From the NCBI RefSeq assembly GCF_014695715.1, contig NZ_JACJOT010000006.1:744001-808000 (forward strand): DNA of 64,000 bases. The letters run 5' to 3'. Shown in pieces: positions 1-64,000 of this stretch. Position numbers and translations under genes: made by a program. Position 1 is the first letter of the stretch. Every line of letters starts with the position of its first letter. This DNA is from Microcoleus sp. FACHB-68. Its GTDB lineage: Bacteria > Cyanobacteriota > Cyanobacteriia > Cyanobacteriales > Oscillatoriaceae. The notes beneath the pieces are model-generated. The model was not told where the DNA came from and searched no databases. It was given only the letters and a program-made list of their open reading frames with translations.

Positions 1-2
1 AA

Positions 3-2225
3 GAACTATTAGAAGTCTCTCTCAGTATGGCCGTTGCCGTCGTTCCAGAAGGCTTGCCGGCAGTCATTACCGTAACCCTGGCGTTGGGAACTCAGCGCAT
101 GGTTAAGCGCAACGCCTTAATTCGCAAACTGCCAGCGGTGGAAACCTTGGGTTCAGTCACCACCATCTGTTCAGATAAAACCGGCACCCTGACTCAAAAC
201 AAAATGGTCGTGCAGTTGGCCCATACTGCCAGCCAAAGTTTCAACGTCACCGGCCAAGGTTATGCACCCATCGGCGACTTTAAAATAGACAACCACACCA
301 CCGAGCCAGAAAAATATCCAGAACTGCAAATTTTGCTAATTGCCTGCGTCGTTTGTAATGACGCCTTTTTGCAGCATGAAAAAGACCAGTGGTCAATCCT
401 AGGAGATCCCACCGAAGGCGCACTGCTATCCTTTGCCGGGAAAGCCGGCATCAATAAAGACAGGTGGTCGCAAAAAATTCCTCGCGTTGCCGAGTTTCCC
501 TTTTCCTCAGAACGCAAGCGCATGAGCGTGATCTGTCAGAAACAAGGGACAGGAGACTGGGGGCTACAGCTTCAGGCGTTTTCCCAATCTCCCTTCTTGA
601 TGTTCACCAAAGGCTCTCCAGAATTAGTCTTGGAGCGTTGCAATCATATTTTGGTGGGCGATACCATCAAACCGATCACGGCTGAGCAGCGCAGCACAAT
701 CCTGGGACAGAATAATCAAATGGCCGCTCAAGGGCTGCGCGTGTTGGGTTTTGCCTACAAGCCATTAGAAACCTTGCCGGCACAAAACTCCGAAGAAAGA
801 GCTGAGCAAGACTTGATCTGGTTAGGGTTAGTCACGATGCTCGATGCGCCTCGACCAGAAGTGCGCGATGCAGTGGCCAAGAGCCGATTGGCGGGAATTC
901 GACCGATCATGATCACCGGCGATCACCAGTTAACCGCCCAAGCAATTGCTCAAGATTTAGGCATTGCCAAAGCAGGAGATCGCGTCCTCACCGGCCTAGA
1001 GTTAGAAAGATTTACCCAAGACGAACTCAAGGAACAAGTGAGCAACGTTAGCGTTTACGCGCGCGTCTCCCCAGAACACAAACTTCGCATTGTTCAAGCG
1101 CTGCAAAGTCAAGGGAAATTTGTAGCGATGACCGGCGATGGAGTGAACGACGCCCCCGCTCTCAAACAAGCCGATATCGGTATTGCAATGGGCATCACCG
1201 GCACCGACGTGAGCAAAGAAGCCAGCGACATGGTGCTGCTAGACGATAACTTTGCCACCATTGTCGCCGCCACCGAGGAAGGCCGAACCGTCTACACCAA
1301 TATTCGCCGGTTTATTAAATACATCCTGGGCAGCAACATCGGTGAAGTTCTCACGATTGCCGCCGCCCCGCTCATGGGTTTACCAGGGGTTCCCCTGTCG
1401 CCACTGCAAATTTTGTGGATGAACTTAGTCACAGACGGCGTGCCGGCACTCGCACTCGCAGTCGAGCCGGCGGAACCTAATGTCATGCAGCGCCCTCCCT
1501 TCAACCCCCGCGAAAGCATTTTTGCACGGGGTTTGGGTGCTTACATGATCCGCATTGGCATTGTTTTTGCCATTATCAGCATTACCCTGATGTGGTGGGC
1601 TTACAACCATTCCCTCGCAATGGGTCCAGCCTACAAAGACCACTGGAAAACGATGGTGTTCACCACCCTCTGTCTCGCTCAAATGGGCCACGCTATTGCG
1701 ATTCGCTCCAATACTCGGCTAACGATCGAGCTAAATCCCTTCTCCAATCTGTTTATTTGGGCAGCGGTGATCGCGACCACTGCTTTGCAGCTGATGCTGG
1801 TTTACGTTCCGCCTCTGCGACAGTTCTTCGGCACCACATGGCTTGACCCAATCGAACTGGCTATCTGTTTTGGCTTCAGTGCCTTGATGTTTGTTTGGAT
1901 TGAGTTGGAAAAGCTGTTTGTGCGCTGGTACTATTCCAAGGGGCATGGAAACACATCAGCCCAGGATAAACTCAATTGGCTGATCCCTGTATTGCTCCTG
2001 CTCCTATTAGGAATCGGCGCAGCCTATGCCGCCGGCAGCATTACCTGCACCGGGTTTCAAAAATGCTCTCTGGTGTTAGGAGGTAGCGGTCTATTCCCAC
2101 GCAGCATCCCGATAAACTCCGGGATGGCTCAAGTCATAAAGTCATTACCCTCCGCCTTTTTTGGCCTATCAGCGGCTTTCTTAATCGGGTGGGCGATCAA
2201 ATCAAACCAAAACCAAAAAACTTAG
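3..2225 (+). CDS. Cation-transporting P-type ATPase, P2A (Ca2+-ATPase-like), 5'-truncated
   Basis: This is the C-terminal part of an ATP-driven cation pump of the inner membrane. The frame is open to the window edge, so the gene begins upstream and the first internal ATG (27) is not the start. Motifs in order are the membrane-helix motif VVPEGLPAV, the phosphorylation site DKTGTLT (Asp codon at 174), the nucleotide-binding region with FTKGSPE, the hinge TGDH, the [11 protein letters not shown] loop, and about six C-terminal membrane helices. The PEGLP helix and the order of motifs are those of SERCA/PMCA-like P2A pumps, so Ca2+ or another divalent cation is the likely substrate. The last ~60 residues contain a periplasmic loop with two Cys. 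Family assignment is firm; ion specificity is inferred. Confidence 0.93.
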
Positions 2226-2254
2226 TACCGCTAACCAGAATTTAAGAGTCTAGG

Positions 2255-2296
2255 AGTCAGGATAAAGGTTGAATGCACAATTCACCAATCCTGACT
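2255..2296. repeat. Inverted repeat between the ATPase gene and recF
   Basis: AGTCAGGAT (2255-2263) and ATCCTGACT (2288-2296) are perfect 9-bp arms, with a weaker inner GAAT/ATTC pair. No T-tract follows on either strand, so this is probably a small intergenic palindromic repeat or weak terminator rather than a classical intrinsic terminator. It ends 16 nt before the recF start codon and could sit in its leader. Confidence 0.5.
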
Positions 2297-2312
2297 TCTA
2301 ACTGTTTGGGCT

Positions 2313-3446
2313 ATGTATCTTAAAACATTACATCTGCGACAGTTTCGTAACTACTTTGATCAGCAGGTTGAATTTGGTGCCCCTAAAACTATTTTGGTGG
2401 GCGACAACGCTCAGGGAAAATCTAACTTGCTAGAGGCAGTCGGGTTACTGTCAACGCTCAAAAGTTATCGAGCGGGACGCGATCGGGACTTGATCCGCGA
2501 AGGAGAAGCAGCCGGCCAAATTAATGCCACCCTGCACCGGCAAAACGGGCCGGTAGACTTAGCCTTAACCCTACGTCATGCCGGCAGTCGCACTTGTGCG
2601 GTAAATGGTTCATTCCTGCGTCGCAAAGTAGACTTTTTGGGCGTACTGAATTCGGTGCAGTTTTCTAGCCTCGATCTCGATCTGGTGCGCGGTGGCCCAG
2701 AACACCGCCGGCATTGGTTGGATGGTTTACTCGTGCAGCTTGAACCCATCTACGCCCATATCTTGCAGCAGTACACTCAAGTATTGCGACAGCGCAACGC
2801 ACTCTTAAAGAAAATTCACAGTTCAGAATTCGGCAACCACACGGAAGAATTGGCCCTTTGGGACGCTCAGTTAGCGACCACCGGCTCTCGTGTGACGCGA
2901 CGCCGAGCACGGGCGCTTGAGCGACTAACTCCCTTGGCGCAAGCGTGGCATTCGGCAATCAGTGGCAGAGTTGAAAGACTGGAGATTCGATACGCACCCA
3001 ATATTGGGGCGGTTGATGAGGTGTCGATCCGCGATGATCCTGAACGCGTGCGACAAGCTTTTTTAGAGCAAATTCAGCTCAAAGCAATTGCAGAACAGCA
3101 CCAAGGCACCAGCCTCGTCGGCCCACACCGGGACGAAATAGAATTTACGATTGATCAAACGCCGGCGCGGATTTATGGCTCTCAAGGTCAGCAACGGACG
3201 CTGGTTTTGGCGCTGAAACTGGCAGAACTCAAATTGATTGAAGAAGTGGTGGGGGAACCGCCGCTGCTGCTGCTGGATGACGTTTTAGCTGAGTTAGACC
3301 CTCACCGGCAAAACCAACTGCTCGACGCCATCCAGGAACGCTTTCAAACCCTAATCACCACCACCCATTTAGGTGCTTTTGAACGAGCATGGGTGAAGGA
3401 ATCTCAAATTCTCTCTGTTCAAGCGGGGCAAATATCCGTTGCTTAG
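2313..3446 (+). CDS. recF: DNA replication/repair protein RecF
   Basis: RecF is a cytoplasmic SMC-like ATPase that binds gapped DNA and helps load RecA with RecO and RecR. The 377-residue product has the usual family length. The N-terminus (YLKTLHLRQFRNY) is typical, the Walker A motif is GDNAQGKSN at about residues 30-38, and the C-terminal signature/Walker B region reads LLLLDDVLAELDPHRQNQL followed by the TTTHLGAF segment. The start is the ATG at 2313. The stop overlaps by 4 nt the stop of the convergent DUF3172 gene. It is not next to dnaA or dnaN here, as is common in cyanobacteria. Confidence 0.97.
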   Translation: MYLKTLHLRQFRNYFDQQVEFGAPKTILVGDNAQGKSNLLEAVGLLSTLKSYRAGRDRDLIREGEAAGQINATLHRQNGPVDLALTLRHAGSRTCAVNGSFLRRKVDFLGVLNSVQFSSLDLDLVRGGPEHRRHWLDGLLVQLEPIYAHILQQYTQVLRQRNALLKKIHSSEFGNHTEELALWDAQLATTGSRVTRRRARALERLTPLAQAWHSAISGRVERLEIRYAPNIGAVDEVSIRDDPERVRQAFLEQIQLKAIAEQHQGTSLVGPHRDEIEFTIDQTPARIYGSQGQQRTLVLALKLAELKLIEEVVGEPPLLLLDDVLAELDPHRQNQLLDAIQERFQTLITTTHLGAFERAWVKESQILSVQAGQISVA

Positions 3447-3940
3447 AATTTATCGGATTCTGGTGCCGTCACGCCTGCACCCGGTTGATTGATGAAGAAG
3501 TTCTTGGCAGCATCATTTTGATAAATACAGCTAATATCTGGTGAACCTTCTAAAGTGCCGGTGAAGCCAAATGTATTCATGCGATTCTTACAATCGCGCA
3601 CTTGGTCGGGTTTGAGCAATCCTCTTTGCTCCAAAATCGACCAGTTATTCGTCCGCAGCACACATCCCGGTCTCATGCTGGGCTGAGAAATATAAACATT
3701 GAAAGGATTGAGGGTCATAAAAATCCGGGCGTCCATGACCACAGCGCTAGCTCCATACTGAACGCAAATCTCAGGGTTTGGTGCACTGCGGTCAATCACT
3801 TCACGGGATGCGACGTTTTCTGGGCTGAGGTTGGCTGTAGAACTCACGCCAATGCCGATCCCAATACCCAAAACAAAAACACCGCCAAACAGCGCTAGGG
3901 ATGTGTAATTAAAAGCGGAGGAGCTAGATTTACGGTTCAT
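3443..3940 (-). CDS. DUF3172 family membrane-anchored protein
   Basis: A 165-residue cyanobacterial protein of unknown function. One N-terminal hydrophobic segment (about residues 14-33, FGGVFVLGIGIGIGV) probably anchors it in a membrane. The rest is a soluble domain with four Cys (NPEICVQYG, RPGCVLRTN, VRDCKNRMN, ISCIYQND) that could form two disulfides on the periplasmic or lumenal side. The NPFNVYISQPSMRPGCVLR block is characteristic of the family. Its stop overlaps the recF stop tail to tail, so the two genes converge. No function can be derived from the context. Confidence 0.85.
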   Translation of the reverse strand: MNRKSSSSAFNYTSLALFGGVFVLGIGIGIGVSSTANLSPENVASREVIDRSAPNPEICVQYGASAVVMDARIFMTLNPFNVYISQPSMRPGCVLRTNNWSILEQRGLLKPDQVRDCKNRMNTFGFTGTLEGSPDISCIYQNDAAKNFFINQPGAGVTAPESDKF

Positions 3941-4296
3941 GCTTTCAGTAGACTCCAGAGTCTTGGGGAAATGAGGATCGAGGTATTACCATTTTAGATT
4001 TTAGATTTTCGACTGGGAGGGCGCTGGGTGCCACCTAAAATAGTGAGGATTTTTGAGGTGGGATTGGTTCCTCGATTTCGGGCAAATTTACCGCAAGTTT
4101 GCAGGGGCGATTTTTGCCGGCGCTTTGATATCTAAGACTCAAGACTCAGATGAGCGCAGCCGTGAGTGATTAATCTTTTGGTGAGAATGAAGTCTTTTTT
4201 CTAATTGTTTATCAATAATGATATAATACTATGCCCTGTATATACCTATATTCAGCTTTCAAGTTCAAAAAATAGCATTTAAATACACTCGCTGTT
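3941..4296. other. Intergenic region, divergent promoters expected
   Basis: This 356-bp spacer separates the divergent DUF3172 and CHAD genes. It holds short repetitive words (TTTTAGATTTTAGATTTT near 3992; AAGACTCAAGACTCAGA near 4136) and an AT-rich stretch with TATAAT at 4222-4227, about 70 nt before the CHAD start, that could be a -10 element. No convincing -35 box stands at the right distance. No gene or RNA is recognised. Confidence 0.4.
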
Positions 4297-5328
4297 ATGA
4301 AAGAATCAGAAATACTGAAAGCCCAAACTTTGGGCGACTGGGCTTACCTGGCAATTGAGCAACATTCTGAGAAAACCTTTGAATATGAATCTGATGTCCT
4401 AAAAGACCGCGATCCGGAAGCTTTGCATCAAATGCGGGTGGGGATGCGCCGGCTGCGTTCAGCAGTCACCGGCTTTGCGGTGGCTTTGGATTTACCCAAG
4501 GCAGCAGAAGAGGAAAAAATTGCTAAAATCGCCCGCCAGCTGGGAATGCTGCGAGATTTAGACGTTCTGCTAGAAACGCTTGAACGTGACTGCAAACCGG
4601 CTTTACCCACCGCAGAACAAGATGCGCTCGACACCGCCGTGAAATACTTACGCAAAGATCGGCGTAAGGTTCTGCAAGTTGTACAAACAACCCTAAAACA
4701 TAACCGCTACAAAAAACTGAAGCAAGCGTTAAAAGACTGGCTGAAACAGCCGGCTTATCAAGAAATTGCTTCGATGCCAATTCAGGATGTTTTACCCGAT
4801 TTACTAATGCCGCAAGTGAGCCGGTTGTTTCTTCATGCCGGTTGGATGGTGGGAGATAAATTAGAAGAAACAGAAATTCCCGTGCCTGAAGAGTTTCAGT
4901 ATAAAGTTTTGAATCGAGAATTATCCGGTCACGGGCCGGTTCTACACAGCCTGCGGAAGCAAGTGAAGCGTGTGCGATACCAGATGAATTTGTTTAGCGA
5001 TCTCTATGGTTCCACCTATGACGCTTATGTGAAAGATATGAAAGAGATCCAGGAAGTTTTGGGTGAAATTCAAGACAGCCAAGTTTTAGAAGAAGTGCTG
5101 AAAGAGACTTTGGACTCAGAGATTGAAAGTTCGCTGCCGGCATTGGCTGAGCATATTGGAAAAACTCGCCATAAGGCGTGGCAGCGGTGGAAACCTCTAC
5201 AGGAGCGGTATTTAAACCCAGCCGTGCGGCAAGCCTTTCACTTGCAATTACTCCAGCCACTACCGCAGCGAGTCAATGGTCAAGTTGGTACTCAGAGTCA
5301 GTCTGCTGATAAGGCGATGGATATCTAA
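4297..5328 (+). CDS. CHAD domain-containing protein
   Basis: A 343-residue, almost wholly helical protein of the CHAD family (conserved histidine alpha-helical domain). CHAD proteins bind inorganic polyphosphate and are often found on polyphosphate granules. The diagnostic HQMRVGMRRLRS motif lies at about residues 45-56 and a second basic patch, RKQVKRVRYQMNLF, at about 220-233. Those Lys/Arg/His residues line the polyphosphate-binding pore in known structures. It has no fused CYTH triphosphatase domain, so a binding or structural role is more likely than catalysis. It stands alone between a divergent gene and a regulator gene. The C-terminus is Gln/Ser-rich and probably disordered. Confidence 0.92.
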   Translation: MKESEILKAQTLGDWAYLAIEQHSEKTFEYESDVLKDRDPEALHQMRVGMRRLRSAVTGFAVALDLPKAAEEEKIAKIARQLGMLRDLDVLLETLERDCKPALPTAEQDALDTAVKYLRKDRRKVLQVVQTTLKHNRYKKLKQALKDWLKQPAYQEIASMPIQDVLPDLLMPQVSRLFLHAGWMVGDKLEETEIPVPEEFQYKVLNRELSGHGPVLHSLRKQVKRVRYQMNLFSDLYGSTYDAYVKDMKEIQEVLGEIQDSQVLEEVLKETLDSEIESSLPALAEHIGKTRHKAWQRWKPLQERYLNPAVRQAFHLQLLQPLPQRVNGQVGTQSQSADKAMDI

Positions 5329-5652
5329 ACTGCCATAAAGCCAGCTTTGAGAAGAAGAAATATCTTCTCTAAATGCTGTTGCTTGGATTTGTCAAATTGC
5401 AAAGCGTTTCAGTAAAATCATAACGAGTATGGTTAATTGCCGGCAGAGAAATTTATTGCCGGCAACTCCCCAAACTTACAGGTATTGACAATAAACCTAA
5501 AATAGCCAGTCTGTTTGCCCTCCATCAGAAATTGCCGGCAATCAGCCAGAAAATTTAGTGTTTTACTAAACTTTTGATTACCTAAATTTTACCTGAACCC
5601 TCTACACTGAAGCGGAGTTCTTCCAACCAGTGTTTCTTTACTGGGGTTTACA
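5329..5652. other. Intergenic region upstream of the Crp/Fnr gene
   Basis: This 324-bp spacer contains repeated TTGCCGGCA words (near 5439, 5457 and 5531) and an AT-rich part from about 5540 that should hold the promoter of the downstream regulator. I see no NtcA-type GTA-N8-TAC box and no structured RNA. Confidence 0.4.
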
Positions 5653-6297
5653 ATGTTTTCAACATCCCATAGCCTTCTCGAAACAGACCGGCACGACGCC
5701 AGCGAGGAGCGTCGGTTGCATTTTTATGCCAAAGGGGAACTGATTCCTTCAATGCCTGAAGGCGTTTGGCAGGTCTGCAAAGGTATAGTACAGCTGAGTA
5801 CGTTGTATCCTAGTGGCGAAGAAGGACTCCTGGGATGGGTTGGGCCTTCGATGTGTTTTGGCCCTTGGTTGAGTTTTTTACAAACCTATCAGGCTAAGGC
5901 ACTCTCAGATGTTTACGTGATGTGGTTCTCTCAGAGTGAGATAGAAGCTTCACCGACTCTGTGTCAGCAATTGTTACCACAACTTAACCGCCGGCTGCGG
6001 CAGATGGAGGCGTTGTTAGCAATTGCCGGCTTGCGACGGGTGGAGGAACGCTTGCACCAACTGTTGGTGCTATTAAAGCAGGAAATCGGTCAACCCGTGC
6101 CCCAAGGAACTCGCCTGAGTATTCGCCTCACTCATCAAGATATTGCCGGTGCGATTGGCACCAGTCGCGTGACTGTGACGCGAATTTTAGGCCAATTAAA
6201 GCAACAGGGGACGATCACTCTAGATCCTAAGCGCTACATCATTATCAAAGACACCAGTTTTGTGAGTTCTGCTGATCCTGCAGTTCTACGTGTGTGA
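5653..6297 (+). CDS. Crp/Fnr family transcriptional regulator
   Basis: A 214-residue DNA-binding regulator. Residues ~15-110 form a short cyclic-nucleotide-binding-like beta-roll, followed by the dimerisation helix (LNRRLRQMEALLAIAGL), and residues ~150-200 form a winged helix-turn-helix, LTHQDIAGAIGTSRVTVTRI. The sensor part has no Fnr-type Cys cluster and no clear cAMP-binding RSA motif, so the ligand is unknown. It resembles the cyanobacterial NtcA/NtcB-like branch in its recognition helix (GTSRVTVTRILGQL), but it is not obviously NtcA. It is transcribed alone; the next gene is on the other strand. Confidence 0.9.
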   Translation: MFSTSHSLLETDRHDASEERRLHFYAKGELIPSMPEGVWQVCKGIVQLSTLYPSGEEGLLGWVGPSMCFGPWLSFLQTYQAKALSDVYVMWFSQSEIEASPTLCQQLLPQLNRRLRQMEALLAIAGLRRVEERLHQLLVLLKQEIGQPVPQGTRLSIRLTHQDIAGAIGTSRVTVTRILGQLKQQGTITLDPKRYIIIKDTSFVSSADPAVLRV

Positions 6298-6370
6298 GCC
6301 AATGAGCGGACGTTAGAAATAGACCGGCATTAGCAGATGGAAACTTGCTTTTTCCCCTAATTTCCTTGCT

Positions 6371-6814
6371 TTAAGATATAGATAACTTTTTCCTCATTTT
6401 AATATGGGGAATTTCGCCTTCCAAAAAAGTTTCTCCCTCTTCCACAAATCCTAGCTTTAGATGCAGACCTTTGACATATTCTTGAGCGTGAATCACCACG
6501 TCTTGAATGTTTTTTTGAGCGGCTGCGTCTAAAGCTTTTTCCATTATTTTCTTGCCAATTCCCCGCCCTCTGGCTGCCGATAAGAGCGCCAGCCGTTCAA
6601 TCTTGGCAGTTTTACTATCCAAATATCTAATTCTGGCAGTTCCCACCGGCACGTCATCTAAATAAGCAACAATCTGCTCTGCCGTTTCATCTTGCCCATC
6701 AAAATCTAATGTGGCATCGACGCCTTGTTCTGCTTGAAAAACTGAGCGTCTAATTGCTTGAATGACATTGCTTTCTTCAGAGTAGGCAACGGTTTTAATT
6801 ATGAGATCGCTCAT
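6371..6814 (-). CDS. GNAT family N-acetyltransferase
   Basis: A 147-residue single-domain acetyltransferase that transfers an acetyl group from acetyl-CoA to an amine. The CoA pyrophosphate loop reads LLSAARGRGIGKKIMEKAL at about residues 77-95 (RGRGIG core), followed by the typical beta5/alpha4 region VVIHAQEYVKGLHLKLGF. The N-terminal FQAEQGVDATLDFDGQDE resembles ElaA-like and YjcF-like members. The substrate is unknown. It is transcribed in the same direction as the alpha/beta hydrolase gene upstream, 162 bp away, so it may or may not share that transcript. Confidence 0.9.
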   Translation of the reverse strand: MSDLIIKTVAYSEESNVIQAIRRSVFQAEQGVDATLDFDGQDETAEQIVAYLDDVPVGTARIRYLDSKTAKIERLALLSAARGRGIGKKIMEKALDAAAQKNIQDVVIHAQEYVKGLHLKLGFVEEGETFLEGEIPHIKMRKKLSIS

Positions 6815-6976
6815 TTCTCAACTTACTTTTTTTAACAAGAAAATCTTTATCTTATGAAAAAACTTCGGTGGAGGATGAAAGGTTTTCATAACCTATGAGG
6901 GCGGTTTTTGAGCTGTCTGCTGCGGTTGCAACCGGCACATCAACTTCCCCACCCTCACTTCTAAATCAACCGCAAA

Positions 6977-7858
6977 TTAAGATTGCCGCAGAAAATGCAA
7001 CAGCTCTCGATTTACGGTTTGGGGTGCTTCTTGCTGAATCCAGTGACCACAATTAGGCACTAATTGCAGCCTGAAAGGAGCCGAAATCAGATGTTCCAAA
7101 CCTTCTGTCAGTTTATGGCTTAAGAAAGAATCTTCTTCACCCCATAAAACTAAAGTTGGCACTGTCACCGGCACAGGCGGTTGCCCCCAATGGGAGAACC
7201 AGTGTTGAGGCGTCAGCATTTGCCGGTAGTAATTCAGCGCTGCCGCCAGCACTCCAGGCTTTTCGAGTGCTTGCTGGTATATATTCGTTTCGTCAGTCGT
7301 AAAAGCCGCTTGGCGAATTGCTGTTTGGCGAAATAAGTTTTTGACCAAATCCTTTAAGTTTTGCTGAATCACCCATTCTGGCAATCCAGGGATCTGAAAC
7401 GCAAACACATACCAGCTACGGCGGAGTTGATCGACATTACTAGCAAGTTCTTGCAAAAACCTTTGCGGGTGCGGTGCGTTTAATATGGCGAGCCGGTTTA
7501 AATACTGGGGAAATTTTTGAGCCAAATGCCACGCGATCGCCCCGCCCCAATCGTGACCTACAATGTGGGCTTTGACATATCCTAAACTTTCAATCAAACC
7601 CCGAATATCTGCGCTTAGGGTATCAAGATCGTAACCACTTGCCGGTTTATCAGAATCGTTATAGCCGCGCAGATCCGGAACCACAACTTTAAAATGTCGA
7701 GCCAATGCTGGGATTTGATATCGCCAGGAATACCAAAACTCTGGAAACCCGTGCAGAAGGACAACTAGCTCTCCTTCTCCTTGGGTTACACAGTGCAAAC
7801 GAATCCGGTTCGTTTCAACAAAATGGTGTTGCCATCCAATTTCTTCAAGAGCACTCAT
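6977..7858 (-). CDS. Alpha/beta hydrolase, epoxide hydrolase / haloalkane dehalogenase-like
   Basis: A soluble alpha/beta-fold hydrolase of 293 residues. The oxyanion motif HGFPEFWYSWR is at about residues 36-46. The nucleophile elbow is GHDWGG, with Asp rather than Ser as nucleophile, the hallmark of epoxide hydrolases and haloalkane dehalogenases. The acid residue lies in LWGEEDSFL and the catalytic His in NCGHWIQQE. The GTG at 7864 is in frame, but I chose the ATG at 7858 because GGGAG stands five bases before it. Epoxide hydrolysis is the better guess because HGFPE is typical of that branch, but the substrate is not determined. Confidence 0.9.
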   Translation of the reverse strand: MSALEEIGWQHHFVETNRIRLHCVTQGEGELVVLLHGFPEFWYSWRYQIPALARHFKVVVPDLRGYNDSDKPASGYDLDTLSADIRGLIESLGYVKAHIVGHDWGGAIAWHLAQKFPQYLNRLAILNAPHPQRFLQELASNVDQLRRSWYVFAFQIPGLPEWVIQQNLKDLVKNLFRQTAIRQAAFTTDETNIYQQALEKPGVLAAALNYYRQMLTPQHWFSHWGQPPVPVTVPTLVLWGEEDSFLSHKLTEGLEHLISAPFRLQLVPNCGHWIQQEAPQTVNRELLHFLRQS

Positions 7859-8044
7859 TAACACTCCCGCAATCTCCTGCGCTGTTAGCGCCTCACACAG
7901 AGTTAATCATCAAGTACACAGTTAAGAGGCTTGACGACGCGGGTTGGTTAAAATTGCGGCTACACTTGCGCTGCTTTCGCCCCAAAAGCCTGGTGATGGT
8001 TTACGCTGGCGTCTCAAGCCCCCATCATTCAGACTAACATTTTG

Positions 8045-8133
8045 GGGATCAAATCTGATCCCTTGTCTCCTAGAGCTTGCTGGTGTCCCCTCAACGCACA
8101 GGACACCAGTCACGGCAAGCTACCTGAGACAAG
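8045..8133. repeat. Hairpin plus long segmented inverted repeat
   Basis: Two adjacent foldbacks lie between the hydrolase and DUF1815 genes. GGGATCA/TGATCCC (8045-8062) makes a 7-bp stem with a 4-nt loop. The second is a long imperfect hairpin with three perfectly matched blocks: CTTGTCTC 8062-8069 with GAGACAAG 8126-8133, AGCTTGC 8074-8080 with GCAAGCT 8115-8121, and CTGGTGTCC 8080-8088 with GGACACCAG 8101-8109. That is 23 or 24 paired positions around a 12-nt loop. No T-run follows. It lies just downstream of the DUF1815 stop. Confidence 0.7.
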
Positions 8134-8151
8134 AAGAGTTTTCTCAACGTC

Positions 8152-8496
8152 TTATGCCTCTTGGGCAACGGTTGAACGAGATTCAGAGGGGATAATTTGG
8201 TATTTCACCAAATTGGCCAATTCCTGTAACTGCGAGATGGCTTCAGCACCTTCTAATTTCATTAGTTCGCGGTCATCCCGCATTTCAGTCCAGGTAATGC
8301 CGTAGTCGGACACCAGAAACCGGATGAGATGGTTGTCACCAAGGCTCACCATAAAAGAGGCGCTGTTCATTTGACCGCCACAGGTATAGCAGGAAGCTAA
8401 ATATCCTCGCCGCTCTAGCACGATGGCGAGGGCTTGGAGATTCATGACTAAATCCTGGACGAATTGACGATGTTGGGCTGCAAGTCTGAGAAACAC
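8152..8496 (-). CDS. DUF1815 family protein
   Basis: A 114-residue cyanobacterial protein of unknown function, recognised by the conserved core FVQDLVMNLQALAIVLERRG and the CYTCGG segment at about residues 37-42. The two Cys two residues apart could bind metal or be redox active. It is small, soluble and acidic, with no membrane segment. The start is GTG at 8496, supported by a perfect AGGAGG six bases upstream. A hairpin lies just beyond the ribosome binding site. Its role is unknown. Confidence 0.88.
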   Translation of the reverse strand: MFLRLAAQHRQFVQDLVMNLQALAIVLERRGYLASCYTCGGQMNSASFMVSLGDNHLIRFLVSDYGITWTEMRDDRELMKLEGAEAISQLQELANLVKYQIIPSESRSTVAQEA

Positions 8497-8502
8497 GGTT
8501 GT

Positions 8503-8508
8503 CCTCCT
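8503..8508 (-). promoter_or_regulatory. Shine-Dalgarno site of the DUF1815 gene
   Basis: A perfect AGGAGG on the minus strand, six bases before the GTG start codon at 8496. It decides the non-ATG start. Such a complete site is uncommon among the genes of this window. Confidence 0.75.
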
Positions 8509-8513
8509 ATCAC

Positions 8514-8541
8514 CACACTTAAGATTTTAGTGTGTTTTTTA
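8514..8541 (+). terminator. Hairpin with T-tract on the plus strand, upstream of DUF1815
   Basis: CACACT (8514-8519) pairs with AGTGTG (8529-8534), and the plus strand then reads TTTTTT and further T-rich sequence. It looks like an intrinsic terminator for a plus-strand transcript, although no plus-strand gene precedes it. On the minus strand the same hairpin lies in the 5' leader just before the AGGAGG, so it could instead act on DUF1815 expression. Confidence 0.45.
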
Positions 8542-9292
8542 TATTTTTTTAACAATTCTACGCTCTGTGGCAACATCTGCGCTCATAATGCCCGGAGATT
8601 GGAAACTTTGAGTGTGAACGCTTCCCCTGCCATTCGTTCGGGTTTGTAAGCTATTCGGGTTAGTAAGCGGGGTTCAGGAAGGCGACGAGCCGGCATTGAG
8701 CGTTGATCGAGCACCCTTCATCCTTGATTTTTTCGCGCTCAGCCTTCTTGTGACAGATGATGGAACAATTTGGGGGAAGTTTGTAGTGAACCTTGAAGAA
8801 AAGCTAGGAACAGAAGCGCAAAGCCATGTACCCTACAAAAAGTCTGAATTTGGATTCGGACTTTTAACTTTGGACTTTGGTCTTTTTACTTTCACTAACA
8901 CCCGCCCTCCCGGAAACCTTATACCGAACTACTTTGCTACTCTACTCTTAGTTACCCATGTCGCTAGAAAAATCCCTCTTAGGATATATCTATTGATTAG
9001 GTTAACTTAATAGCAGAGTCTGCATTAAATTAACTGAGTCTCTTTCGGAGCAAAGTATCATCAAGCACAGTTATTCAATTCATTAGTTTTCCTGACTTAA
9101 TTAGGCCAGATAGGGTTCCATCTCTAAGGTGTTTTGAATGTAACGCATTTGAACAATAAAAAAATAGGCTCAGCCGTAGCTGTACCCGAAAATTGCCGGA
9201 TTTCGCCGGCTTTATTTGTTCGCAATTTGTTATGAAAGGTATTGGAAATTTGTATAGGTTTTCCGCTAGCTCGGTTAACAAATTAGCGAGCG
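8542..9292. other. Long intergenic region without recognisable gene
   Basis: About 750 bp between the DUF1815 and DUF2839 genes. It contains low-complexity word repeats (TTTTAACTTTGGACTTTGG near 8863) typical of cyanobacterial spacers, and AT-rich sequence. Open frames exist (for example plus strand 8696-9010) but have no family resemblance and overlap the repeats, so I do not call them. Confidence 0.4.
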
Positions 9293-9505
9293 TTAGTTAA
9301 CTTGCCACCAGCCTAGCAACGGGCCAATGAATAGAACCGTCACCCAGATAGCAACTAGGGTTCCAATGCCGATCCAAGTAACGCGGTTGCTCAGTTTCAT
9401 AAACTGCCCTGCTTGGCTTTTGGTAATCGGCAACCAGGGTAAAACATTAGACTCTTTGCCGTAGTTTTCACCGAGTGCGGCTTTACGACGTTTAGATTCG
9501 CCCAT
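9293..9505 (-). CDS. DUF2839 family small membrane protein
   Basis: A 70-residue cyanobacterial protein. The N-terminus MGESKRRKAALGE is the family signature and is strongly basic, so it likely faces the cytoplasm. One membrane helix follows at about residues 42-65 (VTWIGIGTLVAIWVTVLFIG) and ends in GWWQVN. Length matches the family. Function is unknown. It is monocistronic, about 190 bp downstream of the DinG-like gene's start-side neighbourhood. Confidence 0.88.
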   Translation of the reverse strand: MGESKRRKAALGENYGKESNVLPWLPITKSQAGQFMKLSNRVTWIGIGTLVAIWVTVLFIGPLLGWWQVN

Positions 9506-9697
9506 AACTTTAGAGAAGCAATTTGTTTAGTTCAGATTGATGATAACGCTTACATTTGCGCCAGAAGCGAGTTGCTTAACAAAATTACAGTTACCGGGCC
9601 GGCTGTAACATTTTCCTATATTCTTGATGGGTTAGAGATGGCTATAAGCCTTTATCGGTAAGGGCGCAAAGCACAAGACAGTCGCTCGCTCCAAAAC

Positions 9698-11281
9698 TTA
9701 ATAATTCGGTTGAGCAAATAAACTGGCATCAAGATAGTCAATTCTGGCCAAGGGACTCAGGGCCGCGAGGACTTGATGGCCATAGCTGCGGTGGAGAACA
9801 CGAGTATCGAGGAGGGCGACAACCCCTTGGCGTTCACGCACCGGCATGATCGCGCGTTGCAACTCACTTAACGCCACCGGCAACAGGTATAAACGAAACC
9901 AGTCTAGGCGCTGTTGCTTGTAGTAAGCTACCCGACCGGCAACCAGAGGGTTTTCTAGAGAGGGAATAGGTAAAGTCGCAATAGCGAGTAATTGGGGGGC
10001 CGGCAATACTCCCTGATGCTGACGCCAGAATTCCCAGCCGGTGACTAAGATGCCATTGCCATCGAGACAAGTTTTTTCCACCTGAACCCGCGAACCAAAC
10101 TCAGCGGCTAGCACGGCACCGACCTGAGCTTTAAGGGGCACATCACCCACTAAAACCACTGTGAGTCCGCCCGCCAAGGCGCTGGCATTCAATAAGGTGC
10201 GGATTTCTTGGATTAAAGCGTCTTGAAATTGGGGCGTGTTGGGCAGAGGCAGCCGGTCTGGTAAATACAGATGAATTAATTCATTTTGCCGGTCTGGGGA
10301 GAACTTCAGGCAAGTCATCTCTGGCAACCCAACCCGCTGCCGATAAACGGTTGCCTCGGTTTCTAAATCTACATTTCCGCCAATTAACACCACCGGCTGC
10401 TGTGGCCAAATTTTGCTTAAAGCTGAAGCAACCTCAACCGGGCCGCAGTACAACGTAAATTGACCCTGCCGGCGCTCAATTTCCGCCCAGCTCAACTGTC
10501 CCTCCGTTTGCCAGCGTTGCCAAAAGTTGCGCCACGCAGCCGGCAAACTCGAAAAATCCGCGATAGAGGGCGAAGGCTCAATAGCTTGGGCGTTCCCGTA
10601 CCCCGCCGGCGTTGGAGATTTCTGTAGCGATAGGAAAAGACGCCTCAAAATTTCTTGTTCTGGAGCGTCGAGCAGATTACATTCGTAGGGATTAACAGGA
10701 TGCTGAAAGAAAGCCCGTGTCAGCCGCACGCGGGCGTTGCGGATAGCATCTGCGCGATGTGGACACGCCAGCATCAGTTCATTCCAGTCAGCCGGTTGAA
10801 TGCCGGCAGTTAACTGCTGGTGCGCCCATGTTTCCAGATCATCAACGCCATCAATTACGGTAGGAACGCCAGTTTGAAAGCGGTTCCCTTGTTCCAGCCG
10901 GTCTGCCAGCCAAGCTTCGGGGGAAGTGATTAGCAGCCCTTGGAAGCCGTCATAAGGCCAGTGATCCCCGGTGCGGATCGCTTTTGGCGTTTTAATCCAC
11001 TGTTGCAGTTGGGGAATTTCTACCATAAGCAAGCGCTGCCGCACATCTTCTCGTGCGACTAAGATTGCCGGTTCAGGCCACATTAAAACCGGCATCAAAT
11101 AGCTCAATCGATATCGTCCGTGAGAGCCACCAGGAGCAATGCCAGTCTGCATCAGGGCGCTACGTCCCAAGCGCAACGCCCGCGCCACCAACCGCGCCAT
11201 CGTCAAATGGTGAGGCCAGTAAGGTTCGCCTGACGAGCGCAGAAAAGTACGGAGTGAGTTATGGACTTCTACCTCGATCAC
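9698..11281 (-). CDS. DinG-like helicase C-terminal domain protein with degraded ATPase motifs
   Basis: A 527-residue protein related to XPD/DinG superfamily 2 helicases. The region expected to hold Walker A (about residues 43-60) reads QTGIAPGGSHGRYRLSYLMP and lacks the GKT/GKS core. The DEAH-box position reads VIDGVDDLETWA instead of DEAH. The C-terminal part still shows the family ending with a Q-x-x-R-like helix (ELQRAIMPVRERQGVVALLD, then RVLHRSYGHQVLAALSP). The four Cys of the iron-sulfur cluster are not evident. I infer a non-helicase, perhaps DNA-binding, role. The start is GTG; the ATG-less N-terminus MIEVEVH looks conserved in related cyanobacterial proteins as I recall them. Confidence 0.75.
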   Translation of the reverse strand: MIEVEVHNSLRTFLRSSGEPYWPHHLTMARLVARALRLGRSALMQTGIAPGGSHGRYRLSYLMPVLMWPEPAILVAREDVRQRLLMVEIPQLQQWIKTPKAIRTGDHWPYDGFQGLLITSPEAWLADRLEQGNRFQTGVPTVIDGVDDLETWAHQQLTAGIQPADWNELMLACPHRADAIRNARVRLTRAFFQHPVNPYECNLLDAPEQEILRRLFLSLQKSPTPAGYGNAQAIEPSPSIADFSSLPAAWRNFWQRWQTEGQLSWAEIERRQGQFTLYCGPVEVASALSKIWPQQPVVLIGGNVDLETEATVYRQRVGLPEMTCLKFSPDRQNELIHLYLPDRLPLPNTPQFQDALIQEIRTLLNASALAGGLTVVLVGDVPLKAQVGAVLAAEFGSRVQVEKTCLDGNGILVTGWEFWRQHQGVLPAPQLLAIATLPIPSLENPLVAGRVAYYKQQRLDWFRLYLLPVALSELQRAIMPVRERQGVVALLDTRVLHRSYGHQVLAALSPLARIDYLDASLFAQPNY

Positions 11282-11340
11282 GAGTCTGCCGCGCTTGAAC
11301 TACTGCGACTTTATTCTGACACAGGTAACAAAAGGGTATT

Positions 11341-11397
11341 GGGGAATGGGGAATGGGGCATGGGGCATTGGGGAATGGGGAATGGGGCATGGGGCAT
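11341..11397. repeat. Heptanucleotide short tandem repeat (STRR), duplicated four-unit cassette
   Basis: Eight heptamers in the order GGGGAAT, GGGGAAT, GGGGCAT, GGGGCAT, then one T, then the same four units again. This is a 28-nt cassette copied exactly. It belongs to the short tandemly repeated repetitive sequences known from filamentous cyanobacteria (CCCCATG-type heptamers). It lies in the spacer upstream of the DinG-like gene and downstream of the lipoprotein gene's stop-side neighbour. Confidence 0.9.
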
Positions 11398-11471
11398 TGA
11401 GAATTTTCTACATTTTCATGCCTTCTACCCCTCTGTTCTCCTTAGCCCCTAGCCCCTAAGAATGTGAGGCT

Positions 11472-12335
11472 CTAGCGACGACGGCCCCGACTGCCTGATC
11501 TTGCCGGACGGGGGGAACGTCCACCACTGCCAAAACCGGAACCGGGTTTGACTTGTCTGGGACGAGATTGGCCAGATGATTTCAAGTTACTAGATCCAAC
11601 ACCGGAACCAGTCGGCCTGTTGGAAGTAGATGGTCTGGAAGATGGGCGATTGGAGGTTGCAGGCCGGTTTGAGTTAATGCGCCCTGTGGTGCGTAATTGA
11701 TTTCGGCGATTTTGCACGGCTGGAGGCGGTGCTTGGTAGCGGCTTTGGTATCCCTGAACCGCTTGATTGTATGTACTGCCATGTCCGCCATAGCCGGTTA
11801 AAATTATACCAGGCTGATAGACCGGCGGTACATAGTACCGAGGTGCAAACAACATATTGCCCACGACTTGACCGGCTAAAGCACCAGCAAAGGGAGTCCA
11901 GAAACTAGATTCCCGACGCACAACAACTGTTTGTTGTTGGCCGGTTTGGGGGTTGGTTTGTGTCTCGGTGACAGCGTGGACGTACTCAATCTTGAAATCT
12001 TGGCTCATGTGCAGGTTGGCCTCACCGCCATTAACCTGTAAATAAGTTTTTTGGCCATTGGCGATTTCAGCATCTGTCAGCTGAGCCATCTTTAAATCAG
12101 TGGTGTTAAAGACTGCCGGTGAGGCGTTAAGCAAAAACAAGCTATATTCCCCATTAGCATCGTTATAGCTAGCTTGCTGGACTGGATACTGGCCGTCAGC
12201 CAGCCTGGTTTGAGGAGCTGAAGTGCTGACGTTTCGGTTTGGAGGAGATTGAGTAACGGAAGAAGAACTGCCGCAGGCAACGGTTGTCCAAGAGAGGGAC
12301 AACACCATAAGCAAGGTTATAAGTTTACGCAACAT
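11472..12335 (-). CDS. Probable lipoprotein of unknown function
   Basis: A 287-residue exported protein. The N-terminus MLRKLITLLMVLSLSWTTVACG is a signal peptide with a plausible lipobox ending at Cys21, so it is probably lipidated. The middle (residues ~45-190) is soluble, with a short hydrophobic Gly-rich stretch, FAGALAGQVVGNMLFAPRYY. The last ~90 residues are low-complexity, rich in Ser, Arg, Pro and Gly, and end GSRGRRR. I prefer the ATG at 12335 over the upstream TTG at 12362 because it begins the signal peptide. I do not recognise a family; the context gives no role. Confidence 0.75.
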   Translation of the reverse strand: MLRKLITLLMVLSLSWTTVACGSSSSVTQSPPNRNVSTSAPQTRLADGQYPVQQASYNDANGEYSLFLLNASPAVFNTTDLKMAQLTDAEIANGQKTYLQVNGGEANLHMSQDFKIEYVHAVTETQTNPQTGQQQTVVVRRESSFWTPFAGALAGQVVGNMLFAPRYYVPPVYQPGIILTGYGGHGSTYNQAVQGYQSRYQAPPPAVQNRRNQLRTTGRINSNRPATSNRPSSRPSTSNRPTGSGVGSSNLKSSGQSRPRQVKPGSGFGSGGRSPRPARSGSRGRRR

Positions 12336-12697
12336 GGAGCCGGTGAATGACTGCAAAAACAACTGTTAAGAATGCCGGTGTCGCAGGCGCTGTTCACTGG
12401 CACTCTCCCTCATCTTAGAAGAGAACGGCAATCGCCATCCCAGCCGGCCCTACGGCTATGATTTCCCCCGATAACGTTCAGTGTGCAATAGTTTGAGTAA
12501 TTTTTGATAGGCTAAATGAAGTGAGCGTCCAGCCGTTTGCAGAGCCTCTGTCAAATCTGGAGCCACGCAAACAGCCAGAGTTCGGAAAAAACATTGTTCG
12601 GATCTCTTACAATTTTGCTCGGTTAAAAATATTTTTTTCAGCAAGAAGTTTTGCAATACTTGACAGTGAGCGAAATGCTAGTGAGCCTTTCTAAAGC
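12336..12697. other. Intergenic region between lipoprotein and histidine kinase genes
   Basis: This 362-bp divergent spacer should carry promoters for both genes. A 66-codon minus-strand frame (12456-12656) begins with TTG, has no recognisable relatives and is not called. No RNA structure or repeat is evident. Confidence 0.35.
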
Positions 12698-15193
12698 ATG
12701 GAAGAGATTCTCAAGATCCTCGTAGTTGATGACGATGAGGTAGACCGCATAGCAGTGCGACGTGCACTGAAGGCTGCCGGCGTGCGAATGCAACTGTTGG
12801 AGGCCGGCGACTGTGCGACAGCGCTGGCTACGATCCAACAGCACACTTTTGACTGTGTTTTTTTAGATTATCTTCTGCCCGATGGCGACGGCTTGACGCT
12901 GGTAAAACAAATGCGGCAGGCTGGGGTCAAGGTGCCCTTAGTGGTCTTAACAGGTCAGGGAGATGAGCAGATCGCTGTTGAGCTAATGAAAGCGGGAGCG
13001 TCAGATTATCTCTCTAAAGCAAAAGTTTCACCAGAAAATCTGTCGAAAAGTCTCCGGAGTGTGATTCGCCTCTATCAAGCTGAAAAGGAGGCAGCTTTGG
13101 CTAACCAGCGCCGGCAGGAAAGCGAAGAACGCTATCGGCTGGTGCTAGAAGGAGCCAACGACGGGATTTGGGACTGGTATATTCCTGATAACAAAATTTA
13201 TTGGAACGACCGGCTATTTGAAATTACAGGTTTATCCCTTGAGGAATTTGAGGGAACTTATGAAGCGTTTTGCTCGCTAATGCATCCAGAAGACAAACCA
13301 GGAATTATGGATGCAGTCCATATTCACCTAGAGCATAACGTGGCATTTAATGTTGAGTTACGACTGCGTCATGTTTCTGGAGAGTACCGTTACTGTATCG
13401 CCCGCGCCAAAGCTCAGCGAGATGCTTGGGGAGTGCCTTTCCGGATGTCCGGCACCATTACCGACATTACTGAGCGCAAGCAGGCTGAAGAAGCGTTGCG
13501 ATTTTTGGCTGAAGCGAGTTCGGTGCTGGCTGTTTCTCTAGACTACAAAACCACTCTCGCGAGTATCGCTCGTTTAGTGGTGCCAACTCTGGCAGACTGC
13601 TGTTTTTTTGATGTATTGACTGCCGATGAAAAAAGTCAGCGCGTGGCGTGGCAGCACGTCGATCCGGATAAACGGGAATGGTTTGATCGGGTGCAACATT
13701 ACGTCCCGTCCTACCCTTTTAAGCACCACCCAGCTGCTAATGTCTTGTTAACCGGCAAAGCAACGTTTGTACCAGAAGTCTCTCATGCCTGGATGCAAGA
13801 GGCGGCAACCAGTGAGGAGCATTTTCAGTTTATGCGCGATCTTCAGTTGCGTTCGTTGATGACAGTGCCGCTGATCGCTCATGATCGCAAGTTGGGAACT
13901 CTGACTTTCTGCTTAGTCGCCGAATCGGGCCGCAATTACACTAAAGCTGATCTCGCTTTGGCTGAAGACTTAGGCCGGCGGGCTGCGATTGCGATTGAGA
14001 ATGCACGGCTTTACTACGAAGCCCAAGAGGCTAATCGCATGAAGGATGAGTTTTTGGCCACACTCTCTCACGAGTTGCGAACGCCGCTGAATGCAATGCT
14101 GGGTTGGGCGCAGCTGCTTAAAAGCCGCAAGCTGGACGAAGAAAAGACGGTTCGTGCGTTAGAGACGATTGAGCGCAATGCTCGATCCCAGACGCAGATG
14201 ATCGAAGATTTGCTGGATGTGTCTCGGATTATTACCGGCAAGCTGCGCCTGAATTTCCGCGCCTGTGAACTGGTGCCACTGATTGAGGCGGCACTCGATA
14301 GCGTGCGTCCGGCGGCTGCAGCCAAGTCAATTGAGATTCAATCATTTCTTGACCCACAAGTGAGTTCAGTGGCCGGTGATTCTAACCGTTTGCAGCAAAT
14401 TATCTGGAATCTGCTCTCCAATGCCGTCAAGTTCACGCCCAATGGGGGGCGAGTAGAAGTTCGCCTAGAGCAGTTTACGGATGAATATTTGAGTCGATCT
14501 TATGTCCAGATCCAAGTGAAGGATACCGGCATCGGCATCAGTCCTGACTTTCTGCCTTATGTGTTTGAGCGCTTCCGCCAAGCGGATAGCACAACGGCAA
14601 GAGCTTACAACGGATTGGGACTGGGACTAGCAATTGTGCGCCATTTGGTGGAACTTCATGGGGGGACTGTCTATGCGGCAAGTCCAGGAGAAGGCCAAGG
14701 CTCGATGTTTACTGTGCAAATGCCAACCACTTTTCAGCCTTCAACCGTCGCCCCTCAGCCGGCGGCTGCTTCTATTCAACCCTCGGTGGTGAATACTCAA
14801 CTGTATTGTTTGGACGGCTTGCGGGTGCTGGTCGTTGACGATGAAGCGGATACGAGGGAGTTGCTGAGCGTGATGCTCAAGCAATATGGGGCTGATGTGA
14901 TGGCGGTTAGCTCAGCCGGCGAGGCGCTTTTATCGCTGGAAAAGTTGAAACCGGATGTGTTGGTGAGCGATATTGGAATGCCATTTGAAGACGGTTACTC
15001 CCTGATGCGCCGGATTAGAGCGCTGGAAGCCCAGCACGGGGGGCAGGTGCCGGCTGTGGCTTTGACGGCTTATGCCAGAGAGTCAGACCGCTCTCTGGCT
15101 TTGAAGGCGGGTTTCCAGCTTCATGTGCCGAAGCCGGTGGAGCCAACTGATTTAGCGGCAGCGGTCGCTAAATTGGTCGGACGAAGTGCTTAG
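12698..15193 (+). CDS. Hybrid sensor histidine kinase / response regulator
   Basis: An 831-residue soluble phosphorelay protein. Order of domains: receiver 1 (residues ~5-120, phospho-acceptor Asp in FLDYLLPDGDG), PAS with PAC (~140-265, ending GTITDITERKQAEEAL), GAF (~270-440), HisKA (H-box FLATLSHELRTPLNAMLGW, ~450-470), HATPase (N-box NLLSNAVKFTPNGG, G1 VKDTGIGIS, G2 GLGLGLAIV), and receiver 2 (~705-825, Asp in VLVSDIGMPFEDGYS, Lys in HVPKPVEP). There is no membrane segment, so it senses an internal signal. No partner regulator gene is adjacent, so the output protein is unknown. The N-terminal receiver suggests that another kinase feeds into it. Confidence 0.95.
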   Translation: MEEILKILVVDDDEVDRIAVRRALKAAGVRMQLLEAGDCATALATIQQHTFDCVFLDYLLPDGDGLTLVKQMRQAGVKVPLVVLTGQGDEQIAVELMKAGASDYLSKAKVSPENLSKSLRSVIRLYQAEKEAALANQRRQESEERYRLVLEGANDGIWDWYIPDNKIYWNDRLFEITGLSLEEFEGTYEAFCSLMHPEDKPGIMDAVHIHLEHNVAFNVELRLRHVSGEYRYCIARAKAQRDAWGVPFRMSGTITDITERKQAEEALRFLAEASSVLAVSLDYKTTLASIARLVVPTLADCCFFDVLTADEKSQRVAWQHVDPDKREWFDRVQHYVPSYPFKHHPAANVLLTGKATFVPEVSHAWMQEAATSEEHFQFMRDLQLRSLMTVPLIAHDRKLGTLTFCLVAESGRNYTKADLALAEDLGRRAAIAIENARLYYEAQEANRMKDEFLATLSHELRTPLNAMLGWAQLLKSRKLDEEKTVRALETIERNARSQTQMIEDLLDVSRIITGKLRLNFRACELVPLIEAALDSVRPAAAAKSIEIQSFLDPQVSSVAGDSNRLQQIIWNLLSNAVKFTPNGGRVEVRLEQFTDEYLSRSYVQIQVKDTGIGISPDFLPYVFERFRQADSTTARAYNGLGLGLAIVRHLVELHGGTVYAASPGEGQGSMFTVQMPTTFQPSTVAPQPAAASIQPSVVNTQLYCLDGLRVLVVDDEADTRELLSVMLKQYGADVMAVSSAGEALLSLEKLKPDVLVSDIGMPFEDGYSLMRRIRALEAQHGGQVPAVALTAYARESDRSLALKAGFQLHVPKPVEPTDLAAAVAKLVGRSA

Positions 15194-15311
15194 GCGATAA
15201 TGCATCTAATTTGCATTTTAAGATGCTTGTTGTAAAACAAAAGCTTTAATGGCTCATCGTTTCATATCCGGAAAGACTTTCAAACGCTAAAATTTAAATG
15301 CTTAAGGCGAG

Positions 15312-15917
15312 TTAAAGTGGAATTAATTCGGGGAAATGTTCGATGAGCTGATCGTCGGTGAGTTCATCTCCCAACTGAGCCGGTGAGAAATGCACTTGAA
15401 TGGCGCGGAAGCTGCCTCGATACTGTAGATCGATGAGGGCTTTCAGACCAGCTCTTAGGGTATCGTCCTGGGAGAGGTCGGTTTCGAGTGCCGGCACTTC
15501 TCCCTCGCACGCCACTGTAATCATAACCACTAAGTTATGAGTGATCGGCAAAGATAGGGGTTCGTCTGCTGTTGGTGCCGCTCCAGTTTCGTAAGGTTCG
15601 CTCAAATAGCGTTCGGCAGAATCGGTAAATAGTTCATTCACATAGTCGCCGGCTGCTGCCTCGTCCCAAAAGACATCTCCTTCATTGGCCGCTGAGCGCC
15701 AATAGGCATCAGATTGCAGCAGACTTTGGCAAATTTTAACGAGTTCTTCACCCATCACTTCGAGGTCTCCCTCAGATTCAATCGCCTCTCTAGCTGCGTG
15801 ATTAAGGACTCCTAGCAAAGGAGCCACTTCATCGCCGGCCAAATGAATAAATAGCCGGCAGACCACAAACCGAGTGCGGCCTCTCATCTGGTTAAAGCGA
15901 TCGCCCAAAGCGTTCAT
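15312..15917 (-). CDS. DUF1517 family protein
   Basis: A 201-residue soluble cyanobacterial protein with a cytoplasmic look (no signal or membrane segment). The conserved blocks are RGRTRFVVCRLFIHLAG near the N-terminus, EGDVFWDEAAAGDYVNELFTDSAERY in the middle (about residues 107-132), and FRAIQVHFSPAQLGDELT near the C-terminus. The in-frame GTG at 15938 is upstream, but the ATG at 15917 has GGAGAGG seven bases before it and fits the family start. Function unknown. It is transcribed convergently with the histidine kinase gene. Confidence 0.85.
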   Translation of the reverse strand: MNALGDRFNQMRGRTRFVVCRLFIHLAGDEVAPLLGVLNHAAREAIESEGDLEVMGEELVKICQSLLQSDAYWRSAANEGDVFWDEAAAGDYVNELFTDSAERYLSEPYETGAAPTADEPLSLPITHNLVVMITVACEGEVPALETDLSQDDTLRAGLKALIDLQYRGSFRAIQVHFSPAQLGDELTDDQLIEHFPELIPL

Positions 15918-16109
15918 TCTAATTCCTCTCCTTTGCACGGAATTAAGTATACCACGCGTGTGTTTTGAAATCTTCGCCCTTGGCTAATTTTATAAATTTA
16001 TTGCCTACAAAGATTTCACAGAATAAGGTTAGTTGTACAGTTTTTTAGACATCTAATTGGCATTGCAAATTTCATAATTTTAATCCTTGATTTCAAGCTT
16101 AATTAAATT

Positions 16110-17678
16110 CTACTGAACTTCAATGGAATAAAAGCCTCTGATGAAATCAACAACAATATTAAGGGGCGGGATAGCAAACTGTGAGGAATTTCCCTGGTCG
16201 GCGCTCGTCTTCTGATTTGTAGTGCTCGCTGAATTCATAAACCGTTTTCCAAAACTCGGATCGTGATAAACACTCAAACTTTGATCACTAGAATTCAGCA
16301 AAATTGTGTGAGTGGGAGCGTTGAAGAAACTAGCTCTCCGCTCCATAGTGGGAAAAATTTTTGACAGTTCAATCGCATGAACTTGGTTAAGTGTTTGACT
16401 CAGTGTTGTGCTTAACTGCTGGATGCGCCTGAGTTCTGGGATACTAAGGTGGCTAGTTGCGTGCGCTCGGATCTGCTTGATCAGTGTGATAATATTTCGT
16501 TGAGTCGGCGCAGCATTTTCAAAGGGAAGAATCGCCACATAAGCGGTGGGAAATAATTGCTCGTCGTTCTCTACCCGAAATGTGAGTACGGTTCTGCGGT
16601 AGCCAACTGCAATACTCGGAGGTTGGCTCAAGCCTGAATATTGCAGAGCAATTTGATGGTAAGCATTTGCTAAGGCAAAATTCGCCTCCTGATCCAGCGG
16701 TGCATCAATGACAATTCGCACAGTCGGGGGCGTTTGATTAAAAAACTTTTTAGAGTCTTCTGGCTCAAAGCGGTGGAGTTGCGTGTGATCGCCATGCGGA
16801 CTCACATCAACCCACTCACAAATCATGCCGTCTGTTTTCAAGCCAAATCGTGAAACCCCATAAAGTTTTGCGCCGGTTAAGGTGGCACCGCTGAGATCGG
16901 CCCCCATCCATTCCGCTCGGATCAAATTGGCTTGAGTAAGATCGGCATGAACTAAACTGGCATTTAATAAATTGCTGTTGCTCAAGTCTGCGCCAATTAA
17001 ATTTGCCCCACTCAATTTGGCATCACTGAGGTTGGCCCATTGGAGATTGGCACCGCTGAGAGCAGCCCATCTCAGGTTAGCTCCACTCAGATCAGCTCCA
17101 CTGAGGTTGGCGCGATTAAAGTTGACGTGTCTAAGTTCGGTGTTGCTTAGATTCGCGCCGCTGAGGTCGGCTCCACTGAGGTCGGTTTGGTTCAGTTTGG
17201 CTTGCTCTAAATTGGCACCGACAAGGGAGGCACCTCTGAGATCGGCTTCACTTAAGTTGGCTCCACTCAGGTTGGCTTGCCTGAGTTTGGATTCTCTTAA
17301 GTCTGCTGCGTTGAGGTTCGCCTCGATCAGGTTGGCTCGGCTCAGTTCGGCGCGGATCAGCTCAGCTCGAATGAGGGACGCTTGAATGAGTTCGGCGTCG
17401 CTAAGGTTCGCCCGCACGAGGTTGGCTACATTGAGAATCGCACCGTTTAATTTCGCTTTGCTGAGATTGGCTCCACTCAATCGGGTGACATTGAGTTTGG
17501 TGCCGGAGAGGTTGGCACCGCTCAAATTGGCTCCGCTCAGATTGGCGATACTCATGTTCGCCTGACTTAAGTTGGCTCCACTCAGGTTGACTCTGCTCAG
17601 GTTAGCTTCACAGAGGTTAATGCCGGTAAACTCTCTTTCGCCGGCTGCATATCTCTTTAGGAGTTCCTCAACTTCCAT
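16110..17678 (-). CDS. Pentapeptide-repeat protein (paralog 2 of a tandem pair)
   Basis: A 522-residue protein. Residues ~15-270 are about fifty uninterrupted A(N/D)LSX-type pentapeptides, which fold into a right-handed quadrilateral beta-helix. The remaining ~230 residues form a separate domain containing FGLKTDGMICEWVDVSPHGD, a KKFFNQTPPTV segment and a mixed alpha/beta tail. The same two-part architecture is in the adjacent paralog, 62 bp upstream. The frame opens at ATG 17690, but ATG 17678 aligns with the start of the paralog and is preferred. Pentapeptide proteins in cyanobacteria are many and mostly unassigned; there is no evidence here for gyrase mimicry. Confidence 0.88.
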   Translation of the reverse strand: MEVEELLKRYAAGEREFTGINLCEANLSRVNLSGANLSQANMSIANLSGANLSGANLSGTKLNVTRLSGANLSKAKLNGAILNVANLVRANLSDAELIQASLIRAELIRAELSRANLIEANLNAADLRESKLRQANLSGANLSEADLRGASLVGANLEQAKLNQTDLSGADLSGANLSNTELRHVNFNRANLSGADLSGANLRWAALSGANLQWANLSDAKLSGANLIGADLSNSNLLNASLVHADLTQANLIRAEWMGADLSGATLTGAKLYGVSRFGLKTDGMICEWVDVSPHGDHTQLHRFEPEDSKKFFNQTPPTVRIVIDAPLDQEANFALANAYHQIALQYSGLSQPPSIAVGYRRTVLTFRVENDEQLFPTAYVAILPFENAAPTQRNIITLIKQIRAHATSHLSIPELRRIQQLSTTLSQTLNQVHAIELSKIFPTMERRASFFNAPTHTILLNSSDQSLSVYHDPSFGKRFMNSASTTNQKTSADQGNSSQFAIPPLNIVVDFIRGFYSIEVQ

Positions 17679-17740
17679 CAGGGTTACCATTCCAATATTT
17701 CTTACAGTTAAAACTCTGTTCCTAAGGGAGGTTTAGTTGA

Positions 17741-19264
17741 TTACTGACTCGGTAAAAAATGCAAGCCTTGTATAAAACTAATCACTACACTTATAGGCGG
17801 GAGGGTAAATTGCTGGCCTTCCGTTAAAGTGCCGGCAGCAAGATCGACCACTTCAGAGCTGCTCATCCAGCGTTTGCCAAACCCCGCGTTGTGGTGGACA
17901 TCTAATGTGCGATTCCCAGAATTGGTGACGATAGTCAGTGTAGGCGCTTGGAAAAACTTTTCTCGTTTGATCAGCCGTGAAAATGTTTCTACTTTTTTAA
18001 TTTCTTGCAGCTTTCCCATCGCTTGATTGAGGAGATTACTGATTTCTGGGGAGTCGATCATTTGCACTAAATGAACAATTTTTTCTTGATTGATTAGCGC
18101 ATCCTTAAAGGGAAGGATAGCGACATAAGCTGTGGAAAATAATCGCGTATCGTTACTTATCCTAAAGGTTAATGTTGTTCGGCGACCGCTCACTTCTATA
18201 TTGGGAGGGTGGATCATCGCCGGATATTGGTGAGCGATTTGATGGTAGGCAACAGCTAAGGCTAGATGAGCGTCAGGGTTGAGGGGGGCATCAATGATGA
18301 TTTTGACGGTTGGCAGTGTTTGGTTGAAAAACTTTTTAGATTCTTCAGGGGTAAGCCGGTAGATCTGAGAGCGATCACCGTTCTCGCTCATGTCAACCCA
18401 TTCACAGATCAAGCCTTCAGTTTTTAGCCCATAACGTAATACTTCATACAGTTTTGCGCCGGTTAAGGTGGCTCCCGATAAATCGGCTCCCATCCAATCC
18501 ACTTCAATCAAATTTGATTGGCTTAGATCCGAGTAAACTAAACTGGCATTAAGTAAGTTGGCGCTGCTTAAATCTGCCCCTCTTAAGTTCGCTCCGCTCA
18601 ATTTTGCTTCACTTAAATCTGCCCATCTCAGGGTTGCCCCACTTAAATCTGCCCATCTCAAATTAGCTCCACTGAGGTCGGCTCCAATGAGTTTGGCTTG
18701 AGAAAGATTGGCGCGTCTGAGTTCTGCGTTTCTAAGATTAGCTCCACTTAAATCGGCACCCCTTAAATCGGTTTCTCTGAGGGTTGCTCGCTCTAAGTTG
18801 GCTGATTTTAGGGAGGCATTGGTGAGATCCGCTTCGCTCAAGTTTGCTCCACTCAGGTTTGCTTGCCTGAGTTTGGCTTCTCTCAAGCTGGCACCGTTGA
18901 GGTTCGCTTCGCTGAGGTTGGCGCGGCTCAATTCCACCCGAATCAGTTCAGCCCGAATTAAGGCAGCTTGAACGAGCGTAGCATCGCTGAGATCGGCGCG
19001 GATCAGGTTTGCGACGTTGAGATCGGCACCGTTTAGATTGGCCCCGCTGAGATTGGCACCATTGAGTTTGGCGACGTTGAGTTTGGCATGACTTAAATTT
19101 GCTCCACTTAGATTTGCACCCCCTAAATTGGCGATACTCAGGTTGGCCTGACTCAAATTAGCTTCACTTAGATTGACTCGACTCAGGTTGGCTTCACAGA
19201 GGTTAACAGCAGTAAAGTCCCTGACTCCAGATGCGTATTTTTGTAGGAGTTCCTCGGTTTCCAT
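17741..19264 (-). CDS. Pentapeptide-repeat protein (paralog 1 of a tandem pair)
   Basis: A 507-residue protein with the same layout as its downstream neighbour: a pentapeptide beta-helix (residues ~15-270) followed by a ~230-residue domain with YGLKTEGLICEWVDMSENGD, KKFFNQTLPTVKIIIDAPL and a conserved TAYVAILPF strand. The two proteins can be aligned end to end, so they arose by tandem duplication. The C-terminal domain is more diverged than the repeats. They are probably cotranscribed. The function is unknown; the C-terminal domain, not the repeat, is where a specific activity should be looked for. Confidence 0.88.
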   Translation of the reverse strand: METEELLQKYASGVRDFTAVNLCEANLSRVNLSEANLSQANLSIANLGGANLSGANLSHAKLNVAKLNGANLSGANLNGADLNVANLIRADLSDATLVQAALIRAELIRVELSRANLSEANLNGASLREAKLRQANLSGANLSEADLTNASLKSANLERATLRETDLRGADLSGANLRNAELRRANLSQAKLIGADLSGANLRWADLSGATLRWADLSEAKLSGANLRGADLSSANLLNASLVYSDLSQSNLIEVDWMGADLSGATLTGAKLYEVLRYGLKTEGLICEWVDMSENGDRSQIYRLTPEESKKFFNQTLPTVKIIIDAPLNPDAHLALAVAYHQIAHQYPAMIHPPNIEVSGRRTTLTFRISNDTRLFSTAYVAILPFKDALINQEKIVHLVQMIDSPEISNLLNQAMGKLQEIKKVETFSRLIKREKFFQAPTLTIVTNSGNRTLDVHHNAGFGKRWMSSSEVVDLAAGTLTEGQQFTLPPISVVISFIQGLHFLPSQ

Positions 19265-19897
19265 CGGGGTTCCCTGTTCAACATCCCGACTTTACAGTCA
19301 TAGGACTGGGCATTACCATGCTAGCGTTTAGGCTCAAAATTAAGCTCACTCGCTTGCCGCAGGTAATCAATGAATATTGGTATTGTCGGGCTAGGGCTGA
19401 TCGGTGGCAAGGAGCGGGTTTAAAGAAGTAGGCGTGCGCCACCCTGTTTTGGAGAACTTTAGTCGCCAAAAAACCTGCCTGCCGGCGATGAGACATGAAA
19501 TTGTAGATGACGCTGATGTTGCGCTGACCCTAATGGCAGCAGATAGAATGTGTATTGGTTTACACGGCGCTATCTGCGATTGTACCAATGGTTGTACCAC
19601 TGATCCCCTATGTTTCCCCGCAGTTGTTTTCACTCCTGTGCTTCCAGCTGGTAGCCACGGTGTAACAGAACCGCCCGAAGAACTGTAACTGAGATGTGGC
19701 TTGGCTTTTTTGCTGGCCGGCAATTGGGGCTGCTGGTTTATTTGCTGCTGCGATGAGTGAGACCGATCGGGCTTGGCTAATATAGCATACATTTATTTTG
19801 CTTTATCTATGTCGCCGGCATTTGGGAAGCTAAAGGGTAAGATGTAAATTTTCTGCTTGAGCTTTTATTTGTTGAGCGCCATTTTTTATGAATTTTA
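19265..19897. other. Intergenic region with no supported gene
   Basis: A 633-bp spacer upstream of the pentapeptide pair. Two overlapping frames exist on opposite strands (19404-19688 plus, GTG start; 19391-19792 minus). Neither has a recognisable domain, and the minus-strand product is Ser/Thr/Gln-rich low complexity. I see no RNA gene. Confidence 0.35.
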
Positions 19898-20410
19898 TCA
19901 AGTGCCGGCTCCTTTATCGCCAACGGACATAATTTTATTTTTTGATTTGCTCCAATCACGCAGCAAATATAAAAAGATCGCTACATTCACAAGAAACACG
20001 GTGAGCTTGAGTGTGGAAAAGCCTTGGCTTAACTCAAAAATTTCTGGCGGGATACTAATGCCAACTAATCCCATAACTAATATGCTTGCCCAAGCTTTAT
20101 GCTGCCACAAACCAATGGCTTCAATCACCGTTACACCTGAATAAATGGCTGCTGCTATTCCACTAAACTTTAAGGTTTGCGGCGTTAAATTTAAAATTTT
20201 ATGTAAAAACAGTTTGATAATTTCTTGTTTGCCGGTTAGAATATAACAATTAGAATATTCTGCTAACTGTTGATGATTTTTTACGGCTAGCAATAAAGCA
20301 ATAGCAGTCACAGCCAGCAAGGAAGCGCTGAAAGCTTTATAACAAACTATCGCAATTAAACCTGCTGAACGCTTGTGATCTTGGTTCACGGGATTCGTTG
20401 CCGGCCTCAT
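19898..20410 (-). CDS. DUF2127 family membrane protein
   Basis: A 170-residue protein with four predicted membrane helices: residues ~17-40 (GLIAIVCYKAFSASLLAVTA), ~80-100, ~108-128 (WASILVMGLVGISIPPEIFE) and ~137-155 (LTVFLVNVAIFLYLL). The order and the PPEIFEL segment fit DUF2127. The ATG at 20410 is chosen over the adjacent TTG at 20413. Function unknown; no operon partner. Confidence 0.8.
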   Translation of the reverse strand: MRPATNPVNQDHKRSAGLIAIVCYKAFSASLLAVTAIALLLAVKNHQQLAEYSNCYILTGKQEIIKLFLHKILNLTPQTLKFSGIAAAIYSGVTVIEAIGLWQHKAWASILVMGLVGISIPPEIFELSQGFSTLKLTVFLVNVAIFLYLLRDWSKSKNKIMSVGDKGAGT

Positions 20411-20490
20411 CAATAAATTAATTCTATCAATAATATTTTAGTTCAAAAAGATGCTTTCTTTGAAGATAGCCGACAAACTTTGTAGTATTG

Positions 20491-20739
20491 CTAAAATTGA
20501 GAGAACACCCAGGCAATAACTTTACTTTGATTCATCTTACGAGTGCGCTGTAAAGCTTATTCTAACAAGGAAATAGCTAATCCTGGCCATAGTTGAGACT
20601 CAGTAATGCGTTTACTTCCACTATCAGCAATGGCAAACGCGATTATTTGGATATTTTGCACATCAACAACCCGGTATTCAGCAACTTTTAAATTTTCATA
20701 CAAAAAAAGGCCCAGAATTTTATCAGTTGCAAAAAAAAT
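20491..20739 (-). pseudogene. Remnant of an Uma2 family (DUF820) endonuclease gene
   Basis: Reading the minus strand from about 20739 to the TAG at 20491-20493 gives a continuous relic of the C-terminal third of an Uma2 protein: KVAEYRVVDVQNIQIIAF, then AIADSGSKRITESQLWPGL, then ISLLE, a TAA stop at 20557-20559, and the helical tail ALQRTRKMNQSKVIAWVF. Upstream of about 20739 the frame has further stops and no homology. The AEY-x-VVDV motif is the family's nuclease-core strand. The N-terminal two thirds are missing. An intact relative lies at 49.3-49.9 kb. Confidence 0.75.
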
Positions 20740-20890
20740 TTATTTTGGTCAATTATTAAGAGCCTAAGTTTGCCAATCAGCTTTTTAACCGGAGTGAGGC
20801 TGTATCACGTATTGGAAAGCCATCACAGGCAAGACTTCGTAAAAAAGTTTGTATTGGCAAAATGTCACAAATTTCCAAAAGCCTTATATT

Positions 20891-22273
20891 TTACACTTTA
20901 CAAGTATCGAGGCGAGAGAAGATGGCCGGCGACATACCACGAAGAGACAGAAGAGACAAACGTGCTAAAATAATTTTTCTCAGCTTTCCTTTCCTTGTTA
21001 CAAAAGCGGGGAAGTGGCCTTGTTGTGGGTTGGTATTAAATTGTAGCTCGTCATAATTCTGCCAGGAGTTGTTCACACGCCACCCCACTCCCTCTCCAAA
21101 CGCTTCCCAAATTTTTTTATCGTACTCTTTAGTTCCACCTAGAGATTGATAAATGCGCTTCTGCACAGAAAAGCCGAATTGTCCTTTACTGTATTTTACC
21201 CAAAGCTGGTCTATCGTGCGGAGGTCAGTACAGGGAAAATTATCGATGTCTTCAACTCTCAGCAAGCCTTCTTTTTTTCCGGTGACAGCTTTCGCCATCA
21301 CTTGTGCTGTTTCTTTATCGGCTTCTTTCCAGTTCCCAGCTTTTAAGTAATCCCGCAGTTGGCAATAATCTATACCTTTTTCTGAAGGGAGATCATCAGT
21401 GTCTGATTGAAATAATTTCACACCCTCCCGCTCTGAAGGGAGATTACCAGTGTCTGATTGAAATAATTTCAACCATTCCTGCACTGACTGAGGGCGATTT
21501 TCTGCCTCTAGCGCCATCCCTCCCAAAATTGCTTGATTCACCGGCTCACTAATTGTCTGATTGAAATGTGCCGGTGGCTGTAACGAATCCCTAATAATTC
21601 TGTTAAAAGCAAAAGGCGGCACCCGCCCCGTCAGCAAGTAATAAAGCGTTGCTGCTAAGGCATAAACATCGGTAAACTCACCCCGCCTTGCTTGGTCGTC
21701 ATACTGCTCAATGGGTGCATAACCTGCGGTAAGTAAGACAGTATGAGTCTGAGTCAAATCGGGAATAAACTCTCTGGCTAGGCCAAAATCAATCAGAACG
21801 GCTTCGGAACGATGAGAACACACCATAATATTTTGTGGTTTCACATCCCGGTGCAGCAAACCTTTATCGTGGACAATTGTTAGTGCTTCACCAATTTGCT
21901 GGATATATTGCAAGGCTTCCATTTCTGCCAAAACACCACAAGTTTTGACACGTCGAGATAAATCTTCCCCCTCGATATATTCCATTGCAATGCAGGGAAG
22001 CGACTCGTGATGGAAGACATTTTCAATCTGGACAATGTGAGGGTGCCGACATACAGCTAGCCGCAGCGCCTCATCCCGAAAGTCGTGTTTATATTTGTCT
22101 CGGAAATCAGCGAAATCTGGGTTATCCATCACCTCATCTTTTAGCGTTTTAATGACAACCCGCTTACCCTGTCTGTCTTTGGCGAGATAGGTGATGCCAA
22201 AACCACCCTCCCCTAGTTTCTTTTCAATAACGTAGCGATTGCCATATAACTGGTGCCCAGGATGCCAAACCAT
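20891..22273 (-). CDS. Serine/threonine protein kinase with C-terminal GUN4 domain
   Basis: A 460-residue kinase. Residues ~10-270 are an Hanks-type kinase: P-loop LGEGGFGITYLA, VVIKTL lysine, HRDVKPQN catalytic loop, DFGLA, and APIEQYDD in place of APE. A short linker contains a tandem 17-residue repeat built on LFQSDT-x-x-LPSE. Residues ~305-460 form a GUN4 domain (DYCQLRDYLKAGNWKEAD; W-x-K-YSKGQFGFSVQ), a fold that binds porphyrins in chlorophyll synthesis regulators. The normal ending FSRLDTCKV is present, but about 25 unusual residues (RKGKLRKIILARLS and on) precede it. No transmembrane helix. It follows the DUF350 gene by 96 bp on the same strand. Confidence 0.92.
   Translation of the reverse strand: MVWHPGHQLYGNRYVIEKKLGEGGFGITYLAKDRQGKRVVIKTLKDEVMDNPDFADFRDKYKHDFRDEALRLAVCRHPHIVQIENVFHHESLPCIAMEYIEGEDLSRRVKTCGVLAEMEALQYIQQIGEALTIVHDKGLLHRDVKPQNIMVCSHRSEAVLIDFGLAREFIPDLTQTHTVLLTAGYAPIEQYDDQARRGEFTDVYALAATLYYLLTGRVPPFAFNRIIRDSLQPPAHFNQTISEPVNQAILGGMALEAENRPQSVQEWLKLFQSDTGNLPSEREGVKLFQSDTDDLPSEKGIDYCQLRDYLKAGNWKEADKETAQVMAKAVTGKKEGLLRVEDIDNFPCTDLRTIDQLWVKYSKGQFGFSVQKRIYQSLGGTKEYDKKIWEAFGEGVGWRVNNSWQNYDELQFNTNPQQGHFPAFVTRKGKLRKIILARLSLLSLRGMSPAIFSRLDTCKV
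21369..21470 (-). repeat. In-frame tandem duplication of about 51 bp in the kinase linker
   Basis: TCTGATTGAAATAATTTCA occurs at about 21402-21420 and 21452-21470, each preceded by a GAAGGGAGATYAYCAGTG segment. The period is about 50-51 nt, and the protein repeat LFQSDTGNLPSE / LFQSDTDDLPSE shows that reading frame is kept. It lengthens the linker between the kinase and GUN4 domains by 17 residues. Confidence 0.8.
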
Positions 22274-22369
22274 AAGAGAAGATTTCTCGATAACTGCATT
22301 AATTTTCGCATATTGGTTTAAAGGGCATTACTTACGCTTCCAAAACCTTATTGGCTTGCAGAGGCTGCC

Positions 22370-23236
22370 TCAAAATGCCCAAGCAATTAGAAAAGAAGCC
22401 GCAATATAAGCAAACGCTTCAATTAAACCGGCTCCTAAATTTGGCACCTCTTGATTCACAATTTCATCAGATATTTTTACCCCTGGGACTAATATCAAAT
22501 CAGCTAACCAGCGAATGGCAATCAGGGAAAGTAAGCAAAATACTAAAATTAATCCATACTGACTAAAACTGACAACCCAGCCTTCAAACTCTGGGGAAAA
22601 TGCCACCCGAACAATATTGCCGGTGGCAATTAATAAGCCGGCAAGTGCGACTCCTGCGGCGGGGTTATTGCGTTTTTCGATTTCTCCAAACACATCGTAT
22701 TTTGTGACGATTGGGTAAACAACACTTACCAAAACCAATACTGCTAAACCCATTAACCAGCAAACAAAACCAACCAGCCAACTGCCGCTATCTCCTGCCA
22801 GCGCAGCGTTAAGAATTAGCCCATTTGCAATGTGACTGCCGGCTTCTACAGCAGCAGCCCCAACATTCCGTTCTTGGATAATTTCACGCACACAATCAAA
22901 TCGACGCAAAATTAAGCGATCAGCAGCCCAAGCGCCCGCCAGCATCAACAAAATAACCGTCGCACCATAGGATGCTAAATTCAATAATTTGTCTTGCCAA
23001 GCTACTAAGTTTTTGTCTAAGGCACCCCCCAATGCGAGAACGATACCGAGATAGTAACCCACTAAGGCAATGGCAACGGCTGGATTATCTTTAACAAACA
23101 GTTCCAGATTTAATTGGATTCGCCGGAATAGCTTTTGGTAAGCAAATTGCCCTAGCCAAAACACGGTAAAACCCACAGCTAATTCCAGAATAATTAGCCC
23201 TGATTGATTGAGTCTATCCATCATCCATTGGTTCAT
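22370..23236 (-). CDS. DUF350 family membrane protein (duplicated)
   Basis: A 288-residue integral membrane protein with about eight helices in two DUF350-like halves. Each half carries a charged motif in a membrane context: VKDNPAVAIALVGYYLG (~residues 48-64) and IEKRNNPAAGVALAGLL (~184-200). DUF350 proteins such as YjfL occur next to PspA-, polyamine- and ATP-grasp-type genes in many bacteria, but their activity is unknown. Its ATG overlaps the stop of the FemAB-like gene (ATGA, 23233-23236), so the two are translationally coupled. It is the last gene of the four-gene cassette. Confidence 0.88.
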   Translation of the reverse strand: MNQWMMDRLNQSGLIILELAVGFTVFWLGQFAYQKLFRRIQLNLELFVKDNPAVAIALVGYYLGIVLALGGALDKNLVAWQDKLLNLASYGATVILLMLAGAWAADRLILRRFDCVREIIQERNVGAAAVEAGSHIANGLILNAALAGDSGSWLVGFVCWLMGLAVLVLVSVVYPIVTKYDVFGEIEKRNNPAAGVALAGLLIATGNIVRVAFSPEFEGWVVSFSQYGLILVFCLLSLIAIRWLADLILVPGVKISDEIVNQEVPNLGAGLIEAFAYIAASFLIAWAF

Positions 23237-24297
23237 TTGCTATCTCCTTCGAGGTTGCGTAGCAGACTAATCAGCGTATCGGCTAGGCGCTCATAAAAAA
23301 AGTAATCATGAGCGCCAATTGTCGTCACCGGCACTCCCCCAAATTGACTTTTAAACTTAGAAAAATTCGCATAAGCATGATTCGGTTCGCGACTGAACCC
23401 ATAAAAATCATAAACAGTGCAACCCCGTGCTTTTGCTTGTTGCATCGCAGCCCAATGTAGAGCGTAGGTTGCCATCATTTGCCGGTGTTCAAAACTGCGC
23501 CCACCATAAAGATATGTGGCGCGATTTCCCCAATATACAACTAAGATTGCTGCTAATACTTTTCCTCGCCAAGTTGCTAAGCCAATTTCTGCCATATTAG
23601 CGGCAAATAAACTTTGACAAAGGTTAATAAAAAATCCGTAAGGTTCGCCAAAAAATTGCTGTCGCTGAACTGTTTCCCAAAAAATATCGTAAAATAATGG
23701 AATTGCTTGTGAGTTAGTGGTAAATTCAGTTGCCACACCATGCCGGTTACTCAGTCGCAAATTGTAACGACCTTTGGGTTTCATCGCTGCTAAGATTTCT
23801 GCCTCATTTGGGCGCAAATCGATGAGGAGAGTTTCAGAAGGTAGTAAATCTGCCGGTGCCCTGACAAACCCTTCAAAACAAGCCGGTTTTTCAGTCCATA
23901 TCGGTTCAATCCGCAGGGCAATTGCACCCACTTCTTTTGCTAAGTTAGCGGCTGTTTCTTTGAGTAGTTGTATTCCTTCATCCGCATAAGCCGGTGGAAG
24001 TATTGGGCCACCGGCAGCGATTAATAAATTTGCTTGGCTTGAATGGGGATAGTAATAGAAAATGCACCCACCCACTAAGCTTTTATCTAAAAATAAACCG
24101 TAACGAAAGGTTTTGTACCCTTCGAGTTCCTTGAAATCCGCCCATGCCCAAGACTGCATAAAACAGCCTGCCGGCAGAGCTTTAACGAGACTATCCCACA
24201 AATCGCGTTCTGCTAAATTTAGTTGCCTGATTCTTAATGATATCTTCTTTTTGACAATAAGATTTTGTTCAGGTGAACCTGTTAGCTCATTCATCAT
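23233..24297 (-). CDS. FemAB/FemX-like GNAT-fold aminoacyltransferase
   Basis: A 354-residue protein of the FemAB superfamily, whose best-known members add amino acids from aminoacyl-tRNA to peptidoglycan stem peptides. Visible family features are LPAGCFMQSWAWADFKELEGYKTFRYG near the N-terminus, the MKPKGRYNLRLSNRHGV helix, and the second-GNAT end YDFYGFSREPNHAYANFSKFKSQFGG. The gene's longer frame starts at TTG 24345, but two ATGs at 24297 and 24294 begin inside the end of the upstream gene and are preferred. That gives an 11-bp overlap with the spermidine-synthase-like gene. Cyanobacteria lack classical Fem bridges, so the acceptor here may be another amine or lipid. Confidence 0.85.
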   Translation of the reverse strand: MMNELTGSPEQNLIVKKKISLRIRQLNLAERDLWDSLVKALPAGCFMQSWAWADFKELEGYKTFRYGLFLDKSLVGGCIFYYYPHSSQANLLIAAGGPILPPAYADEGIQLLKETAANLAKEVGAIALRIEPIWTEKPACFEGFVRAPADLLPSETLLIDLRPNEAEILAAMKPKGRYNLRLSNRHGVATEFTTNSQAIPLFYDIFWETVQRQQFFGEPYGFFINLCQSLFAANMAEIGLATWRGKVLAAILVVYWGNRATYLYGGRSFEHRQMMATYALHWAAMQQAKARGCTVYDFYGFSREPNHAYANFSKFKSQFGGVPVTTIGAHDYFFYERLADTLISLLRNLEGDSK

Positions 24298-25756
24298 TGC
24301 TGCTATCCGATGGGTTAAAAATGTTATAAAGCCAGCCTCCTCCAATTCCTATCATAACTAACCCCACAATCTTAAGTTCCCAGTTAATGTAGCCGTCTGT
24401 ATAATAGACGCTAGTACCCGAAGAATATCCACTACTCGTTCCTGAAGAATATCCTTTGGCAAATACTGCATCTGGCGTCAGTAGGTTTGCCATTAACAGC
24501 GTGACTGATAGCATCATTAAAAATTCAGCGGTTTTGGGAGGAAGGTTTACAATGGGCTGGCCGGCACGAATTTTTTCAGCTAATTGTTTGAGTTCACCTG
24601 CAATCTTTGGCGGAAGTTCCTGAGAACGCTCTAACAGAGTATTTAATAGACGCGAAAGATCGATTTCTCCTAACAGATGCCTGAGATAAGCTAACCCTTC
24701 TCTTGTCATTTTAGGGCTGTGATAGCGATGCTGCACCGGCAGCAATTTAGTAATATTTGGTTGAGCATCAGGTGAAGCAGAAGATTCATACATTTGCTCT
24801 AGCCATGCCTGCGCCATTGATTCCAGCTTGAGCAAATCACGAGAACCTAATATCGCCGTCCCAGATTCCTGAATCTCTAGAAAATCTACTGTGGTGCCGG
24901 CATTCTCTTTCTCTCCCAATTCAAACGAAGGATTAAGCAAATAATAAAATAGCTGGGGACACTCCAGTGTATGAATCGTCACATCATGGCGACTCCTAGT
25001 AATTTCCTCTGAAAATACAAAAGTTTGAAATAACTTTTCGTGAGTTATTGTCTGTAAATCTTCAGGAAATACGATAACTTCTATCTCAGACCGAAGAATT
25101 TGTGCCTGAGAACCCAAAAAAAAGCCCCAGTTTCCATAGCCATGACGGTGAAAAGAAGGAATCTCTAATTGTAATGGCTTGGCTTTCAATCCAGCAGATA
25201 ATAAAGTTTGATACAAACACCAAAAACCGTTTGAGCGATTTTCAGGGGAAACCCCGTTGGTGCTGATAGTTCCCCCTGGCATGAGAACCCGATTGATTTG
25301 TTGAAACCATTCCCGACTGTAGATAGTTGTATCTTCTGGACAAGTCGGATAAGTAAAATCGCAAATGATAGCGTGATAGGAATTATCTGCAACCGTCGAG
25401 ACAAACTCTAAGGCTTCTTGACTGTAAACTGTTACACGCTCATTTTCTAAGCTGCCGGCATTGTAAGGCTTAAAAGCCGTGGTGCCGAGTTCTAAAACTT
25501 CCGGATTGCAATCCACTAAATCTATATGGCTGACTTGCGAAAACCGTAAGACATCCCGTGCGGCTAATCCATCCCCGCCGCCACAGATGAGAACACGCAG
25601 ATCGTTTTCTGGGAATCTTTGAAGGGCTAAAGAAACCGTTGGAATAACCAAATACTCGTGATAAAGTGCCTCATCAGCCGTATCAAACTGCAAATCGCCA
25701 TTGATATAGAAAGCGAGGCCGTTCGCGTGATGTTCAATAAATAGGGAAGTTGCCAT
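24287..25756 (-). CDS. Spermidine-synthase-like methyltransferase-fold protein with C-terminal membrane tail
   Basis: A 489-residue protein. Residues ~1-250 resemble aminopropyltransferases: QFDTADEALYHEYL gate region and LICGGGDGLAARDVLR for decarboxylated-AdoMet binding. The loop that reads D-S-S/T-D-P in spermidine synthases is here CDFTYP, keeping the first Asp but replacing the second by Tyr. Residues ~250-400 are helical without a known family. The last ~90 residues carry a hydrophobic segment (LMMLSVTLLMANLL), a Gly/Ser/Tyr-rich linker and a membrane helix (IVGLVMIGIGGGWLY). It is 7 bp downstream of the DUF4178 gene and overlaps the FemAB-like gene. True spermidine synthesis is doubtful. 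Confidence 0.85.
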   Translation of the reverse strand: MATSLFIEHHANGLAFYINGDLQFDTADEALYHEYLVIPTVSLALQRFPENDLRVLICGGGDGLAARDVLRFSQVSHIDLVDCNPEVLELGTTAFKPYNAGSLENERVTVYSQEALEFVSTVADNSYHAIICDFTYPTCPEDTTIYSREWFQQINRVLMPGGTISTNGVSPENRSNGFWCLYQTLLSAGLKAKPLQLEIPSFHRHGYGNWGFFLGSQAQILRSEIEVIVFPEDLQTITHEKLFQTFVFSEEITRSRHDVTIHTLECPQLFYYLLNPSFELGEKENAGTTVDFLEIQESGTAILGSRDLLKLESMAQAWLEQMYESSASPDAQPNITKLLPVQHRYHSPKMTREGLAYLRHLLGEIDLSRLLNTLLERSQELPPKIAGELKQLAEKIRAGQPIVNLPPKTAEFLMMLSVTLLMANLLTPDAVFAKGYSSGTSSGYSSGTSVYYTDGYINWELKIVGLVMIGIGGGWLYNIFNPSDSSNDE

Positions 25757-25763
25757 CTGTTGA

Positions 25764-26408
25764 TTATCCGAATATTAGCAGATAAAGTCCCACAAGTAGG
25801 AACAAAGATGCTGCCACCACTTGCGCCACGGAGATTGAACGCGAATCTTGTGTTTGAGTGGGAGTAAAAACTCCTTTTTCGATATCAGAAAACTCTTCTG
25901 GTTTTACGACTTTAGACGTGTAAACGTGTAATTCTCTATCCGGCCATGCTTCAATCGCTAAATTCCACTGGTGCGAACTATCCCAGTAATCCCAAGTGAT
26001 GCGAGATGTATTTTCCTCGTCTCCCTCATAACTGCCTTGAGTTTGAGATTCAAAATAGTAGTTTTTTCCAAAGCAGCGCAATTCTGGGTAAGGTGCTTTT
26101 TGCCCTTGCATATCCTGCCAAAGATTGGGCAGCACGTTATCTTCAGAGTTTGGCTGAAAAAGAGCGGGATGAGGAATTTCTGAGGCGAGATACCAGTGTA
26201 CGAGTGTTTCTGGATTTTGAGGATCGACTTCTCGAAGCAAGTAATATTCTGTACCGCCTCCAGATCGCAGTAACCACTCGGCTGTTTCATAGCCATTGGG
26301 GTCTTGGTAGGTACTGTAATCGGTAACCTGCCATTGAAGACCGTGACATTTTAAGCGATCACCGGCACGTAACTGTTCGAGTTGATCTTGAATAGAAACA
26401 GGAACCAT
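25764..26408 (-). CDS. DUF4178 domain protein with C-terminal membrane anchor
   Basis: A 214-residue protein, first gene of the four-gene cassette. Residues ~8-180 are a soluble beta-rich DUF4178 region with LRAGDRLKCHGLQWQV at the start and WDYWDSSHQWNLAIEAWPDRELHVY near the end. A single C-terminal helix (VVAASLFLLVGLYLLIFG) anchors it in a membrane with the domain in the cytoplasm. DUF4178 genes are recurrent neighbours of DUF350 and spermidine-synthase-like genes in bacteria (from memory of comparative surveys). Function unknown. Confidence 0.85.
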   Translation of the reverse strand: MVPVSIQDQLEQLRAGDRLKCHGLQWQVTDYSTYQDPNGYETAEWLLRSGGGTEYYLLREVDPQNPETLVHWYLASEIPHPALFQPNSEDNVLPNLWQDMQGQKAPYPELRCFGKNYYFESQTQGSYEGDEENTSRITWDYWDSSHQWNLAIEAWPDRELHVYTSKVVKPEEFSDIEKGVFTPTQTQDSRSISVAQVVAASLFLLVGLYLLIFG

Positions 26409-26597
26409 AGAAGCGCAGTGAATGTTCTAAGGGTTTTTATTCTGGGCAAATACAGCGAGCGTTATCAAGTCTGGGATTATTTCAATGGGGCATAGAGCTG
26501 CGCTGTATGAATCCCGATAAGAGAGTGAAATGATATTATTGTGTCACAGGGGTGGGTTTGTGTACCGGCAGTCGCAAACATTCGCAAACATTACTGC

Positions 26598-26625
26598 CAA
26601 AAAAAAAGCCCGCCTAAGCGGACTT
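26598..26625 (-). terminator. Intrinsic terminator of the two-copy Cys-repeat protein gene
   Basis: On the minus strand AAGTCCGC pairs with GCGGGCTT around a 4-nt loop, followed by a run of Ts. It lies about 35 bp beyond the stop at 26658 and fits a rho-independent terminator. Confidence 0.9.
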
Positions 26626-26657
26626 AATGAATAAAGTTAAAATTTCAATCGCCCGAA

Positions 26658-27818
26658 CTATCTAGCCGCAATTTGATTCCAGACTAGAATAATCTCTTGC
26701 AAATTTTTAGGTAGCTGGTCTTGAATGCTATCGGCATAGCGAGTGGTGCCGGCAGATCCAGTAAACGTCACCGTGATAAAATCAGCAGAGCCTTGGACGG
26801 CTGGATAATTCAAACCCTTAAATTGAGAAAAACGCTGCCGCTCTAAAAGTTTCTGAAACTGTTTCACTTGTTGGGTAGAAAGCCGGCGAATCTCCGTTTC
26901 ATTGGTTGCGCCATTGCCATTAATCTCAACCTGAACGACTCGCCCATTCTGCTTCAGAATTGTTGCGTAGGTACGACCGGCAAAACCACCACTTGAAATC
27001 GCCCGAAAAACCTCATCTTTAGCCAAAGCCGGCGGAAGTTCACTCCTAGGAATCTGCGTTGCTTTGATAGATTTGCTGCCGCCGGCATCACCGATGTTGC
27101 TAGCAGACTCATCCAGCACAACCACAGAACCCTTGTCATTGGTGCGATAGACCCACTTTTCTTGTCCGCTTGCCGCTTCTCCATCGTCCCTGACAACCGT
27201 CACTTCCCAACCGGGTACAATCGCTTCGGTGCACATCACTTCAGGCTTATTGATACCGAGACAGCCATTAGGCCAATCCCGGCGTTCCGCCTTCACAATT
27301 AGCAACACATCAGCCGGCACCCCCAACCGCTTGGATAAATCCCGCTTCACGGCATCGCCAACCGATCCGGGCACATTCACCCCAGTTCCAGGCGGGGTAT
27401 TGGGCATCCGTACCGTCTTGCCGGTGCTATCGGTGCGGTAAATCCACTCTCTGGCACCATCAGAGACAACAACTTGCCAACCTTCGGTACGCACTTGAGC
27501 GCATAATTCCTCAGGACGGGGCGCTCCCAAGCATGGATCTGGCCACGTTTTGCGTTCTGCCTTGACGATGCGAAGCCGGCCCACAGGAATGTTTTGCTGG
27601 CGAGACAAGTCTTGGCGCACAGCGTTCGCAATTTTAGCCGGCAACCTGTTGTTGCGATCTGGGCGATTGTTCAGGTTTCCCGGTGTGGGTTGGGCTTGTT
27701 TAGGGGCAGATGTCGCCGCATCCATTAATGTGATGCCGGCACCTAAAGACAGGATGCCGGTTAGCACTAAAGCCGAGACAAATTGAGAGTGCCGGTGGGA
27801 ATTCTTAATTAATTTCAT
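26658..27818 (-). CDS. Secreted protein with two copies of a Cys-containing repeat domain
   Basis: A 386-residue exported protein. The longer frame starts at 27917, but the ATG at 27818 begins MKLIKNSHRHSQF and a signal-peptide-like helix (VSALVLTGILSLGAGI). Two copies of a ~75-residue unit follow (residues ~55-130 and ~140-225): each has DLS-x(7)-VP or IPVG, IVKAER-x-WP-x-x-CLG, a second Cys 10 residues on, a W-x-V core and W-[IV]-YRT. The Cys pair probably forms a disulfide in each unit. Residues ~265-386 are a different alpha/beta domain (FAGRTYATILKQNGRVVQVE). A gene with a single copy of the unit lies 620 bp upstream. Function unknown. Confidence 0.82.
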   Translation of the reverse strand: MKLIKNSHRHSQFVSALVLTGILSLGAGITLMDAATSAPKQAQPTPGNLNNRPDRNNRLPAKIANAVRQDLSRQQNIPVGRLRIVKAERKTWPDPCLGAPRPEELCAQVRTEGWQVVVSDGAREWIYRTDSTGKTVRMPNTPPGTGVNVPGSVGDAVKRDLSKRLGVPADVLLIVKAERRDWPNGCLGINKPEVMCTEAIVPGWEVTVVRDDGEAASGQEKWVYRTNDKGSVVVLDESASNIGDAGGSKSIKATQIPRSELPPALAKDEVFRAISSGGFAGRTYATILKQNGRVVQVEINGNGATNETEIRRLSTQQVKQFQKLLERQRFSQFKGLNYPAVQGSADFITVTFTGSAGTTRYADSIQDQLPKNLQEIILVWNQIAAR

Positions 27819-28165
27819 AACTGAAAAAGGATATTGAGAATTAGGTTGCCTAGCAAGTTTGAAGCAGTGGTTAAACGTGAATAATTTTCCGAACATTTCA
27901 CCAGACATTACAGACACATTGACGGCTTTTTTGTTCCATCTAAGCTACTGAATTCAGGTGGGCGAATTCCCGACCAGGAAAAACCATCGAAAAAATATGC
28001 TGTAACTTAAGAATCAAGAGCAGAACTATTCTCAGTATAAAGTCGCCTAATTGAATTCCACATCGCCTGTTCGATTCATCCATTCAGGTGAATTTTAAAA
28101 ACTACAGGAACAAACACCTTATTTTTAAAGTCGTGCGAATGCTATTGGCAACCTACTACACATCT

Positions 28166-28237
28166 AATTAGGTTGGGTTAATCACCCACTGTTTCACTTT
28201 GCCTAACATTGTGTATGTTAGGTTTCCTAACCCAATA
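28166..28237. repeat. Dispersed intergenic repeat, copy 1 (decayed), with hairpin
   Basis: TTAGGTTGGGTTAATCAC is followed by GTTTCACTTTGCCTAAC, the same word order as at 34.4 and 38.3 kb. Within it CCTAACAT and ATGTTAGG form an 8-bp hairpin, and GGGTTA/TAACCC form an outer pair. The surrounding spacer (27819-28438, 620 bp) is otherwise AT-rich and without a supported gene. Confidence 0.65.
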
Positions 28238-28357
28238 TTCCAAATTTTTGTCAACAGTGAAATAGAAAATTTTTAACCTGATATAAATTTTTTAATTTCA
28301 TAAATAGATAAAGTTAGCAGCTAGAAAAACCTACCTGCATAAGTCAAACAAAAAGCT

Positions 28358-28384
28358 CAAAAAAAAGCCCCCAATAGGGGACTT
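28358..28384 (-). terminator. Intrinsic terminator of the single-copy Cys-repeat protein gene
   Basis: On the minus strand AAGTCCCC pairs with GGGGGCTT around TATT and is followed by eight or more Ts. It lies about 55 bp after the stop at 28439. Its shape is nearly the same as the terminator of the related gene at 26.6 kb. Confidence 0.9.
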
Positions 28385-28438
28385 GGTTGGTCTATCCCAA
28401 AACTATGTAAGTGCCATCATTTAGCCGGTCGCGCTTTC

Positions 28439-28918
28439 TCACTGGCGAGGCGATGAAGGCAATTCACTCACAATTTCTGTGAACACCGGCATAACTGTTC
28501 CTTGATGTAGCTTGACAAGAGAGCCGGTTGCATCTGTACGATACACCCACCGGCGAGGGCCACCGGCAACAATGACTTGCCATCCAGATACCCCTTTGGT
28601 GCAATCAGCACGATGCTCTTGGAGTTCCAGACACTCATTTCCCCAAGTATGAGGTTCTGCATGGACGATCCGCAGTGCCGAGGCCGGCATTTGTGCTCGT
28701 TCCGAGACATCCCGTAAAACAGCGTTGGCAACGGAGGCAGAAACGCTAGCACTCACCGGAGAAGTCCTCGAAAAAGGGCCGGTGGTACGCGGCAAGGTGG
28801 AACCGACGCTGAAGTATAAAATTGCAGTGAGCACAACCGCCAAGACAAATGGACGAGGCTGGGTAGCAATTGGCTCGGCGGTGGCTTCGGTAGAACTACT
28901 GGGAATAATAGATTTCAT
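28439..28918 (-). CDS. Secreted or membrane-anchored protein with one Cys-containing repeat domain
   Basis: A 159-residue relative of the protein encoded at 26.7-27.8 kb. Residues ~25-42 (FVLAVVLTAILYFSVGS) form one hydrophobic segment. Residues ~60-145 are one copy of the shared unit: ANAVLRDVSERAQMPASALRI, VHAEPHTWGNECLELQEHRADC, GWQVIVAGGPRRWVYRT. The two Cys keep the spacing seen in the larger protein. It lacks the extra C-terminal domain. The ATG at 28918 is preferred to the TTG at 28933. The pair probably arose by duplication and both have their own terminator. Function unknown. Confidence 0.78.
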   Translation of the reverse strand: MKSIIPSSSTEATAEPIATQPRPFVLAVVLTAILYFSVGSTLPRTTGPFSRTSPVSASVSASVANAVLRDVSERAQMPASALRIVHAEPHTWGNECLELQEHRADCTKGVSGWQVIVAGGPRRWVYRTDATGSLVKLHQGTVMPVFTEIVSELPSSPRQ

Positions 28919-29345
28919 AGTCAGCGCCTTCAATCAGAAATATCAACTAAAAGTTCAATAATTAAAATTCAGTTGCACCCTGATTCTCACTGGCTCCGGA
29001 ATACCCTAAAACTTTTTCCCGGGGGCTTGCGCTGTTATAAGTTTTGGTAGAATATATACTTATTGCGCTTAAGCAAGCGCAGAAAAAACTGTTTATCAGA
29101 AATTTGACGCTTGCATACAGGGTATTGGTTCCGTAAACAGTCTTATAGATCTAAGACTTCACGAACCCTTTCTTCTTTATTCTCCTGCTCTGCCATCAAT
29201 TTTTACACCCAGAAAATACTGAATAATCGTCAGTTACAAACCCTGACAGATTACAACTTGTTAAGCGCCTGCTCATTAAGCAAATGCTCTCATTGATCAT
29301 CTGGCGCTCAACATCCTATACGACTGAGGGGAAAAATAAGCACAC
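28919..29345. other. Intergenic region with a GC-rich hairpin
   Basis: About 430 bp. TGCGCTT/AAGCGCA at 29063-29081 forms a perfect 7-bp stem with a 4-nt loop and sits about 145 bp upstream of the minus-strand gene start at 28918, in its promoter or leader region. The rest is AT-rich, with no supported gene. Confidence 0.4.
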
Positions 29346-29368
29346 GACGATGCTTCACCGGCATCGTC
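29346..29368 (-). terminator. Hairpin directly after the small membrane protein gene
   Basis: GACGATGC (29346-29353) and GCATCGTC (29361-29368) are perfect arms around a 7-nt loop, immediately after the stop codon at 29369. The minus-strand tail is only moderately T-rich (TTATTTTT from about 9 nt on), so termination strength is uncertain. Confidence 0.6.
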
Positions 29369-29608
29369 TTAGCCCAGCCGGCGCTCATTGCGTAGGTAAA
29401 TCCGCTCAATCCCCAGTAGAATCAGCAGCAACAACAGTTGCAACTGCCAGGGTGCGAGAGCGAATCCCCAGATCAGGCAAATAATTGCTGTGCCGGCGCA
29501 AAGAATCGTATAAACATCTTCAGAAGTTTTAGAAAAGACCCAGCTTGCTCCCAGAGCCACTGCTAGTGGTATCAAATAAATCGGGAACATAATTATCATC
29601 GCTCTCAT
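29369..29608 (-). CDS. Small two-helix membrane protein (paralog A)
   Basis: A 79-residue protein made of two to three hydrophobic helices (residues ~7-24, ~33-50, ~53-68) and a charged tail, YLRNERRLG. The motif LAPWQLQLLLLLILL is shared with the 74-residue protein at 30.2 kb, as is the ending in RR-x-G. I know no named family. The pair and a third small membrane protein between them form a cluster of very small genes on one strand. Several in-frame ATGs near the start make the exact start uncertain. Confidence 0.6.
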   Translation of the reverse strand: MRAMIIMFPIYLIPLAVALGASWVFSKTSEDVYTILCAGTAIICLIWGFALAPWQLQLLLLLILLGIERIYLRNERRLG

Positions 29609-29855
29609 TTGGAGCGCAAACTATGGGAGTAAATCGACGCTTTTAGCCTAACACCGAACTCGGTAGTAACTCCGTAGCATAGAAGACATTGGATGCAATT
29701 TACTTTGTCTTTAGCAAATGCACCCTCATCGCCGGTAAATAACAGGACGTTCTCAATTTTGCTGTGAGAGGGGTCACACACTTCTTAATCCTTCAATCTC
29801 GACCCCATGCAGCTATCGCATTGATAGGTGAGGGCGCAACACCACATTCAAGCGC

Positions 29856-30047
29856 TTATTCTGGTGAGTAACGCAAACCTCTCACCGTTGCTACCGTCAA
29901 AACCAGTAATACTAACGTCCACGTCCACTCAGGAATATACTTCAAGAACATCAAGCAGCCGCTCACTGCCAGAGCCAGAAGAGTTGTAATATATGTGATC
30001 GCTACGATGGCAATCACCAGAATAAAAATAAAAAGAACTTCCCGCAT
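29856..30047 (-). CDS. Small membrane protein, unknown
   Basis: A 63-residue protein that is almost entirely hydrophobic: helices at residues ~4-35 and ~42-56, with a short polar end, RGLRYSPE. It has no clear similarity to its two neighbours beyond size and hydrophobicity. It lies between them on the same strand with spacers of 247 and 118 bp, so it is probably transcribed on its own. Support is only the ATG start, coding-like composition and context. Confidence 0.5.
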   Translation of the reverse strand: MREVLFIFILVIAIVAITYITTLLALAVSGCLMFLKYIPEWTWTLVLLVLTVATVRGLRYSPE

Positions 30048-30165
30048 AACGCCGCTACCGCTTACCCTAGCTTGCTTCGCAACTTCAGCTTGTCATACCC
30101 AAACCCAAAACGTCACTTAATTGAGAGCAAAGTTAATGAATATATAACTAAGGTACGGGGCGCAC

Positions 30166-30390
30166 TTATCCCCACCGGCGCAGATTCGGCAAAGCAACGT
30201 TGCGAGTGCTAAACAAAACCAGCATCAAAATCAACAGCTGGATGGGCCAAGGTGCCAAGACCAAATCCAAAACAAAGCAGATCGCAACAATGGTTAGGGC
30301 CATGATGCGGGGAATTTCTCCTGATGCGCTCAGGTAGACGAAAGCAGCCCCTAGAGCAGTAAACAGCGAAATGAAAAACAATGATGACAT
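30166..30390 (-). CDS. Small two-helix membrane protein (paralog B)
   Basis: A 74-residue protein with hydrophobic helices at residues ~3-20, ~30-45 and ~47-62 and a basic tail (LPNLRRWG). LAPWPIQLLILMLVL matches the LAPWQLQLLLLLILL block of the 79-residue protein at 29.4 kb, so the two are paralogs. The function is unknown. The cytosolic tail pattern RR-x-G at the end may be functional, since it is the second part that is conserved. Confidence 0.6.
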   Translation of the reverse strand: MSSLFFISLFTALGAAFVYLSASGEIPRIMALTIVAICFVLDLVLAPWPIQLLILMLVLFSTRNVALPNLRRWG

Positions 30391-30818
30391 CTGGCATCAT
30401 CTCCTAGATAGGGAGCAGAAGCACACAGAGGTAAGAGTTAAAACTATCCTTGGTACGATCTAATACTATACCTCATTTTTTTTGGTGAGCGCAATCCTCA
30501 AATTTTGTGATTGTCATCACCTCCTTAAAGCAGCAGGTAATTTTGCGCTTTAAATCTAGAGGGTTCTGGTGGAAATCTTAAGTTGCGTTACGAATCGGCT
30601 AAAGTGCTTTGAGCAACCCTTTTACAGAAATCTTAAAAGTCCATTGTGAAGGGTACTGAACTGCCGATTTTATCTGCGTTTATCGGTGGTATGAAAACCC
30701 AAAACTCAATTTATGTAATAGACACTCATGAACGATGGTTCACAACCGGCAATGAAAGGAGACTTTCAAGAAAAGTCGCTTAAGCGGGTGAAATCGTCTA
30801 TTTATCAAGCGTTCCAAT
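30391..30818. other. Intergenic region, nothing recognised
   Basis: A 428-bp AT-rich spacer. I see no open frame with a recognisable product, no strong hairpin and no repeat. Confidence 0.35.
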
Positions 30819-31019
30819 CTAATCTACAATCTTCAGCCATCCTCTTCTGAGCGCGTAAAACAGCCGGTCAATAGCAGCGCGATCTTCTTCAGTCAGCCAG
30901 TCTTCTAATAAAGCTGACATCAGTGTAGAGCGCTGTTTATGAGTGATCAAGCCAGAAGAGGAGCTGTGACTTAAAATTTCAGAGATCGTGATGGGTTGAA
31001 AAAGTAGTTTGAGTTGCAT
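30819..31019 (-). CDS. Small cyanobacterial protein, unknown (LT..D..A...GWLKIVD type)
   Basis: A 66-residue soluble helical protein. The C-terminal part SALLEDWLTEEDRAAIDRLFYALRRGWLKIVD is a compact helical pattern that I recall from short proteins common in filamentous cyanobacteria. The arrangement resembles the 74-residue protein at 41.7 kb (LLASKYDLEDLNAFMLLQHAVISGRVK). No motif for catalysis is visible; a regulatory or adaptor role is only a guess. Monocistronic. Confidence 0.68.
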   Translation of the reverse strand: MQLKLLFQPITISEILSHSSSSGLITHKQRSTLMSALLEDWLTEEDRAAIDRLFYALRRGWLKIVD

Positions 31020-31424
31020 GATGACGCCTGATTAGTCTGTCAAATAAGTTGGCAAGACAGACACATTCTGGCCGGCACCCAACTGGGATGTCACTGGCAA
31101 TCAGGGGAGTTCATGAAATCTTTAAGAAAAACCAAAATAAATATAAAGTTTTCGTAAGCTTCTTCGGTATTGGTAGGGAAGAATATTGACTCCATCCTTA
31201 AAAACGCCCGAATAATATGGAATTTCCACAAACTCTCACGGTTAAGCCGGCTGTTTCAACGGATATGATTCTTCCTTCCTTGCCGGTTTAAAGTTACTGC
31301 GGTTTCAGTAGTTTTTTTTGCAAAAGCTATAGTGAAACAATTAAATTGCATAATTATTGCCTTTGCAAATTGATTATACCCGACTAAATAGCCTCGTAGT
31401 TATGCAACTTACGCGCTATAGGAG
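31020..31424. other. Intergenic region, nothing recognised
   Basis: A 405-bp AT-rich spacer between two minus-strand genes. No supported gene or RNA structure; it should hold the promoter of the 66-residue protein. Confidence 0.35.
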
Positions 31425-32456
31425 CTACTTAATTCCCAATTGTTGCCGCATCTGACTAGGGATAGCCGGCACAACTTTTTGCTGCCACACCGGCATCACC
31501 TGTTTTTGCCAAAACACGTTGAAACTCGCCGGTTGGGCTAATTGCCAAATGATTCCCGCCGCTGCTATGAGGGCAATCAGCGCTATCATTCCAGAAATTA
31601 GCGAAACGAATAAATTCGGTTTAAAAGAGCGAACGTGAGCCACACTACGCGGACGTTGGCGGATAAAAACCGGCTCAGACTTGTCCTTCTTTGTCGCCGT
31701 TGCATCGGTTGTTCGTGATTTAGTCGTTGAGGCCGGTTTCGGCACACGCAGCCGGCTAGAACTGCCAGAAGAGCCTGAAGAGACGGGTGCCGACGAGCGA
31801 GTTGATGACGTTTGCGAACTGCTGCTTTGGTTTTTCCCAAATGTGGATTGCGTATTTCCACTGGAACTGCTGCTTTGATTTTTCCCAAATGTGGATTGCG
31901 TATTTCCACTAGAGGAGAATCCGGACGATGAAGAAGCTGCTGATGCCTGATTTAAAACTTGCATCTGCTGCGTAACTGCCGACGGACGCTGGCTGGTTCG
32001 CGCCCACTGTAACAGCGCCGTCGAGGTAATGCAACAAAGATTTGGGGCATTCAGTGATTGCATCCGTTTCAATAGCGACAGACTCGTAGAGACAAAAACC
32101 ACCAGCTTGCCGGGTTGTTCTTGCGCCACACCGTAGGCACATTGAGCCACTGCAACCACCAGTCGCGCTTGCCCGCTTACCTCTGCACTGGCTGCCGGTT
32201 GTAGAGATGAATGGTTACTATGAGCATTCGTCAGCTGCCAACCGCTCTTTGGCCAAAACCGCATAAATTCCCGCGCCACTTGCTCTTGGGCCGGTTCCGG
32301 GGCGCTGTCACACAGCAATTCAATTTGCTCGTAAACCACTTGAGGCACATAACAGGTGCCCACCCGCGAGTAGGTTTCCCAATCCCGCATTCTGCCGGCC
32401 ATCAAGGCGAAGATATCTAATACCACCACAACCGGAGGAAGTGCACCTGATTTCAT
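31425..32456 (-). CDS. PIN-like domain protein with disordered linker and C-terminal membrane helix
   Basis: A 343-residue protein. Residues ~7-155 look like a PIN-type fold: VVVVLDIFALMAGRMRDW with an early Asp, VPQVVYEQIELL, and a later LVVFVSTSLSLLKRMQSL strand-helix. Residues ~160-265 are Ser/Thr-rich and disordered, with a 2x repeat of the segment SSSGNTQSTFGKNQ. Residues ~290-312 form a membrane helix (LISGMIALIALIAAAGIIW), followed by a ~30-residue tail. The domain would face the cytoplasm, tethered to a membrane. A second acidic residue typical of PIN nucleases is not certain, so RNase activity is unproven. Confidence 0.7.
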   Translation of the reverse strand: MKSGALPPVVVVLDIFALMAGRMRDWETYSRVGTCYVPQVVYEQIELLCDSAPEPAQEQVAREFMRFWPKSGWQLTNAHSNHSSLQPAASAEVSGQARLVVAVAQCAYGVAQEQPGKLVVFVSTSLSLLKRMQSLNAPNLCCITSTALLQWARTSQRPSAVTQQMQVLNQASAASSSSGFSSSGNTQSTFGKNQSSSSSGNTQSTFGKNQSSSSQTSSTRSSAPVSSGSSGSSSRLRVPKPASTTKSRTTDATATKKDKSEPVFIRQRPRSVAHVRSFKPNLFVSLISGMIALIALIAAAGIIWQLAQPASFNVFWQKQVMPVWQQKVVPAIPSQMRQQLGIK

Positions 32457-32671
32457 ATAATTAACGTTTAAATTAATCCACTTTTATAATAATCCCGAAC
32501 TCACTCTCGCTTCTGTAACAGGGTTTTCATCATTTTCACAATAAATTTTTCTCCTGAGGCTGTTGATTTATAAAATTCTCCAGGTTTATTGACGGTCATC
32601 GTAGGGCACGGCAGTGCAGTGCCCTGGAGATCGTCCCCAACATGAAAACCGAACGTGATGGATCTGAGCGA

Positions 32672-34198
32672 TCAGCCGCCGATGCCCAGACGACCGGCAA
32701 AGCTTGGAGCGAAGGGAATCAGCGTTGCTAGCATCAGAAATAAAGCCAGTAAACCCAAAGCCGCACGGGCATCATCAGGTTCTGTTAGCTCATTTAGACT
32801 AGGGCGTTCTAAATCCCTTTGCAGAAACACGATGGCAATTGCCCAATATAGGGCTAAAGGATTTACGAAGGATGTCAGTGCAAGCACAATTAAAGTGGCG
32901 ACAGTCGTGCGACCGGCAATTTTGCGACCGTAAATCGCTTGCACAACACGACCCCCATCCAACTGGCCGGCGGGCATTAAGTTAATTGCGGTCAGCACCA
33001 ACCCCAGCCACCCGATGATTGTGAGTGGGTGAACATCAACGAGAGACTGTTGCAGGGCGGAACCCAAAACAACTTTTGCCAAACTGCCAACTAAAATAGA
33101 GCCTTTGAAAAACTCAGAAGGAACTTGAAATAAACTTCCTTCATGAGAAAGTACCAACCCGACGAGCAGCATTGCCAATGAAACAATGCCACCGGCTGCC
33201 GGCCCTGCAAAGGCAACATCAAACAACACCTGCCGGTTGGGCAACAGTGACTCAAATCGGTTCAAAGCCCCAAACGAGCCGAGTTGCCAAGCGGGAATGA
33301 AGAAAGGCCAACTGAAGCGAACGTTATGACGTTTGGCTATCACTTGGTGGCCAATTTCGTGCGCTAATAAAACCGCCCAGATGCCGGCACTGAAGGGCAA
33401 AATTTCCCCAAGCCGGCTCGTTTCATTAAAGAAATCAAAATTGAGAAACAATCCGCCCGTCTCAAACGTGGTGGCTATGGTGGCTAGTAGTAGGACAAGC
33501 GAGAGAATTTTTTGGCTTAAAGTCAATGGTTGCGGATCATTGCTGCTAGGCAAAACAATCACAACCGGCTTATCTTCTTGGTTGGGAACCATAAACAGCC
33601 GGTAGCGCTCATCCAATCGCTGCTGCAACTGGGCAGCTAAGCGGGTGTAAACCTTTTCAGGTTCTCCGCGCAGATTGCCCTTGAAAATTGCTCCATTTTG
33701 ATAGGAGATCGTTTCAGTTGCAAAAAACGTATCAATCCCAAAAATTTCCTGGATTGTTTTGAGATCCTCAGATGGGATGGGAAGTACATCTGCTGGACGG
33801 TTTGCCGGCAGCGGTGCTGAGATAGAGGGTTCACTGTTGGTGAGATTCTCAGCCGCCTTTTCAGCGATGGCATCTAAATCTTCGCTAGACTTCAACATTG
33901 ACTCAATTCGTTCTCGCAGCGCCTCATCCTGACTGGCTGCTCGCAACTGATTGCCTAAGAAGATATACAGCCCAGCTGAAGCGACCAACAAAAATAGGAT
34001 GCTGACGAGGTTAAGGTACAAGCCGGCGGCGAACAAACCAAAAAATATCAACCAGGGAGCCATTAATGATACCGACTGCAACCAGGCTAAAATTCCCAGT
34101 TTGCCGAATGGCTTGGCCCGATAATACCCCCAGACCAATATGCCTACAGCAATTAGTAAAATTGCAATCGTTGCGGCATTCTCTGTTGCAATACCCAT
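32672..34198 (-). CDS. Site-2 protease family (M50) intramembrane metalloprotease, EGY-like
   Basis: A 508-residue membrane protease. The zinc motif HEIGHQ is at about residue 272 and the second metal-ligand motif NLMPAGQLDGGR at about 395, both in membrane helices. FESLLPNRQVLFDVAFAGPAAG between them is characteristic of the plant EGY / cyanobacterial branch, which has roles in chloroplast and thylakoid development. Residues ~100-235 form a soluble region (IFGIDTFFATETISYQNGAIFKGNL) also seen in that branch. Two N-terminal helices precede it. ATG 34198 is preferred to the TTG at 34204. The substrate is unknown. Confidence 0.9.
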   Translation of the reverse strand: MGIATENAATIAILLIAVGILVWGYYRAKPFGKLGILAWLQSVSLMAPWLIFFGLFAAGLYLNLVSILFLLVASAGLYIFLGNQLRAASQDEALRERIESMLKSSEDLDAIAEKAAENLTNSEPSISAPLPANRPADVLPIPSEDLKTIQEIFGIDTFFATETISYQNGAIFKGNLRGEPEKVYTRLAAQLQQRLDERYRLFMVPNQEDKPVVIVLPSSNDPQPLTLSQKILSLVLLLATIATTFETGGLFLNFDFFNETSRLGEILPFSAGIWAVLLAHEIGHQVIAKRHNVRFSWPFFIPAWQLGSFGALNRFESLLPNRQVLFDVAFAGPAAGGIVSLAMLLVGLVLSHEGSLFQVPSEFFKGSILVGSLAKVVLGSALQQSLVDVHPLTIIGWLGLVLTAINLMPAGQLDGGRVVQAIYGRKIAGRTTVATLIVLALTSFVNPLALYWAIAIVFLQRDLERPSLNELTEPDDARAALGLLALFLMLATLIPFAPSFAGRLGIGG

Positions 34199-34998
34199 TT
34201 CCAAACCTTTGCTCCTGAGACAAGGCCCGACGCAGTCAGGCGTTAAAATCGCTGCTTATACCACAGAGGGAGCTGCGACAATTACATTTAATCTTACCTA
34301 GTGGCAACCACTAAGACGACATTAATATAAGCAAAGACGATGGAGAGGACGGGGAGATGGGGAGAGAAGGGGAAAGCACTGCTACATGATGCCGATTGGG
34401 TTGAGAAGCTTCCATTTCGCTTGGCCCAACGTTTCAAATGCTTGTCAGTGTTGAGTTTCGTCCTGTTATACCTCACCGCTCCATCTGTGCCATTCTTTTC
34501 TGAAATTGGTCTGAAGGGGCGACACGCACCTCACAGCCTTTGACGTGTCAAGGGTTAAGCGAATTATGGTAAAAAAGATAGGTCAGCAATTGTCAAGAAT
34601 ACCTATCTATTGAAAATTATTCTTCAATTTTATCAAACGTAGCTAGAAAATCAACTGTGCCGGTTTGAATTATTGTTTTTGTTCCAGATGATCAACGTCC
34701 AATAAAATATCAAATAAGTTAGCTTGGACAAGATTGTGAATGCCTTAACCTTACCTATTTTGTTTGTAAGCAGACGTAAAATAGTGTAGTTATTTTTATC
34801 GCACTCAATTCTTAATTATGAAAAGTTTGGAATGCTAGAGTTGAAAAAAGATTTGCATTTAGGTGAGATCAATAACCGTGAAACCTTATAATTTGAAGAC
34901 TCATAATGAATGACAGTCTGTCAATCTAGAAGATTTTAAAAAATAGTTTATTTATTGTTATTATTGTATGTACCTAATTCAACCGGCAACCGCTATCA
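34199..34998. other. Long AT-rich intergenic region with inverted repeat
   Basis: An 800-bp spacer. Besides a dispersed repeat at 34393-34515, it has AGATAGGT and ACCTATCT arms (about 34577-34607), which on the minus strand are followed by TTTTTT and look like a terminator without a visible gene before it. The rest, to the aldolase gene, is AT-rich with no supported gene. Confidence 0.4.
34393..34515. repeat. Dispersed intergenic repeat, copy 2
   Basis: This segment can be aligned base for base with 38312-38440: GGGTTGA, CTTCC-x-TTTC, GCCCAA, GTGTTGAGTTT, CATCTGT and CATTCTTTT occur in the same order and spacing. It is an approximately 120-bp repeat in spacers only. No transposase frame or clear terminal repeats are visible. 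Confidence 0.7.
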
Positions 34999-35757
34999 AT
35001 GAAATTAGAGATCCCTAAACCGCCCAAATTTGATCGAATCGAGGATGAGCGCCGGCACCGGCAGGAACGCTTGGCGGCAGCCTTCCGCTTATTTGCCCGC
35101 TATGGATTTGATGAAGGAGTTGCCGGCCACATCACTGTGCGCGATCCCGAATTTGAAGACCACTTTTGGGTAAATCCCTTTGGGATGTACTTCGGGCATA
35201 TTCGAGTTTCAGACCTTTTGCTGGTTAACCATCACGGCGAAGTGGTTAAGGGCAGCCGGCCTGTAAACGCAGCAGCTTTTGCGATTCACTCGCAAGTTCA
35301 TGCAGCGCGGCCTGATGTGGTGGCAGCGGCTCATGCCCATTCAATGTATGGCAAAACCTGGTCAACTCTTGGTCGTCTCCTCGATCCTCTCACGCAGGAT
35401 GCCTGCGGTTTTTACGAAGATCACGCTTTGTTCGATGACTACACCGGCGTTGTTCTTGAGTTAGAAGAAGGCAAACGCATCGCAGAAGTTTTGGGCGAAA
35501 ACAAAGCTTTGATTCTGCGTAACCACGGGTTATTGACAGTCGGGCATACAGTGGATGAAGCAGCCTGGTGGTTTATTAAGATGGAACGGTCATGTCAAGC
35601 GCAGTTAATGGCGGAAGCAGCGGGAAAGCCGGTGTTAATTCAACCCGATAGCGCCCGTCTGGCCCAAACTCAAGTAGGTTCCCACCAGATTGGGTGGTTT
35701 AGTTTTCAACCATTGTATGAAATGATTGTGCGCCAGCAACCGGATCTCTTAAATTGA
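34999..35757 (+). CDS. Class II aldolase/adducin family protein
   Basis: A 252-residue metal-dependent enzyme of the fuculose-phosphate aldolase superfamily. The zinc-binding His pair is in AAAHAHSMYGK (about residue 113) and the third His in LRNHGLLTVGHTVDEA. The conserved N-terminal GVAGHITVRDP region matches the family's substrate pocket. It differs from MtnB (methylthioribulose-phosphate dehydratase) in length and in the surrounding sequence, so I do not assign it to methionine salvage. The substrate is unknown. Monocistronic, facing the next gene tail to tail. Confidence 0.88.
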   Translation: MKLEIPKPPKFDRIEDERRHRQERLAAAFRLFARYGFDEGVAGHITVRDPEFEDHFWVNPFGMYFGHIRVSDLLLVNHHGEVVKGSRPVNAAAFAIHSQVHAARPDVVAAAHAHSMYGKTWSTLGRLLDPLTQDACGFYEDHALFDDYTGVVLELEEGKRIAEVLGENKALILRNHGLLTVGHTVDEAAWWFIKMERSCQAQLMAEAAGKPVLIQPDSARLAQTQVGSHQIGWFSFQPLYEMIVRQQPDLLN

Positions 35758-35790
35758 TGTCTGCTAAAGTCACAACAGATTTCGCAGCCC

Positions 35791-35824
35791 AATAAAAATG
35801 CGATGCCGGTAAACGACATCGCAA
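35791..35824 (-). terminator. Intrinsic terminator of the kinase-WD40 gene
   Basis: TGCGATG (35799-35805) and CATCGCA (35817-35823) form a perfect 7-bp stem; the minus-strand continuation is TTTTTATT. It lies between convergent genes about 35 bp after the minus-strand stop. Confidence 0.85.
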
Positions 35825-35857
35825 ATGAGTAACCACAAATAATCAGAAGTCAAAAGA

Positions 35858-37831
35858 CTAGGGGCACAAACTCCACATCTTAATCGTGTCGTCAAAACTG
35901 CCACTAATTAGGGTTTGACCTTGTGGACTGAAAGCCAGTTTCACCCACGATGAATGTCCTTTTAAAGTGCCAACTAAACCGCCGGTGCCCAACTGCCACA
36001 GCTTGATCGTGCCGTCCATATCGCCACTAGCGAGGGTTCGGCCATCGGGGCTAAAAGCAACGGATTGAATTTGGTCGGAATGACCGATAAAGGTATTCAC
36101 CAACAGTCCGCTGTCTAAATCCCACAGCTTGATGGTGTTATCCCAGCTGCCAGTAGCGAGGGTTGTACCATCTGGGCTGATAGCAACTGACCAAACGGCG
36201 TCTGAGTGACCTTTAAGGGTGTGCCGTAGTTGTCCTGTGCGCCAATTCCACAGCTTAACGGTGTCATCAGAACTGCCACTGGCTAAAGTTTGGCCGTCTG
36301 GGCTGAAGGCAACGGACTGAACTTCTTCAGAGTGTCCCCGCAGGGTTCGCTGCTGGTTGCCGGCCCGCCAATTCCACAGTTTAATTGTGTTGTCTTCACT
36401 GGCGCTGGCTAGAGTCTGGCCATCTGGGCTAAAGGCGAGGGAAAAAATGGCTTCTGAGTGACCGTTCAAGGTGTCGCGCAGTTCGCCAGTGCGAAGATCC
36501 CAGATTTTGATGGTTTTGTCTTCACTGCCGGTGGCAAGGGTTTGGCCATCCGGGCTAATGGCGACTGTCCAAACTGCACCAAAGTGGCCGGCTAGAATGG
36601 TTTTCAGTTGGCTACTGCCGAGATCCCATAGTTGAACGGTGCCGTCATAACTGCCGGTGGCAAGGGTTTGGCCATCGCCACTGACGGCGACTGACCAAAA
36701 TGGGCCGCTATCAACCGCAAACGTTCGCAGGGGTTGAATGTTACTGTCCAGACGGGGGGCTGAGTAGCTGAGGTCTGGCAGGGTAATGGGCATTTCTTCG
36801 GGGTTATAAGCGCTGTGTGGCACAGGAGCCGGCACACGAGCGCTGAGTGTTGCCATCAAAATTGCGATGGTTGCACCGCCGATAGCACCTGCCGCTAACC
36901 GTGTTTTGTGCGGTGTTGCCGGCGACACCAGTGCCCAGGAATTCAGGTCTTTGAGGACTAGGGCGGCTGATTGGTAGCGCTTTTTAGGGCTGCGTTCCAG
37001 CAGTTTGTCGAGGATCGCGCCTAGGTGAGGATTCACCGGCGCACTTAAATAATCCCGCCACACCCAAGTTTCTGTTTTAATATCAAACAGATCAAAGGGA
37101 GATAGCTGAGTCAGCAGGTGAATGCAGGTGACGCCTAAGCTGTAGAGGTCGCTGCTGGGAGTGGCTTTGCCTTGGGTTTGTTCTGGGGCGATGTATTCGG
37201 CAGAACCGCTAACGCGTCTTTGTGCCGGCAGACTGGTGCCCGTCAGTGTCACATCACCATAATCAACTAAAATCAGCTTGCCGTCAGGCCGGCGAATGAT
37301 ATTTTCTGGTTTAATATCACCGTGAACAATTTGGTGGTTGTGCGCGAAGCTGAGTACCGGCAGCAGATCTTTCAATAATTCGCGGATTTGGGGTTCGCTG
37401 AAAGTGCCGGTGTCTGCGACTTCTAAGGCTAAGTTTTCCCCTTCTATATACTTTTTCACCAAATATTGGTGGCCATCTTGTTCAAAAGATGCCCACAACT
37501 CAGGAATCAAAGGATGTTTGCCTAATTCATCTAGCTGTTTTGCGGTTTGGGAAAACGTTTTTGAATGCCGGTGTTTTATCCCTTGTGCTGAGGGTGAGGA
37601 AACAGCCGCATCTGTGACGTTTTCACCGAAAAACTGCTTAATTACGCAGCGGGGTTGAGAAGGTTGATCTTCGTCTACTGCGAGAAAGGTTCGCCCCGTA
37701 GCGCCTTGACCTAGGAGTTGTATGACCTGGTAGCGATCTTTGAGCAGCAATTTTGCTCCGCAGCTCTGGCAAAAACCTGTACCATTATGATTCTGGGGAT
37801 TCTGGCAATCGGGATTGAGGCAATAACTCAT
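35858..37831 (-). CDS. Serine/threonine kinase with zinc-ribbon N-terminus and seven WD40 repeats (kinase A)
   Basis: A 657-residue protein. A short zinc ribbon (CLNPDC and CQSCG, residues 4-24) leads into a Hanks-type kinase (residues ~32-295). The catalytic loop reads HGDIKPEN instead of HRD, and the metal-binding motif reads DYGD instead of DFG, so activity may be altered. A single hydrophobic helix (~312-330) separates the kinase from seven WD40 units, each with a variant of FSPDGQTLASGS-x-D-x-TIKLW; the last is shortened (WVKLAFSP). The layout is that of cyanobacterial Pkn-WD40 membrane sensors. It has a paralog at 47.0-49.2 kb. Confidence 0.93.
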   Translation of the reverse strand: MSYCLNPDCQNPQNHNGTGFCQSCGAKLLLKDRYQVIQLLGQGATGRTFLAVDEDQPSQPRCVIKQFFGENVTDAAVSSPSAQGIKHRHSKTFSQTAKQLDELGKHPLIPELWASFEQDGHQYLVKKYIEGENLALEVADTGTFSEPQIRELLKDLLPVLSFAHNHQIVHGDIKPENIIRRPDGKLILVDYGDVTLTGTSLPAQRRVSGSAEYIAPEQTQGKATPSSDLYSLGVTCIHLLTQLSPFDLFDIKTETWVWRDYLSAPVNPHLGAILDKLLERSPKKRYQSAALVLKDLNSWALVSPATPHKTRLAAGAIGGATIAILMATLSARVPAPVPHSAYNPEEMPITLPDLSYSAPRLDSNIQPLRTFAVDSGPFWSVAVSGDGQTLATGSYDGTVQLWDLGSSQLKTILAGHFGAVWTVAISPDGQTLATGSEDKTIKIWDLRTGELRDTLNGHSEAIFSLAFSPDGQTLASASEDNTIKLWNWRAGNQQRTLRGHSEEVQSVAFSPDGQTLASGSSDDTVKLWNWRTGQLRHTLKGHSDAVWSVAISPDGTTLATGSWDNTIKLWDLDSGLLVNTFIGHSDQIQSVAFSPDGRTLASGDMDGTIKLWQLGTGGLVGTLKGHSSWVKLAFSPQGQTLISGSFDDTIKMWSLCP

Positions 37832-38560
37832 ATCACAAAGGAATCATAGGACTGATATCTATAGTAAGTCTTCCACAGAATTTTCCGGGTTCCGGGAGTG
37901 AGGAGTCTGAGAAAAAATGATTCAGGGTTGAGCTACTGATATCGCTGCTGGTGGCCTGCCGGCATCATTTTAAGAGTAGAAAGTCAAAAAAATGTTAGGA
38001 AAGTAACAAAAACGTTCTTAATTTTTATTTTTTATTCTTCATTATTCTTTATTTTCTATTTTTCCTCTCAACGTCGTGCCGGTTAAAGTTGCTAAGTGGA
38101 GATCATTTTAGATTTTAACTTTAATATTTCCTGAGAGACTTGACGTTTGGGTAGGAGTTAAGTTAATAGAAAATCACCTGAGAATCAGGCAGATTTAATG
38201 CGGTGATCAGCCAGAGTTTGAATTGTGCGAGGATTTAATTTTGCTATCCTTCGTGCCGGCAGGCTAGCGAGAGAGTTCAATTGCGATAGAAGGGATGAGC
38301 AGATGGGCAAATGTAGGTTGGGTTGATCACCTTCCGTTTCACTTCGCCCAAAGTTTTTAATACGTGCCGGTGTTGAGTTTGACGTAGCTCCGCCCAAATT
38401 ACCCATCTGTCGCATTCTTTTTTGCAGTTGGTATCAAATTGCTAACTTCGCTTACCCTACAAAATTGGATATAAGTGAAAGTGCCGGTGGGAGCGTTCAT
38501 TATCCTAAAAAGCCGCTAAATTCAGCTTTTCCCACCGTTAAACATCAAAAAAACTGCTTC
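37832..38560. other. AT-rich intergenic region
   Basis: A 729-bp spacer between minus-strand genes. Apart from the dispersed repeat at 38312-38440 it holds only low-complexity T-rich sequence (about 38019-38060). The 76-codon minus frame at 38185-38415 lies over the repeat and is not called. Confidence 0.4.
38312..38440. repeat. Dispersed intergenic repeat, copy 3
   Basis: It begins GTAGGTTGGGTTGATCAC and can be aligned along its whole length with 34393-34515. The first ~40 nt also match the copies at 28.2 and 61.9 kb. The conserved core GGGTTG...TTTC...GCCCAA is a well-known kind of cyanobacterial spacer repeat. Confidence 0.7.
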
Positions 38561-40933
38561 CTAAGCTACGCTATATTTTTGGCTGAGTTGGCGGAGCAAT
38601 CTAGTCAATTCAACCTTGTCACTTTCATGGTATAAAGTATTGACTATCTCTTGCATTTCAGACAAATCCTGCTTGTACTTCTCATCAGATAGCATGGAAA
38701 CTATTTCTGTCGGCAAAAATTTTGCTAACTCAGGTTCATAGGATAATATGTTGACTGCTTCTGTTAACTTAAACACATCTGTTTGATGAGTTTCGTTAGA
38801 TAAAACATCTACAACCTTTTTTAACTTAGACAATTTAGTTTTGTACTTGTCATTAGATAACAGTTCAGACAACTCAGCTTCATCAGATATAATTGTTACT
38901 AAATCTTTCAATTTAGATAAATCTGTCTTGTAGTTTTCGTTAGATAAAATATCGACGACTTTTTTCAGCTTAGACAATTTGTTTTTTTGCGTCCCCTGAG
39001 ATAGCAACGACGCTAAGTTTGTTTCTTCCTTGAAGTATTTGGGTAGATAGTCATAGCTGATAGAGTTACTTTTCCAGCATAACCTGGAATTGGTAAAAAC
39101 AAGACCATTTTTCCCATCATCGTTAATACTGGTATCTATCAAAGCCATAACTTTTTCGTCACGGCTAGGAGACAGCCATGTAGACAGAGCATTTGACAGT
39201 TTATCTAAAGGAATATGAGGAGCAGAAAAACCTTCATCAAAGTTATATTTTTGATGTACGTTCTTTTGAAGGAATTCTCCCAAAGAGCCTGGTCGTGGTT
39301 CTTCAGTCAAGGTGTAGGTTCGAGTTTCCAACTGGCTCAGGATCGACTGATCACGTTTCTTGCCACCTTTCAAAAATGACCAAATTAAAAATGCTGTCCC
39401 CCATGCCACAAGAGCAGCACCACCAGTCATCACAGTCACTCCACCAAGAGCCGACATTGTCGCAGTGATCGCAGCAGCACCTGACAATGTACCCGCCACT
39501 CCCAAGGCACTTGCCGCAGTCCAAGCAGCTAAAACAGTGGCGGCACCGGCTATCGTTCCCGTACCTACCGCAATTCCCAGATTTGTTTTGTCTTCACTGT
39601 CCATTTGCGAGACTAAAGCAATAGATAGCAGTCCTGCGGCTCCAATTAGCGCCGCTCCTCCTGTTGCGACGGCTAACCCACCCAGCATTCCCAAACCACC
39701 GGATGCTACAGAACCACCGCCTAAAACGGCTAAAGTTGCGTTGGTTGCCGCTGCTCCAGACAAACTGCTAATGCTCACACCCGTTGCTGTTTCCACTCCA
39801 ATATGAGTCAGCACTTTGGTAGCTCGGGGGACAACCGCAGCCCCTCTGCTTTGAGCCTTCTCCAGTCGTTCTTTGAGTTCTCTTGCATCCTGTACAACAC
39901 CATCTACTGTTTCAGCAAAATTTTCTGCATTGTCTAAATCCTGCTGCCTTGCTAGCGCGTAAACAAACTTGACGTTTTCTAAAACGTCCGCATTGCTGAT
40001 GAATGAGTCTAGGGACTTCAAGGTTGCTTGATACTCGACTGTCTCGCCATCGCGCACCTGCTGATAAACTGACAAGTAAATTGCCTTTTGTCCAGAAGTT
40101 AACTTCTCGCTTTCATTAATCAGTTTGACAATAAGAAAATCAACTGTTAATGCTCTTGAATTTGCACTAGCTAGAGAGTAAGTTTGCTTGAGTTCCAAGG
40201 GCAGTGCTGAGCTAGCCACAATTGTGTCAAGATCCGTGAGTGCCTTAAAATCTGGAACAGGTTCGCCGGCACGGACGTATGCGTAAGTTCCTTGAATCAG
40301 TTTCTTCTCTGCATCAGTTAGTTCAGATTGCCCTAATGCTGATTCAATTTCTCGGTGAATTGCGAGAAGACGTGAGTTTGTACTAGCGATTTTGTAACGC
40401 TCTTGAATTTGAGTCTCTAGCTTTGAGGAGTATATAATATAATCCAGAAAATCTAAGGTGATTAGGTCGTCAATGTAATCTGCACCCTCAACTTTATTGT
40501 ACACAGCTAAGCATTTGGCTTTGCTAGCTTCTTTAATAAATTGTGTATTATTGTAAATTTCTTTATAAATTTGCTCATCTATTTTTAATTGGGGGTCGTA
40601 TAAGGTATGCAAAGTAACAATAATATCTTGCTCATTTTGACCTTGCCTTTGAATAATAATTTCTTGGTTGTCTTGAGATCGAGGGATAATTCGTACTCGG
40701 CAAGTGTTGCCTGAGCGCAATATAAATGTTTGTGTCCCTCCGAGCTGTGCTATTAAATAAGGAATAAAAATATGATATTCTTCCACTACCAAAGGATTAT
40801 TGTGTGATAGCAGGTTATCAGCGATCGCACTAGCTGGATTAATTAAATCTTTTGTTAACAAACTTAAAGTTCCTAAAGCCACACCACTGAGAAAATTACG
40901 CCGGCTTAAGGTAAAAATACTTACTTTAGACAT
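38561..40933 (-). CDS. Large Tat-exported protein with glycine-zipper region, function unknown
   Basis: A 790-residue protein I cannot assign. The N-terminus has a twin-arginine signal (SRRNFLSGVALGTLSLL, residues 10-26). Residues ~45-115 are beta-rich and ~120-370 helical. Residues ~385-520 are a Gly/Ala-rich hydrophobic block made of two similar halves, each starting LSGAAA-x-x-AT and containing LGG-x-x-V, as in glycine-zipper membrane-inserting proteins. Residues ~600-650 contain GLVFTNSRLCWKSNSISYDYL, resembling bacterial PH-like domains. The end has four or five diverged ~27-residue units built on LSKLKKVVDILSNE. Surface or pore-forming roles are speculation. Confidence 0.7.
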   Translation of the reverse strand: MSKVSIFTLSRRNFLSGVALGTLSLLTKDLINPASAIADNLLSHNNPLVVEEYHIFIPYLIAQLGGTQTFILRSGNTCRVRIIPRSQDNQEIIIQRQGQNEQDIIVTLHTLYDPQLKIDEQIYKEIYNNTQFIKEASKAKCLAVYNKVEGADYIDDLITLDFLDYIIYSSKLETQIQERYKIASTNSRLLAIHREIESALGQSELTDAEKKLIQGTYAYVRAGEPVPDFKALTDLDTIVASSALPLELKQTYSLASANSRALTVDFLIVKLINESEKLTSGQKAIYLSVYQQVRDGETVEYQATLKSLDSFISNADVLENVKFVYALARQQDLDNAENFAETVDGVVQDARELKERLEKAQSRGAAVVPRATKVLTHIGVETATGVSISSLSGAAATNATLAVLGGGSVASGGLGMLGGLAVATGGAALIGAAGLLSIALVSQMDSEDKTNLGIAVGTGTIAGAATVLAAWTAASALGVAGTLSGAAAITATMSALGGVTVMTGGAALVAWGTAFLIWSFLKGGKKRDQSILSQLETRTYTLTEEPRPGSLGEFLQKNVHQKYNFDEGFSAPHIPLDKLSNALSTWLSPSRDEKVMALIDTSINDDGKNGLVFTNSRLCWKSNSISYDYLPKYFKEETNLASLLSQGTQKNKLSKLKKVVDILSNENYKTDLSKLKDLVTIISDEAELSELLSNDKYKTKLSKLKKVVDVLSNETHQTDVFKLTEAVNILSYEPELAKFLPTEIVSMLSDEKYKQDLSEMQEIVNTLYHESDKVELTRLLRQLSQKYSVA

Positions 40934-41649
40934 GAGTGCTCTCTGAAATCTTTGTGTCGTGAATGAAAGGCTGAAACGGAAGAAGGAAATTCGAGTTCCA
41001 CTCTATCAACGCTGATCAGGTTCGTCAATTGCAGATCAAATTCAAAACCAATTTATGTAAGAAATCTTTACGCAATAGCATTGCGGTGTTCTTTAATGTT
41101 TCGACTGCCGGCTCTTGTCGATAAATTTATAAATTTTTATTTTTCGAGAAAGCAACCAAGCTCAAGAATTTTTGTTTCGCAAGTATTCTTTCCTCCTAGC
41201 TTGCAAGCAAGAATCTTGAATTTTGATATAAAAATTTACATTTAAGAAGAGAAGAATCTAGACGCAAAGAACAGCAGATGAAGTGTTAATCACGGATCAA
41301 TAGGTAAAACCGGCTTCTGCTTGCGCTTAAAACTGTACAGACACGCCGGCGGAAACGTGAATGCCGGCAAGCAGTTTCTCCCGCTAAATCTCTGCCATTC
41401 TCGTAAGTTTCTCGCAGTGCTATCTCAAGATAAGAGTTTAAGCTGGGATTGTCTTGCAATAACCGTAAAGTATCGCGACGTTTTACGCGAATTGTTGCTA
41501 GTTAACTGCGGCTGCGATTTGAGAAAGTGACCAATGTCAATCAAAATTTATAAAAAATTACACAACTAAAAAGCTTTCACCGGCATTGAAATGAAATGCA
41601 CCGGCTTTCTTTTTTAATGCCGCGACCTCCTGATAGCTAACTCTTACGC
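40934..41649. other. Intergenic region with terminator-like element
   Basis: About 700 bp without a supported gene (the 69-codon plus frame at 41321-41530 has no relatives). It ends in a hairpin described separately. Confidence 0.35.
41570..41616. terminator. Possible bidirectional terminator
   Basis: CCGG and CATT arms match AATG and CCGG with a 2-nt bulge, and outer AAAGC matches GCTTT; the plus strand continues TCTTTTTT and the minus strand TTTTTAG. It lies just after the minus-strand gene that ends at 41650, and likely ends it. Confidence 0.55.
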
Positions 41650-41874
41650 TTACAGGGCGGTTGCCATTTCCTGGCAAGGCCGGTGTGATCCGATTAATTC
41701 GCGAGACAGTTGCTTCACACGTCCAGAGATGACAGCGTGCTGTAACAGCATAAAGGCGTTGAGGTCTTCTAAATCGTATTTGCTGGCTAACAGATGCCGC
41801 AGCTCATCTTCTGCTTCCATAGTCAGATAACCAGTTTTCAAAGCTTGTTGAACCACTTCACGAATCAGTACCAT
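41650..41874 (-). CDS. Small cyanobacterial protein, unknown
   Basis: A 74-residue soluble helical protein. Core LTMEAEDELRHLLASKYDLEDLNAFMLLQHAVISGRVKQ resembles, in helix pattern and in the LT-x(n)-D-x-x-A-x-x-x-L-x-x-A-x-x-x-G-x-[VL]-K spacing, the 66-residue protein at 30.8 kb. I recall similar short proteins across filamentous cyanobacteria. Function unknown. It is followed directly by a hairpin and lies next to the Rrf2 gene, 249 bp away on the same strand. Confidence 0.7.
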   Translation of the reverse strand: MVLIREVVQQALKTGYLTMEAEDELRHLLASKYDLEDLNAFMLLQHAVISGRVKQLSRELIGSHRPCQEMATAL

Positions 41875-42122
41875 AATCGCGCCTCACCATTTGCTCGCTT
41901 GCTATTGGTAGTATCTGACCTTTCCTGAGGCCGCTTGGTGACGCAAATTGCTTGATCTCGTGATGTTACAAGAACTTTTGGGTGACGCCTCAATCCGGTT
42001 TGTAGTGACGCCTTAGAGGGCTTTTTGTGACCGGCTGAGGCGGTGAGTATGACGCAGATCACCAAACCGGCAGCAATCGATTTCAATTAAAGCAAGAATA
42101 ATTGATATGAAACATGAAGGAC

Positions 42123-42566
42123 TTAAATGACAAAGCTGGCTTCTTCTCCTTGGGCTGCTTGCCAGCTGCGAGCGTCATAATAAAGGTCTTCTAGGGAAAT
42201 GCTGTAGAGTGCTTCTTTGAGTTTTTGGTGCAGCCGGTTCCATACCGTATAAGTCACCCAATCTTCAGCTTGTTCTGTGTCGGGAGAGTGGTGAGGTAGC
42301 GGTTCGATAGTTTCTCCGACGGCTTCAAGAATTTGCCCCAGACTGATGTGCGCCGGCGGTTTGGCAAGCTGATAGCCACCTTGAACACCGCGCACAGATT
42401 CAACCAAGCCGGCTTTCCGCATCTCTATTAACAGTTTTTCTAAATAAGGTGCCGGTAAATCTTGTCGCTGTGAGATCGCTTTTACAGAGGCAGGGCCAAA
42501 GTTGGGTTGCAGACTTAAATCCAACAGTGCTTTGACGCTGTAGTGTCCACGAGTGGTTAGTTTCAT
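42123..42566 (-). CDS. Rrf2 family transcriptional regulator lacking cluster cysteines
   Basis: A 147-residue winged-helix DNA-binding protein. MKLTTRGHYSVKALLDLSL opens the family's first helix; the recognition region is KAISQRQDLPAPYLEKLLIEMRKAGLVESVRGVQGGYQLAKPP. IscR- and NsrR-type members bind a 2Fe-2S or 4Fe-4S cluster through three Cys; this protein contains no Cys at all, so it must sense something else or use other ligands. The long C-terminal helix region is Trp/Tyr-rich (WVTYTVWNRLHQKL). The ATG at 42566 gives the conserved start. It diverges from cyabrB over a 770-bp spacer. Confidence 0.93.
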   Translation of the reverse strand: MKLTTRGHYSVKALLDLSLQPNFGPASVKAISQRQDLPAPYLEKLLIEMRKAGLVESVRGVQGGYQLAKPPAHISLGQILEAVGETIEPLPHHSPDTEQAEDWVTYTVWNRLHQKLKEALYSISLEDLYYDARSWQAAQGEEASFVI

Positions 42567-43338
42567 TGCCGGTAGTGATTCATCGACCGCTTCAAACTTC
42601 CCCTACAGCATACGTGAGTTCGACAAAAGTGTAACAACAGGAATCAGTTTGGAGTGACGAGTAACTTTGCCAAGGGTGAATAACTGGTAACGGTTCTTTA
42701 CTTATCCCTCAGTATTCCTTCTGCGTCACTTCTAATATATAGAGTGATGTCAGTCGATCTCTCTCACCGGCTCTCTGTTCAGCCATAGAAGTCGCAGCTA
42801 TTCCTTTGCACTTTTATCAATTAATTGTCACTAAAGCTATCCTCCTTTGGAGGTAACTATTTGCTTGAGTTGTGGTAAATTTTCTGTAACATTCAGTTTT
42901 TTAGAAGCGATGAGTCAGTGTGGGAAACCGGCTCGGTGTCCGCACTGAAAGACTCCCAGGCTTTTTTGTTACTACTACAGACACTTTAATCTTCCTACTG
43001 CCGGCAGCCGACTGAATGGTTGCCGGTTCTAGATTTATTCCCGATGAGCTGTTGAGCATCTTTTCTTACCTTTAGTTTTTTTAAAAGACACCGCTTAGAA
43101 AACGCTAGCTATACCGGGATAGCGCTTAGCCACACCGAGTAGAGATAGTTTAGGCTTTGCCCGTACTCAGCCGTAAAGATTGCCTTTTAACCGCTTCCGG
43201 GGAGCGGATGAACCCCCGACTCATGAATTTGTAATATAGTGTCACAAGCTGACATAAAGCTCTAGTTTATTTTTCTACCAAATGTCAGCTAATATAGAAT
43301 TCTGTACACCTCTCGTTTATGATTTAGAGAAAAGTAAG
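42567..43338. other. Long spacer between divergent rrf2-like and cyabrB genes
   Basis: About 770 bp, unusual for two regulators. It holds a strong terminator-like hairpin at 42912-42967 and otherwise no supported gene, which leaves room for an independent small RNA or a long cyabrB leader. Confidence 0.4.
42912..42967 (+). terminator. Strong stem-loop with T-tract 370 nt upstream of cyabrB
   Basis: CAGTGTGG (42916-42923) pairs with CCGCACTG (42940-42947) with one G-U pair; an inner ACCG/CGGT (42927-42930 with 42934-42937) and an outer GAGT/ACTC (42912-42915 with 42952-42955) extend it, and CCAGGCTTTTTT follows. It has the form of an intrinsic terminator on the plus strand but no open frame precedes it, so it may end a small RNA or a cyabrB attenuated leader. 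Confidence 0.6.
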
Positions 43339-43731
43339 ATGAGCAAAAAGAAAAAAATAGAACCACTAACTGGCGAAGGGCTTCTCCAGAGAGTTAAAGA
43401 CCTGGAAAACCTGAGTAAGGAAGAAAAAGCCAAGGCGTGCGGCTACTACACCGTCACAAAAAATGGTGTGGAACGTGTCAATATGATGAAATTCCTTAAT
43501 GCTCTGATTGATGCTGAGGGAATCGAATTAGATGGCAAGCAAAACGGCAATGGACGTGGCGGACGCAGTGCTAGCTACCGGATTAGTGTGCAGTCTAATG
43601 GAAACTTGCTGATTGGTGCCGCTTACACCAAACAGATGGAACTCAGACCGGGAGATGAATTTGAAATTTCCTTGGGACGCAAACATATTCATCTGAAACA
43701 ACTTGATGCGGAGCAAGAGGAAGCAGCCTGA
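43339..43731 (+). CDS. AbrB-like transcriptional regulator (cyAbrB, clade 2-like)
   Basis: A 130-residue cyanobacterial AbrB-type DNA-binding regulator. The N-terminal third (LTGEGLLQRVKDLENLSKEEKAKACGYYTV) is the cyanobacterium-specific helical part; the C-terminal GNLLIGAAYTKQMELRPGDEFEISLGRKHIHLK is the swapped-hairpin AbrB fold, here at the C-terminus as usual in this family. GYYTVTKNGVERVN resembles the second clade (Sll0822-like) which controls nitrogen and carbon genes, but clade assignment is tentative. The frame is open from 43282; ATG 43339 (MSKKKKIEPL) fits the family start. Confidence 0.88.
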   Translation: MSKKKKIEPLTGEGLLQRVKDLENLSKEEKAKACGYYTVTKNGVERVNMMKFLNALIDAEGIELDGKQNGNGRGGRSASYRISVQSNGNLLIGAAYTKQMELRPGDEFEISLGRKHIHLKQLDAEQEEAA

Positions 43732-44067
43732 GCTGCCTAGCTTGTTAAGCGCGAACAGGTGTACTATACCTAACCCTTAAGTGCCTCAGCTAAGCGTTAA
43801 GTTAATGATTGATGGCAGTGGTATTTGATTTACCATTGCCAGCTTTCTTTGGCCGGCTATTGAAGCCAAGCTGTATTCTTGAGCACAGTGATATCTTTGA
43901 TGTTCCTCTCGGCACCTGAAGCCAATTGGAAAAAAACCTACAGCCAGAACCAAGCTAAAACCGGCTCAGTCACAACCCTTTTTTCGCGCCGGCATCAACT
44001 AATTTGTCTGCTGTCTCCGAGTCCAATGTCGCACCAATAGCACTGATGACAAATTTGCGGCTAATAG

Positions 44068-44105
44068 TAAACCCCCATCCAACCGGCGGTGTGGATGGGG
44101 GTTTA
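44068..44105. terminator. Long perfect stem between cyabrB and dpsA
   Basis: TAAACCCCCATCCA (44068-44081) is exactly complementary to TGGATGGGGGTTTA (44092-44105), 14 bp around a 10-nt loop. It lies between convergent genes, so it can end both transcripts, although the T-tracts are short. The rest of the 472-bp spacer (43732-44203) has no supported gene. Confidence 0.7.
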
Positions 44106-44203
44106 ATCATGAAAACGGCTAAAAGAAATGCAGATAAACTTGGCATCTGTCGCCGTCTGGATCTTTTAATGGTTATTGACTTTAAACAAGATCCAGCGAG
44201 CAT

Positions 44204-44740
44204 TTAGCGGAACACCACCAAGGTATCAGGGGCGAGGAAGTGGGCAAGATGGTAAGCCCGTTCTTCGGTTTTGAGCAAGATTGTTTCATACAGATAGCGG
44301 GTGGCGCGATCGCCCAAACTTTCTGCTTGGCCGGCTTGACGGCGGATCAGCCCAATCATTGCTTGCTCAGCTTCTAAGTCATGCTCCACCATCTGGCGGC
44401 AAGTATAGACGCCATCCGGTTCTGGGGTAAAGCAGCATAACTCCGCAAGTTTGCTAAAGCTGGCTGCCGGTATTCCCCCCAAGCCGTTCAAGCGTTCACC
44501 TAGCTCATGAACGTGCTCTTGAACTTCGTCGTAGCTTTCTTGGAAGAAGTTGTGCAGAGAATAGAACTCCGCACCCTCTACGACAAAATGATGCTTTTGA
44601 TATTGCAAGTAAAGCGCTTGAAAACTCGCCAAGACGGCGTTCATCCCTTCACAGACTGGCGCTGTTACGGAATGTTCAAGCAAAACCACATTTTCTGCCA
44701 TGTGGCCGAAGGGACGCAATGCACTCTGAGTTTCAGCCAT
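44204..44740 (-). CDS. dpsA: DpsA: DNA-binding ferritin-like stress protein
   Basis: A 178-residue Dps-family protein that forms 12-subunit cages, oxidises iron with peroxide and shields DNA. The ferroxidase region reads [18 protein letters not shown] followed by [22 protein letters not shown] (residues ~50-90). The Asp usual in the second half of the centre (D-x-x-AER) is replaced by His (HVHELGER), as in the His-type cyanobacterial DpsA/Dps4 group. There are two adjacent Cys at ~104-105 (ELCCFTPEP). The ATG at 44740 has GAGGAG nine bases upstream. Confidence 0.92.
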
Positions 44741-45013
44741 TGTTGTGTTCTCCTCTCATTAAGCAGTGCTTTTTGCTAATGGACACAGTCTAACACCCTC
44801 AATCTGGTATTCCAATGTCATTTGAGGGGCTAGAGTTGCAATAAGCCGCTGTTGCTGACAGCTCTTGCCAGGATGGAAAATTTTTTGAGAAAACTATTGA
44901 GAATTATTCGCACTTGTTTTATGCTGGTAACAACGCCAGAGCCTCTGGGGATCTCCCGGAATGGGTGGGAAAGCGCCAGAGAAAGTAAGTGCAAATAAGT
45001 TTCATTTGAAAAA

Positions 45014-45274
45014 ATGATGAATCAATCCGAGCTAGAACCACAGATTGGTGAAATTGTTGAGATCAGCTCGCCAGACCGCTGGCAAGTGTATCAGCGGCTA
45101 CAGGAGCTGGGTATTCCTTGTTGCTGTGCCATTGACCAGCCATTACGAGTTCAGGTCAACAATGCAACCGCTGCCGTTCAACTCCAGAGTGTTTTAAGAC
45201 AGTTAACGACGCCGCGTGTTGAGCTAGCAAGCTGGTTAGATGGCTGCTGGCAGCTCAGCTGTAAAAAGTTTTGA
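45014..45274 (+). CDS. Small Cys-containing cyanobacterial protein, unknown
   Basis: An 86-residue soluble protein, probably an alpha/beta fold: DRWQVYQRLQELGIPCCCAID, PLRVQVNNATAAVQLQSVLRQL, then WLDGCWQLSCKK. Five Cys, three of them consecutive, are striking in such a small protein and could bind metal. The start may be the ATG at 45014 or the next at 45017. It is transcribed in the same direction as the ferredoxin-like gene 121 bp downstream. I know relatives only as hypothetical cyanobacterial proteins. Confidence 0.72.
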   Translation: MMNQSELEPQIGEIVEISSPDRWQVYQRLQELGIPCCCAIDQPLRVQVNNATAAVQLQSVLRQLTTPRVELASWLDGCWQLSCKKF

Positions 45275-45395
45275 GTGTTATTAAGGCTGAGCCGGGTAAA
45301 AGACGACCGGCTGAAAACTTCCCCCGCTTGGATGGTGCTATCTAGGGGTGCCGGTTCTTGAACACTGACCACTTAATAATAGAGTTTGCATAACA

Positions 45396-45992
45396 ATGGG
45401 AAAATCTAATAAACAAATCTCTGATTTCAGCATTGAGGGACGATTCCTCAGTTTTGTATTAGAAGACGGTTATAAAATTAAGTACCTGCGACTGGCGACT
45501 GGAGAGGGTGAATTTTGGATTAAACTCTCTAAACCGTTAAGGGGTTCTGTCGAGCAATCTTTGATACCGGGTAGCTGGGTGCGGGTTGTTGGCGAGAAGA
45601 AACTCGAAGCCGACACCGGCAAACTTAAACTGAAGGCACATCTCGTTGAGCCGGCGCATCCCGCTAATCAAGTTGCAACGGCTGTCCCTGTGCCGGCACC
45701 GGCTGCTAAACCCAAAGCCACAATTTTAGTTTGTCAAAAATCAGATTGTTGCAAGCGTGGTGCTCAGCAAGTTTGCCAAGCTTTAGAAAAAACGATATGC
45801 GATCGCGGGTTAGAAGGCGAAGTAACGGTTAAAGGCACCGGCTGCCTGAAGCAGTGTAAAGCAGGGCCAGCCGTTGTGGTGTTGCCAGATAAAACTCGCT
45901 ATACGCGGCTTCACCCTTCAGAAGTTCCAGCACTTGTAGATAAACATTTTTCTGGTAATTTAACGCCAGAAGTTGCCGGTAAATCTCACTAA
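45396..45992 (+). CDS. Thioredoxin-like 2Fe-2S ferredoxin domain protein
   Basis: A 198-residue protein of two parts. Residues ~1-90 form a beta-barrel-like domain (GRFLSFVLEDGYKIKYLRLATGEGEFWIKLS), probably an OB-type fold. After an Ala/Pro linker, residues ~112-190 are a thioredoxin-like 2Fe-2S ferredoxin with the four-Cys pattern C-x-x-x-x-CC (CQKSDCC) and C-x-x-x-C (GCLKQCKAGP), like NuoE/HoxE and small (2Fe-2S) proteins. It probably carries electrons to an unknown partner. The N-terminal domain is specific to cyanobacteria as far as I recall. Confidence 0.85.
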   Translation: MGKSNKQISDFSIEGRFLSFVLEDGYKIKYLRLATGEGEFWIKLSKPLRGSVEQSLIPGSWVRVVGEKKLEADTGKLKLKAHLVEPAHPANQVATAVPVPAPAAKPKATILVCQKSDCCKRGAQQVCQALEKTICDRGLEGEVTVKGTGCLKQCKAGPAVVVLPDKTRYTRLHPSEVPALVDKHFSGNLTPEVAGKSH

Positions 45993-47028
45993 ATGTCTTC
46001 TTTTTGCGAGATTTGGCGATAAGAGTTTGGGTTTTGTTTTAATAACCGCAGATAAAGGCAAATAAATATAGGTTGCTCAGTAAAAGTCAACTGTTGCTCG
46101 TAGGATTTTTGCTAAAAAACTTGTGCAAATCAGGACTGATTTGTGCGTGTTGAGGTTTTTAGCGCAAGATTAGAATGTTTTGCCGGCACGGGTGCGGGAC
46201 ATTTGATAGGTAATTTTTGATTGACGCTGCTCTAGAACTGGAAGGTTATTCTAAGCGTTTCTATTACAATATCGTCGTTGCTACCGTTATGACCGGGTGC
46301 TGTGAGCCAGATCGCCCCAGGTGTAGTGGAAATATTATTTGAGAGTGGGTATCTGTAAAGAGCTTCAAGACAAGGATTTCGCAAATTTGGCCGGCTGTGG
46401 AATTGCTGAGAAAACGATGCCGGTGGCGAGACTCCAACTTCAGACGCCTAGAAAATCAGGGAAAATTAGGACACAACGCCAAATTTGATTCATTTCTTCG
46501 TTTTTCTACCTGTGTTTTAGATGTTTAAGCGGGGCCAACTTTTCAGAGGCTCGGTAAGTTTACCCAATCACATTGAGAAGACTGCACGCCTTTAAAATAA
46601 AGCTTCGTGCAAATAAGACAGCGGCGCGACAGCCTCAAAATTCAAGTCGTGCCATAATGCAGACAAGTGCGCCGGTAATCATCCGTAAGGGCGATAGGCA
46701 AAAAATCAAAATAGCATCCAAGATAGAAATTACAGCCCTCGCCGGCTCCTCATATCCTTGTGAATTTTAGATTGGGGGTTCAGCGCTAAACCGCTCGATA
46801 GTAAATAATACACTGTGCCTGTGATCGCATTCTTGGCGTGTTTGCAGCAAAATATTATCTGAAACCCCTAGGGAAGGTTATTTGTTTGAATTTGGCCCCT
46901 CAAAGCCTCTGGCCGGCCACAACATTGTTTTAACGGATGTGTCAATCTAAAAAAGATAAGCAAGTCTCCTGACAAGACACCGTTCGATCGCATCCTATAT
47001 TGTGGGTTTATCCATCCCGTAGCCATCC
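45993..47028. other. Kilobase-long intergenic region
   Basis: This 1036-bp spacer is the longest gene-free stretch of the window. It contains an ACCGCAGATAAAGGCA word related to the CGCAGATAA repeat near 56.2 kb, several short open frames without relatives (46573-46770 plus; about 46219-46345 plus), and GC-richer islands with GCCGG words. I see no tRNA or known RNA family. Confidence 0.35.
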
Positions 47029-49161
47029 ATGAGCTATTGCCTGAATCCCAACTGTCCTAAGCCGGCAGATCCGTTACACAACACAAATCGCATTTGCCGG
47101 CACTGCGGCTCTCAGTTAGTGCTGCAAAATCGCTATCGGGTCACTCGTTTGTTAGGGGAAGGTGGGTTTGCCAAAACGTATGAGGTGGATGACCGAGGTC
47201 AGCCGAAGGTGCTGAAAGTTCTCTTCCTCAATGAACCCAAAGCCGTTTCCCTATTTAAGAACGAAGCAGCAGTCTTGATGCGGCTGAAGCACCCAGGAAT
47301 TCCTAAAGTAGAGCCAGATGCCTACTTCAATTTTTTGCCCAAGCATAGCAAAGCGGTTTTGCACTGCCTGGTGATGGAAAAAATTAATGGCCCAAATTTG
47401 GAGCAGTGGCTCTACAGTCGCAACAACAAACCCATCCCTCAAGAGATAGCCCTGGACTGGTTGCTACAGCTGGTCGATATCTTGCACAGAGTTCACCAGC
47501 AGCAATTTTTTCACAGGGATATTAAGCCGGCTAACATCATGGTGCGGCCTAATGGCCAAATGGTGTTGATTGACTTTGGTAGTGCGCGGCAAGTCACTGG
47601 CACCTATTTGGCAAAAATGGGCGTCGGGCAAAAAGGCACGGTGATTGCTTCTAAAGGTTATACCCCACCCGAACAAGACAGTGGCCATCCCGTACCGCAA
47701 TCAGATTTCTTTGCGTTAGGGCGCACGTTTGTGCATTTGCTCACCGGCAAGCATCCCCTAGATTTTTACAATGCCCTCACCGATGAACTGCAGTGGCGAT
47801 CAAATGCGCCGCAAATCAGTAAGCCCTTTGCAGATTTTATCGATCACCTGATGGCCCGTCTGCCCGGTCAGCGTCCCCCCAGTACCGAGGTCATGTTGCA
47901 GCGCTTGGCAGAAATTAAGCAACTCAGGCAGCAGCCATCTCAGCGCCAGCAGGGCCAGTTGCGGTTTGACCCGTTGGTTAAGTTTAAACAGAAATGGTTA
48001 ACGGGTAGTGCTTTTGTGCTGGTGGGATGTGTGGGAGTGGCCCAAGCTGTGTTCTATGGTTATTTTGCCCCCCGCTTGATGAGTAATCGGACTGTGCCGG
48101 TACAGCAGCAATTAGCGATTCAAACCCCCGTCCTGGCTGAATCTTTGGATACCGACACTGAAGAAGATCGCCCGCAACTGATGGCCGGTTCCACCCCAGA
48201 AAAAAGTGCCGGCGAAGCGAAAAACACTTCCTTTGAAAAGATGTCTTTAACAGAGACACTTTCAGGGCATTCTCTAGACGTTCGTTCTGTCGCCATCAGT
48301 CCGGACAACCGGACGCTGGTGAGTGGCAGCTTGGATGGGACGATTCTAATTTGGGATTTGTCCACCGGCGAACGCAGAAGCACGCTGAACGGGCATTTCA
48401 AAGCCCAAGAATTGGTTTCCTCGGTTGCCATCACTCCAGATGGTCAAACGCTGGTGAGTGGTAGTAGCAGTTATGGTGGCACGATTAAGATTTGGAATTT
48501 AGCCACCGGCGAACTTTTGCAGACGCTGCCTAAACAAATAGAAGGCGTTTCTGTCGTGGCCATTAGCGCAGATGGCAAAACCATCGCCAGTGGCAGCGAA
48601 GATATGACGGTCAAGTTGTGGGATTTAGCCACTGGGGTTCAGCTAGGCACCTTAGTTGGGCATTCTGGGCCAATTCGCGGCGTCGCTTTCAGCAGCGATG
48701 GCAAGACGCTGGCGAGTGGCAGTGAGGACACGACGATCAAGCTGTGGAATCGCAATTCGGGTGAATTAATCAGCACCCTGTCTGGCAATTCGGGGAAGGT
48801 TTATTCGGTTGCCTTCAGTCCAGATGGGCAGACGGTCGCCAGTGGCAGTGGTGACAATATGATTAAGCTATGGGATCTGCAGGCCGGCTGTACGCCTGGA
48901 AAGCGGTGTTATGCGACGCGCAGTTTGTCCGGCCCTTCAGAGACGATGTATTCTATTGCCTTCAGTTCGGATGGGGAAAAGCTTGCCGGGGGCAGTTTGT
49001 CTGGCAGAATCAATATTTGGGATGCCGGCACGGGTAAAATACTGCAGACGCTACCCGGTCATTCCCGGTGGGTTGAATCGGTTACGTTTAGCCCGGATGG
49101 TAAAACGCTTGCCAGTGGCAGTGGGGATGCGACTGTGAAGATTTGGCAAGTGGGAGAGTAA
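47029..49161 (+). CDS. Serine/threonine kinase with zinc-ribbon N-terminus and seven WD40 repeats (kinase B)
   Basis: A 710-residue paralog of the kinase at 35.9-37.8 kb. Residues 4-27 carry the paired Cys (CLNPNCPKP, CRHCGS). The kinase (residues ~35-300) has P-loop LGEGGFAKTYEV, HRDIKPAN and DFGSA, all canonical, so it is likely active, unlike its neighbour's altered motifs. One membrane helix (~325-345, WLTGSAFVLVGCVGVAQAVF) precedes seven WD40 units from about residue 405; unit 5 has an insertion with two Cys (AGCTPGKRCYATR). It probably senses outside or within the thylakoid lumen through the propeller. Confidence 0.93.
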   Translation: MSYCLNPNCPKPADPLHNTNRICRHCGSQLVLQNRYRVTRLLGEGGFAKTYEVDDRGQPKVLKVLFLNEPKAVSLFKNEAAVLMRLKHPGIPKVEPDAYFNFLPKHSKAVLHCLVMEKINGPNLEQWLYSRNNKPIPQEIALDWLLQLVDILHRVHQQQFFHRDIKPANIMVRPNGQMVLIDFGSARQVTGTYLAKMGVGQKGTVIASKGYTPPEQDSGHPVPQSDFFALGRTFVHLLTGKHPLDFYNALTDELQWRSNAPQISKPFADFIDHLMARLPGQRPPSTEVMLQRLAEIKQLRQQPSQRQQGQLRFDPLVKFKQKWLTGSAFVLVGCVGVAQAVFYGYFAPRLMSNRTVPVQQQLAIQTPVLAESLDTDTEEDRPQLMAGSTPEKSAGEAKNTSFEKMSLTETLSGHSLDVRSVAISPDNRTLVSGSLDGTILIWDLSTGERRSTLNGHFKAQELVSSVAITPDGQTLVSGSSSYGGTIKIWNLATGELLQTLPKQIEGVSVVAISADGKTIASGSEDMTVKLWDLATGVQLGTLVGHSGPIRGVAFSSDGKTLASGSEDTTIKLWNRNSGELISTLSGNSGKVYSVAFSPDGQTVASGSGDNMIKLWDLQAGCTPGKRCYATRSLSGPSETMYSIAFSSDGEKLAGGSLSGRINIWDAGTGKILQTLPGHSRWVESVTFSPDGKTLASGSGDATVKIWQVGE

Positions 49162-49262
49162 TATTATTTATAGAGACTCAAAACCTTTCTATTAATAGAA
49201 AAGTAGAAACTTTTTGGGACTCGACTCATTAAATCAAATGCTTCTTCTTATGAAATTTTTGC

Positions 49263-49931
49263 TCACTCACTGTCATGCAAAATTTCTCGAATTCGTGAGC
49301 GAAATGCACGGACTGTGGCTCTTTGACCAGCAGTTTTACTTTGTTCGATAAACCCAGGGATTTCAGAGGCTGGTAAAAAAGGAAAAGCCAGACTTTTTTC
49401 ACATAATTCGTATCTATCCCCGGCAAGTTGATAAATTTCAAGAATTTGATTGCGATATCTCCACAATTCAGGAACGCCAAGAGATGCGTAAATTGTGAAT
49501 TTATTTAAGGAAGAACTTGTGTAATCTGACTCTATTACTAAATCTGGTGGGGGGTCATTTGGCAGTTCAATACTTTTGCCTCGGACAACAGATTCATTCT
49601 GGATATAAAAACAAGTATCCGGTTCTACAGCACGGCGTAAGTCCTCCCGCACCAAAAGTAAAGCACCGAGTTCCATAGTCTCAATTTCTAGCTCATCGGC
49701 TATGGCTGTAACAAAATAAGCAATAAGTATCTTGGGTTGTTCATGTTCTTGCAGTGGCATCCTGAATTCTAAAACTCCTGCGTCATAAGCAATTCTCCAA
49801 GCTCTATCATCACCGGCATCTGCAAGCAAAGCTTTAAAAGTTTCCCAGCTAATCCGGCTTAAAATAAATCTAGAGTTGACCGGCACTTGCTGCTGTGAGG
49901 GAGGAGTCGCCGGCACTGTTTGCATATTCAT
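49263..49931 (-). CDS. Uma2 family endonuclease (DUF820)
   Basis: A 222-residue protein of the PD-(D/E)XK nuclease superfamily that is greatly expanded in filamentous cyanobacteria. Core motifs: a Glu in [23 protein letters not shown], and the catalytic-strand segment [18 protein letters not shown] (Asp-x-Val-x-Glu) with downstream [22 protein letters not shown] 49931 is preferred to 49967. It diverges from metH with about 105 bp between the starts. Its natural role is unknown; some are thought to be mobile or transposon-linked. Confidence 0.88.
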
Positions 49932-50037
49932 GATTTTTATTACCCCTAATTGCCCGAAATTTTGCACAATAGATAAAGCTGAATATCCAAAGCTTAACCT
50001 AAAACTTATTTGCCAACCTTTTCGTCTGATATCACCT

Positions 50038-53000
50038 ATGAATAGCCCCTTCCTCGAACGCCTGCATCACCCTGATCGCCCTGTCATCGTCTTTGATGGG
50101 GCGATGGGAACGAATATCCAAAGCCAGAACTTGACAGCCGAAGACTTTGGGGGTGCGGAATACGAAGGCTGTAACGAATATCTGGTGTTCACCAAACCCG
50201 AAGCGATCGAGAAAGTGCATCGAGACTTCCTCGCTGCCGGCGCAGATGTTGTTGAAACTGATACCTTTGGCGCGTCCTCGTTTGTCTTGGCAGAGTATAA
50301 TCTCGCAGACCAAGCTTACTCGCTGAACAAGACAGCCGCAGAACTCGCCAAGCGTGTTGCAGCAGAGTTTTCCACCCCAGAAAAGCCGAGATTTGTGGCC
50401 GGCTCAATTGGCCCAGGTACGAAATTGCCGACGCTGGGACATATCGACTTTGACACCCTCACCACCGCCTTTGCAGAGCAAGCTGAGGGGCTGTATGATG
50501 GCGGCGTTGACTTGCTGATTGTTGAAACTTGTCAGGATGTACTGCAGATTAAAGCAGCGCTGAATGGCATTGAACAAGTTTTTCAGAAAAAGGGAGAACG
50601 CCGGCCTTTAATGGTGTCGGTGACGATGGAAAATTTTGGCACCATGTTGGTGGGGTCAGAAATTAATGCGGCGCTGACGATTTTGCAGCCTTATCCGATT
50701 GATATTCTCGGACTTAATTGTGCCACCGGCCCGGATTTGATGAAGGATCACATTCGCTATTTGTCTGAGCACTCGCCGTTTGTGGTTTCTTGTGTTCCGA
50801 ATGCCGGTTTGCCAGAAAATGTTGGCGGACAAGCACATTATAAATTGACGCCAATGGAACTGCGGATGGCGTTGATGCACTTCATTGAAGATTTGGGAGT
50901 GCAGATCATTGGTGGGTGTTGCGGAACCCGACCGGCACATATCGAACAACTAGCAGAACTGTCTAAAACTCTCAAACCAAAACAGCGAAATTTCTATTTT
51001 GAGCCGGCTGCGGCATCGATTTACAGCGCTCAACCTTACGACCAGGATAACTCGTTTTTAATTGTTGGTGAGCGGCTGAATGCTAGCGGTTCTAAAAAGT
51101 GCCGCGACTTGCTAAATGCGGAAGATTGGGATGGGTTAGTGGCGCTGGCGCGGGAACAGGAGCGCGAAGGTGCCCACGTTCTTGATGTTAACGTGGATTA
51201 TGTGGGACGCGATGGCGTGCGAGATATGCACGAGGTGGTGTCTCGTGTGGTGACAAATGCCAAACTGCCGCTAATGTTGGACTCTACGGAATGGGAGAAA
51301 ATGGAGGCCGGTTTAAAAGTTGCCGGCGGCAAATGTCTGCTGAATTCCACCAACTATGAAGACGGAGAACCGCGTTTTTATAAAGTGTTGGACTTGGCGA
51401 AAAAATATGGTGCCGGTGTTGTCGTTGGCACGATTGATGAAGAGGGAATGGCGCGAACCGCAGAGAGGAAATTTGCAATCGCCCGTCGTGCTTATAATGA
51501 TGCGATCGCTTATGGTCTCCAGCCTTATGAAATCTTTTTTGACCCCCTCGCTTTGCCAATTTCAACTGGTATTGAAGAAGACCGCGCGAATGGGAAAGCA
51601 ACCATTGAAGCGATTCGCCAAATTCGGCAAGAATTACCGGGATGCCACATTATTCTAGGGGTTTCTAATATTTCCTTTGGGTTGAATCCGGCGGCGCGGC
51701 AAGTGTTGAATTCGATGTTCTTGCATGAAGCGATGCAAGTTGGGATGGATTCAGCAATTGTTAGCGCGAATAAGATTTTACCCTTGGCAAAAATCGAGCC
51801 GCAACATCAAGAAATCTGCCGTAAGTTGATTTATGATGAGCGCAAATTTGATGGGGATGTTTGCGTTTATGATCCCTTGGGCGAATTGACGACGTTGTTT
51901 GAAGGGAAAACAACGAAGCGGGATCGCTCTCAAGATGAAAACAAGCCGGTGGAAGAACGGCTGAAACAGCATATCATTGACGGTGAACGCATTGGACTAG
52001 AAGAACAACTCACTAAAGCCTTAGAAAAATATCCTCCCCTCGATATTATTAACATTTTCCTGCTGGATGGCATGAAAGTTGTGGGTGAGTTGTTTGGTTC
52101 GGGTCAAATGCAATTGCCGTTTGTGCTGCAATCAGCGGAAACGATGAAGGCGGCTGTGGCTTATTTACAACCTTTCATGGAAAAGGAAGAAGCCGGGGAG
52201 AGTAATGCCAAAGGAACGGTGATCATTGCCACTGTTAAAGGGGATGTTCACGACATTGGTAAAAATTTGGTTGATATCATCCTTTCTAATAATGGATATC
52301 GGGTGATTAACTTAGGAATTAAGCAGCCGGTGGATACCATTATTGAGGCTTACGAAAAGTACAAGGCTGATTGTATTGCCATGAGTGGACTGCTGGTCAA
52401 GTCTACGGCGTTTATGAAGGACAATCTGGAGACGTTTAATGAACGGGGAATTACGGTGCCGGTGATTTTAGGGGGTGCGGCGCTGACTCCTAAGTTTGTC
52501 CATGAGGATTGCCAAAATGCTTACAGAGGTAAGGTTATTTATGGCAAGGATGCATTTTCTGATTTGCATTTCATGGATAAATTGATGCCGGCAAAGGCTG
52601 CGGAAAAATGGGATAATTTCAAAGGGTTTTTAGATGAGTTTGCAACTGCAGATGACAGCAAACTAACGCAGATCGAAGAGAACAATCTGCGTTCATCTGA
52701 GGCTGCCGGCAATTCTGAAGCCGATCAAGTGCCGGTGGAGATCGATACGCGCCGATCTGAAGCAGTGGCGGTGGATATTGAGCGCCCAACGCCGCCTTTC
52801 TGGGGAACGCAAATATTGCAGCCGGCAGATATTTCTTTGGAAGAAATCTTCGGCTATTTAGATTTGCAGGCGCTGATTGCAGGACAATGGCAATTCCGTA
52901 AGCCTAAAGAACAATCGCGGGAAGAATACGATGCTTTCTTGGCTGAAAAAGTCTATCCGGTTTTGGCAGAATGGAAGCAGCGCGTGATTGCTGAAAATCT

Positions 53001-53610
53001 TTTGCATCCGACGGTGGTTTACGGATATTTCCCCTGTCAATCTGAGGGCAATTCCCTTCACCTTTATGATCCAGAAATCATGAAGAATGGGCAAGCTGCC
53101 GGCGATCTGACACCTGTTGCAACTTTCAATTTTCCCCGACAAAGATCGATGCGCCGGTTGTGTATTGCTGACTTTTTTGCTTCCAAAGACTCGGGTAAAA
53201 TAGATGTTTTCCCCATGCAGGCGGTGACGGTAGGCAATATTGCAACGGAGTACGCCCAAAAGCTATTTGGCAATAACCAGTACACCGATTATCTCTATTT
53301 CCACGGGTTAGCGGTGCAGACGGCGGAAGCGGTAGCCGAATGGACTCATGCGCGAATTCGTCGGGAGTTGGGATTTGGCAGTGAAGAACCGGCAAATATT
53401 CGGGATATGTTAGCGCAGCGATATCGCGGTTCGCGCTATAGTTTTGGCTATCCCGCTTGCCCGAATATGTCCGATCAATACAAGCAGTTAGAATTGTTGG
53501 GTTCTGATCGCATCAATCTCTTGATGGATGAAAGTGAGCAGCTTTATCCCGAACAATCTACTACTGCAATCATCACTTATCACCCCGCTGCAAAATACTT
53601 CAGCGCTTAA
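50038..53610 (+). CDS. metH: Cobalamin-dependent methionine synthase MetH
   Basis: A 1190-residue enzyme that moves a methyl group from 5-methyltetrahydrofolate through cobalamin to homocysteine. Homocysteine domain ~10-325 with zinc ligands in GLNCATGP and GGCCGT; pterin domain ~345-610; cobalamin cap and binding domains ~640-860, with the D-x-H-x-x-G motif in [11 protein letters not shown]; reactivation (AdoMet) domain ~930-1190 with [17 protein letters not shown] ~50-residue Glu/Ser/Arg linker ([12 protein letters not shown]) precedes the last domain. The frame is open from 49876, but ATG 50038 ([15 protein letters not shown]) fits the family. No cobalamin riboswitch is visible in the short leader. 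Confidence 0.97.
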
Positions 53611-53614
53611 TTTT

Positions 53615-53646
53615 ATAGGGTGGGCATTTGCTCACCCTATTATTTT
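53615..53646 (+). terminator. Intrinsic terminator of metH
   Basis: ATAGGGTG (53615-53622) and CACCCTAT (53633-53640) with an inner GC pair around ATTT, followed by TATTTT. It starts five bases after the metH stop. Confidence 0.88.
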
Positions 53647-53675
53647 GACAAAAAAGATCATAAAGGACAAATAAC

Positions 53676-54914
53676 ATGAAGAGTTTTGATGTCGTTGTTG
53701 TGGGTGCCGGCCCGTCTGGAGGTCAGTGTGCTAGGCTATTAGCAAAATCTGGTAAAAAAGTTTTACTCGTTGAGCAATATGAGAATTTTTATAAAAATAA
53801 TTTTTCCAGCGCCGGCACACCCATAGAAACGCTGAATCAATTCGATTTACCTGAAGGCGTTGTCGGCAGTTTTTGGGACAAAATTGTTATTGTTACAACC
53901 AAAGCCAGCCAAACTTGGCAATCTGAAAAGCGCTTAGGTGCTGTATTGAATTTTGCTAAACTCCGAGAATTCTTAGCCAGTGAAGTTGAATCTCTGGGTG
54001 GCGAAGTTTGGATGGGCTATCGTTATGTTAGAAATGAGCAACACGACGGTAAAACGATTGTTGAGTTCAAGCAACGTACTGGCGATGAAATTCTCCAGGT
54101 TAGCACTCAAGTTCTGGTTGATGCCACCGGCCCTGTGAGAGCGCTCATGTATGAAAAGGAAAGCGATAAGCCTGATTTCTTGAGTGGAACGGGAATTGAG
54201 TATTTAATCGAAGTCTCTGAAGAAGATTATAACAAATATTCGCAATCTTTAATCTTTTTTTTGGGGCATAAATGGATGCCAAAAGGATATTCTTGGATTT
54301 TTCCAATGGAAAATAATCTACTCAAAGTCGGGGCAGGCCGATTAAATGAAGCGCATAAAATTGTTACAGAAAAAGCAACTTTTAAACACTATATTGAACT
54401 GATTATAAAAGAGTATATTCAAGCCAAGGAATACAAACTTGTCGAAATACACGGTGCAACGCTGCAATATTCAAAGGGTTTGCAAGATATCTATTACAAA
54501 AATAATATAATTGCGATTGGAGATGCAGTTTCAACGGTTAATTTTCTAGGGGGTGAAGGCATCCGACACGGGATGTATAGTGCAGAAATCGCTTGTGATT
54601 ATATTTGTCAATATTTAAATTCTCAAATTTCCGACTTTGGCGGCTATCAAAAACAGATGCAGCAACACTTTGCAGCAAAATGGAATCTGTCGGAAAGGCT
54701 GGGAATGAAGAAATATTTAGAAGATAGCGACGAACTCATCGATAAAGGTGTCAGTTATTTGAGTTCATTGACAGCGGAGGATTTGATGGAAATTCTGTTC
54801 CATTATAATTTTAGCAAGCTGTATAAAGGGTTTAGCCGGCTGTTGAAGCGCAAAATTTATTCATTATTTCAAGGCGTTCGCAAAGCAGTTAACTGGAAAT
54901 TCAAGATACAATGA
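53676..54914 (+). CDS. Geranylgeranyl-reductase-like FAD-dependent oxidoreductase
   Basis: A 412-residue flavoprotein. The N-terminal dinucleotide fold reads FDVVVVGAGPSGGQCARLLA (GxGxxG), the second FAD motif is IAIGDAVSTVNFLGGEGIRHGM (GD plus helix), with a 100-residue helical C-terminus. The overall pattern is of the geranylgeranyl reductase / digeranylgeranylglycerophospholipid reductase family, but it is more distant than cyanobacterial ChlP. AGGA seven or eight bases upstream supports ATG 53676. Coding DNA is AT-richer than its neighbours metH and mtnA. It lies 49 bp upstream of mtnA on the same strand. Confidence 0.82.
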   Translation: MKSFDVVVVGAGPSGGQCARLLAKSGKKVLLVEQYENFYKNNFSSAGTPIETLNQFDLPEGVVGSFWDKIVIVTTKASQTWQSEKRLGAVLNFAKLREFLASEVESLGGEVWMGYRYVRNEQHDGKTIVEFKQRTGDEILQVSTQVLVDATGPVRALMYEKESDKPDFLSGTGIEYLIEVSEEDYNKYSQSLIFFLGHKWMPKGYSWIFPMENNLLKVGAGRLNEAHKIVTEKATFKHYIELIIKEYIQAKEYKLVEIHGATLQYSKGLQDIYYKNNIIAIGDAVSTVNFLGGEGIRHGMYSAEIACDYICQYLNSQISDFGGYQKQMQQHFAAKWNLSERLGMKKYLEDSDELIDKGVSYLSSLTAEDLMEILFHYNFSKLYKGFSRLLKRKIYSLFQGVRKAVNWKFKIQ

Positions 54915-54963
54915 CAAGAAGGAATTTATGTTTTCCTTGTCCTTTTACTCTTGAACCGTTGAG

Positions 54964-56022
54964 ATGTCTAACACAAACCAGGTGTATCCCGTTATTTGGC
55001 AAGAAGATCGCGTTGTGCTGATCGATCAAACTCGCTTGCCGGCTGAGTATACAGTTGTCGAAATTAGCCGCTATGAAGACATGGCAGAGGCGATTAAAAC
55101 GATGATTGTGCGAGGTGCACCGGCAATTGGTGTCGCGGCTGCTTATGGGGTGTATCTGGGTGCGCGAGAAATTCAAACAGAGGATCGCAGCGAATTTTTA
55201 AATCAGCTAGAAGAAATCGCTGCAATATTGCGTTCAACTCGTCCGACAGCCGTTAATTTGTTTTGGGCGATTGCACGGATGTTAAATACAGCCCGTCAAA
55301 CGCTGGGACCTGTTGATTACCTCAAACAAGTCTTGCTAGAAATGGCACAAACCATTCAAGCGGAAGATTTGCAAACGTGTAAAGACATTGGCGATCGCGG
55401 TTTAGAAGTTTTGCCTCGCACACCAGAAAAATTGCGAATTTTGACGCATTGCAATGCCGGCGCTTTGGCAACTGCTGGCTACGGAACTGCTTTAGGTGTG
55501 GTGCGATCTGCATGGAGTGCGGGACGTTTAGAAAGGGTTTATGCAGATGAAACTCGGCCCCGTTTGCAAGGCGCAAAACTAACAGCTTGGGAATGTGTAC
55601 ATGAAGGAATTCCTGTTACCCTCATCACCGACAATATGGCAGCGCACTGCATGAAACAAGGGCTAATTGATGCCGTTGTTGTGGGTGCAGATCGCATTGC
55701 GGCGAATGGTGATGCGGCGAATAAAATTGGCACTTACAGTTTAGCAATTGTTGCCAAAGCTCACAAAATTCCGTTCTTTGTGGCTGCACCGCTTTCAACG
55801 ATTGATTTTCAGTTGGTTAATGGCAGCTTGATTCCCATTGAAGAACGCGATCCCTCTGAAGTTTACCAAGTGGGTGAAACGCGGCTGACGCCAGTGGGTG
55901 TTGAATTTTACAATCCCGCCTTTGATGTGACGCCGGCAGAATATATTACGGCAATTGTTACAGAATATGGCGCAGTCGCTCCTGGTGAGTTACAACAGTT
56001 TCAGACCAAACAAGCGGTTTAA
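54964..56022 (+). CDS. mtnA: S-methyl-5-thioribose-1-phosphate isomerase MtnA
   Basis: A 352-residue enzyme of the methionine salvage pathway that converts methylthioribose-1-phosphate to methylthioribulose-1-phosphate. Conserved blocks: [36 protein letters not shown] (with the catalytic Cys), [29 protein letters not shown] (with the catalytic Asp), and [14 protein letters not shown]. Length is normal. It is close behind the oxidoreductase gene and likely cotranscribed with it. metH lies before them, so methionine metabolism is the plausible common theme. Confidence 0.96.
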
Positions 56023-56128
56023 CTGGAACTAATACCAACTCCGGTTTACCTAGACTTTTTTGCTCCTGAAAAAACTATTAGCCTTGGATCAAAACTCGAT
56101 TTGGTATTAGTTCTCTAAACAGGACTTT

Positions 56129-56166
56129 CGCTATCAGCCAGGGATTTAAATCCCTGGCTGATAGCG
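56129..56166. repeat. Perfect 38-bp palindrome
   Basis: CGCTATCAGCCAGGGATTT is followed directly by its exact reverse complement (centre TTTAAA at 56145-56150). No T-tract follows on either side. It lies about 100 bp after mtnA and may act as an mRNA-stabilising end, a transcription stop or a palindromic spacer element. Confidence 0.9.
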
Positions 56167-56203
56167 GTCTGGCTCGTTTAAATTGGATAAAAATGGGGAT
56201 TTT

Positions 56204-56250
56204 TTTAACCGCAGATGACCGCAGATAAACGCAGATAAGAACGCAGATAA
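56204..56250. repeat. Degenerate tandem repeat of CGCAGAT(A)A
   Basis: Four copies of CGCAGAT occur in about 45 bp (ACCGCAGATGACCGCAGATA and on). This wording recurs in spacers of filamentous cyanobacteria, and a single related copy lies at 46.05 kb. The remainder of the 408-bp spacer between mtnA and the ABC gene has no supported gene. Confidence 0.7.
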
Positions 56251-56430
56251 AATTGAGGGTTGGATGCGTTTTAAGATGGGATCTTAAGTTTTTTTAAAGG
56301 GTTTTTGTTACTGTAACGGGTGTTAGTTAGGTAACTGAAGCTATAAAAGGATTTGATAAAAGTTATGCCGGCAGAGAATATGCCGCGCAATTTTTGGAGT
56401 CTAAAAATTTAGAGAAAGGGTTGATTTCGT

Positions 56431-57555
56431 CTACACCGGGTAAAGCAGATCACCGGCAGACGGATCGAACACAAAAAGTTGGCTGAGATCGAGTTGTACA
56501 GAAATTCGATCATCCGGACGTCCCCGCCAATTTGCTGGGGCTTGAATATTTAAGAAACTACTCGAACCGGCCAACCCAGCACGAATTAAAGTTTCCCGTC
56601 CCAAGGGTTCCACGACCTTCACTTCAACGGTTAATTGTGCTGAGTGAAGTGTTTCATCTTTTTCTGGGTAATTATTGGTTAACTGGGAATTTTCAATTCT
56701 GATGTGTTCTGGGCGAATTCCTAAATCAAAACCTTGCCCTTCAGTCGGTCGCACTTTATCTCGAATTGCCGGCACACAAGGGATAAATTGCTCATTTACT
56801 CGAAACCCATTTTCAGAATAGATTGCCGGCAAAATATTCATCGGAGGATTGCCTAAAAATGCCGCCACCATCCGGTTAGCCGGTCGCCCATAAATCGTTT
56901 GAGGGTCGCCAATTTGCTGAATTCTTCCCCGGTTAAGCACCACAATTTTATCAGCCAGCGTCATCGCCTCTACTTGATCGTGGGTAACATAAATTGTTGT
57001 AATACCCAGCCGGTGGTGCAACTGCTTTAATTCTGCGCGTGTATCATCCCGCAACTGCGCGTCTAAATTTGACAACGGTTCATCTAACAAAAATACCTTG
57101 GGTTCCCGTGCGATTGCCCGTCCTAATGCGACCCGCTGTTGTTGTCCCCCTGATAGTTGTTTCGGTTTGCGGTTTAGGAGATGATCAAGGTTGAGTGATC
57201 GCGCCACTGTCTCAACTCGTTCCCGAATTTTTGTAGAGTCAGTTTTTCGCATTTTCAAGCCAAATGCGAGGTTTTCTGCTACGGTCATGTGGGGATAAAG
57301 TGCGTAATTTTGGAACACCATCGCCACATCTCTCGCCCTCGCCGGCACCCCATTTACCAGGCTGTCGCCGATATAAAGATTGCCGGTTGTTGCAGATTCT
57401 AAGCCGGCAATTGTCCGCATAATAGTAGACTTGCCACACCCAGAGGGACCCACTAACACCCAGAATTCCCCATCAGGGACTTCAAAGGTAATATCTTCAA
57501 TTGCGGTGACGCCACCAAAGCGGCGAGTGATTTTTTCTAAACGAACGTTTGCCAT
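56431..57555 (-). CDS. ABC transporter ATP-binding protein, MalK/UgpC-like
   Basis: A 374-residue ATPase of carbohydrate-uptake ABC importers. Walker A is GPSGCGKST (about residue 37), signature LSGGQQQRVALGRAI, Walker B VFLLDEPLSNLD, and switch His in YVTHDQVEAMTLADK; residues ~240-374 form the regulatory OB/TOBE extension with GIRPEHIRI. ATG 57555 (MANVRLEKITRRFGG) is chosen over the more distant upstream start at 57609. The membrane and binding-protein genes are not adjacent, as often in cyanobacteria, so it may serve several sugar importers. Confidence 0.94.
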   Translation of the reverse strand: MANVRLEKITRRFGGVTAIEDITFEVPDGEFWVLVGPSGCGKSTIMRTIAGLESATTGNLYIGDSLVNGVPARARDVAMVFQNYALYPHMTVAENLAFGLKMRKTDSTKIRERVETVARSLNLDHLLNRKPKQLSGGQQQRVALGRAIAREPKVFLLDEPLSNLDAQLRDDTRAELKQLHHRLGITTIYVTHDQVEAMTLADKIVVLNRGRIQQIGDPQTIYGRPANRMVAAFLGNPPMNILPAIYSENGFRVNEQFIPCVPAIRDKVRPTEGQGFDLGIRPEHIRIENSQLTNNYPEKDETLHSAQLTVEVKVVEPLGRETLIRAGLAGSSSFLNIQAPANWRGRPDDRISVQLDLSQLFVFDPSAGDLLYPV

Positions 57556-57684
57556 TTTTAGTTCTGCAGCGCAGCAACCCCAACAATGATCATAAATCTT
57601 TTGGCTCAACTTGCTCTAGCTTTTTTTCTTGGGAGAAAAATGTTTTTGTAAGTTTTTAGCCAATTAACTGGAATAAATAATAAC

Positions 57685-58257
57685 TTAAACTTTAGTCACA
57701 AGCTGTTCTATCTGGGAAACCACCCGGTCTAATTCTTCAACTAAAGGCGTTGAGCCGGCTTTGCGGAATGCCTCTACTAAAGATCGATAATACCAAAGAG
57801 AGCCGTCTTTACCACCTTTAAAGCGCTCCCAAAGTGATTCTCCCACGACGCGATAATCTTTGAGAATTGAGCCGGCATTGTATAGTTTATCAGCAGATGA
57901 GACAAGTCGCACTGAGGGCGAAGCTGTGGAAATGTGGGCAATGTAAGCTTCTTTACGCTGTCGCCACGGGGGTTTGGGAATCGTGTCGCTGTCTGTGCAG
58001 CCGTCTACAATCTCTGTCACGTTATCTCCAAACCGGCGGCGAATTTCTTCCCGCGTCGCAGCACCCCCTTGATCTTCAATTGCATCATGAAGCAAAGCGG
58101 CGATTGCTTCATCTTCATTCGCTCCATATTCAAGCGCGATACTCGCTACGCCTAATAAATGAGCAATGTAAGGAATACCACTACCCTTGCGAATTTGGGT
58201 GGCGTGCAACTGGGTTGCAAAAGTTAGGGCTTCGGTAAATCGTTCTGAGAGTATCAT
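57685..58257 (-). CDS. HD-domain phosphohydrolase, SpoT/Mesh1-like
   Basis: A 190-residue single-domain protein. KGSGIPYIAHLLGVA (His ligand), ALLHDAIEDQGG (the HD pair and ED) and LVSSADKLYNAGSILKDY (Asp ligand) form the Mn-dependent HD site found in the hydrolase half of RelA/SpoT enzymes and in free-standing Mesh1-type alarmone hydrolases. There is no synthetase, TGS or ACT domain. It may degrade (p)ppGpp or another nucleotide. ATG 58257 is preferred over the TTG at 58263. Confidence 0.85.
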   Translation of the reverse strand: MILSERFTEALTFATQLHATQIRKGSGIPYIAHLLGVASIALEYGANEDEAIAALLHDAIEDQGGAATREEIRRRFGDNVTEIVDGCTDSDTIPKPPWRQRKEAYIAHISTASPSVRLVSSADKLYNAGSILKDYRVVGESLWERFKGGKDGSLWYYRSLVEAFRKAGSTPLVEELDRVVSQIEQLVTKV

Positions 58258-58460
58258 TTTCAAAGCGTTTTTTCGGCAATTACACTTTAGCTTAAAACTT
58301 TAAAATTTGCTTGATAGCTTTTTTCAGCTATTTTAAATATCTTACTTTTATAGCAATCTAGCACAATGCTTTAATTGGAGTTTTTAACTATTTTATCTCT
58401 ATTTTTGATTAAATTTATATTTGTTTTTAAAAGCTTATTTTATTCCATAATAGATGTAAA

Positions 58461-58523
58461 TAAAAAAAGACTCAGCACTACTTTGACTTTCTTAGAGTTG
58501 CAGAAAATCAATAGAGTGCTGAG
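58461..58523 (-). terminator. Terminator-like hairpin downstream of patX
   Basis: On the minus strand CTCAGCACT (complement of 58515-58523) pairs with AGTGCTGAG (complement of 58471-58479); a shorter inner TTTCT/AGAAA-type pair shortens the loop, and TCTTTTTTTATTT follows. It lies about 95 bp after the patX stop. Confidence 0.65.
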
Positions 58524-58552
58524 ACAAGGGGATTGTTAGGAATGATCAATGA

Positions 58553-58607
58553 CTTTATTGACATCCTACGCCGCCAATCGTTGTTGCCGGCATAAATTTG
58601 TCAATAA
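58553..58607. repeat. Inverted repeat just after the patX stop
   Basis: CTTTATTGAC (58553-58562) and GTCAATAAAG (58598-58607) are exact complements with a 35-nt GC-rich centre. With the following hairpin at 58461-58523 it makes a structured 3' region of the patX transcript. The rest of 58258-58552 is AT-rich and without a supported gene. Confidence 0.65.
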
Positions 58608-58616
58608 AGGTGTCGA

Positions 58617-58793
58617 TTAAGCACAACGACCGCTGCCACGATGGGGTGACAGATCCGGTGCAGTTTGTACTTGAACCTTTCTGATCGAACTGGCTTGAGA
58701 AAAACTTTCTGAGAGATTTTCACCCCCTTGAAATTGAGTCGCTAGCCCGATAGATAACAGGCTTGATAACAAGATAGAGGTGTAGAGCCGCAT
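58617..58793 (-). CDS. patX: PatX-like peptide precursor with C-terminal HRGSGR
   Basis: A 58-residue precursor. Residues 1-22 are a signal peptide or signal anchor (MRLYTSILLSSLLSIGLATQ); the rest is polar and ends APDLSPHRGSGRCA. RGSGR is the active pentapeptide of the heterocyst-pattern inhibitors PatS and PatX, which is released and binds HetR. PatX proteins, with HRGSGR close to the C-terminus after a signal peptide, occur throughout filamentous cyanobacteria that have HetR, also those without heterocysts. The frame extends upstream to a TTG (58820), but ATG 58793 gives the proper signal peptide. TCCGTAT and ATACGGA flank the region just upstream as an inverted repeat. Two residues (CA) follow the motif. 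Confidence 0.88.
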   Translation of the reverse strand: MRLYTSILLSSLLSIGLATQFQGGENLSESFSQASSIRKVQVQTAPDLSPHRGSGRCA

Positions 58794-59218
58794 AAGCGAT
58801 TTCCGTATCAGAGCTTCCAATTCTGTATACGGACTTTTGGTGATGCTCTCCGGGTAAAGAGAAATTCCAAATCAAAATTTCTTTATGCCAATTTCTGGAA
58901 CTAAAAACAGAAATTTCTGTCTGATAGAAACTTTATGTGGCTTGTAAACCGAGAAATTATGTAATTTGCCAAGGTTTCACTTTAGGTATTTCTTTGGAAA
59001 AGCTGCTTTCATTAAGCGGAGAATAGTTTGAGGCTGAGGATAGGGAATTTTATTTATAGAAATGGAAAATAACAGCTTTTCGTCCCTACAACTACTTGGG
59101 ATGAGAAGAAGAAGCAGGCGGTTACGGGTTGACTATGCACCGGCAGGAAAGTTTCGTTGAATTTTGAGCTGGCTGGAAGACAAAGACGTTGTGTTACGGG
59201 TGAAGATCCTGCCGGCGC
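58794..59218. other. patX upstream region
   Basis: Spacer between patX and the terminator of psb34. It holds TCCGTAT (from about 58826) facing ATACGGA (about 58801) directly before the patX start and the palindrome CAGAAATTTCTG near 58908-58919. No GTA-N8-TAC NtcA site is seen. The promoter of patX must be here. Confidence 0.4.
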
Positions 59219-59257
59219 AAAAAAAAACCAGGTTCCTGACAAGCAGGCACCCTGGTT
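59219..59257 (-). terminator. Intrinsic terminator of psb34
   Basis: On the minus strand AACCAGG pairs with CCTGGTT (59251-59257 and 59226-59232), with an inner CCTG/CAGG stem, followed by eight Ts. It lies about 50 bp after the psb34 stop. Confidence 0.92.
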
Positions 59258-59309
59258 AAGCAAAAACCGTGTAAAAGCAGTAAAAAAAGTTAGGAAAGGG
59301 GTTTATTAT

Positions 59310-59489
59310 TTAGCTGACATTCGAGACAGAGAAGGCGACAAACATCAATCCGCCAATAAGCGCGGTTGCTACAACGCCTAAAACAATATAGTTCCGCTGT
59401 TGAGCCTGGCTGGGGGCTTCAGCTTTATAAATTTTTGGCTCAATAGCGAAATTGTTTAGCCGTCCGCCTTCTTCGTTGATATATGGCAT
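59310..59489 (-). CDS. psb34: Photosystem II assembly protein Psb34 (ssl1498 family)
   Basis: A 59-residue protein, too short for many gene callers. MPYINEEGGRLNNFAIEPKI is the typical hydrophilic N-terminus, AEAPSQAQQRNYIVLGV a conserved link, and ATALIGGLMFVAFSVS the single membrane helix. Once annotated as a high-light-inducible-like protein, Psb34 binds CP47 during photosystem II assembly and repair, near where Hlips bind. It lacks the chlorophyll-binding ExxNxR motif. It has its own strong terminator. Confidence 0.9.
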   Translation of the reverse strand: MPYINEEGGRLNNFAIEPKIYKAEAPSQAQQRNYIVLGVVATALIGGLMFVAFSVSNVS

Positions 59490-59745
59490 GAATGATATCC
59501 TCAGTTTTTACTTAATATAACTTTAACAGCAATTTGCCTTTGTAACAACTTTTTTACACTTCTTTACATTTCGTTACAATTAATCGTTGTTTATTAACCC
59601 GACTTGGGTGAACAAAGTCATCACCGGCACCAAACTAAAATCCAGCCTCCATAAGGCTTTTAGCGATTGCGCGGATCGTCTAGTTGAACGATGCCATCCG
59701 CGCAGTCATCTTCAGCAAAGCCAGTGTTATATCCCTTTCTACAGC

Positions 59746-61746
59746 TCAATCGGCAATTGTACCCGTCAGAGGAGAACTCGCACTCGCACCGGCTTTAACC
59801 GGCATCCGTCCCGCCAGATAAGCCAAACGCCCCGCCTCTGCTGCCATTCCCATCGCCTTCGCCATCGCCGCTGGATGTTTAGCCATCGCAATTGCGGAAT
59901 TAATTAACAGCGCATCCGCCCCCATCTCCATCGCTTGCGCCGCTTCAGAAGGCGTTCCAATGCCGGCATCCACCACCACCGGCACCTTCGCATTCTCAAT
60001 AATAATTTGAATATTCGCAGCAGTTGTAATTCCCTGTCCCGAACCAATCGGCGAACCCAAAGGCATCACTGTGGCGCAACCGGCTTCCTCTAAACGCTTC
60101 GCCAGCATCGGATCAGCATTAATATAAGGCAGGACAGCAAAGCCTTCCTTCACCAACTGTTCCGCCGCTTGCAAGGTGCCAATCGGATCAGGCAGCAGAT
60201 ATTTTGAGTCCGGAATCACTTCTAACTTGACAAAATTATTATCCTCCTGCCCCAAAAGTTTCGCCATTTCCCGCCCCAAACGCGCCACCCGAATCGCTTC
60301 TTCCGCCGTTTGACAGCCGGCAGTATTCGGCAGCATCCAGATTTTCGTCCAATCCAATGCCTCTGCTAATCCTTCATGGCCCGGTGCCTTGGTTTGCACG
60401 CGCCGCACCGCAACCGTTACAATCTGGCAATTGCTTGCTATGACACTTTGCTGCATCTGTTCAATGCTGCGATACTTGCCGGTGCCGGTCATTAAGCGAG
60501 AGTGAAAGGTTTTACCGGCAATCGTTAAGACAGAATCCTGAACGGTTAGGGCAGAATTCGCTTGAATTGGGGTGGGATAAGTGAGCATGGAATTAGAATT
60601 CTTGGGGGAAGTTTGCAGTGAGGCGGTTGCCGGCTGGGGGTTAAAAAACCGTGCGGCGTGGAAATGCTTTAATAACGGATCAGATTTTTGATTAAGGATG
60701 AAATCTGCAATCAGCGCAGCCGTTGCCGGTGCTAATAAAATGCCATTGCGATAGTGCCCCGTCGCCAGGGTTAAATTTTCACATAAACTAGGGCCAAGAA
60801 TCGGCAATTCATCCGGGGTTGCCGGCCTATATCCCCACCAAAAATCTTCAATGGGATAATGCTGCAAAGCTGGATATAAACGAATCGCCCGTTCTAACAA
60901 TGTTTGAACACCGGCAGGCGTGTTACCTGGAGTAAACCAGACATCTTCACTGGTTGCACCAATCACCAATCTGCCATCTCGACGCGGGACAATGTATATA
61001 TTTTTGCCATACAGCACGCGCTGCAAATTTCCTGAATAAGGACTTTGCCCGTCTGAAGCTGCCGGCATCCGGAGTGACAACATTTGCCCTTTTTTCGGAT
61101 ACACCGGCACTGGCAACAATTGATTTGACCAAGCGCCGGTTGCTAAAACATAGTGTTGGGCGTGAAAATCGCCGCTATTGGTTCTGACGCTATTGACTTG
61201 CCCGTGACGTTGGGAGATAAACTCAACCGTCACACCCTCACGCACCTCGATTCCCAAGGCTTCCGCCGTCGCCCACAGCGCCCGCGCCAAGGCTCGATTA
61301 TCGACTTGGCCATCTTCCGGAAACCACCAACCGCCGGTTACGTCCGTCCCTAATCCTGGCTGATTCACATTAATAGCAGTTTTGTCAAGCCATAGAGCCG
61401 GGGAAGGTGAGGGAGTGACGGGTTGAGGGGGAGAATTGCTGAGATCCTCGTAAGCCGGTGCGAGAATGCCACAAGGCCAGTAACCGACCGATAAGCCAGA
61501 AATTTCTTCGAGTTTGCTTGTCCAGTCTGGATACAGATCCCGCGAACGCAAGCATAAATCGAGCATCGGGCCGGCTGGGAGGGCTTCGGCTTGGGGTGCG
61601 ATCATGCCGGCGGCGGCGTGGGTTGCGGCTTCGCTGAAGTTGCGGCAAAGAACGAGGGGAGTTGCGCCTCGCAATTTGAGTTCGATGGCAATTGAAAGGC
61701 CGGTGATGCCACCGCCAATAATCAGAATTTCAGTAGATGGGATCAT
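59746..61746 (-). CDS. thiO-thiG: Bifunctional glycine oxidase ThiO / thiazole synthase ThiG
   Basis: A 666-residue fusion for the thiazole half of thiamine. Residues ~1-370 are ThiO, an FAD enzyme that oxidises glycine to the imine ([18 protein letters not shown] at the start; later [20 protein letters not shown]). A ~40-residue linker follows. Residues ~410-660 are ThiG, a TIM-barrel synthase that builds the thiazole from the glycine imine, deoxyxylulose phosphate and ThiS-thiocarboxylate: [33 protein letters not shown] and the phosphate site [19 protein letters not shown]. Fusion lets the unstable imine pass between sites. This fusion is known in cyanobacteria. No thiS is adjacent. Confidence 0.96.
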
Positions 61747-61833
61747 GGAGATACCCGGCGATTAAAAATCGGGGCGAAACAAGCAAAACCCAAAGGGCGA
61801 GTTTGATAACAACTTTAGTCTAACTTGGTGTGG

Positions 61834-61900
61834 GGCAATGGGGATTGGGGATTGGGCATGGGGCATGGGGCATGGGGCATGGGGCATGGGGCATGGGGTA
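61834..61900. repeat. Heptanucleotide repeat array (GGGGCAT)n
   Basis: Variants GGGGCAA, GGGGATT and GGGATTG lead into about six near-perfect GGGGCAT/GGGCATG heptamers. It lies just upstream of thiO-thiG and faces a complementary array at 62043-62083. Confidence 0.88.
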
Positions 61901-61910
61901 AGGGGCAAAA

Positions 61911-62020
61911 CGTAGGTTGGGTTGGGCCTTGCGAACCCTCCGCTGCGCTTCGCCCAACACAGATGCGAAGGTGCGTAAATGTGGAAACCCAACAGAGATG
62001 CGAAGGTGCGTAAATGTGGA
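61911..62020. repeat. Dispersed repeat copy 4 with 35-bp tandem duplication
   Basis: GTAGGTTGGGTTGGGCCTTG and CTTCGCCCAACA match the head and core of the spacer repeat seen at 28.2, 34.4 and 38.3 kb. From 61953 to 62020 the unit CCCAACAxAGATGCGAAGG...TGGA occurs twice with a 35-bp period; 25 bp (61961-61985 and 61996-62020) are identical. Confidence 0.78.
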
Positions 62021-62042
62021 GTTGGGTTTCCTTCGTCTAACT

Positions 62043-62083
62043 ATGCCCAATGCCCCATGCCCCATGCCCCATGCCCAATGCCA
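62043..62083. repeat. Heptanucleotide repeat array (ATGCCCC)n
   Basis: About five heptamers, TGCCCAA, TGCCCCA and so on, in the opposite sense to the array at 61834-61900. The two can pair over about 40 bp, making a large potential cruciform between the divergent thiO-thiG and citramalate synthase genes. Confidence 0.88.
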
Positions 62084-62151
62084 TTAAGTTTTATAACTTC
62101 ACTAAAGCGGTTCCTTAAAATAGTTTTGTGCCTTCTTTTTCTATTTCCCCC

Positions 62152-63828
62152 ATGACCTCACCTACTTCTAACCAAATTTGGATCTACGATACGACGCTGC
62201 GCGATGGTGCTCAGCGTGAAGGGCTATCGCTGTCAATTGAGGATAAGTTGCGGATTGCCCGAAAGTTAGACCAGATGGGGATTCCGTTTATTGAGGGGGG
62301 TTGGCCGGGGGCGAATCCGAAGGATGTGCAGTTTTTTTGGCAATTGAAGGAAGAACCCCTGCAACAAGCGGAAGTGGTGGCGTTTTGTTCGACGCGGCGA
62401 CCGGGCACAACGGCGGCGGAAGATACGATGCTGCAACCAATTTTAGCCGCCGGCACGCGTTGGGTGACGATTTTCGGCAAGTCTTGGGATCTGCAGGTTA
62501 CGGAAGGGCTGAAAACCAGTCTGGATGAGAATTTGGCGATGATTCGGGACACGATTGAGTTTTTGAAATCATCAGGCCGGCGCGTGATTTATGATGCGGA
62601 ACACTGGTTTGATGGCTATAAGCAAAATCGGGATTATGCACTGCAAACCCTAGAGGCGGCGATGGCTGCCGGCGCGGAATGGCTGGTTTTGTGTGATACC
62701 AATGGGGGAACCTTGCCCCATGAAATTGCTGACATTGTCCGGGATGTCGTCAAAGCGATTTCCCCCATCCCCCATGCCCCATCCCCCATGCCCAATGCCC
62801 AATCCCCAATGCCCAATGCCCCATCCCCCATGCCCAAATTAGGCATCCACACCCATAATGATTCGGAAACGGCGGTGGCGAATGCTTTGGCGGCAGTGAT
62901 CGCCGGCGCGAGAATGGTACAAGGAACGATGAATGGCTATGGGGAACGCTGCGGCAATGCGAATTTGTGTTCGGTGATTCCGAATTTGCAGTTGAAGTTG
63001 GGGTTTTCCTGCATTGAGGCGGAACGGCTGGCACAATTGGCGGATACGAGCCGGTTTATTAGTGAAGTGGTAAATTTAGCTCCGGATGAACACGCTGCGT
63101 TTGTTGGGCGCTCGGCGTTTGCTCATAAGGGCGGAATTCATGTATCTGCGGTGGAGCGAAATCCCTTAACTTACGAGCATATTCAACCGGAATTAGTGGG
63201 AAATCAGCGCCGAATTGTGATTTCTGAGCAATCTGGGTTGAGTAATGTTTTGGCGAAAGCGCGGACATTTGGGATTGATTTGGATAAGCAAGATCCCCAA
63301 TGCCGGCAAATTTTACACCGGCTGAAGGAGTTGGAAAGTGAGGGATATCAGTTTGAAGGCGCTGAGGCAAGTTTTGATCTGCTGATGCGGGCGGCGTTGG
63401 GATGCCGCAGGCAGTTTTTTGAGTTGAAGGGGTTTCGGGTGCATTGCGATATCGCTGCCGGGGTTGAGTCTTATGCCTTGGCGACGATTAAGGTGGCGGT
63501 GAATGGGAAGGATTTGCTGGAGGCGGCAGAAGGAAACGGGCCGGTTTCTGCCCTGGATGCGGCGTTGCGAAAGGCGCTGGTGAATTTTTACCCAGAAATC
63601 GCTCAGTTTCAGCTAACAGATTATAAGGTGCGGATTCTCGATGGGGCTGCCGGCACTTCTGCGAAGACGCGGGTGCTGATTGAGTCTGCGGATGGGTTGC
63701 AACGCTGGACAACAGTGGGGGTTTCCGGGAATATTCTGGATGCTTCCTACCAAGCTGTGGTAGAGGGGTTGGAGTATGGGTTGCTGTTGCGAAATCAGGT
63801 GAAGGAATCGGTGTCTGTTGCCGGTTAA
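62152..63828 (+). CDS. cimA: Citramalate synthase (CimA) with an in-frame heptamer-repeat insertion
   Basis: A 558-residue LeuA-like enzyme that condenses pyruvate and acetyl-CoA to citramalate, the start of the threonine-independent isoleucine route. IWIYDTTLRDGAQREGLSLS holds the catalytic Arg-Asp, ISEVVNLAPDEHAAFVGRSAFAHKGGIHVSAVERNP is typical, and residues ~415-550 are the regulatory domain. Between the beta strand ending VVKAI and the metal-binding LGIHTHNDSETAVANAL about 25 residues (204-228), Ser/Pro/Met/Ala/Asn only, are encoded by CCCCATG-type heptamers. The frame opens with GTG 62128; ATG 62152 (MTSPTSNQIW) is preferred. Confidence 0.92.
   Translation: MTSPTSNQIWIYDTTLRDGAQREGLSLSIEDKLRIARKLDQMGIPFIEGGWPGANPKDVQFFWQLKEEPLQQAEVVAFCSTRRPGTTAAEDTMLQPILAAGTRWVTIFGKSWDLQVTEGLKTSLDENLAMIRDTIEFLKSSGRRVIYDAEHWFDGYKQNRDYALQTLEAAMAAGAEWLVLCDTNGGTLPHEIADIVRDVVKAISPIPHAPSPMPNAQSPMPNAPSPMPKLGIHTHNDSETAVANALAAVIAGARMVQGTMNGYGERCGNANLCSVIPNLQLKLGFSCIEAERLAQLADTSRFISEVVNLAPDEHAAFVGRSAFAHKGGIHVSAVERNPLTYEHIQPELVGNQRRIVISEQSGLSNVLAKARTFGIDLDKQDPQCRQILHRLKELESEGYQFEGAEASFDLLMRAALGCRRQFFELKGFRVHCDIAAGVESYALATIKVAVNGKDLLEAAEGNGPVSALDAALRKALVNFYPEIAQFQLTDYKVRILDGAAGTSAKTRVLIESADGLQRWTTVGVSGNILDASYQAVVEGLEYGLLLRNQVKESVSVAG
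62761..62835 (+). repeat. Heptanucleotide repeat array inside the citramalate synthase gene
   Basis: About 75 bp of CCCCCAT, GCCCCAT, GCCCAAT and CCCCAAT heptamers lie within the open frame and are translated as SPIPHAPSPMPNAQ and on. Its length is a multiple of three. The next such array is 0.7 kb upstream in the spacer. Confidence 0.92.
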
Positions 63829-63907
63829 GGGGAATTGTTGCGATCAGATCGGCGGCTTATCTATTTTGTGGGGATAAAGCTGCCGGTTATTGGTTGCCGG
63901 GGTAGGA

Positions 63908-64000
63908 ATGTTTTTAGTTGAGTTGGGATTTAGAAATAGTGAGTTAGGGGGAAATCCAGAAATTCAAATCATCCAATCGGGTGAATCAATTAGAGGAAGT
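63908..64000 (+). CDS. Possible start of a gene running off the window
   Basis: From ATG 63908 the frame is open for 31 codons to the window edge (MFLVELGFRNSELGG and on). The fragment has no recognisable motif, and the ribosome binding site is unclear (GGGGTAGGA directly before the ATG is too near). It may be a chance frame in the spacer after citramalate synthase. Confidence 0.25.
   Translation, partial: MFLVELGFRNSELGGNPEIQIIQSGESIRGS

Follow-up and report, generated by a model that had tools for sequence, protein, structure and literature searches.

A cyanobacterial gene cassette joining a SpeE-like protein with an altered acceptor motif to a FemAB-like ligase and DUF4178 and DUF350 proteins

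Results

Four contiguous genes in the window

The window (the whole stretch of 64,000 nucleotides that was analysed) comes from a cyanobacterium with a genome of 6.5 Mb. At positions 22370-26408, the ORF list and Pfam matches, all four of which exceeded the curated cut-offs, identified four minus-strand genes coding for a DUF4178 protein, a protein of the Spermine_synth family (hereafter SpeE-like), a FemAB-like protein and a double DUF350 protein:

25764-26408, (-): DUF4178 protein, 214 aa, beta-rich domain with a C-terminal membrane anchor (Pfam 5.3e-17)
24287-25756, (-): SpeE-like aminopropyltransferase, 489 aa (Pfam 2.1e-22)
25346-25360, (-): D133-F-T-Y136-P137 of the SpeE-like protein, computed from residues 133-137 with the ORF start at 25756(-); the first Asp is kept and the second is replaced by Tyr
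23233-24297, (-): FemAB-like double-GNAT ligase, 354 aa from the ATG (Pfam 3.2e-32)
22370-23236, (-): DUF350 (YjfL-type) membrane protein with two DUF350 units, 288 aa (Pfam 4.5e-46)

The FemAB-like gene starts with ATG, and there is an alternative in-frame TTG at 24345. An earlier note on this DNA had described a 7-bp gap, an 11-bp overlap and a 4-bp ATGA overlap between the four minus-strand genes, and we reproduced these coordinates and spacings. Its list of parts held for the four genes but overlooked a SpeD partner and two predicted membrane helices in the SpeE-like protein. Scanning the window for Rfam families and for tRNAs gave no match, and a promoter and terminator scan detected nothing in excess of shuffled sequence.

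Directly downstream of the DUF350 gene and on the same strand lies a Ser/Thr kinase-GUN4 fusion (20891-22273, (-)). We rejected it as a conserved partner, because it was found near the cassette only in the window's genus and in a few other loci (L074, L073/L086). Upstream of the cassette are a 419-aa protein (26658-27917, (-)) and, beyond it, a shorter ORF (28439-28933, (-)); neither protein matched a Pfam family, and their conservation beside the cassette was confined to the genus. Two adjacent proteins encoded further away (16110-17690 and 17741-19264, (-)) resemble each other; their N-terminal parts look like pentapeptide repeats, and their C-terminal parts are similar too.

The cassette genes occur together as a unit

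The earlier note had taken the genes for a single coupled operon. In agreement with this, of 60 genomes sampled from the order, 7 had the full cassette, contiguous and with the same gene order, and none had only a part of it; the four genes were not apart in close relatives. Because the same 7 genomes carry all four genes contiguously and none carries only some of them, the cassette is not a chance assembly. Cassette-type SpeE and FemAB were adjacent in these 7 genomes, with DUF4178 upstream and DUF350 downstream. Their co-presence in the 60 genomes gave a Fisher p of about 3e-9, a value that treats genomes as independent and ignores shared ancestry.

A scan of the collection with the FemAB alignment yielded 34 named loci; together with the window and the genome matches, and minus one duplicate (L073 = L086), this made 40 distinct loci. 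The search for FemAB-SpeE neighbours covered the cyanobacterial phylum and, in addition, plasmids outside it; SpeE was absent beside FemAB in both plasmid FemAB relatives examined. DUF4178, SpeE and FemAB were together in 39 of the 40 cyanobacterial loci carrying cassette-type FemAB, the exception (L097) having only remnants of DUF4178 and of the SpeE C-terminus before FemAB. In that locus, the remnant at 9447-9920 is a DUF4178 fragment fused with the end of SpeE, and the FemAB behind it is intact. Over 34 loci, the median distance was 3 bp between DUF4178 and SpeE, about 30 bp between SpeE and FemAB, and 2 bp between FemAB and DUF350. The flanking genes varied among lineages, whereas the cassette unit was constant. 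Judged by FemAB, the closest named relative of the cassette was that of Microcoleus vaginatus WJT46-NPBG5 (92% identical), which makes Microcoleus or a neighbouring genus the probable source of the window.

An intact DUF350 gene came next after FemAB in 26 of the 40 loci; in 6 others it was split, truncated or interrupted by the end of a contig, and in 8, some of these at contig ends, it was not found. With about one locus in three lacking DUF350 or having it in decay, DUF350 is not an obligatory platform. The membrane platform proposed in the earlier note therefore stood only in part: the enzymes are predicted to be cytosolic, DUF350 is a membrane protein and DUF4178 is predicted to be tail-anchored (helix 194-213 in the model), but DUF350 is not always there.

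The AlphaFold2 model of DUF4178 had a mean pLDDT of 88.5, with the C-terminal helix at 194-213, and Foldseek found nothing for it at E 0.001 or better. We rejected an assignment of function from the fold, since the best rows in VIA-align, those of EF-P domain I with a Z of 6.3 and an rmsd of 2.5 over 62 residues, were in the range of common barrels. DUF4178 has no conserved lysine at the modified-lysine loop of EF-P. For the modelled barrel, domain I of EF-P and of eIF5A ranked highest (Z about 6), and both of these proteins receive amine modifications.

The FemAB-like protein is nearly alone in its family in these genomes

The FemAB-like protein matched its Pfam family with 112 bits (cut-off 24) and was the sole PF02388 protein in the window's genome. 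In the sample of the order, a single genome without the cassette (G035) had a PF02388 protein over the cut-off. Being nearly the only PF02388 protein over the cut-off in these genomes, FemAB is not an ordinary wall FemX that lies there incidentally, and the earlier view that it is the unusual member of the set was borne out. Closest by profile was S. aureus FemX (6snr, E 2e-22). Invariant residues in 37 FemAB sequences include K175-G-R-Y-N179 and F315-K316, the latter aligned with the F-K of S. aureus FemX. This lysine may occupy the position of the catalytic Lys305 of FemXWv. Cyanobacterial walls are not known to have Fem-type bridges.

In an alternative that we consider unlikely, FemAB is a wall enzyme that attaches an amino acid to the stem peptides of peptidoglycan, and the SpeE-like protein modifies the same wall peptide or its lipid carrier. 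The closest solved structures are indeed wall FemX enzymes. However, the protein scored far below the cut-offs for the wall FemX equivalog (NCBIfam NF047883; 48.1 bits, cut-off 500) and for the XrtA/PEP-CTERM FemAB (TIGR03019; 60 bits, cut-off 260), and in the order it occurs almost only alongside cassette SpeE. Furthermore, FemABX-type enzymes, which use aminoacyl-tRNA, also serve natural-product and small-molecule pathways (PMC12945691).

The SpeE-like protein has lost one acceptor aspartate

In the model of the SpeE-like protein (whole-model mean pLDDT 78), a catalytic domain (about 1-260) is followed by an extra helical region and then by a membrane part, in which two predicted membrane helices (407-425 and 458-480) flank a Gly/Ser/Tyr-rich loop. 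The model aligned with the T. thermophilus aminopropyltransferase 1uir with a Z of 28.6 and an rmsd of 3.0 over 269 residues; as modelled, the catalytic domain has the aminopropyltransferase (SpeE superfamily) fold. Residues 424-435, after the first C-terminal membrane helix, read N-L-x-x-P-D-x-V-F-x-K-G, and a stretch resembling this one was also present in two genomes outside the class.

Y32, H33, GGGD62G and D133 were unchanged across 38 cassette SpeE sequences, which thus retain the GGGDG motif that binds decarboxylated AdoMet (dcAdoMet) and the first Asp of the acceptor loop. The second Asp of DxxDP was lost in all 38, being replaced mostly by Tyr and otherwise by Phe, Cys or Ser. Elsewhere it was intact: canonical cyanobacterial enzymes have DLSDP, cyanobacterial 7TM-type enzymes DFPDP or DLPDP, and the Novosphingobium and Alteromonas relatives DFPDP and DLPDP. 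In the spermidine synthase of Plasmodium, the donor amine and the near amine of putrescine are bound by the first Asp and the far amine of putrescine by the second, both residues being called invariant (PMC4356361). Because the second acceptor Asp is lost, cassette SpeE is probably not a normal spermidine synthase. We infer from this loss that the acceptor is probably a compound other than putrescine.

We also considered, and rejected, a defence system: PADLOC gave no match for three of the proteins and only weak ones, via the Rossmann domain, for SpeE.

A SpeD homolog adjoins many cassettes

Clustering of all cassette neighbours disclosed one further recurrent gene, coding for a homolog of SpeD (S-adenosylmethionine decarboxylase) of ~120 aa. 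It adjoins 24 of the 40 cassettes, in 20 cases within 160 bp, and this strengthened the polyamine-type link that the earlier note had claimed. The neighbour SpeD scored 64-93 bits with Pfam AdoMet_dc in the six representative loci scanned, and the Ser of the ESH self-cleavage site, the His and the Cys were all kept in the alignment. These are presumably the functional residues of bacterial AdoMetDC. On this sequence evidence, the cassette-adjacent SpeD is a predicted member of the AdoMet decarboxylase family with its self-cleavage Ser and catalytic His and Cys. Li et al. reportedly described a polyamine-independent AdoMetDC in 2019.

Three arrangements of SpeD were found: convergent downstream (most loci), co-directional upstream (seven) and co-directional downstream (L103, a canonical-looking copy). 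This diversity, including the canonical-looking copy, suggests that SpeD joined the cassette more than once. In L093, L098, L105 and L106, a protein of ~350 aa (DUF1611 in L098) is encoded upstream of SpeD and the cassette.

The window's genus has no SpeD at the cassette but one canonical SpeD elsewhere; the window's genome has, besides this ordinary SpeD, a separate, canonical SpeE. In five cassette genomes (G021, G026, G039, G048 and G058), the cassette-side SpeD was the sole AdoMet_dc match (60-74 bits) and cassette SpeE the sole Spermine_synth match found. Cassette SpeE would then be the only visible user of dcAdoMet, if this is made, and thus appears to be its sole user in these five genomes. 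Among the sampled genomes without a cassette, none had a complete SpeD with so low a score (in G030, whose genome is incomplete, the match is split); the association of low-scoring SpeD with the cassette had a p of about 4e-6, shared ancestry being ignored. SpeD likewise adjoins the gene set of two genomes with 7TM-type SpeE (G016, G044).

These data bear on the idea that the cassette is an ordinary operon for a spermidine (or agmatine) aminopropyltransferase, with the membrane and FemAB genes as passengers. The fold, the donor motif and the adjacency of SpeD fit such an operon, and some enzymes accept unusual polyamines (PMC11107197). The idea is nevertheless improbable, because an Asp described as invariant in spermidine synthases (PMC4356361) is missing from 38 of 38 sequences, the window's genome has its separate canonical SpeE, the linkage to FemAB is retained across distant lineages, and the SpeE-like protein has predicted membrane helices.

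Another reading, in which the SpeE-like protein would be a methyltransferase using AdoMet or a scaffold without catalytic activity, and the SpeD homolog would decarboxylate ornithine or arginine, is quite improbable. The SpeE-like protein did give weak matches to methyltransferase profiles, and substrate change is known among SpeD homologs, which may be ornithine or arginine decarboxylases instead (PMC10407285). Yet GGGDG, Y-H-E and D133, the residues holding the aminopropyl amine (PMC4356361), are kept; L103 recruited a canonical-looking SpeD; and the 7TM-type relatives adjoin speD as well.

A SpeE-FemAB pair outside the class

Two genomes of the same phylum, outside the class and from different families (G096, G105), have a long SpeE directly before FemAB, and neither DUF350 nor DUF4178 was matched next to this pair. 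Their SpeE is also devoid of the second Asp (DLTWP, DFTLP). In a tree of the SpeE domain, the cassette and G096/G105 sequences fell on one side of a 100/99 branch and the 7TM and canonical sequences on the other, although long branches meet at this split (a warning of the tool). SpeE-FemAB looks like the core of the cassette, and its presence in two genomes outside the class suggests that the pair is older.

Comparison with known systems

The frame of SpeE, SpeD, DUF350 and DUF4178 is that of a published kind of envelope operon, of which the cassette is a cyanobacterial variant with a GNAT-type amide ligase. Ravi and colleagues (PMC11237479) described operons that combine a 7TM-fused spermine synthase with DUF350, DUF4178, PspA, CesT/Tir and a lipoprotein, and operons in which an ATP-grasp (glutathionylspermidine-synthetase-like) ligase occurs with AdoMet decarboxylase and DUF350; FemAB is not named in these operon descriptions. 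The cassette resembles the PspA/CesT operons in bringing Spermine_synth, DUF350 and DUF4178 together. It differs from them by the presence of FemAB, by the absence of PspA, CesT/Tir and band-7 (neither PspA nor CesT/Tir was found among the cassette genes, and SpeD was the only further recurrent neighbour), and by a SpeE that has a C-terminal membrane part and is without the N-terminal 7TM and the second Asp. Plasmids of Novosphingobium and Alteromonas carry sets of aminopropyltransferase, speD, DUF350 and DUF4178 genes. With the ATP-grasp operons, the cassette shares an AdoMet decarboxylase, an amide ligase and DUF350 in one neighbourhood, but its amide ligase is a GNAT-fold FemAB and an aminopropyltransferase is present. 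The FemABX ligases (Weissella and S. aureus FemX; VlmA, PacB, Orf11; PMC12945691) share the Pfam family and the aligned F-K lysine region, whereas cassette FemAB is below the NCBIfam equivalog cut-offs and lies in the context of SpeE, not of wall genes. Similarly, canonical SpeE has the same fold, donor motif and first Asp, while cassette SpeE always has the second Asp of DxxDP replaced and a predicted membrane anchor. None of the papers searched combined FemAB, spermidine synthase and operon. The published operon description includes neither FemAB nor the loss of the Asp nor the exclusivity across whole genomes.

A stress-sensing membrane complex, with enzymes mainly sensing the level of polyamine or dcAdoMet, has been proposed for the related PspA-linked operons (PMC11237479), which have DUF350 and DUF4178 in common with the cassette, but is very unlikely here, as PspA, band-7 and CesT/Tir genes are missing from the cassette and two enzyme active sites (SpeE and FemAB) are apparently intact.

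Discussion

We start from what was observed: the genes are linked, the acceptor motif is lost, SpeD is associated with the cassette, and in five genomes SpeD and SpeE are the only members of their families that were found. We favour, with a probability of about 0.5, a reading in which a membrane-tethered aminopropyltransferase with a non-standard acceptor and a FemAB ligase of the aminoacyl-tRNA type form one modification or biosynthetic module. SpeD, encoded next to the cassette in most relatives and elsewhere in the window's genome, would supply decarboxylated AdoMet. The SpeE-like protein, held at the membrane by its C-terminal helices, would move the aminopropyl group onto an acceptor other than putrescine, and the FemAB-like GNAT ligase would use aminoacyl-tRNA to couple an amino acid to an amine that belongs to the same product; the donor chemistry and the use of aminoacyl-tRNA are those expected from the respective families. 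FemAB may serve as the amide ligase, a part played by an ATP-grasp enzyme in related published operons, and DUF4178 and DUF350 may form the membrane part, to hold, sense or move the product. We infer the roles of DUF4178 and DUF350, as well as the action of SpeE and FemAB on one product; FemAB could act on a separate substrate. The product could be a membrane lipid, a wall peptide or a protein. Several points weigh against the reading: the window's genome has an ordinary SpeD and SpeE and no SpeD at the cassette, SpeD homologs may instead decarboxylate ornithine or arginine, and DUF350 is missing, decayed or cut off in 14 of 40 loci, a few of these at contig ends. Tentatively, the cassette may stand for an undescribed cyanobacterial class of metabolite or of membrane modification: a compound that a pathway of SpeD, SpeE and FemAB, no longer serving spermidine synthesis, would both aminopropylate and aminoacylate at the membrane.

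Such a module may account for genomes in which a single gene pair of the polyamine type is retained although the ordinary pair is missing. It offers a testable case, in which an AdoMet decarboxylase and an aminopropyltransferase are the only copies detected and have sequences pointing away from ordinary spermidine synthesis. The cassette is compact and occurs in named genera, some of them cultured, and it provides an entry point to the roles of DUF350 and DUF4178, which are widespread in bacteria.

A last observation concerns the ordinary cyanobacterial SpeE, which carry GGGEGA (e.g. L003, G000:C13:82129-82674), a motif reported for thermospermine synthases (PMC11107197). The product of these enzymes may therefore not be spermidine alone.
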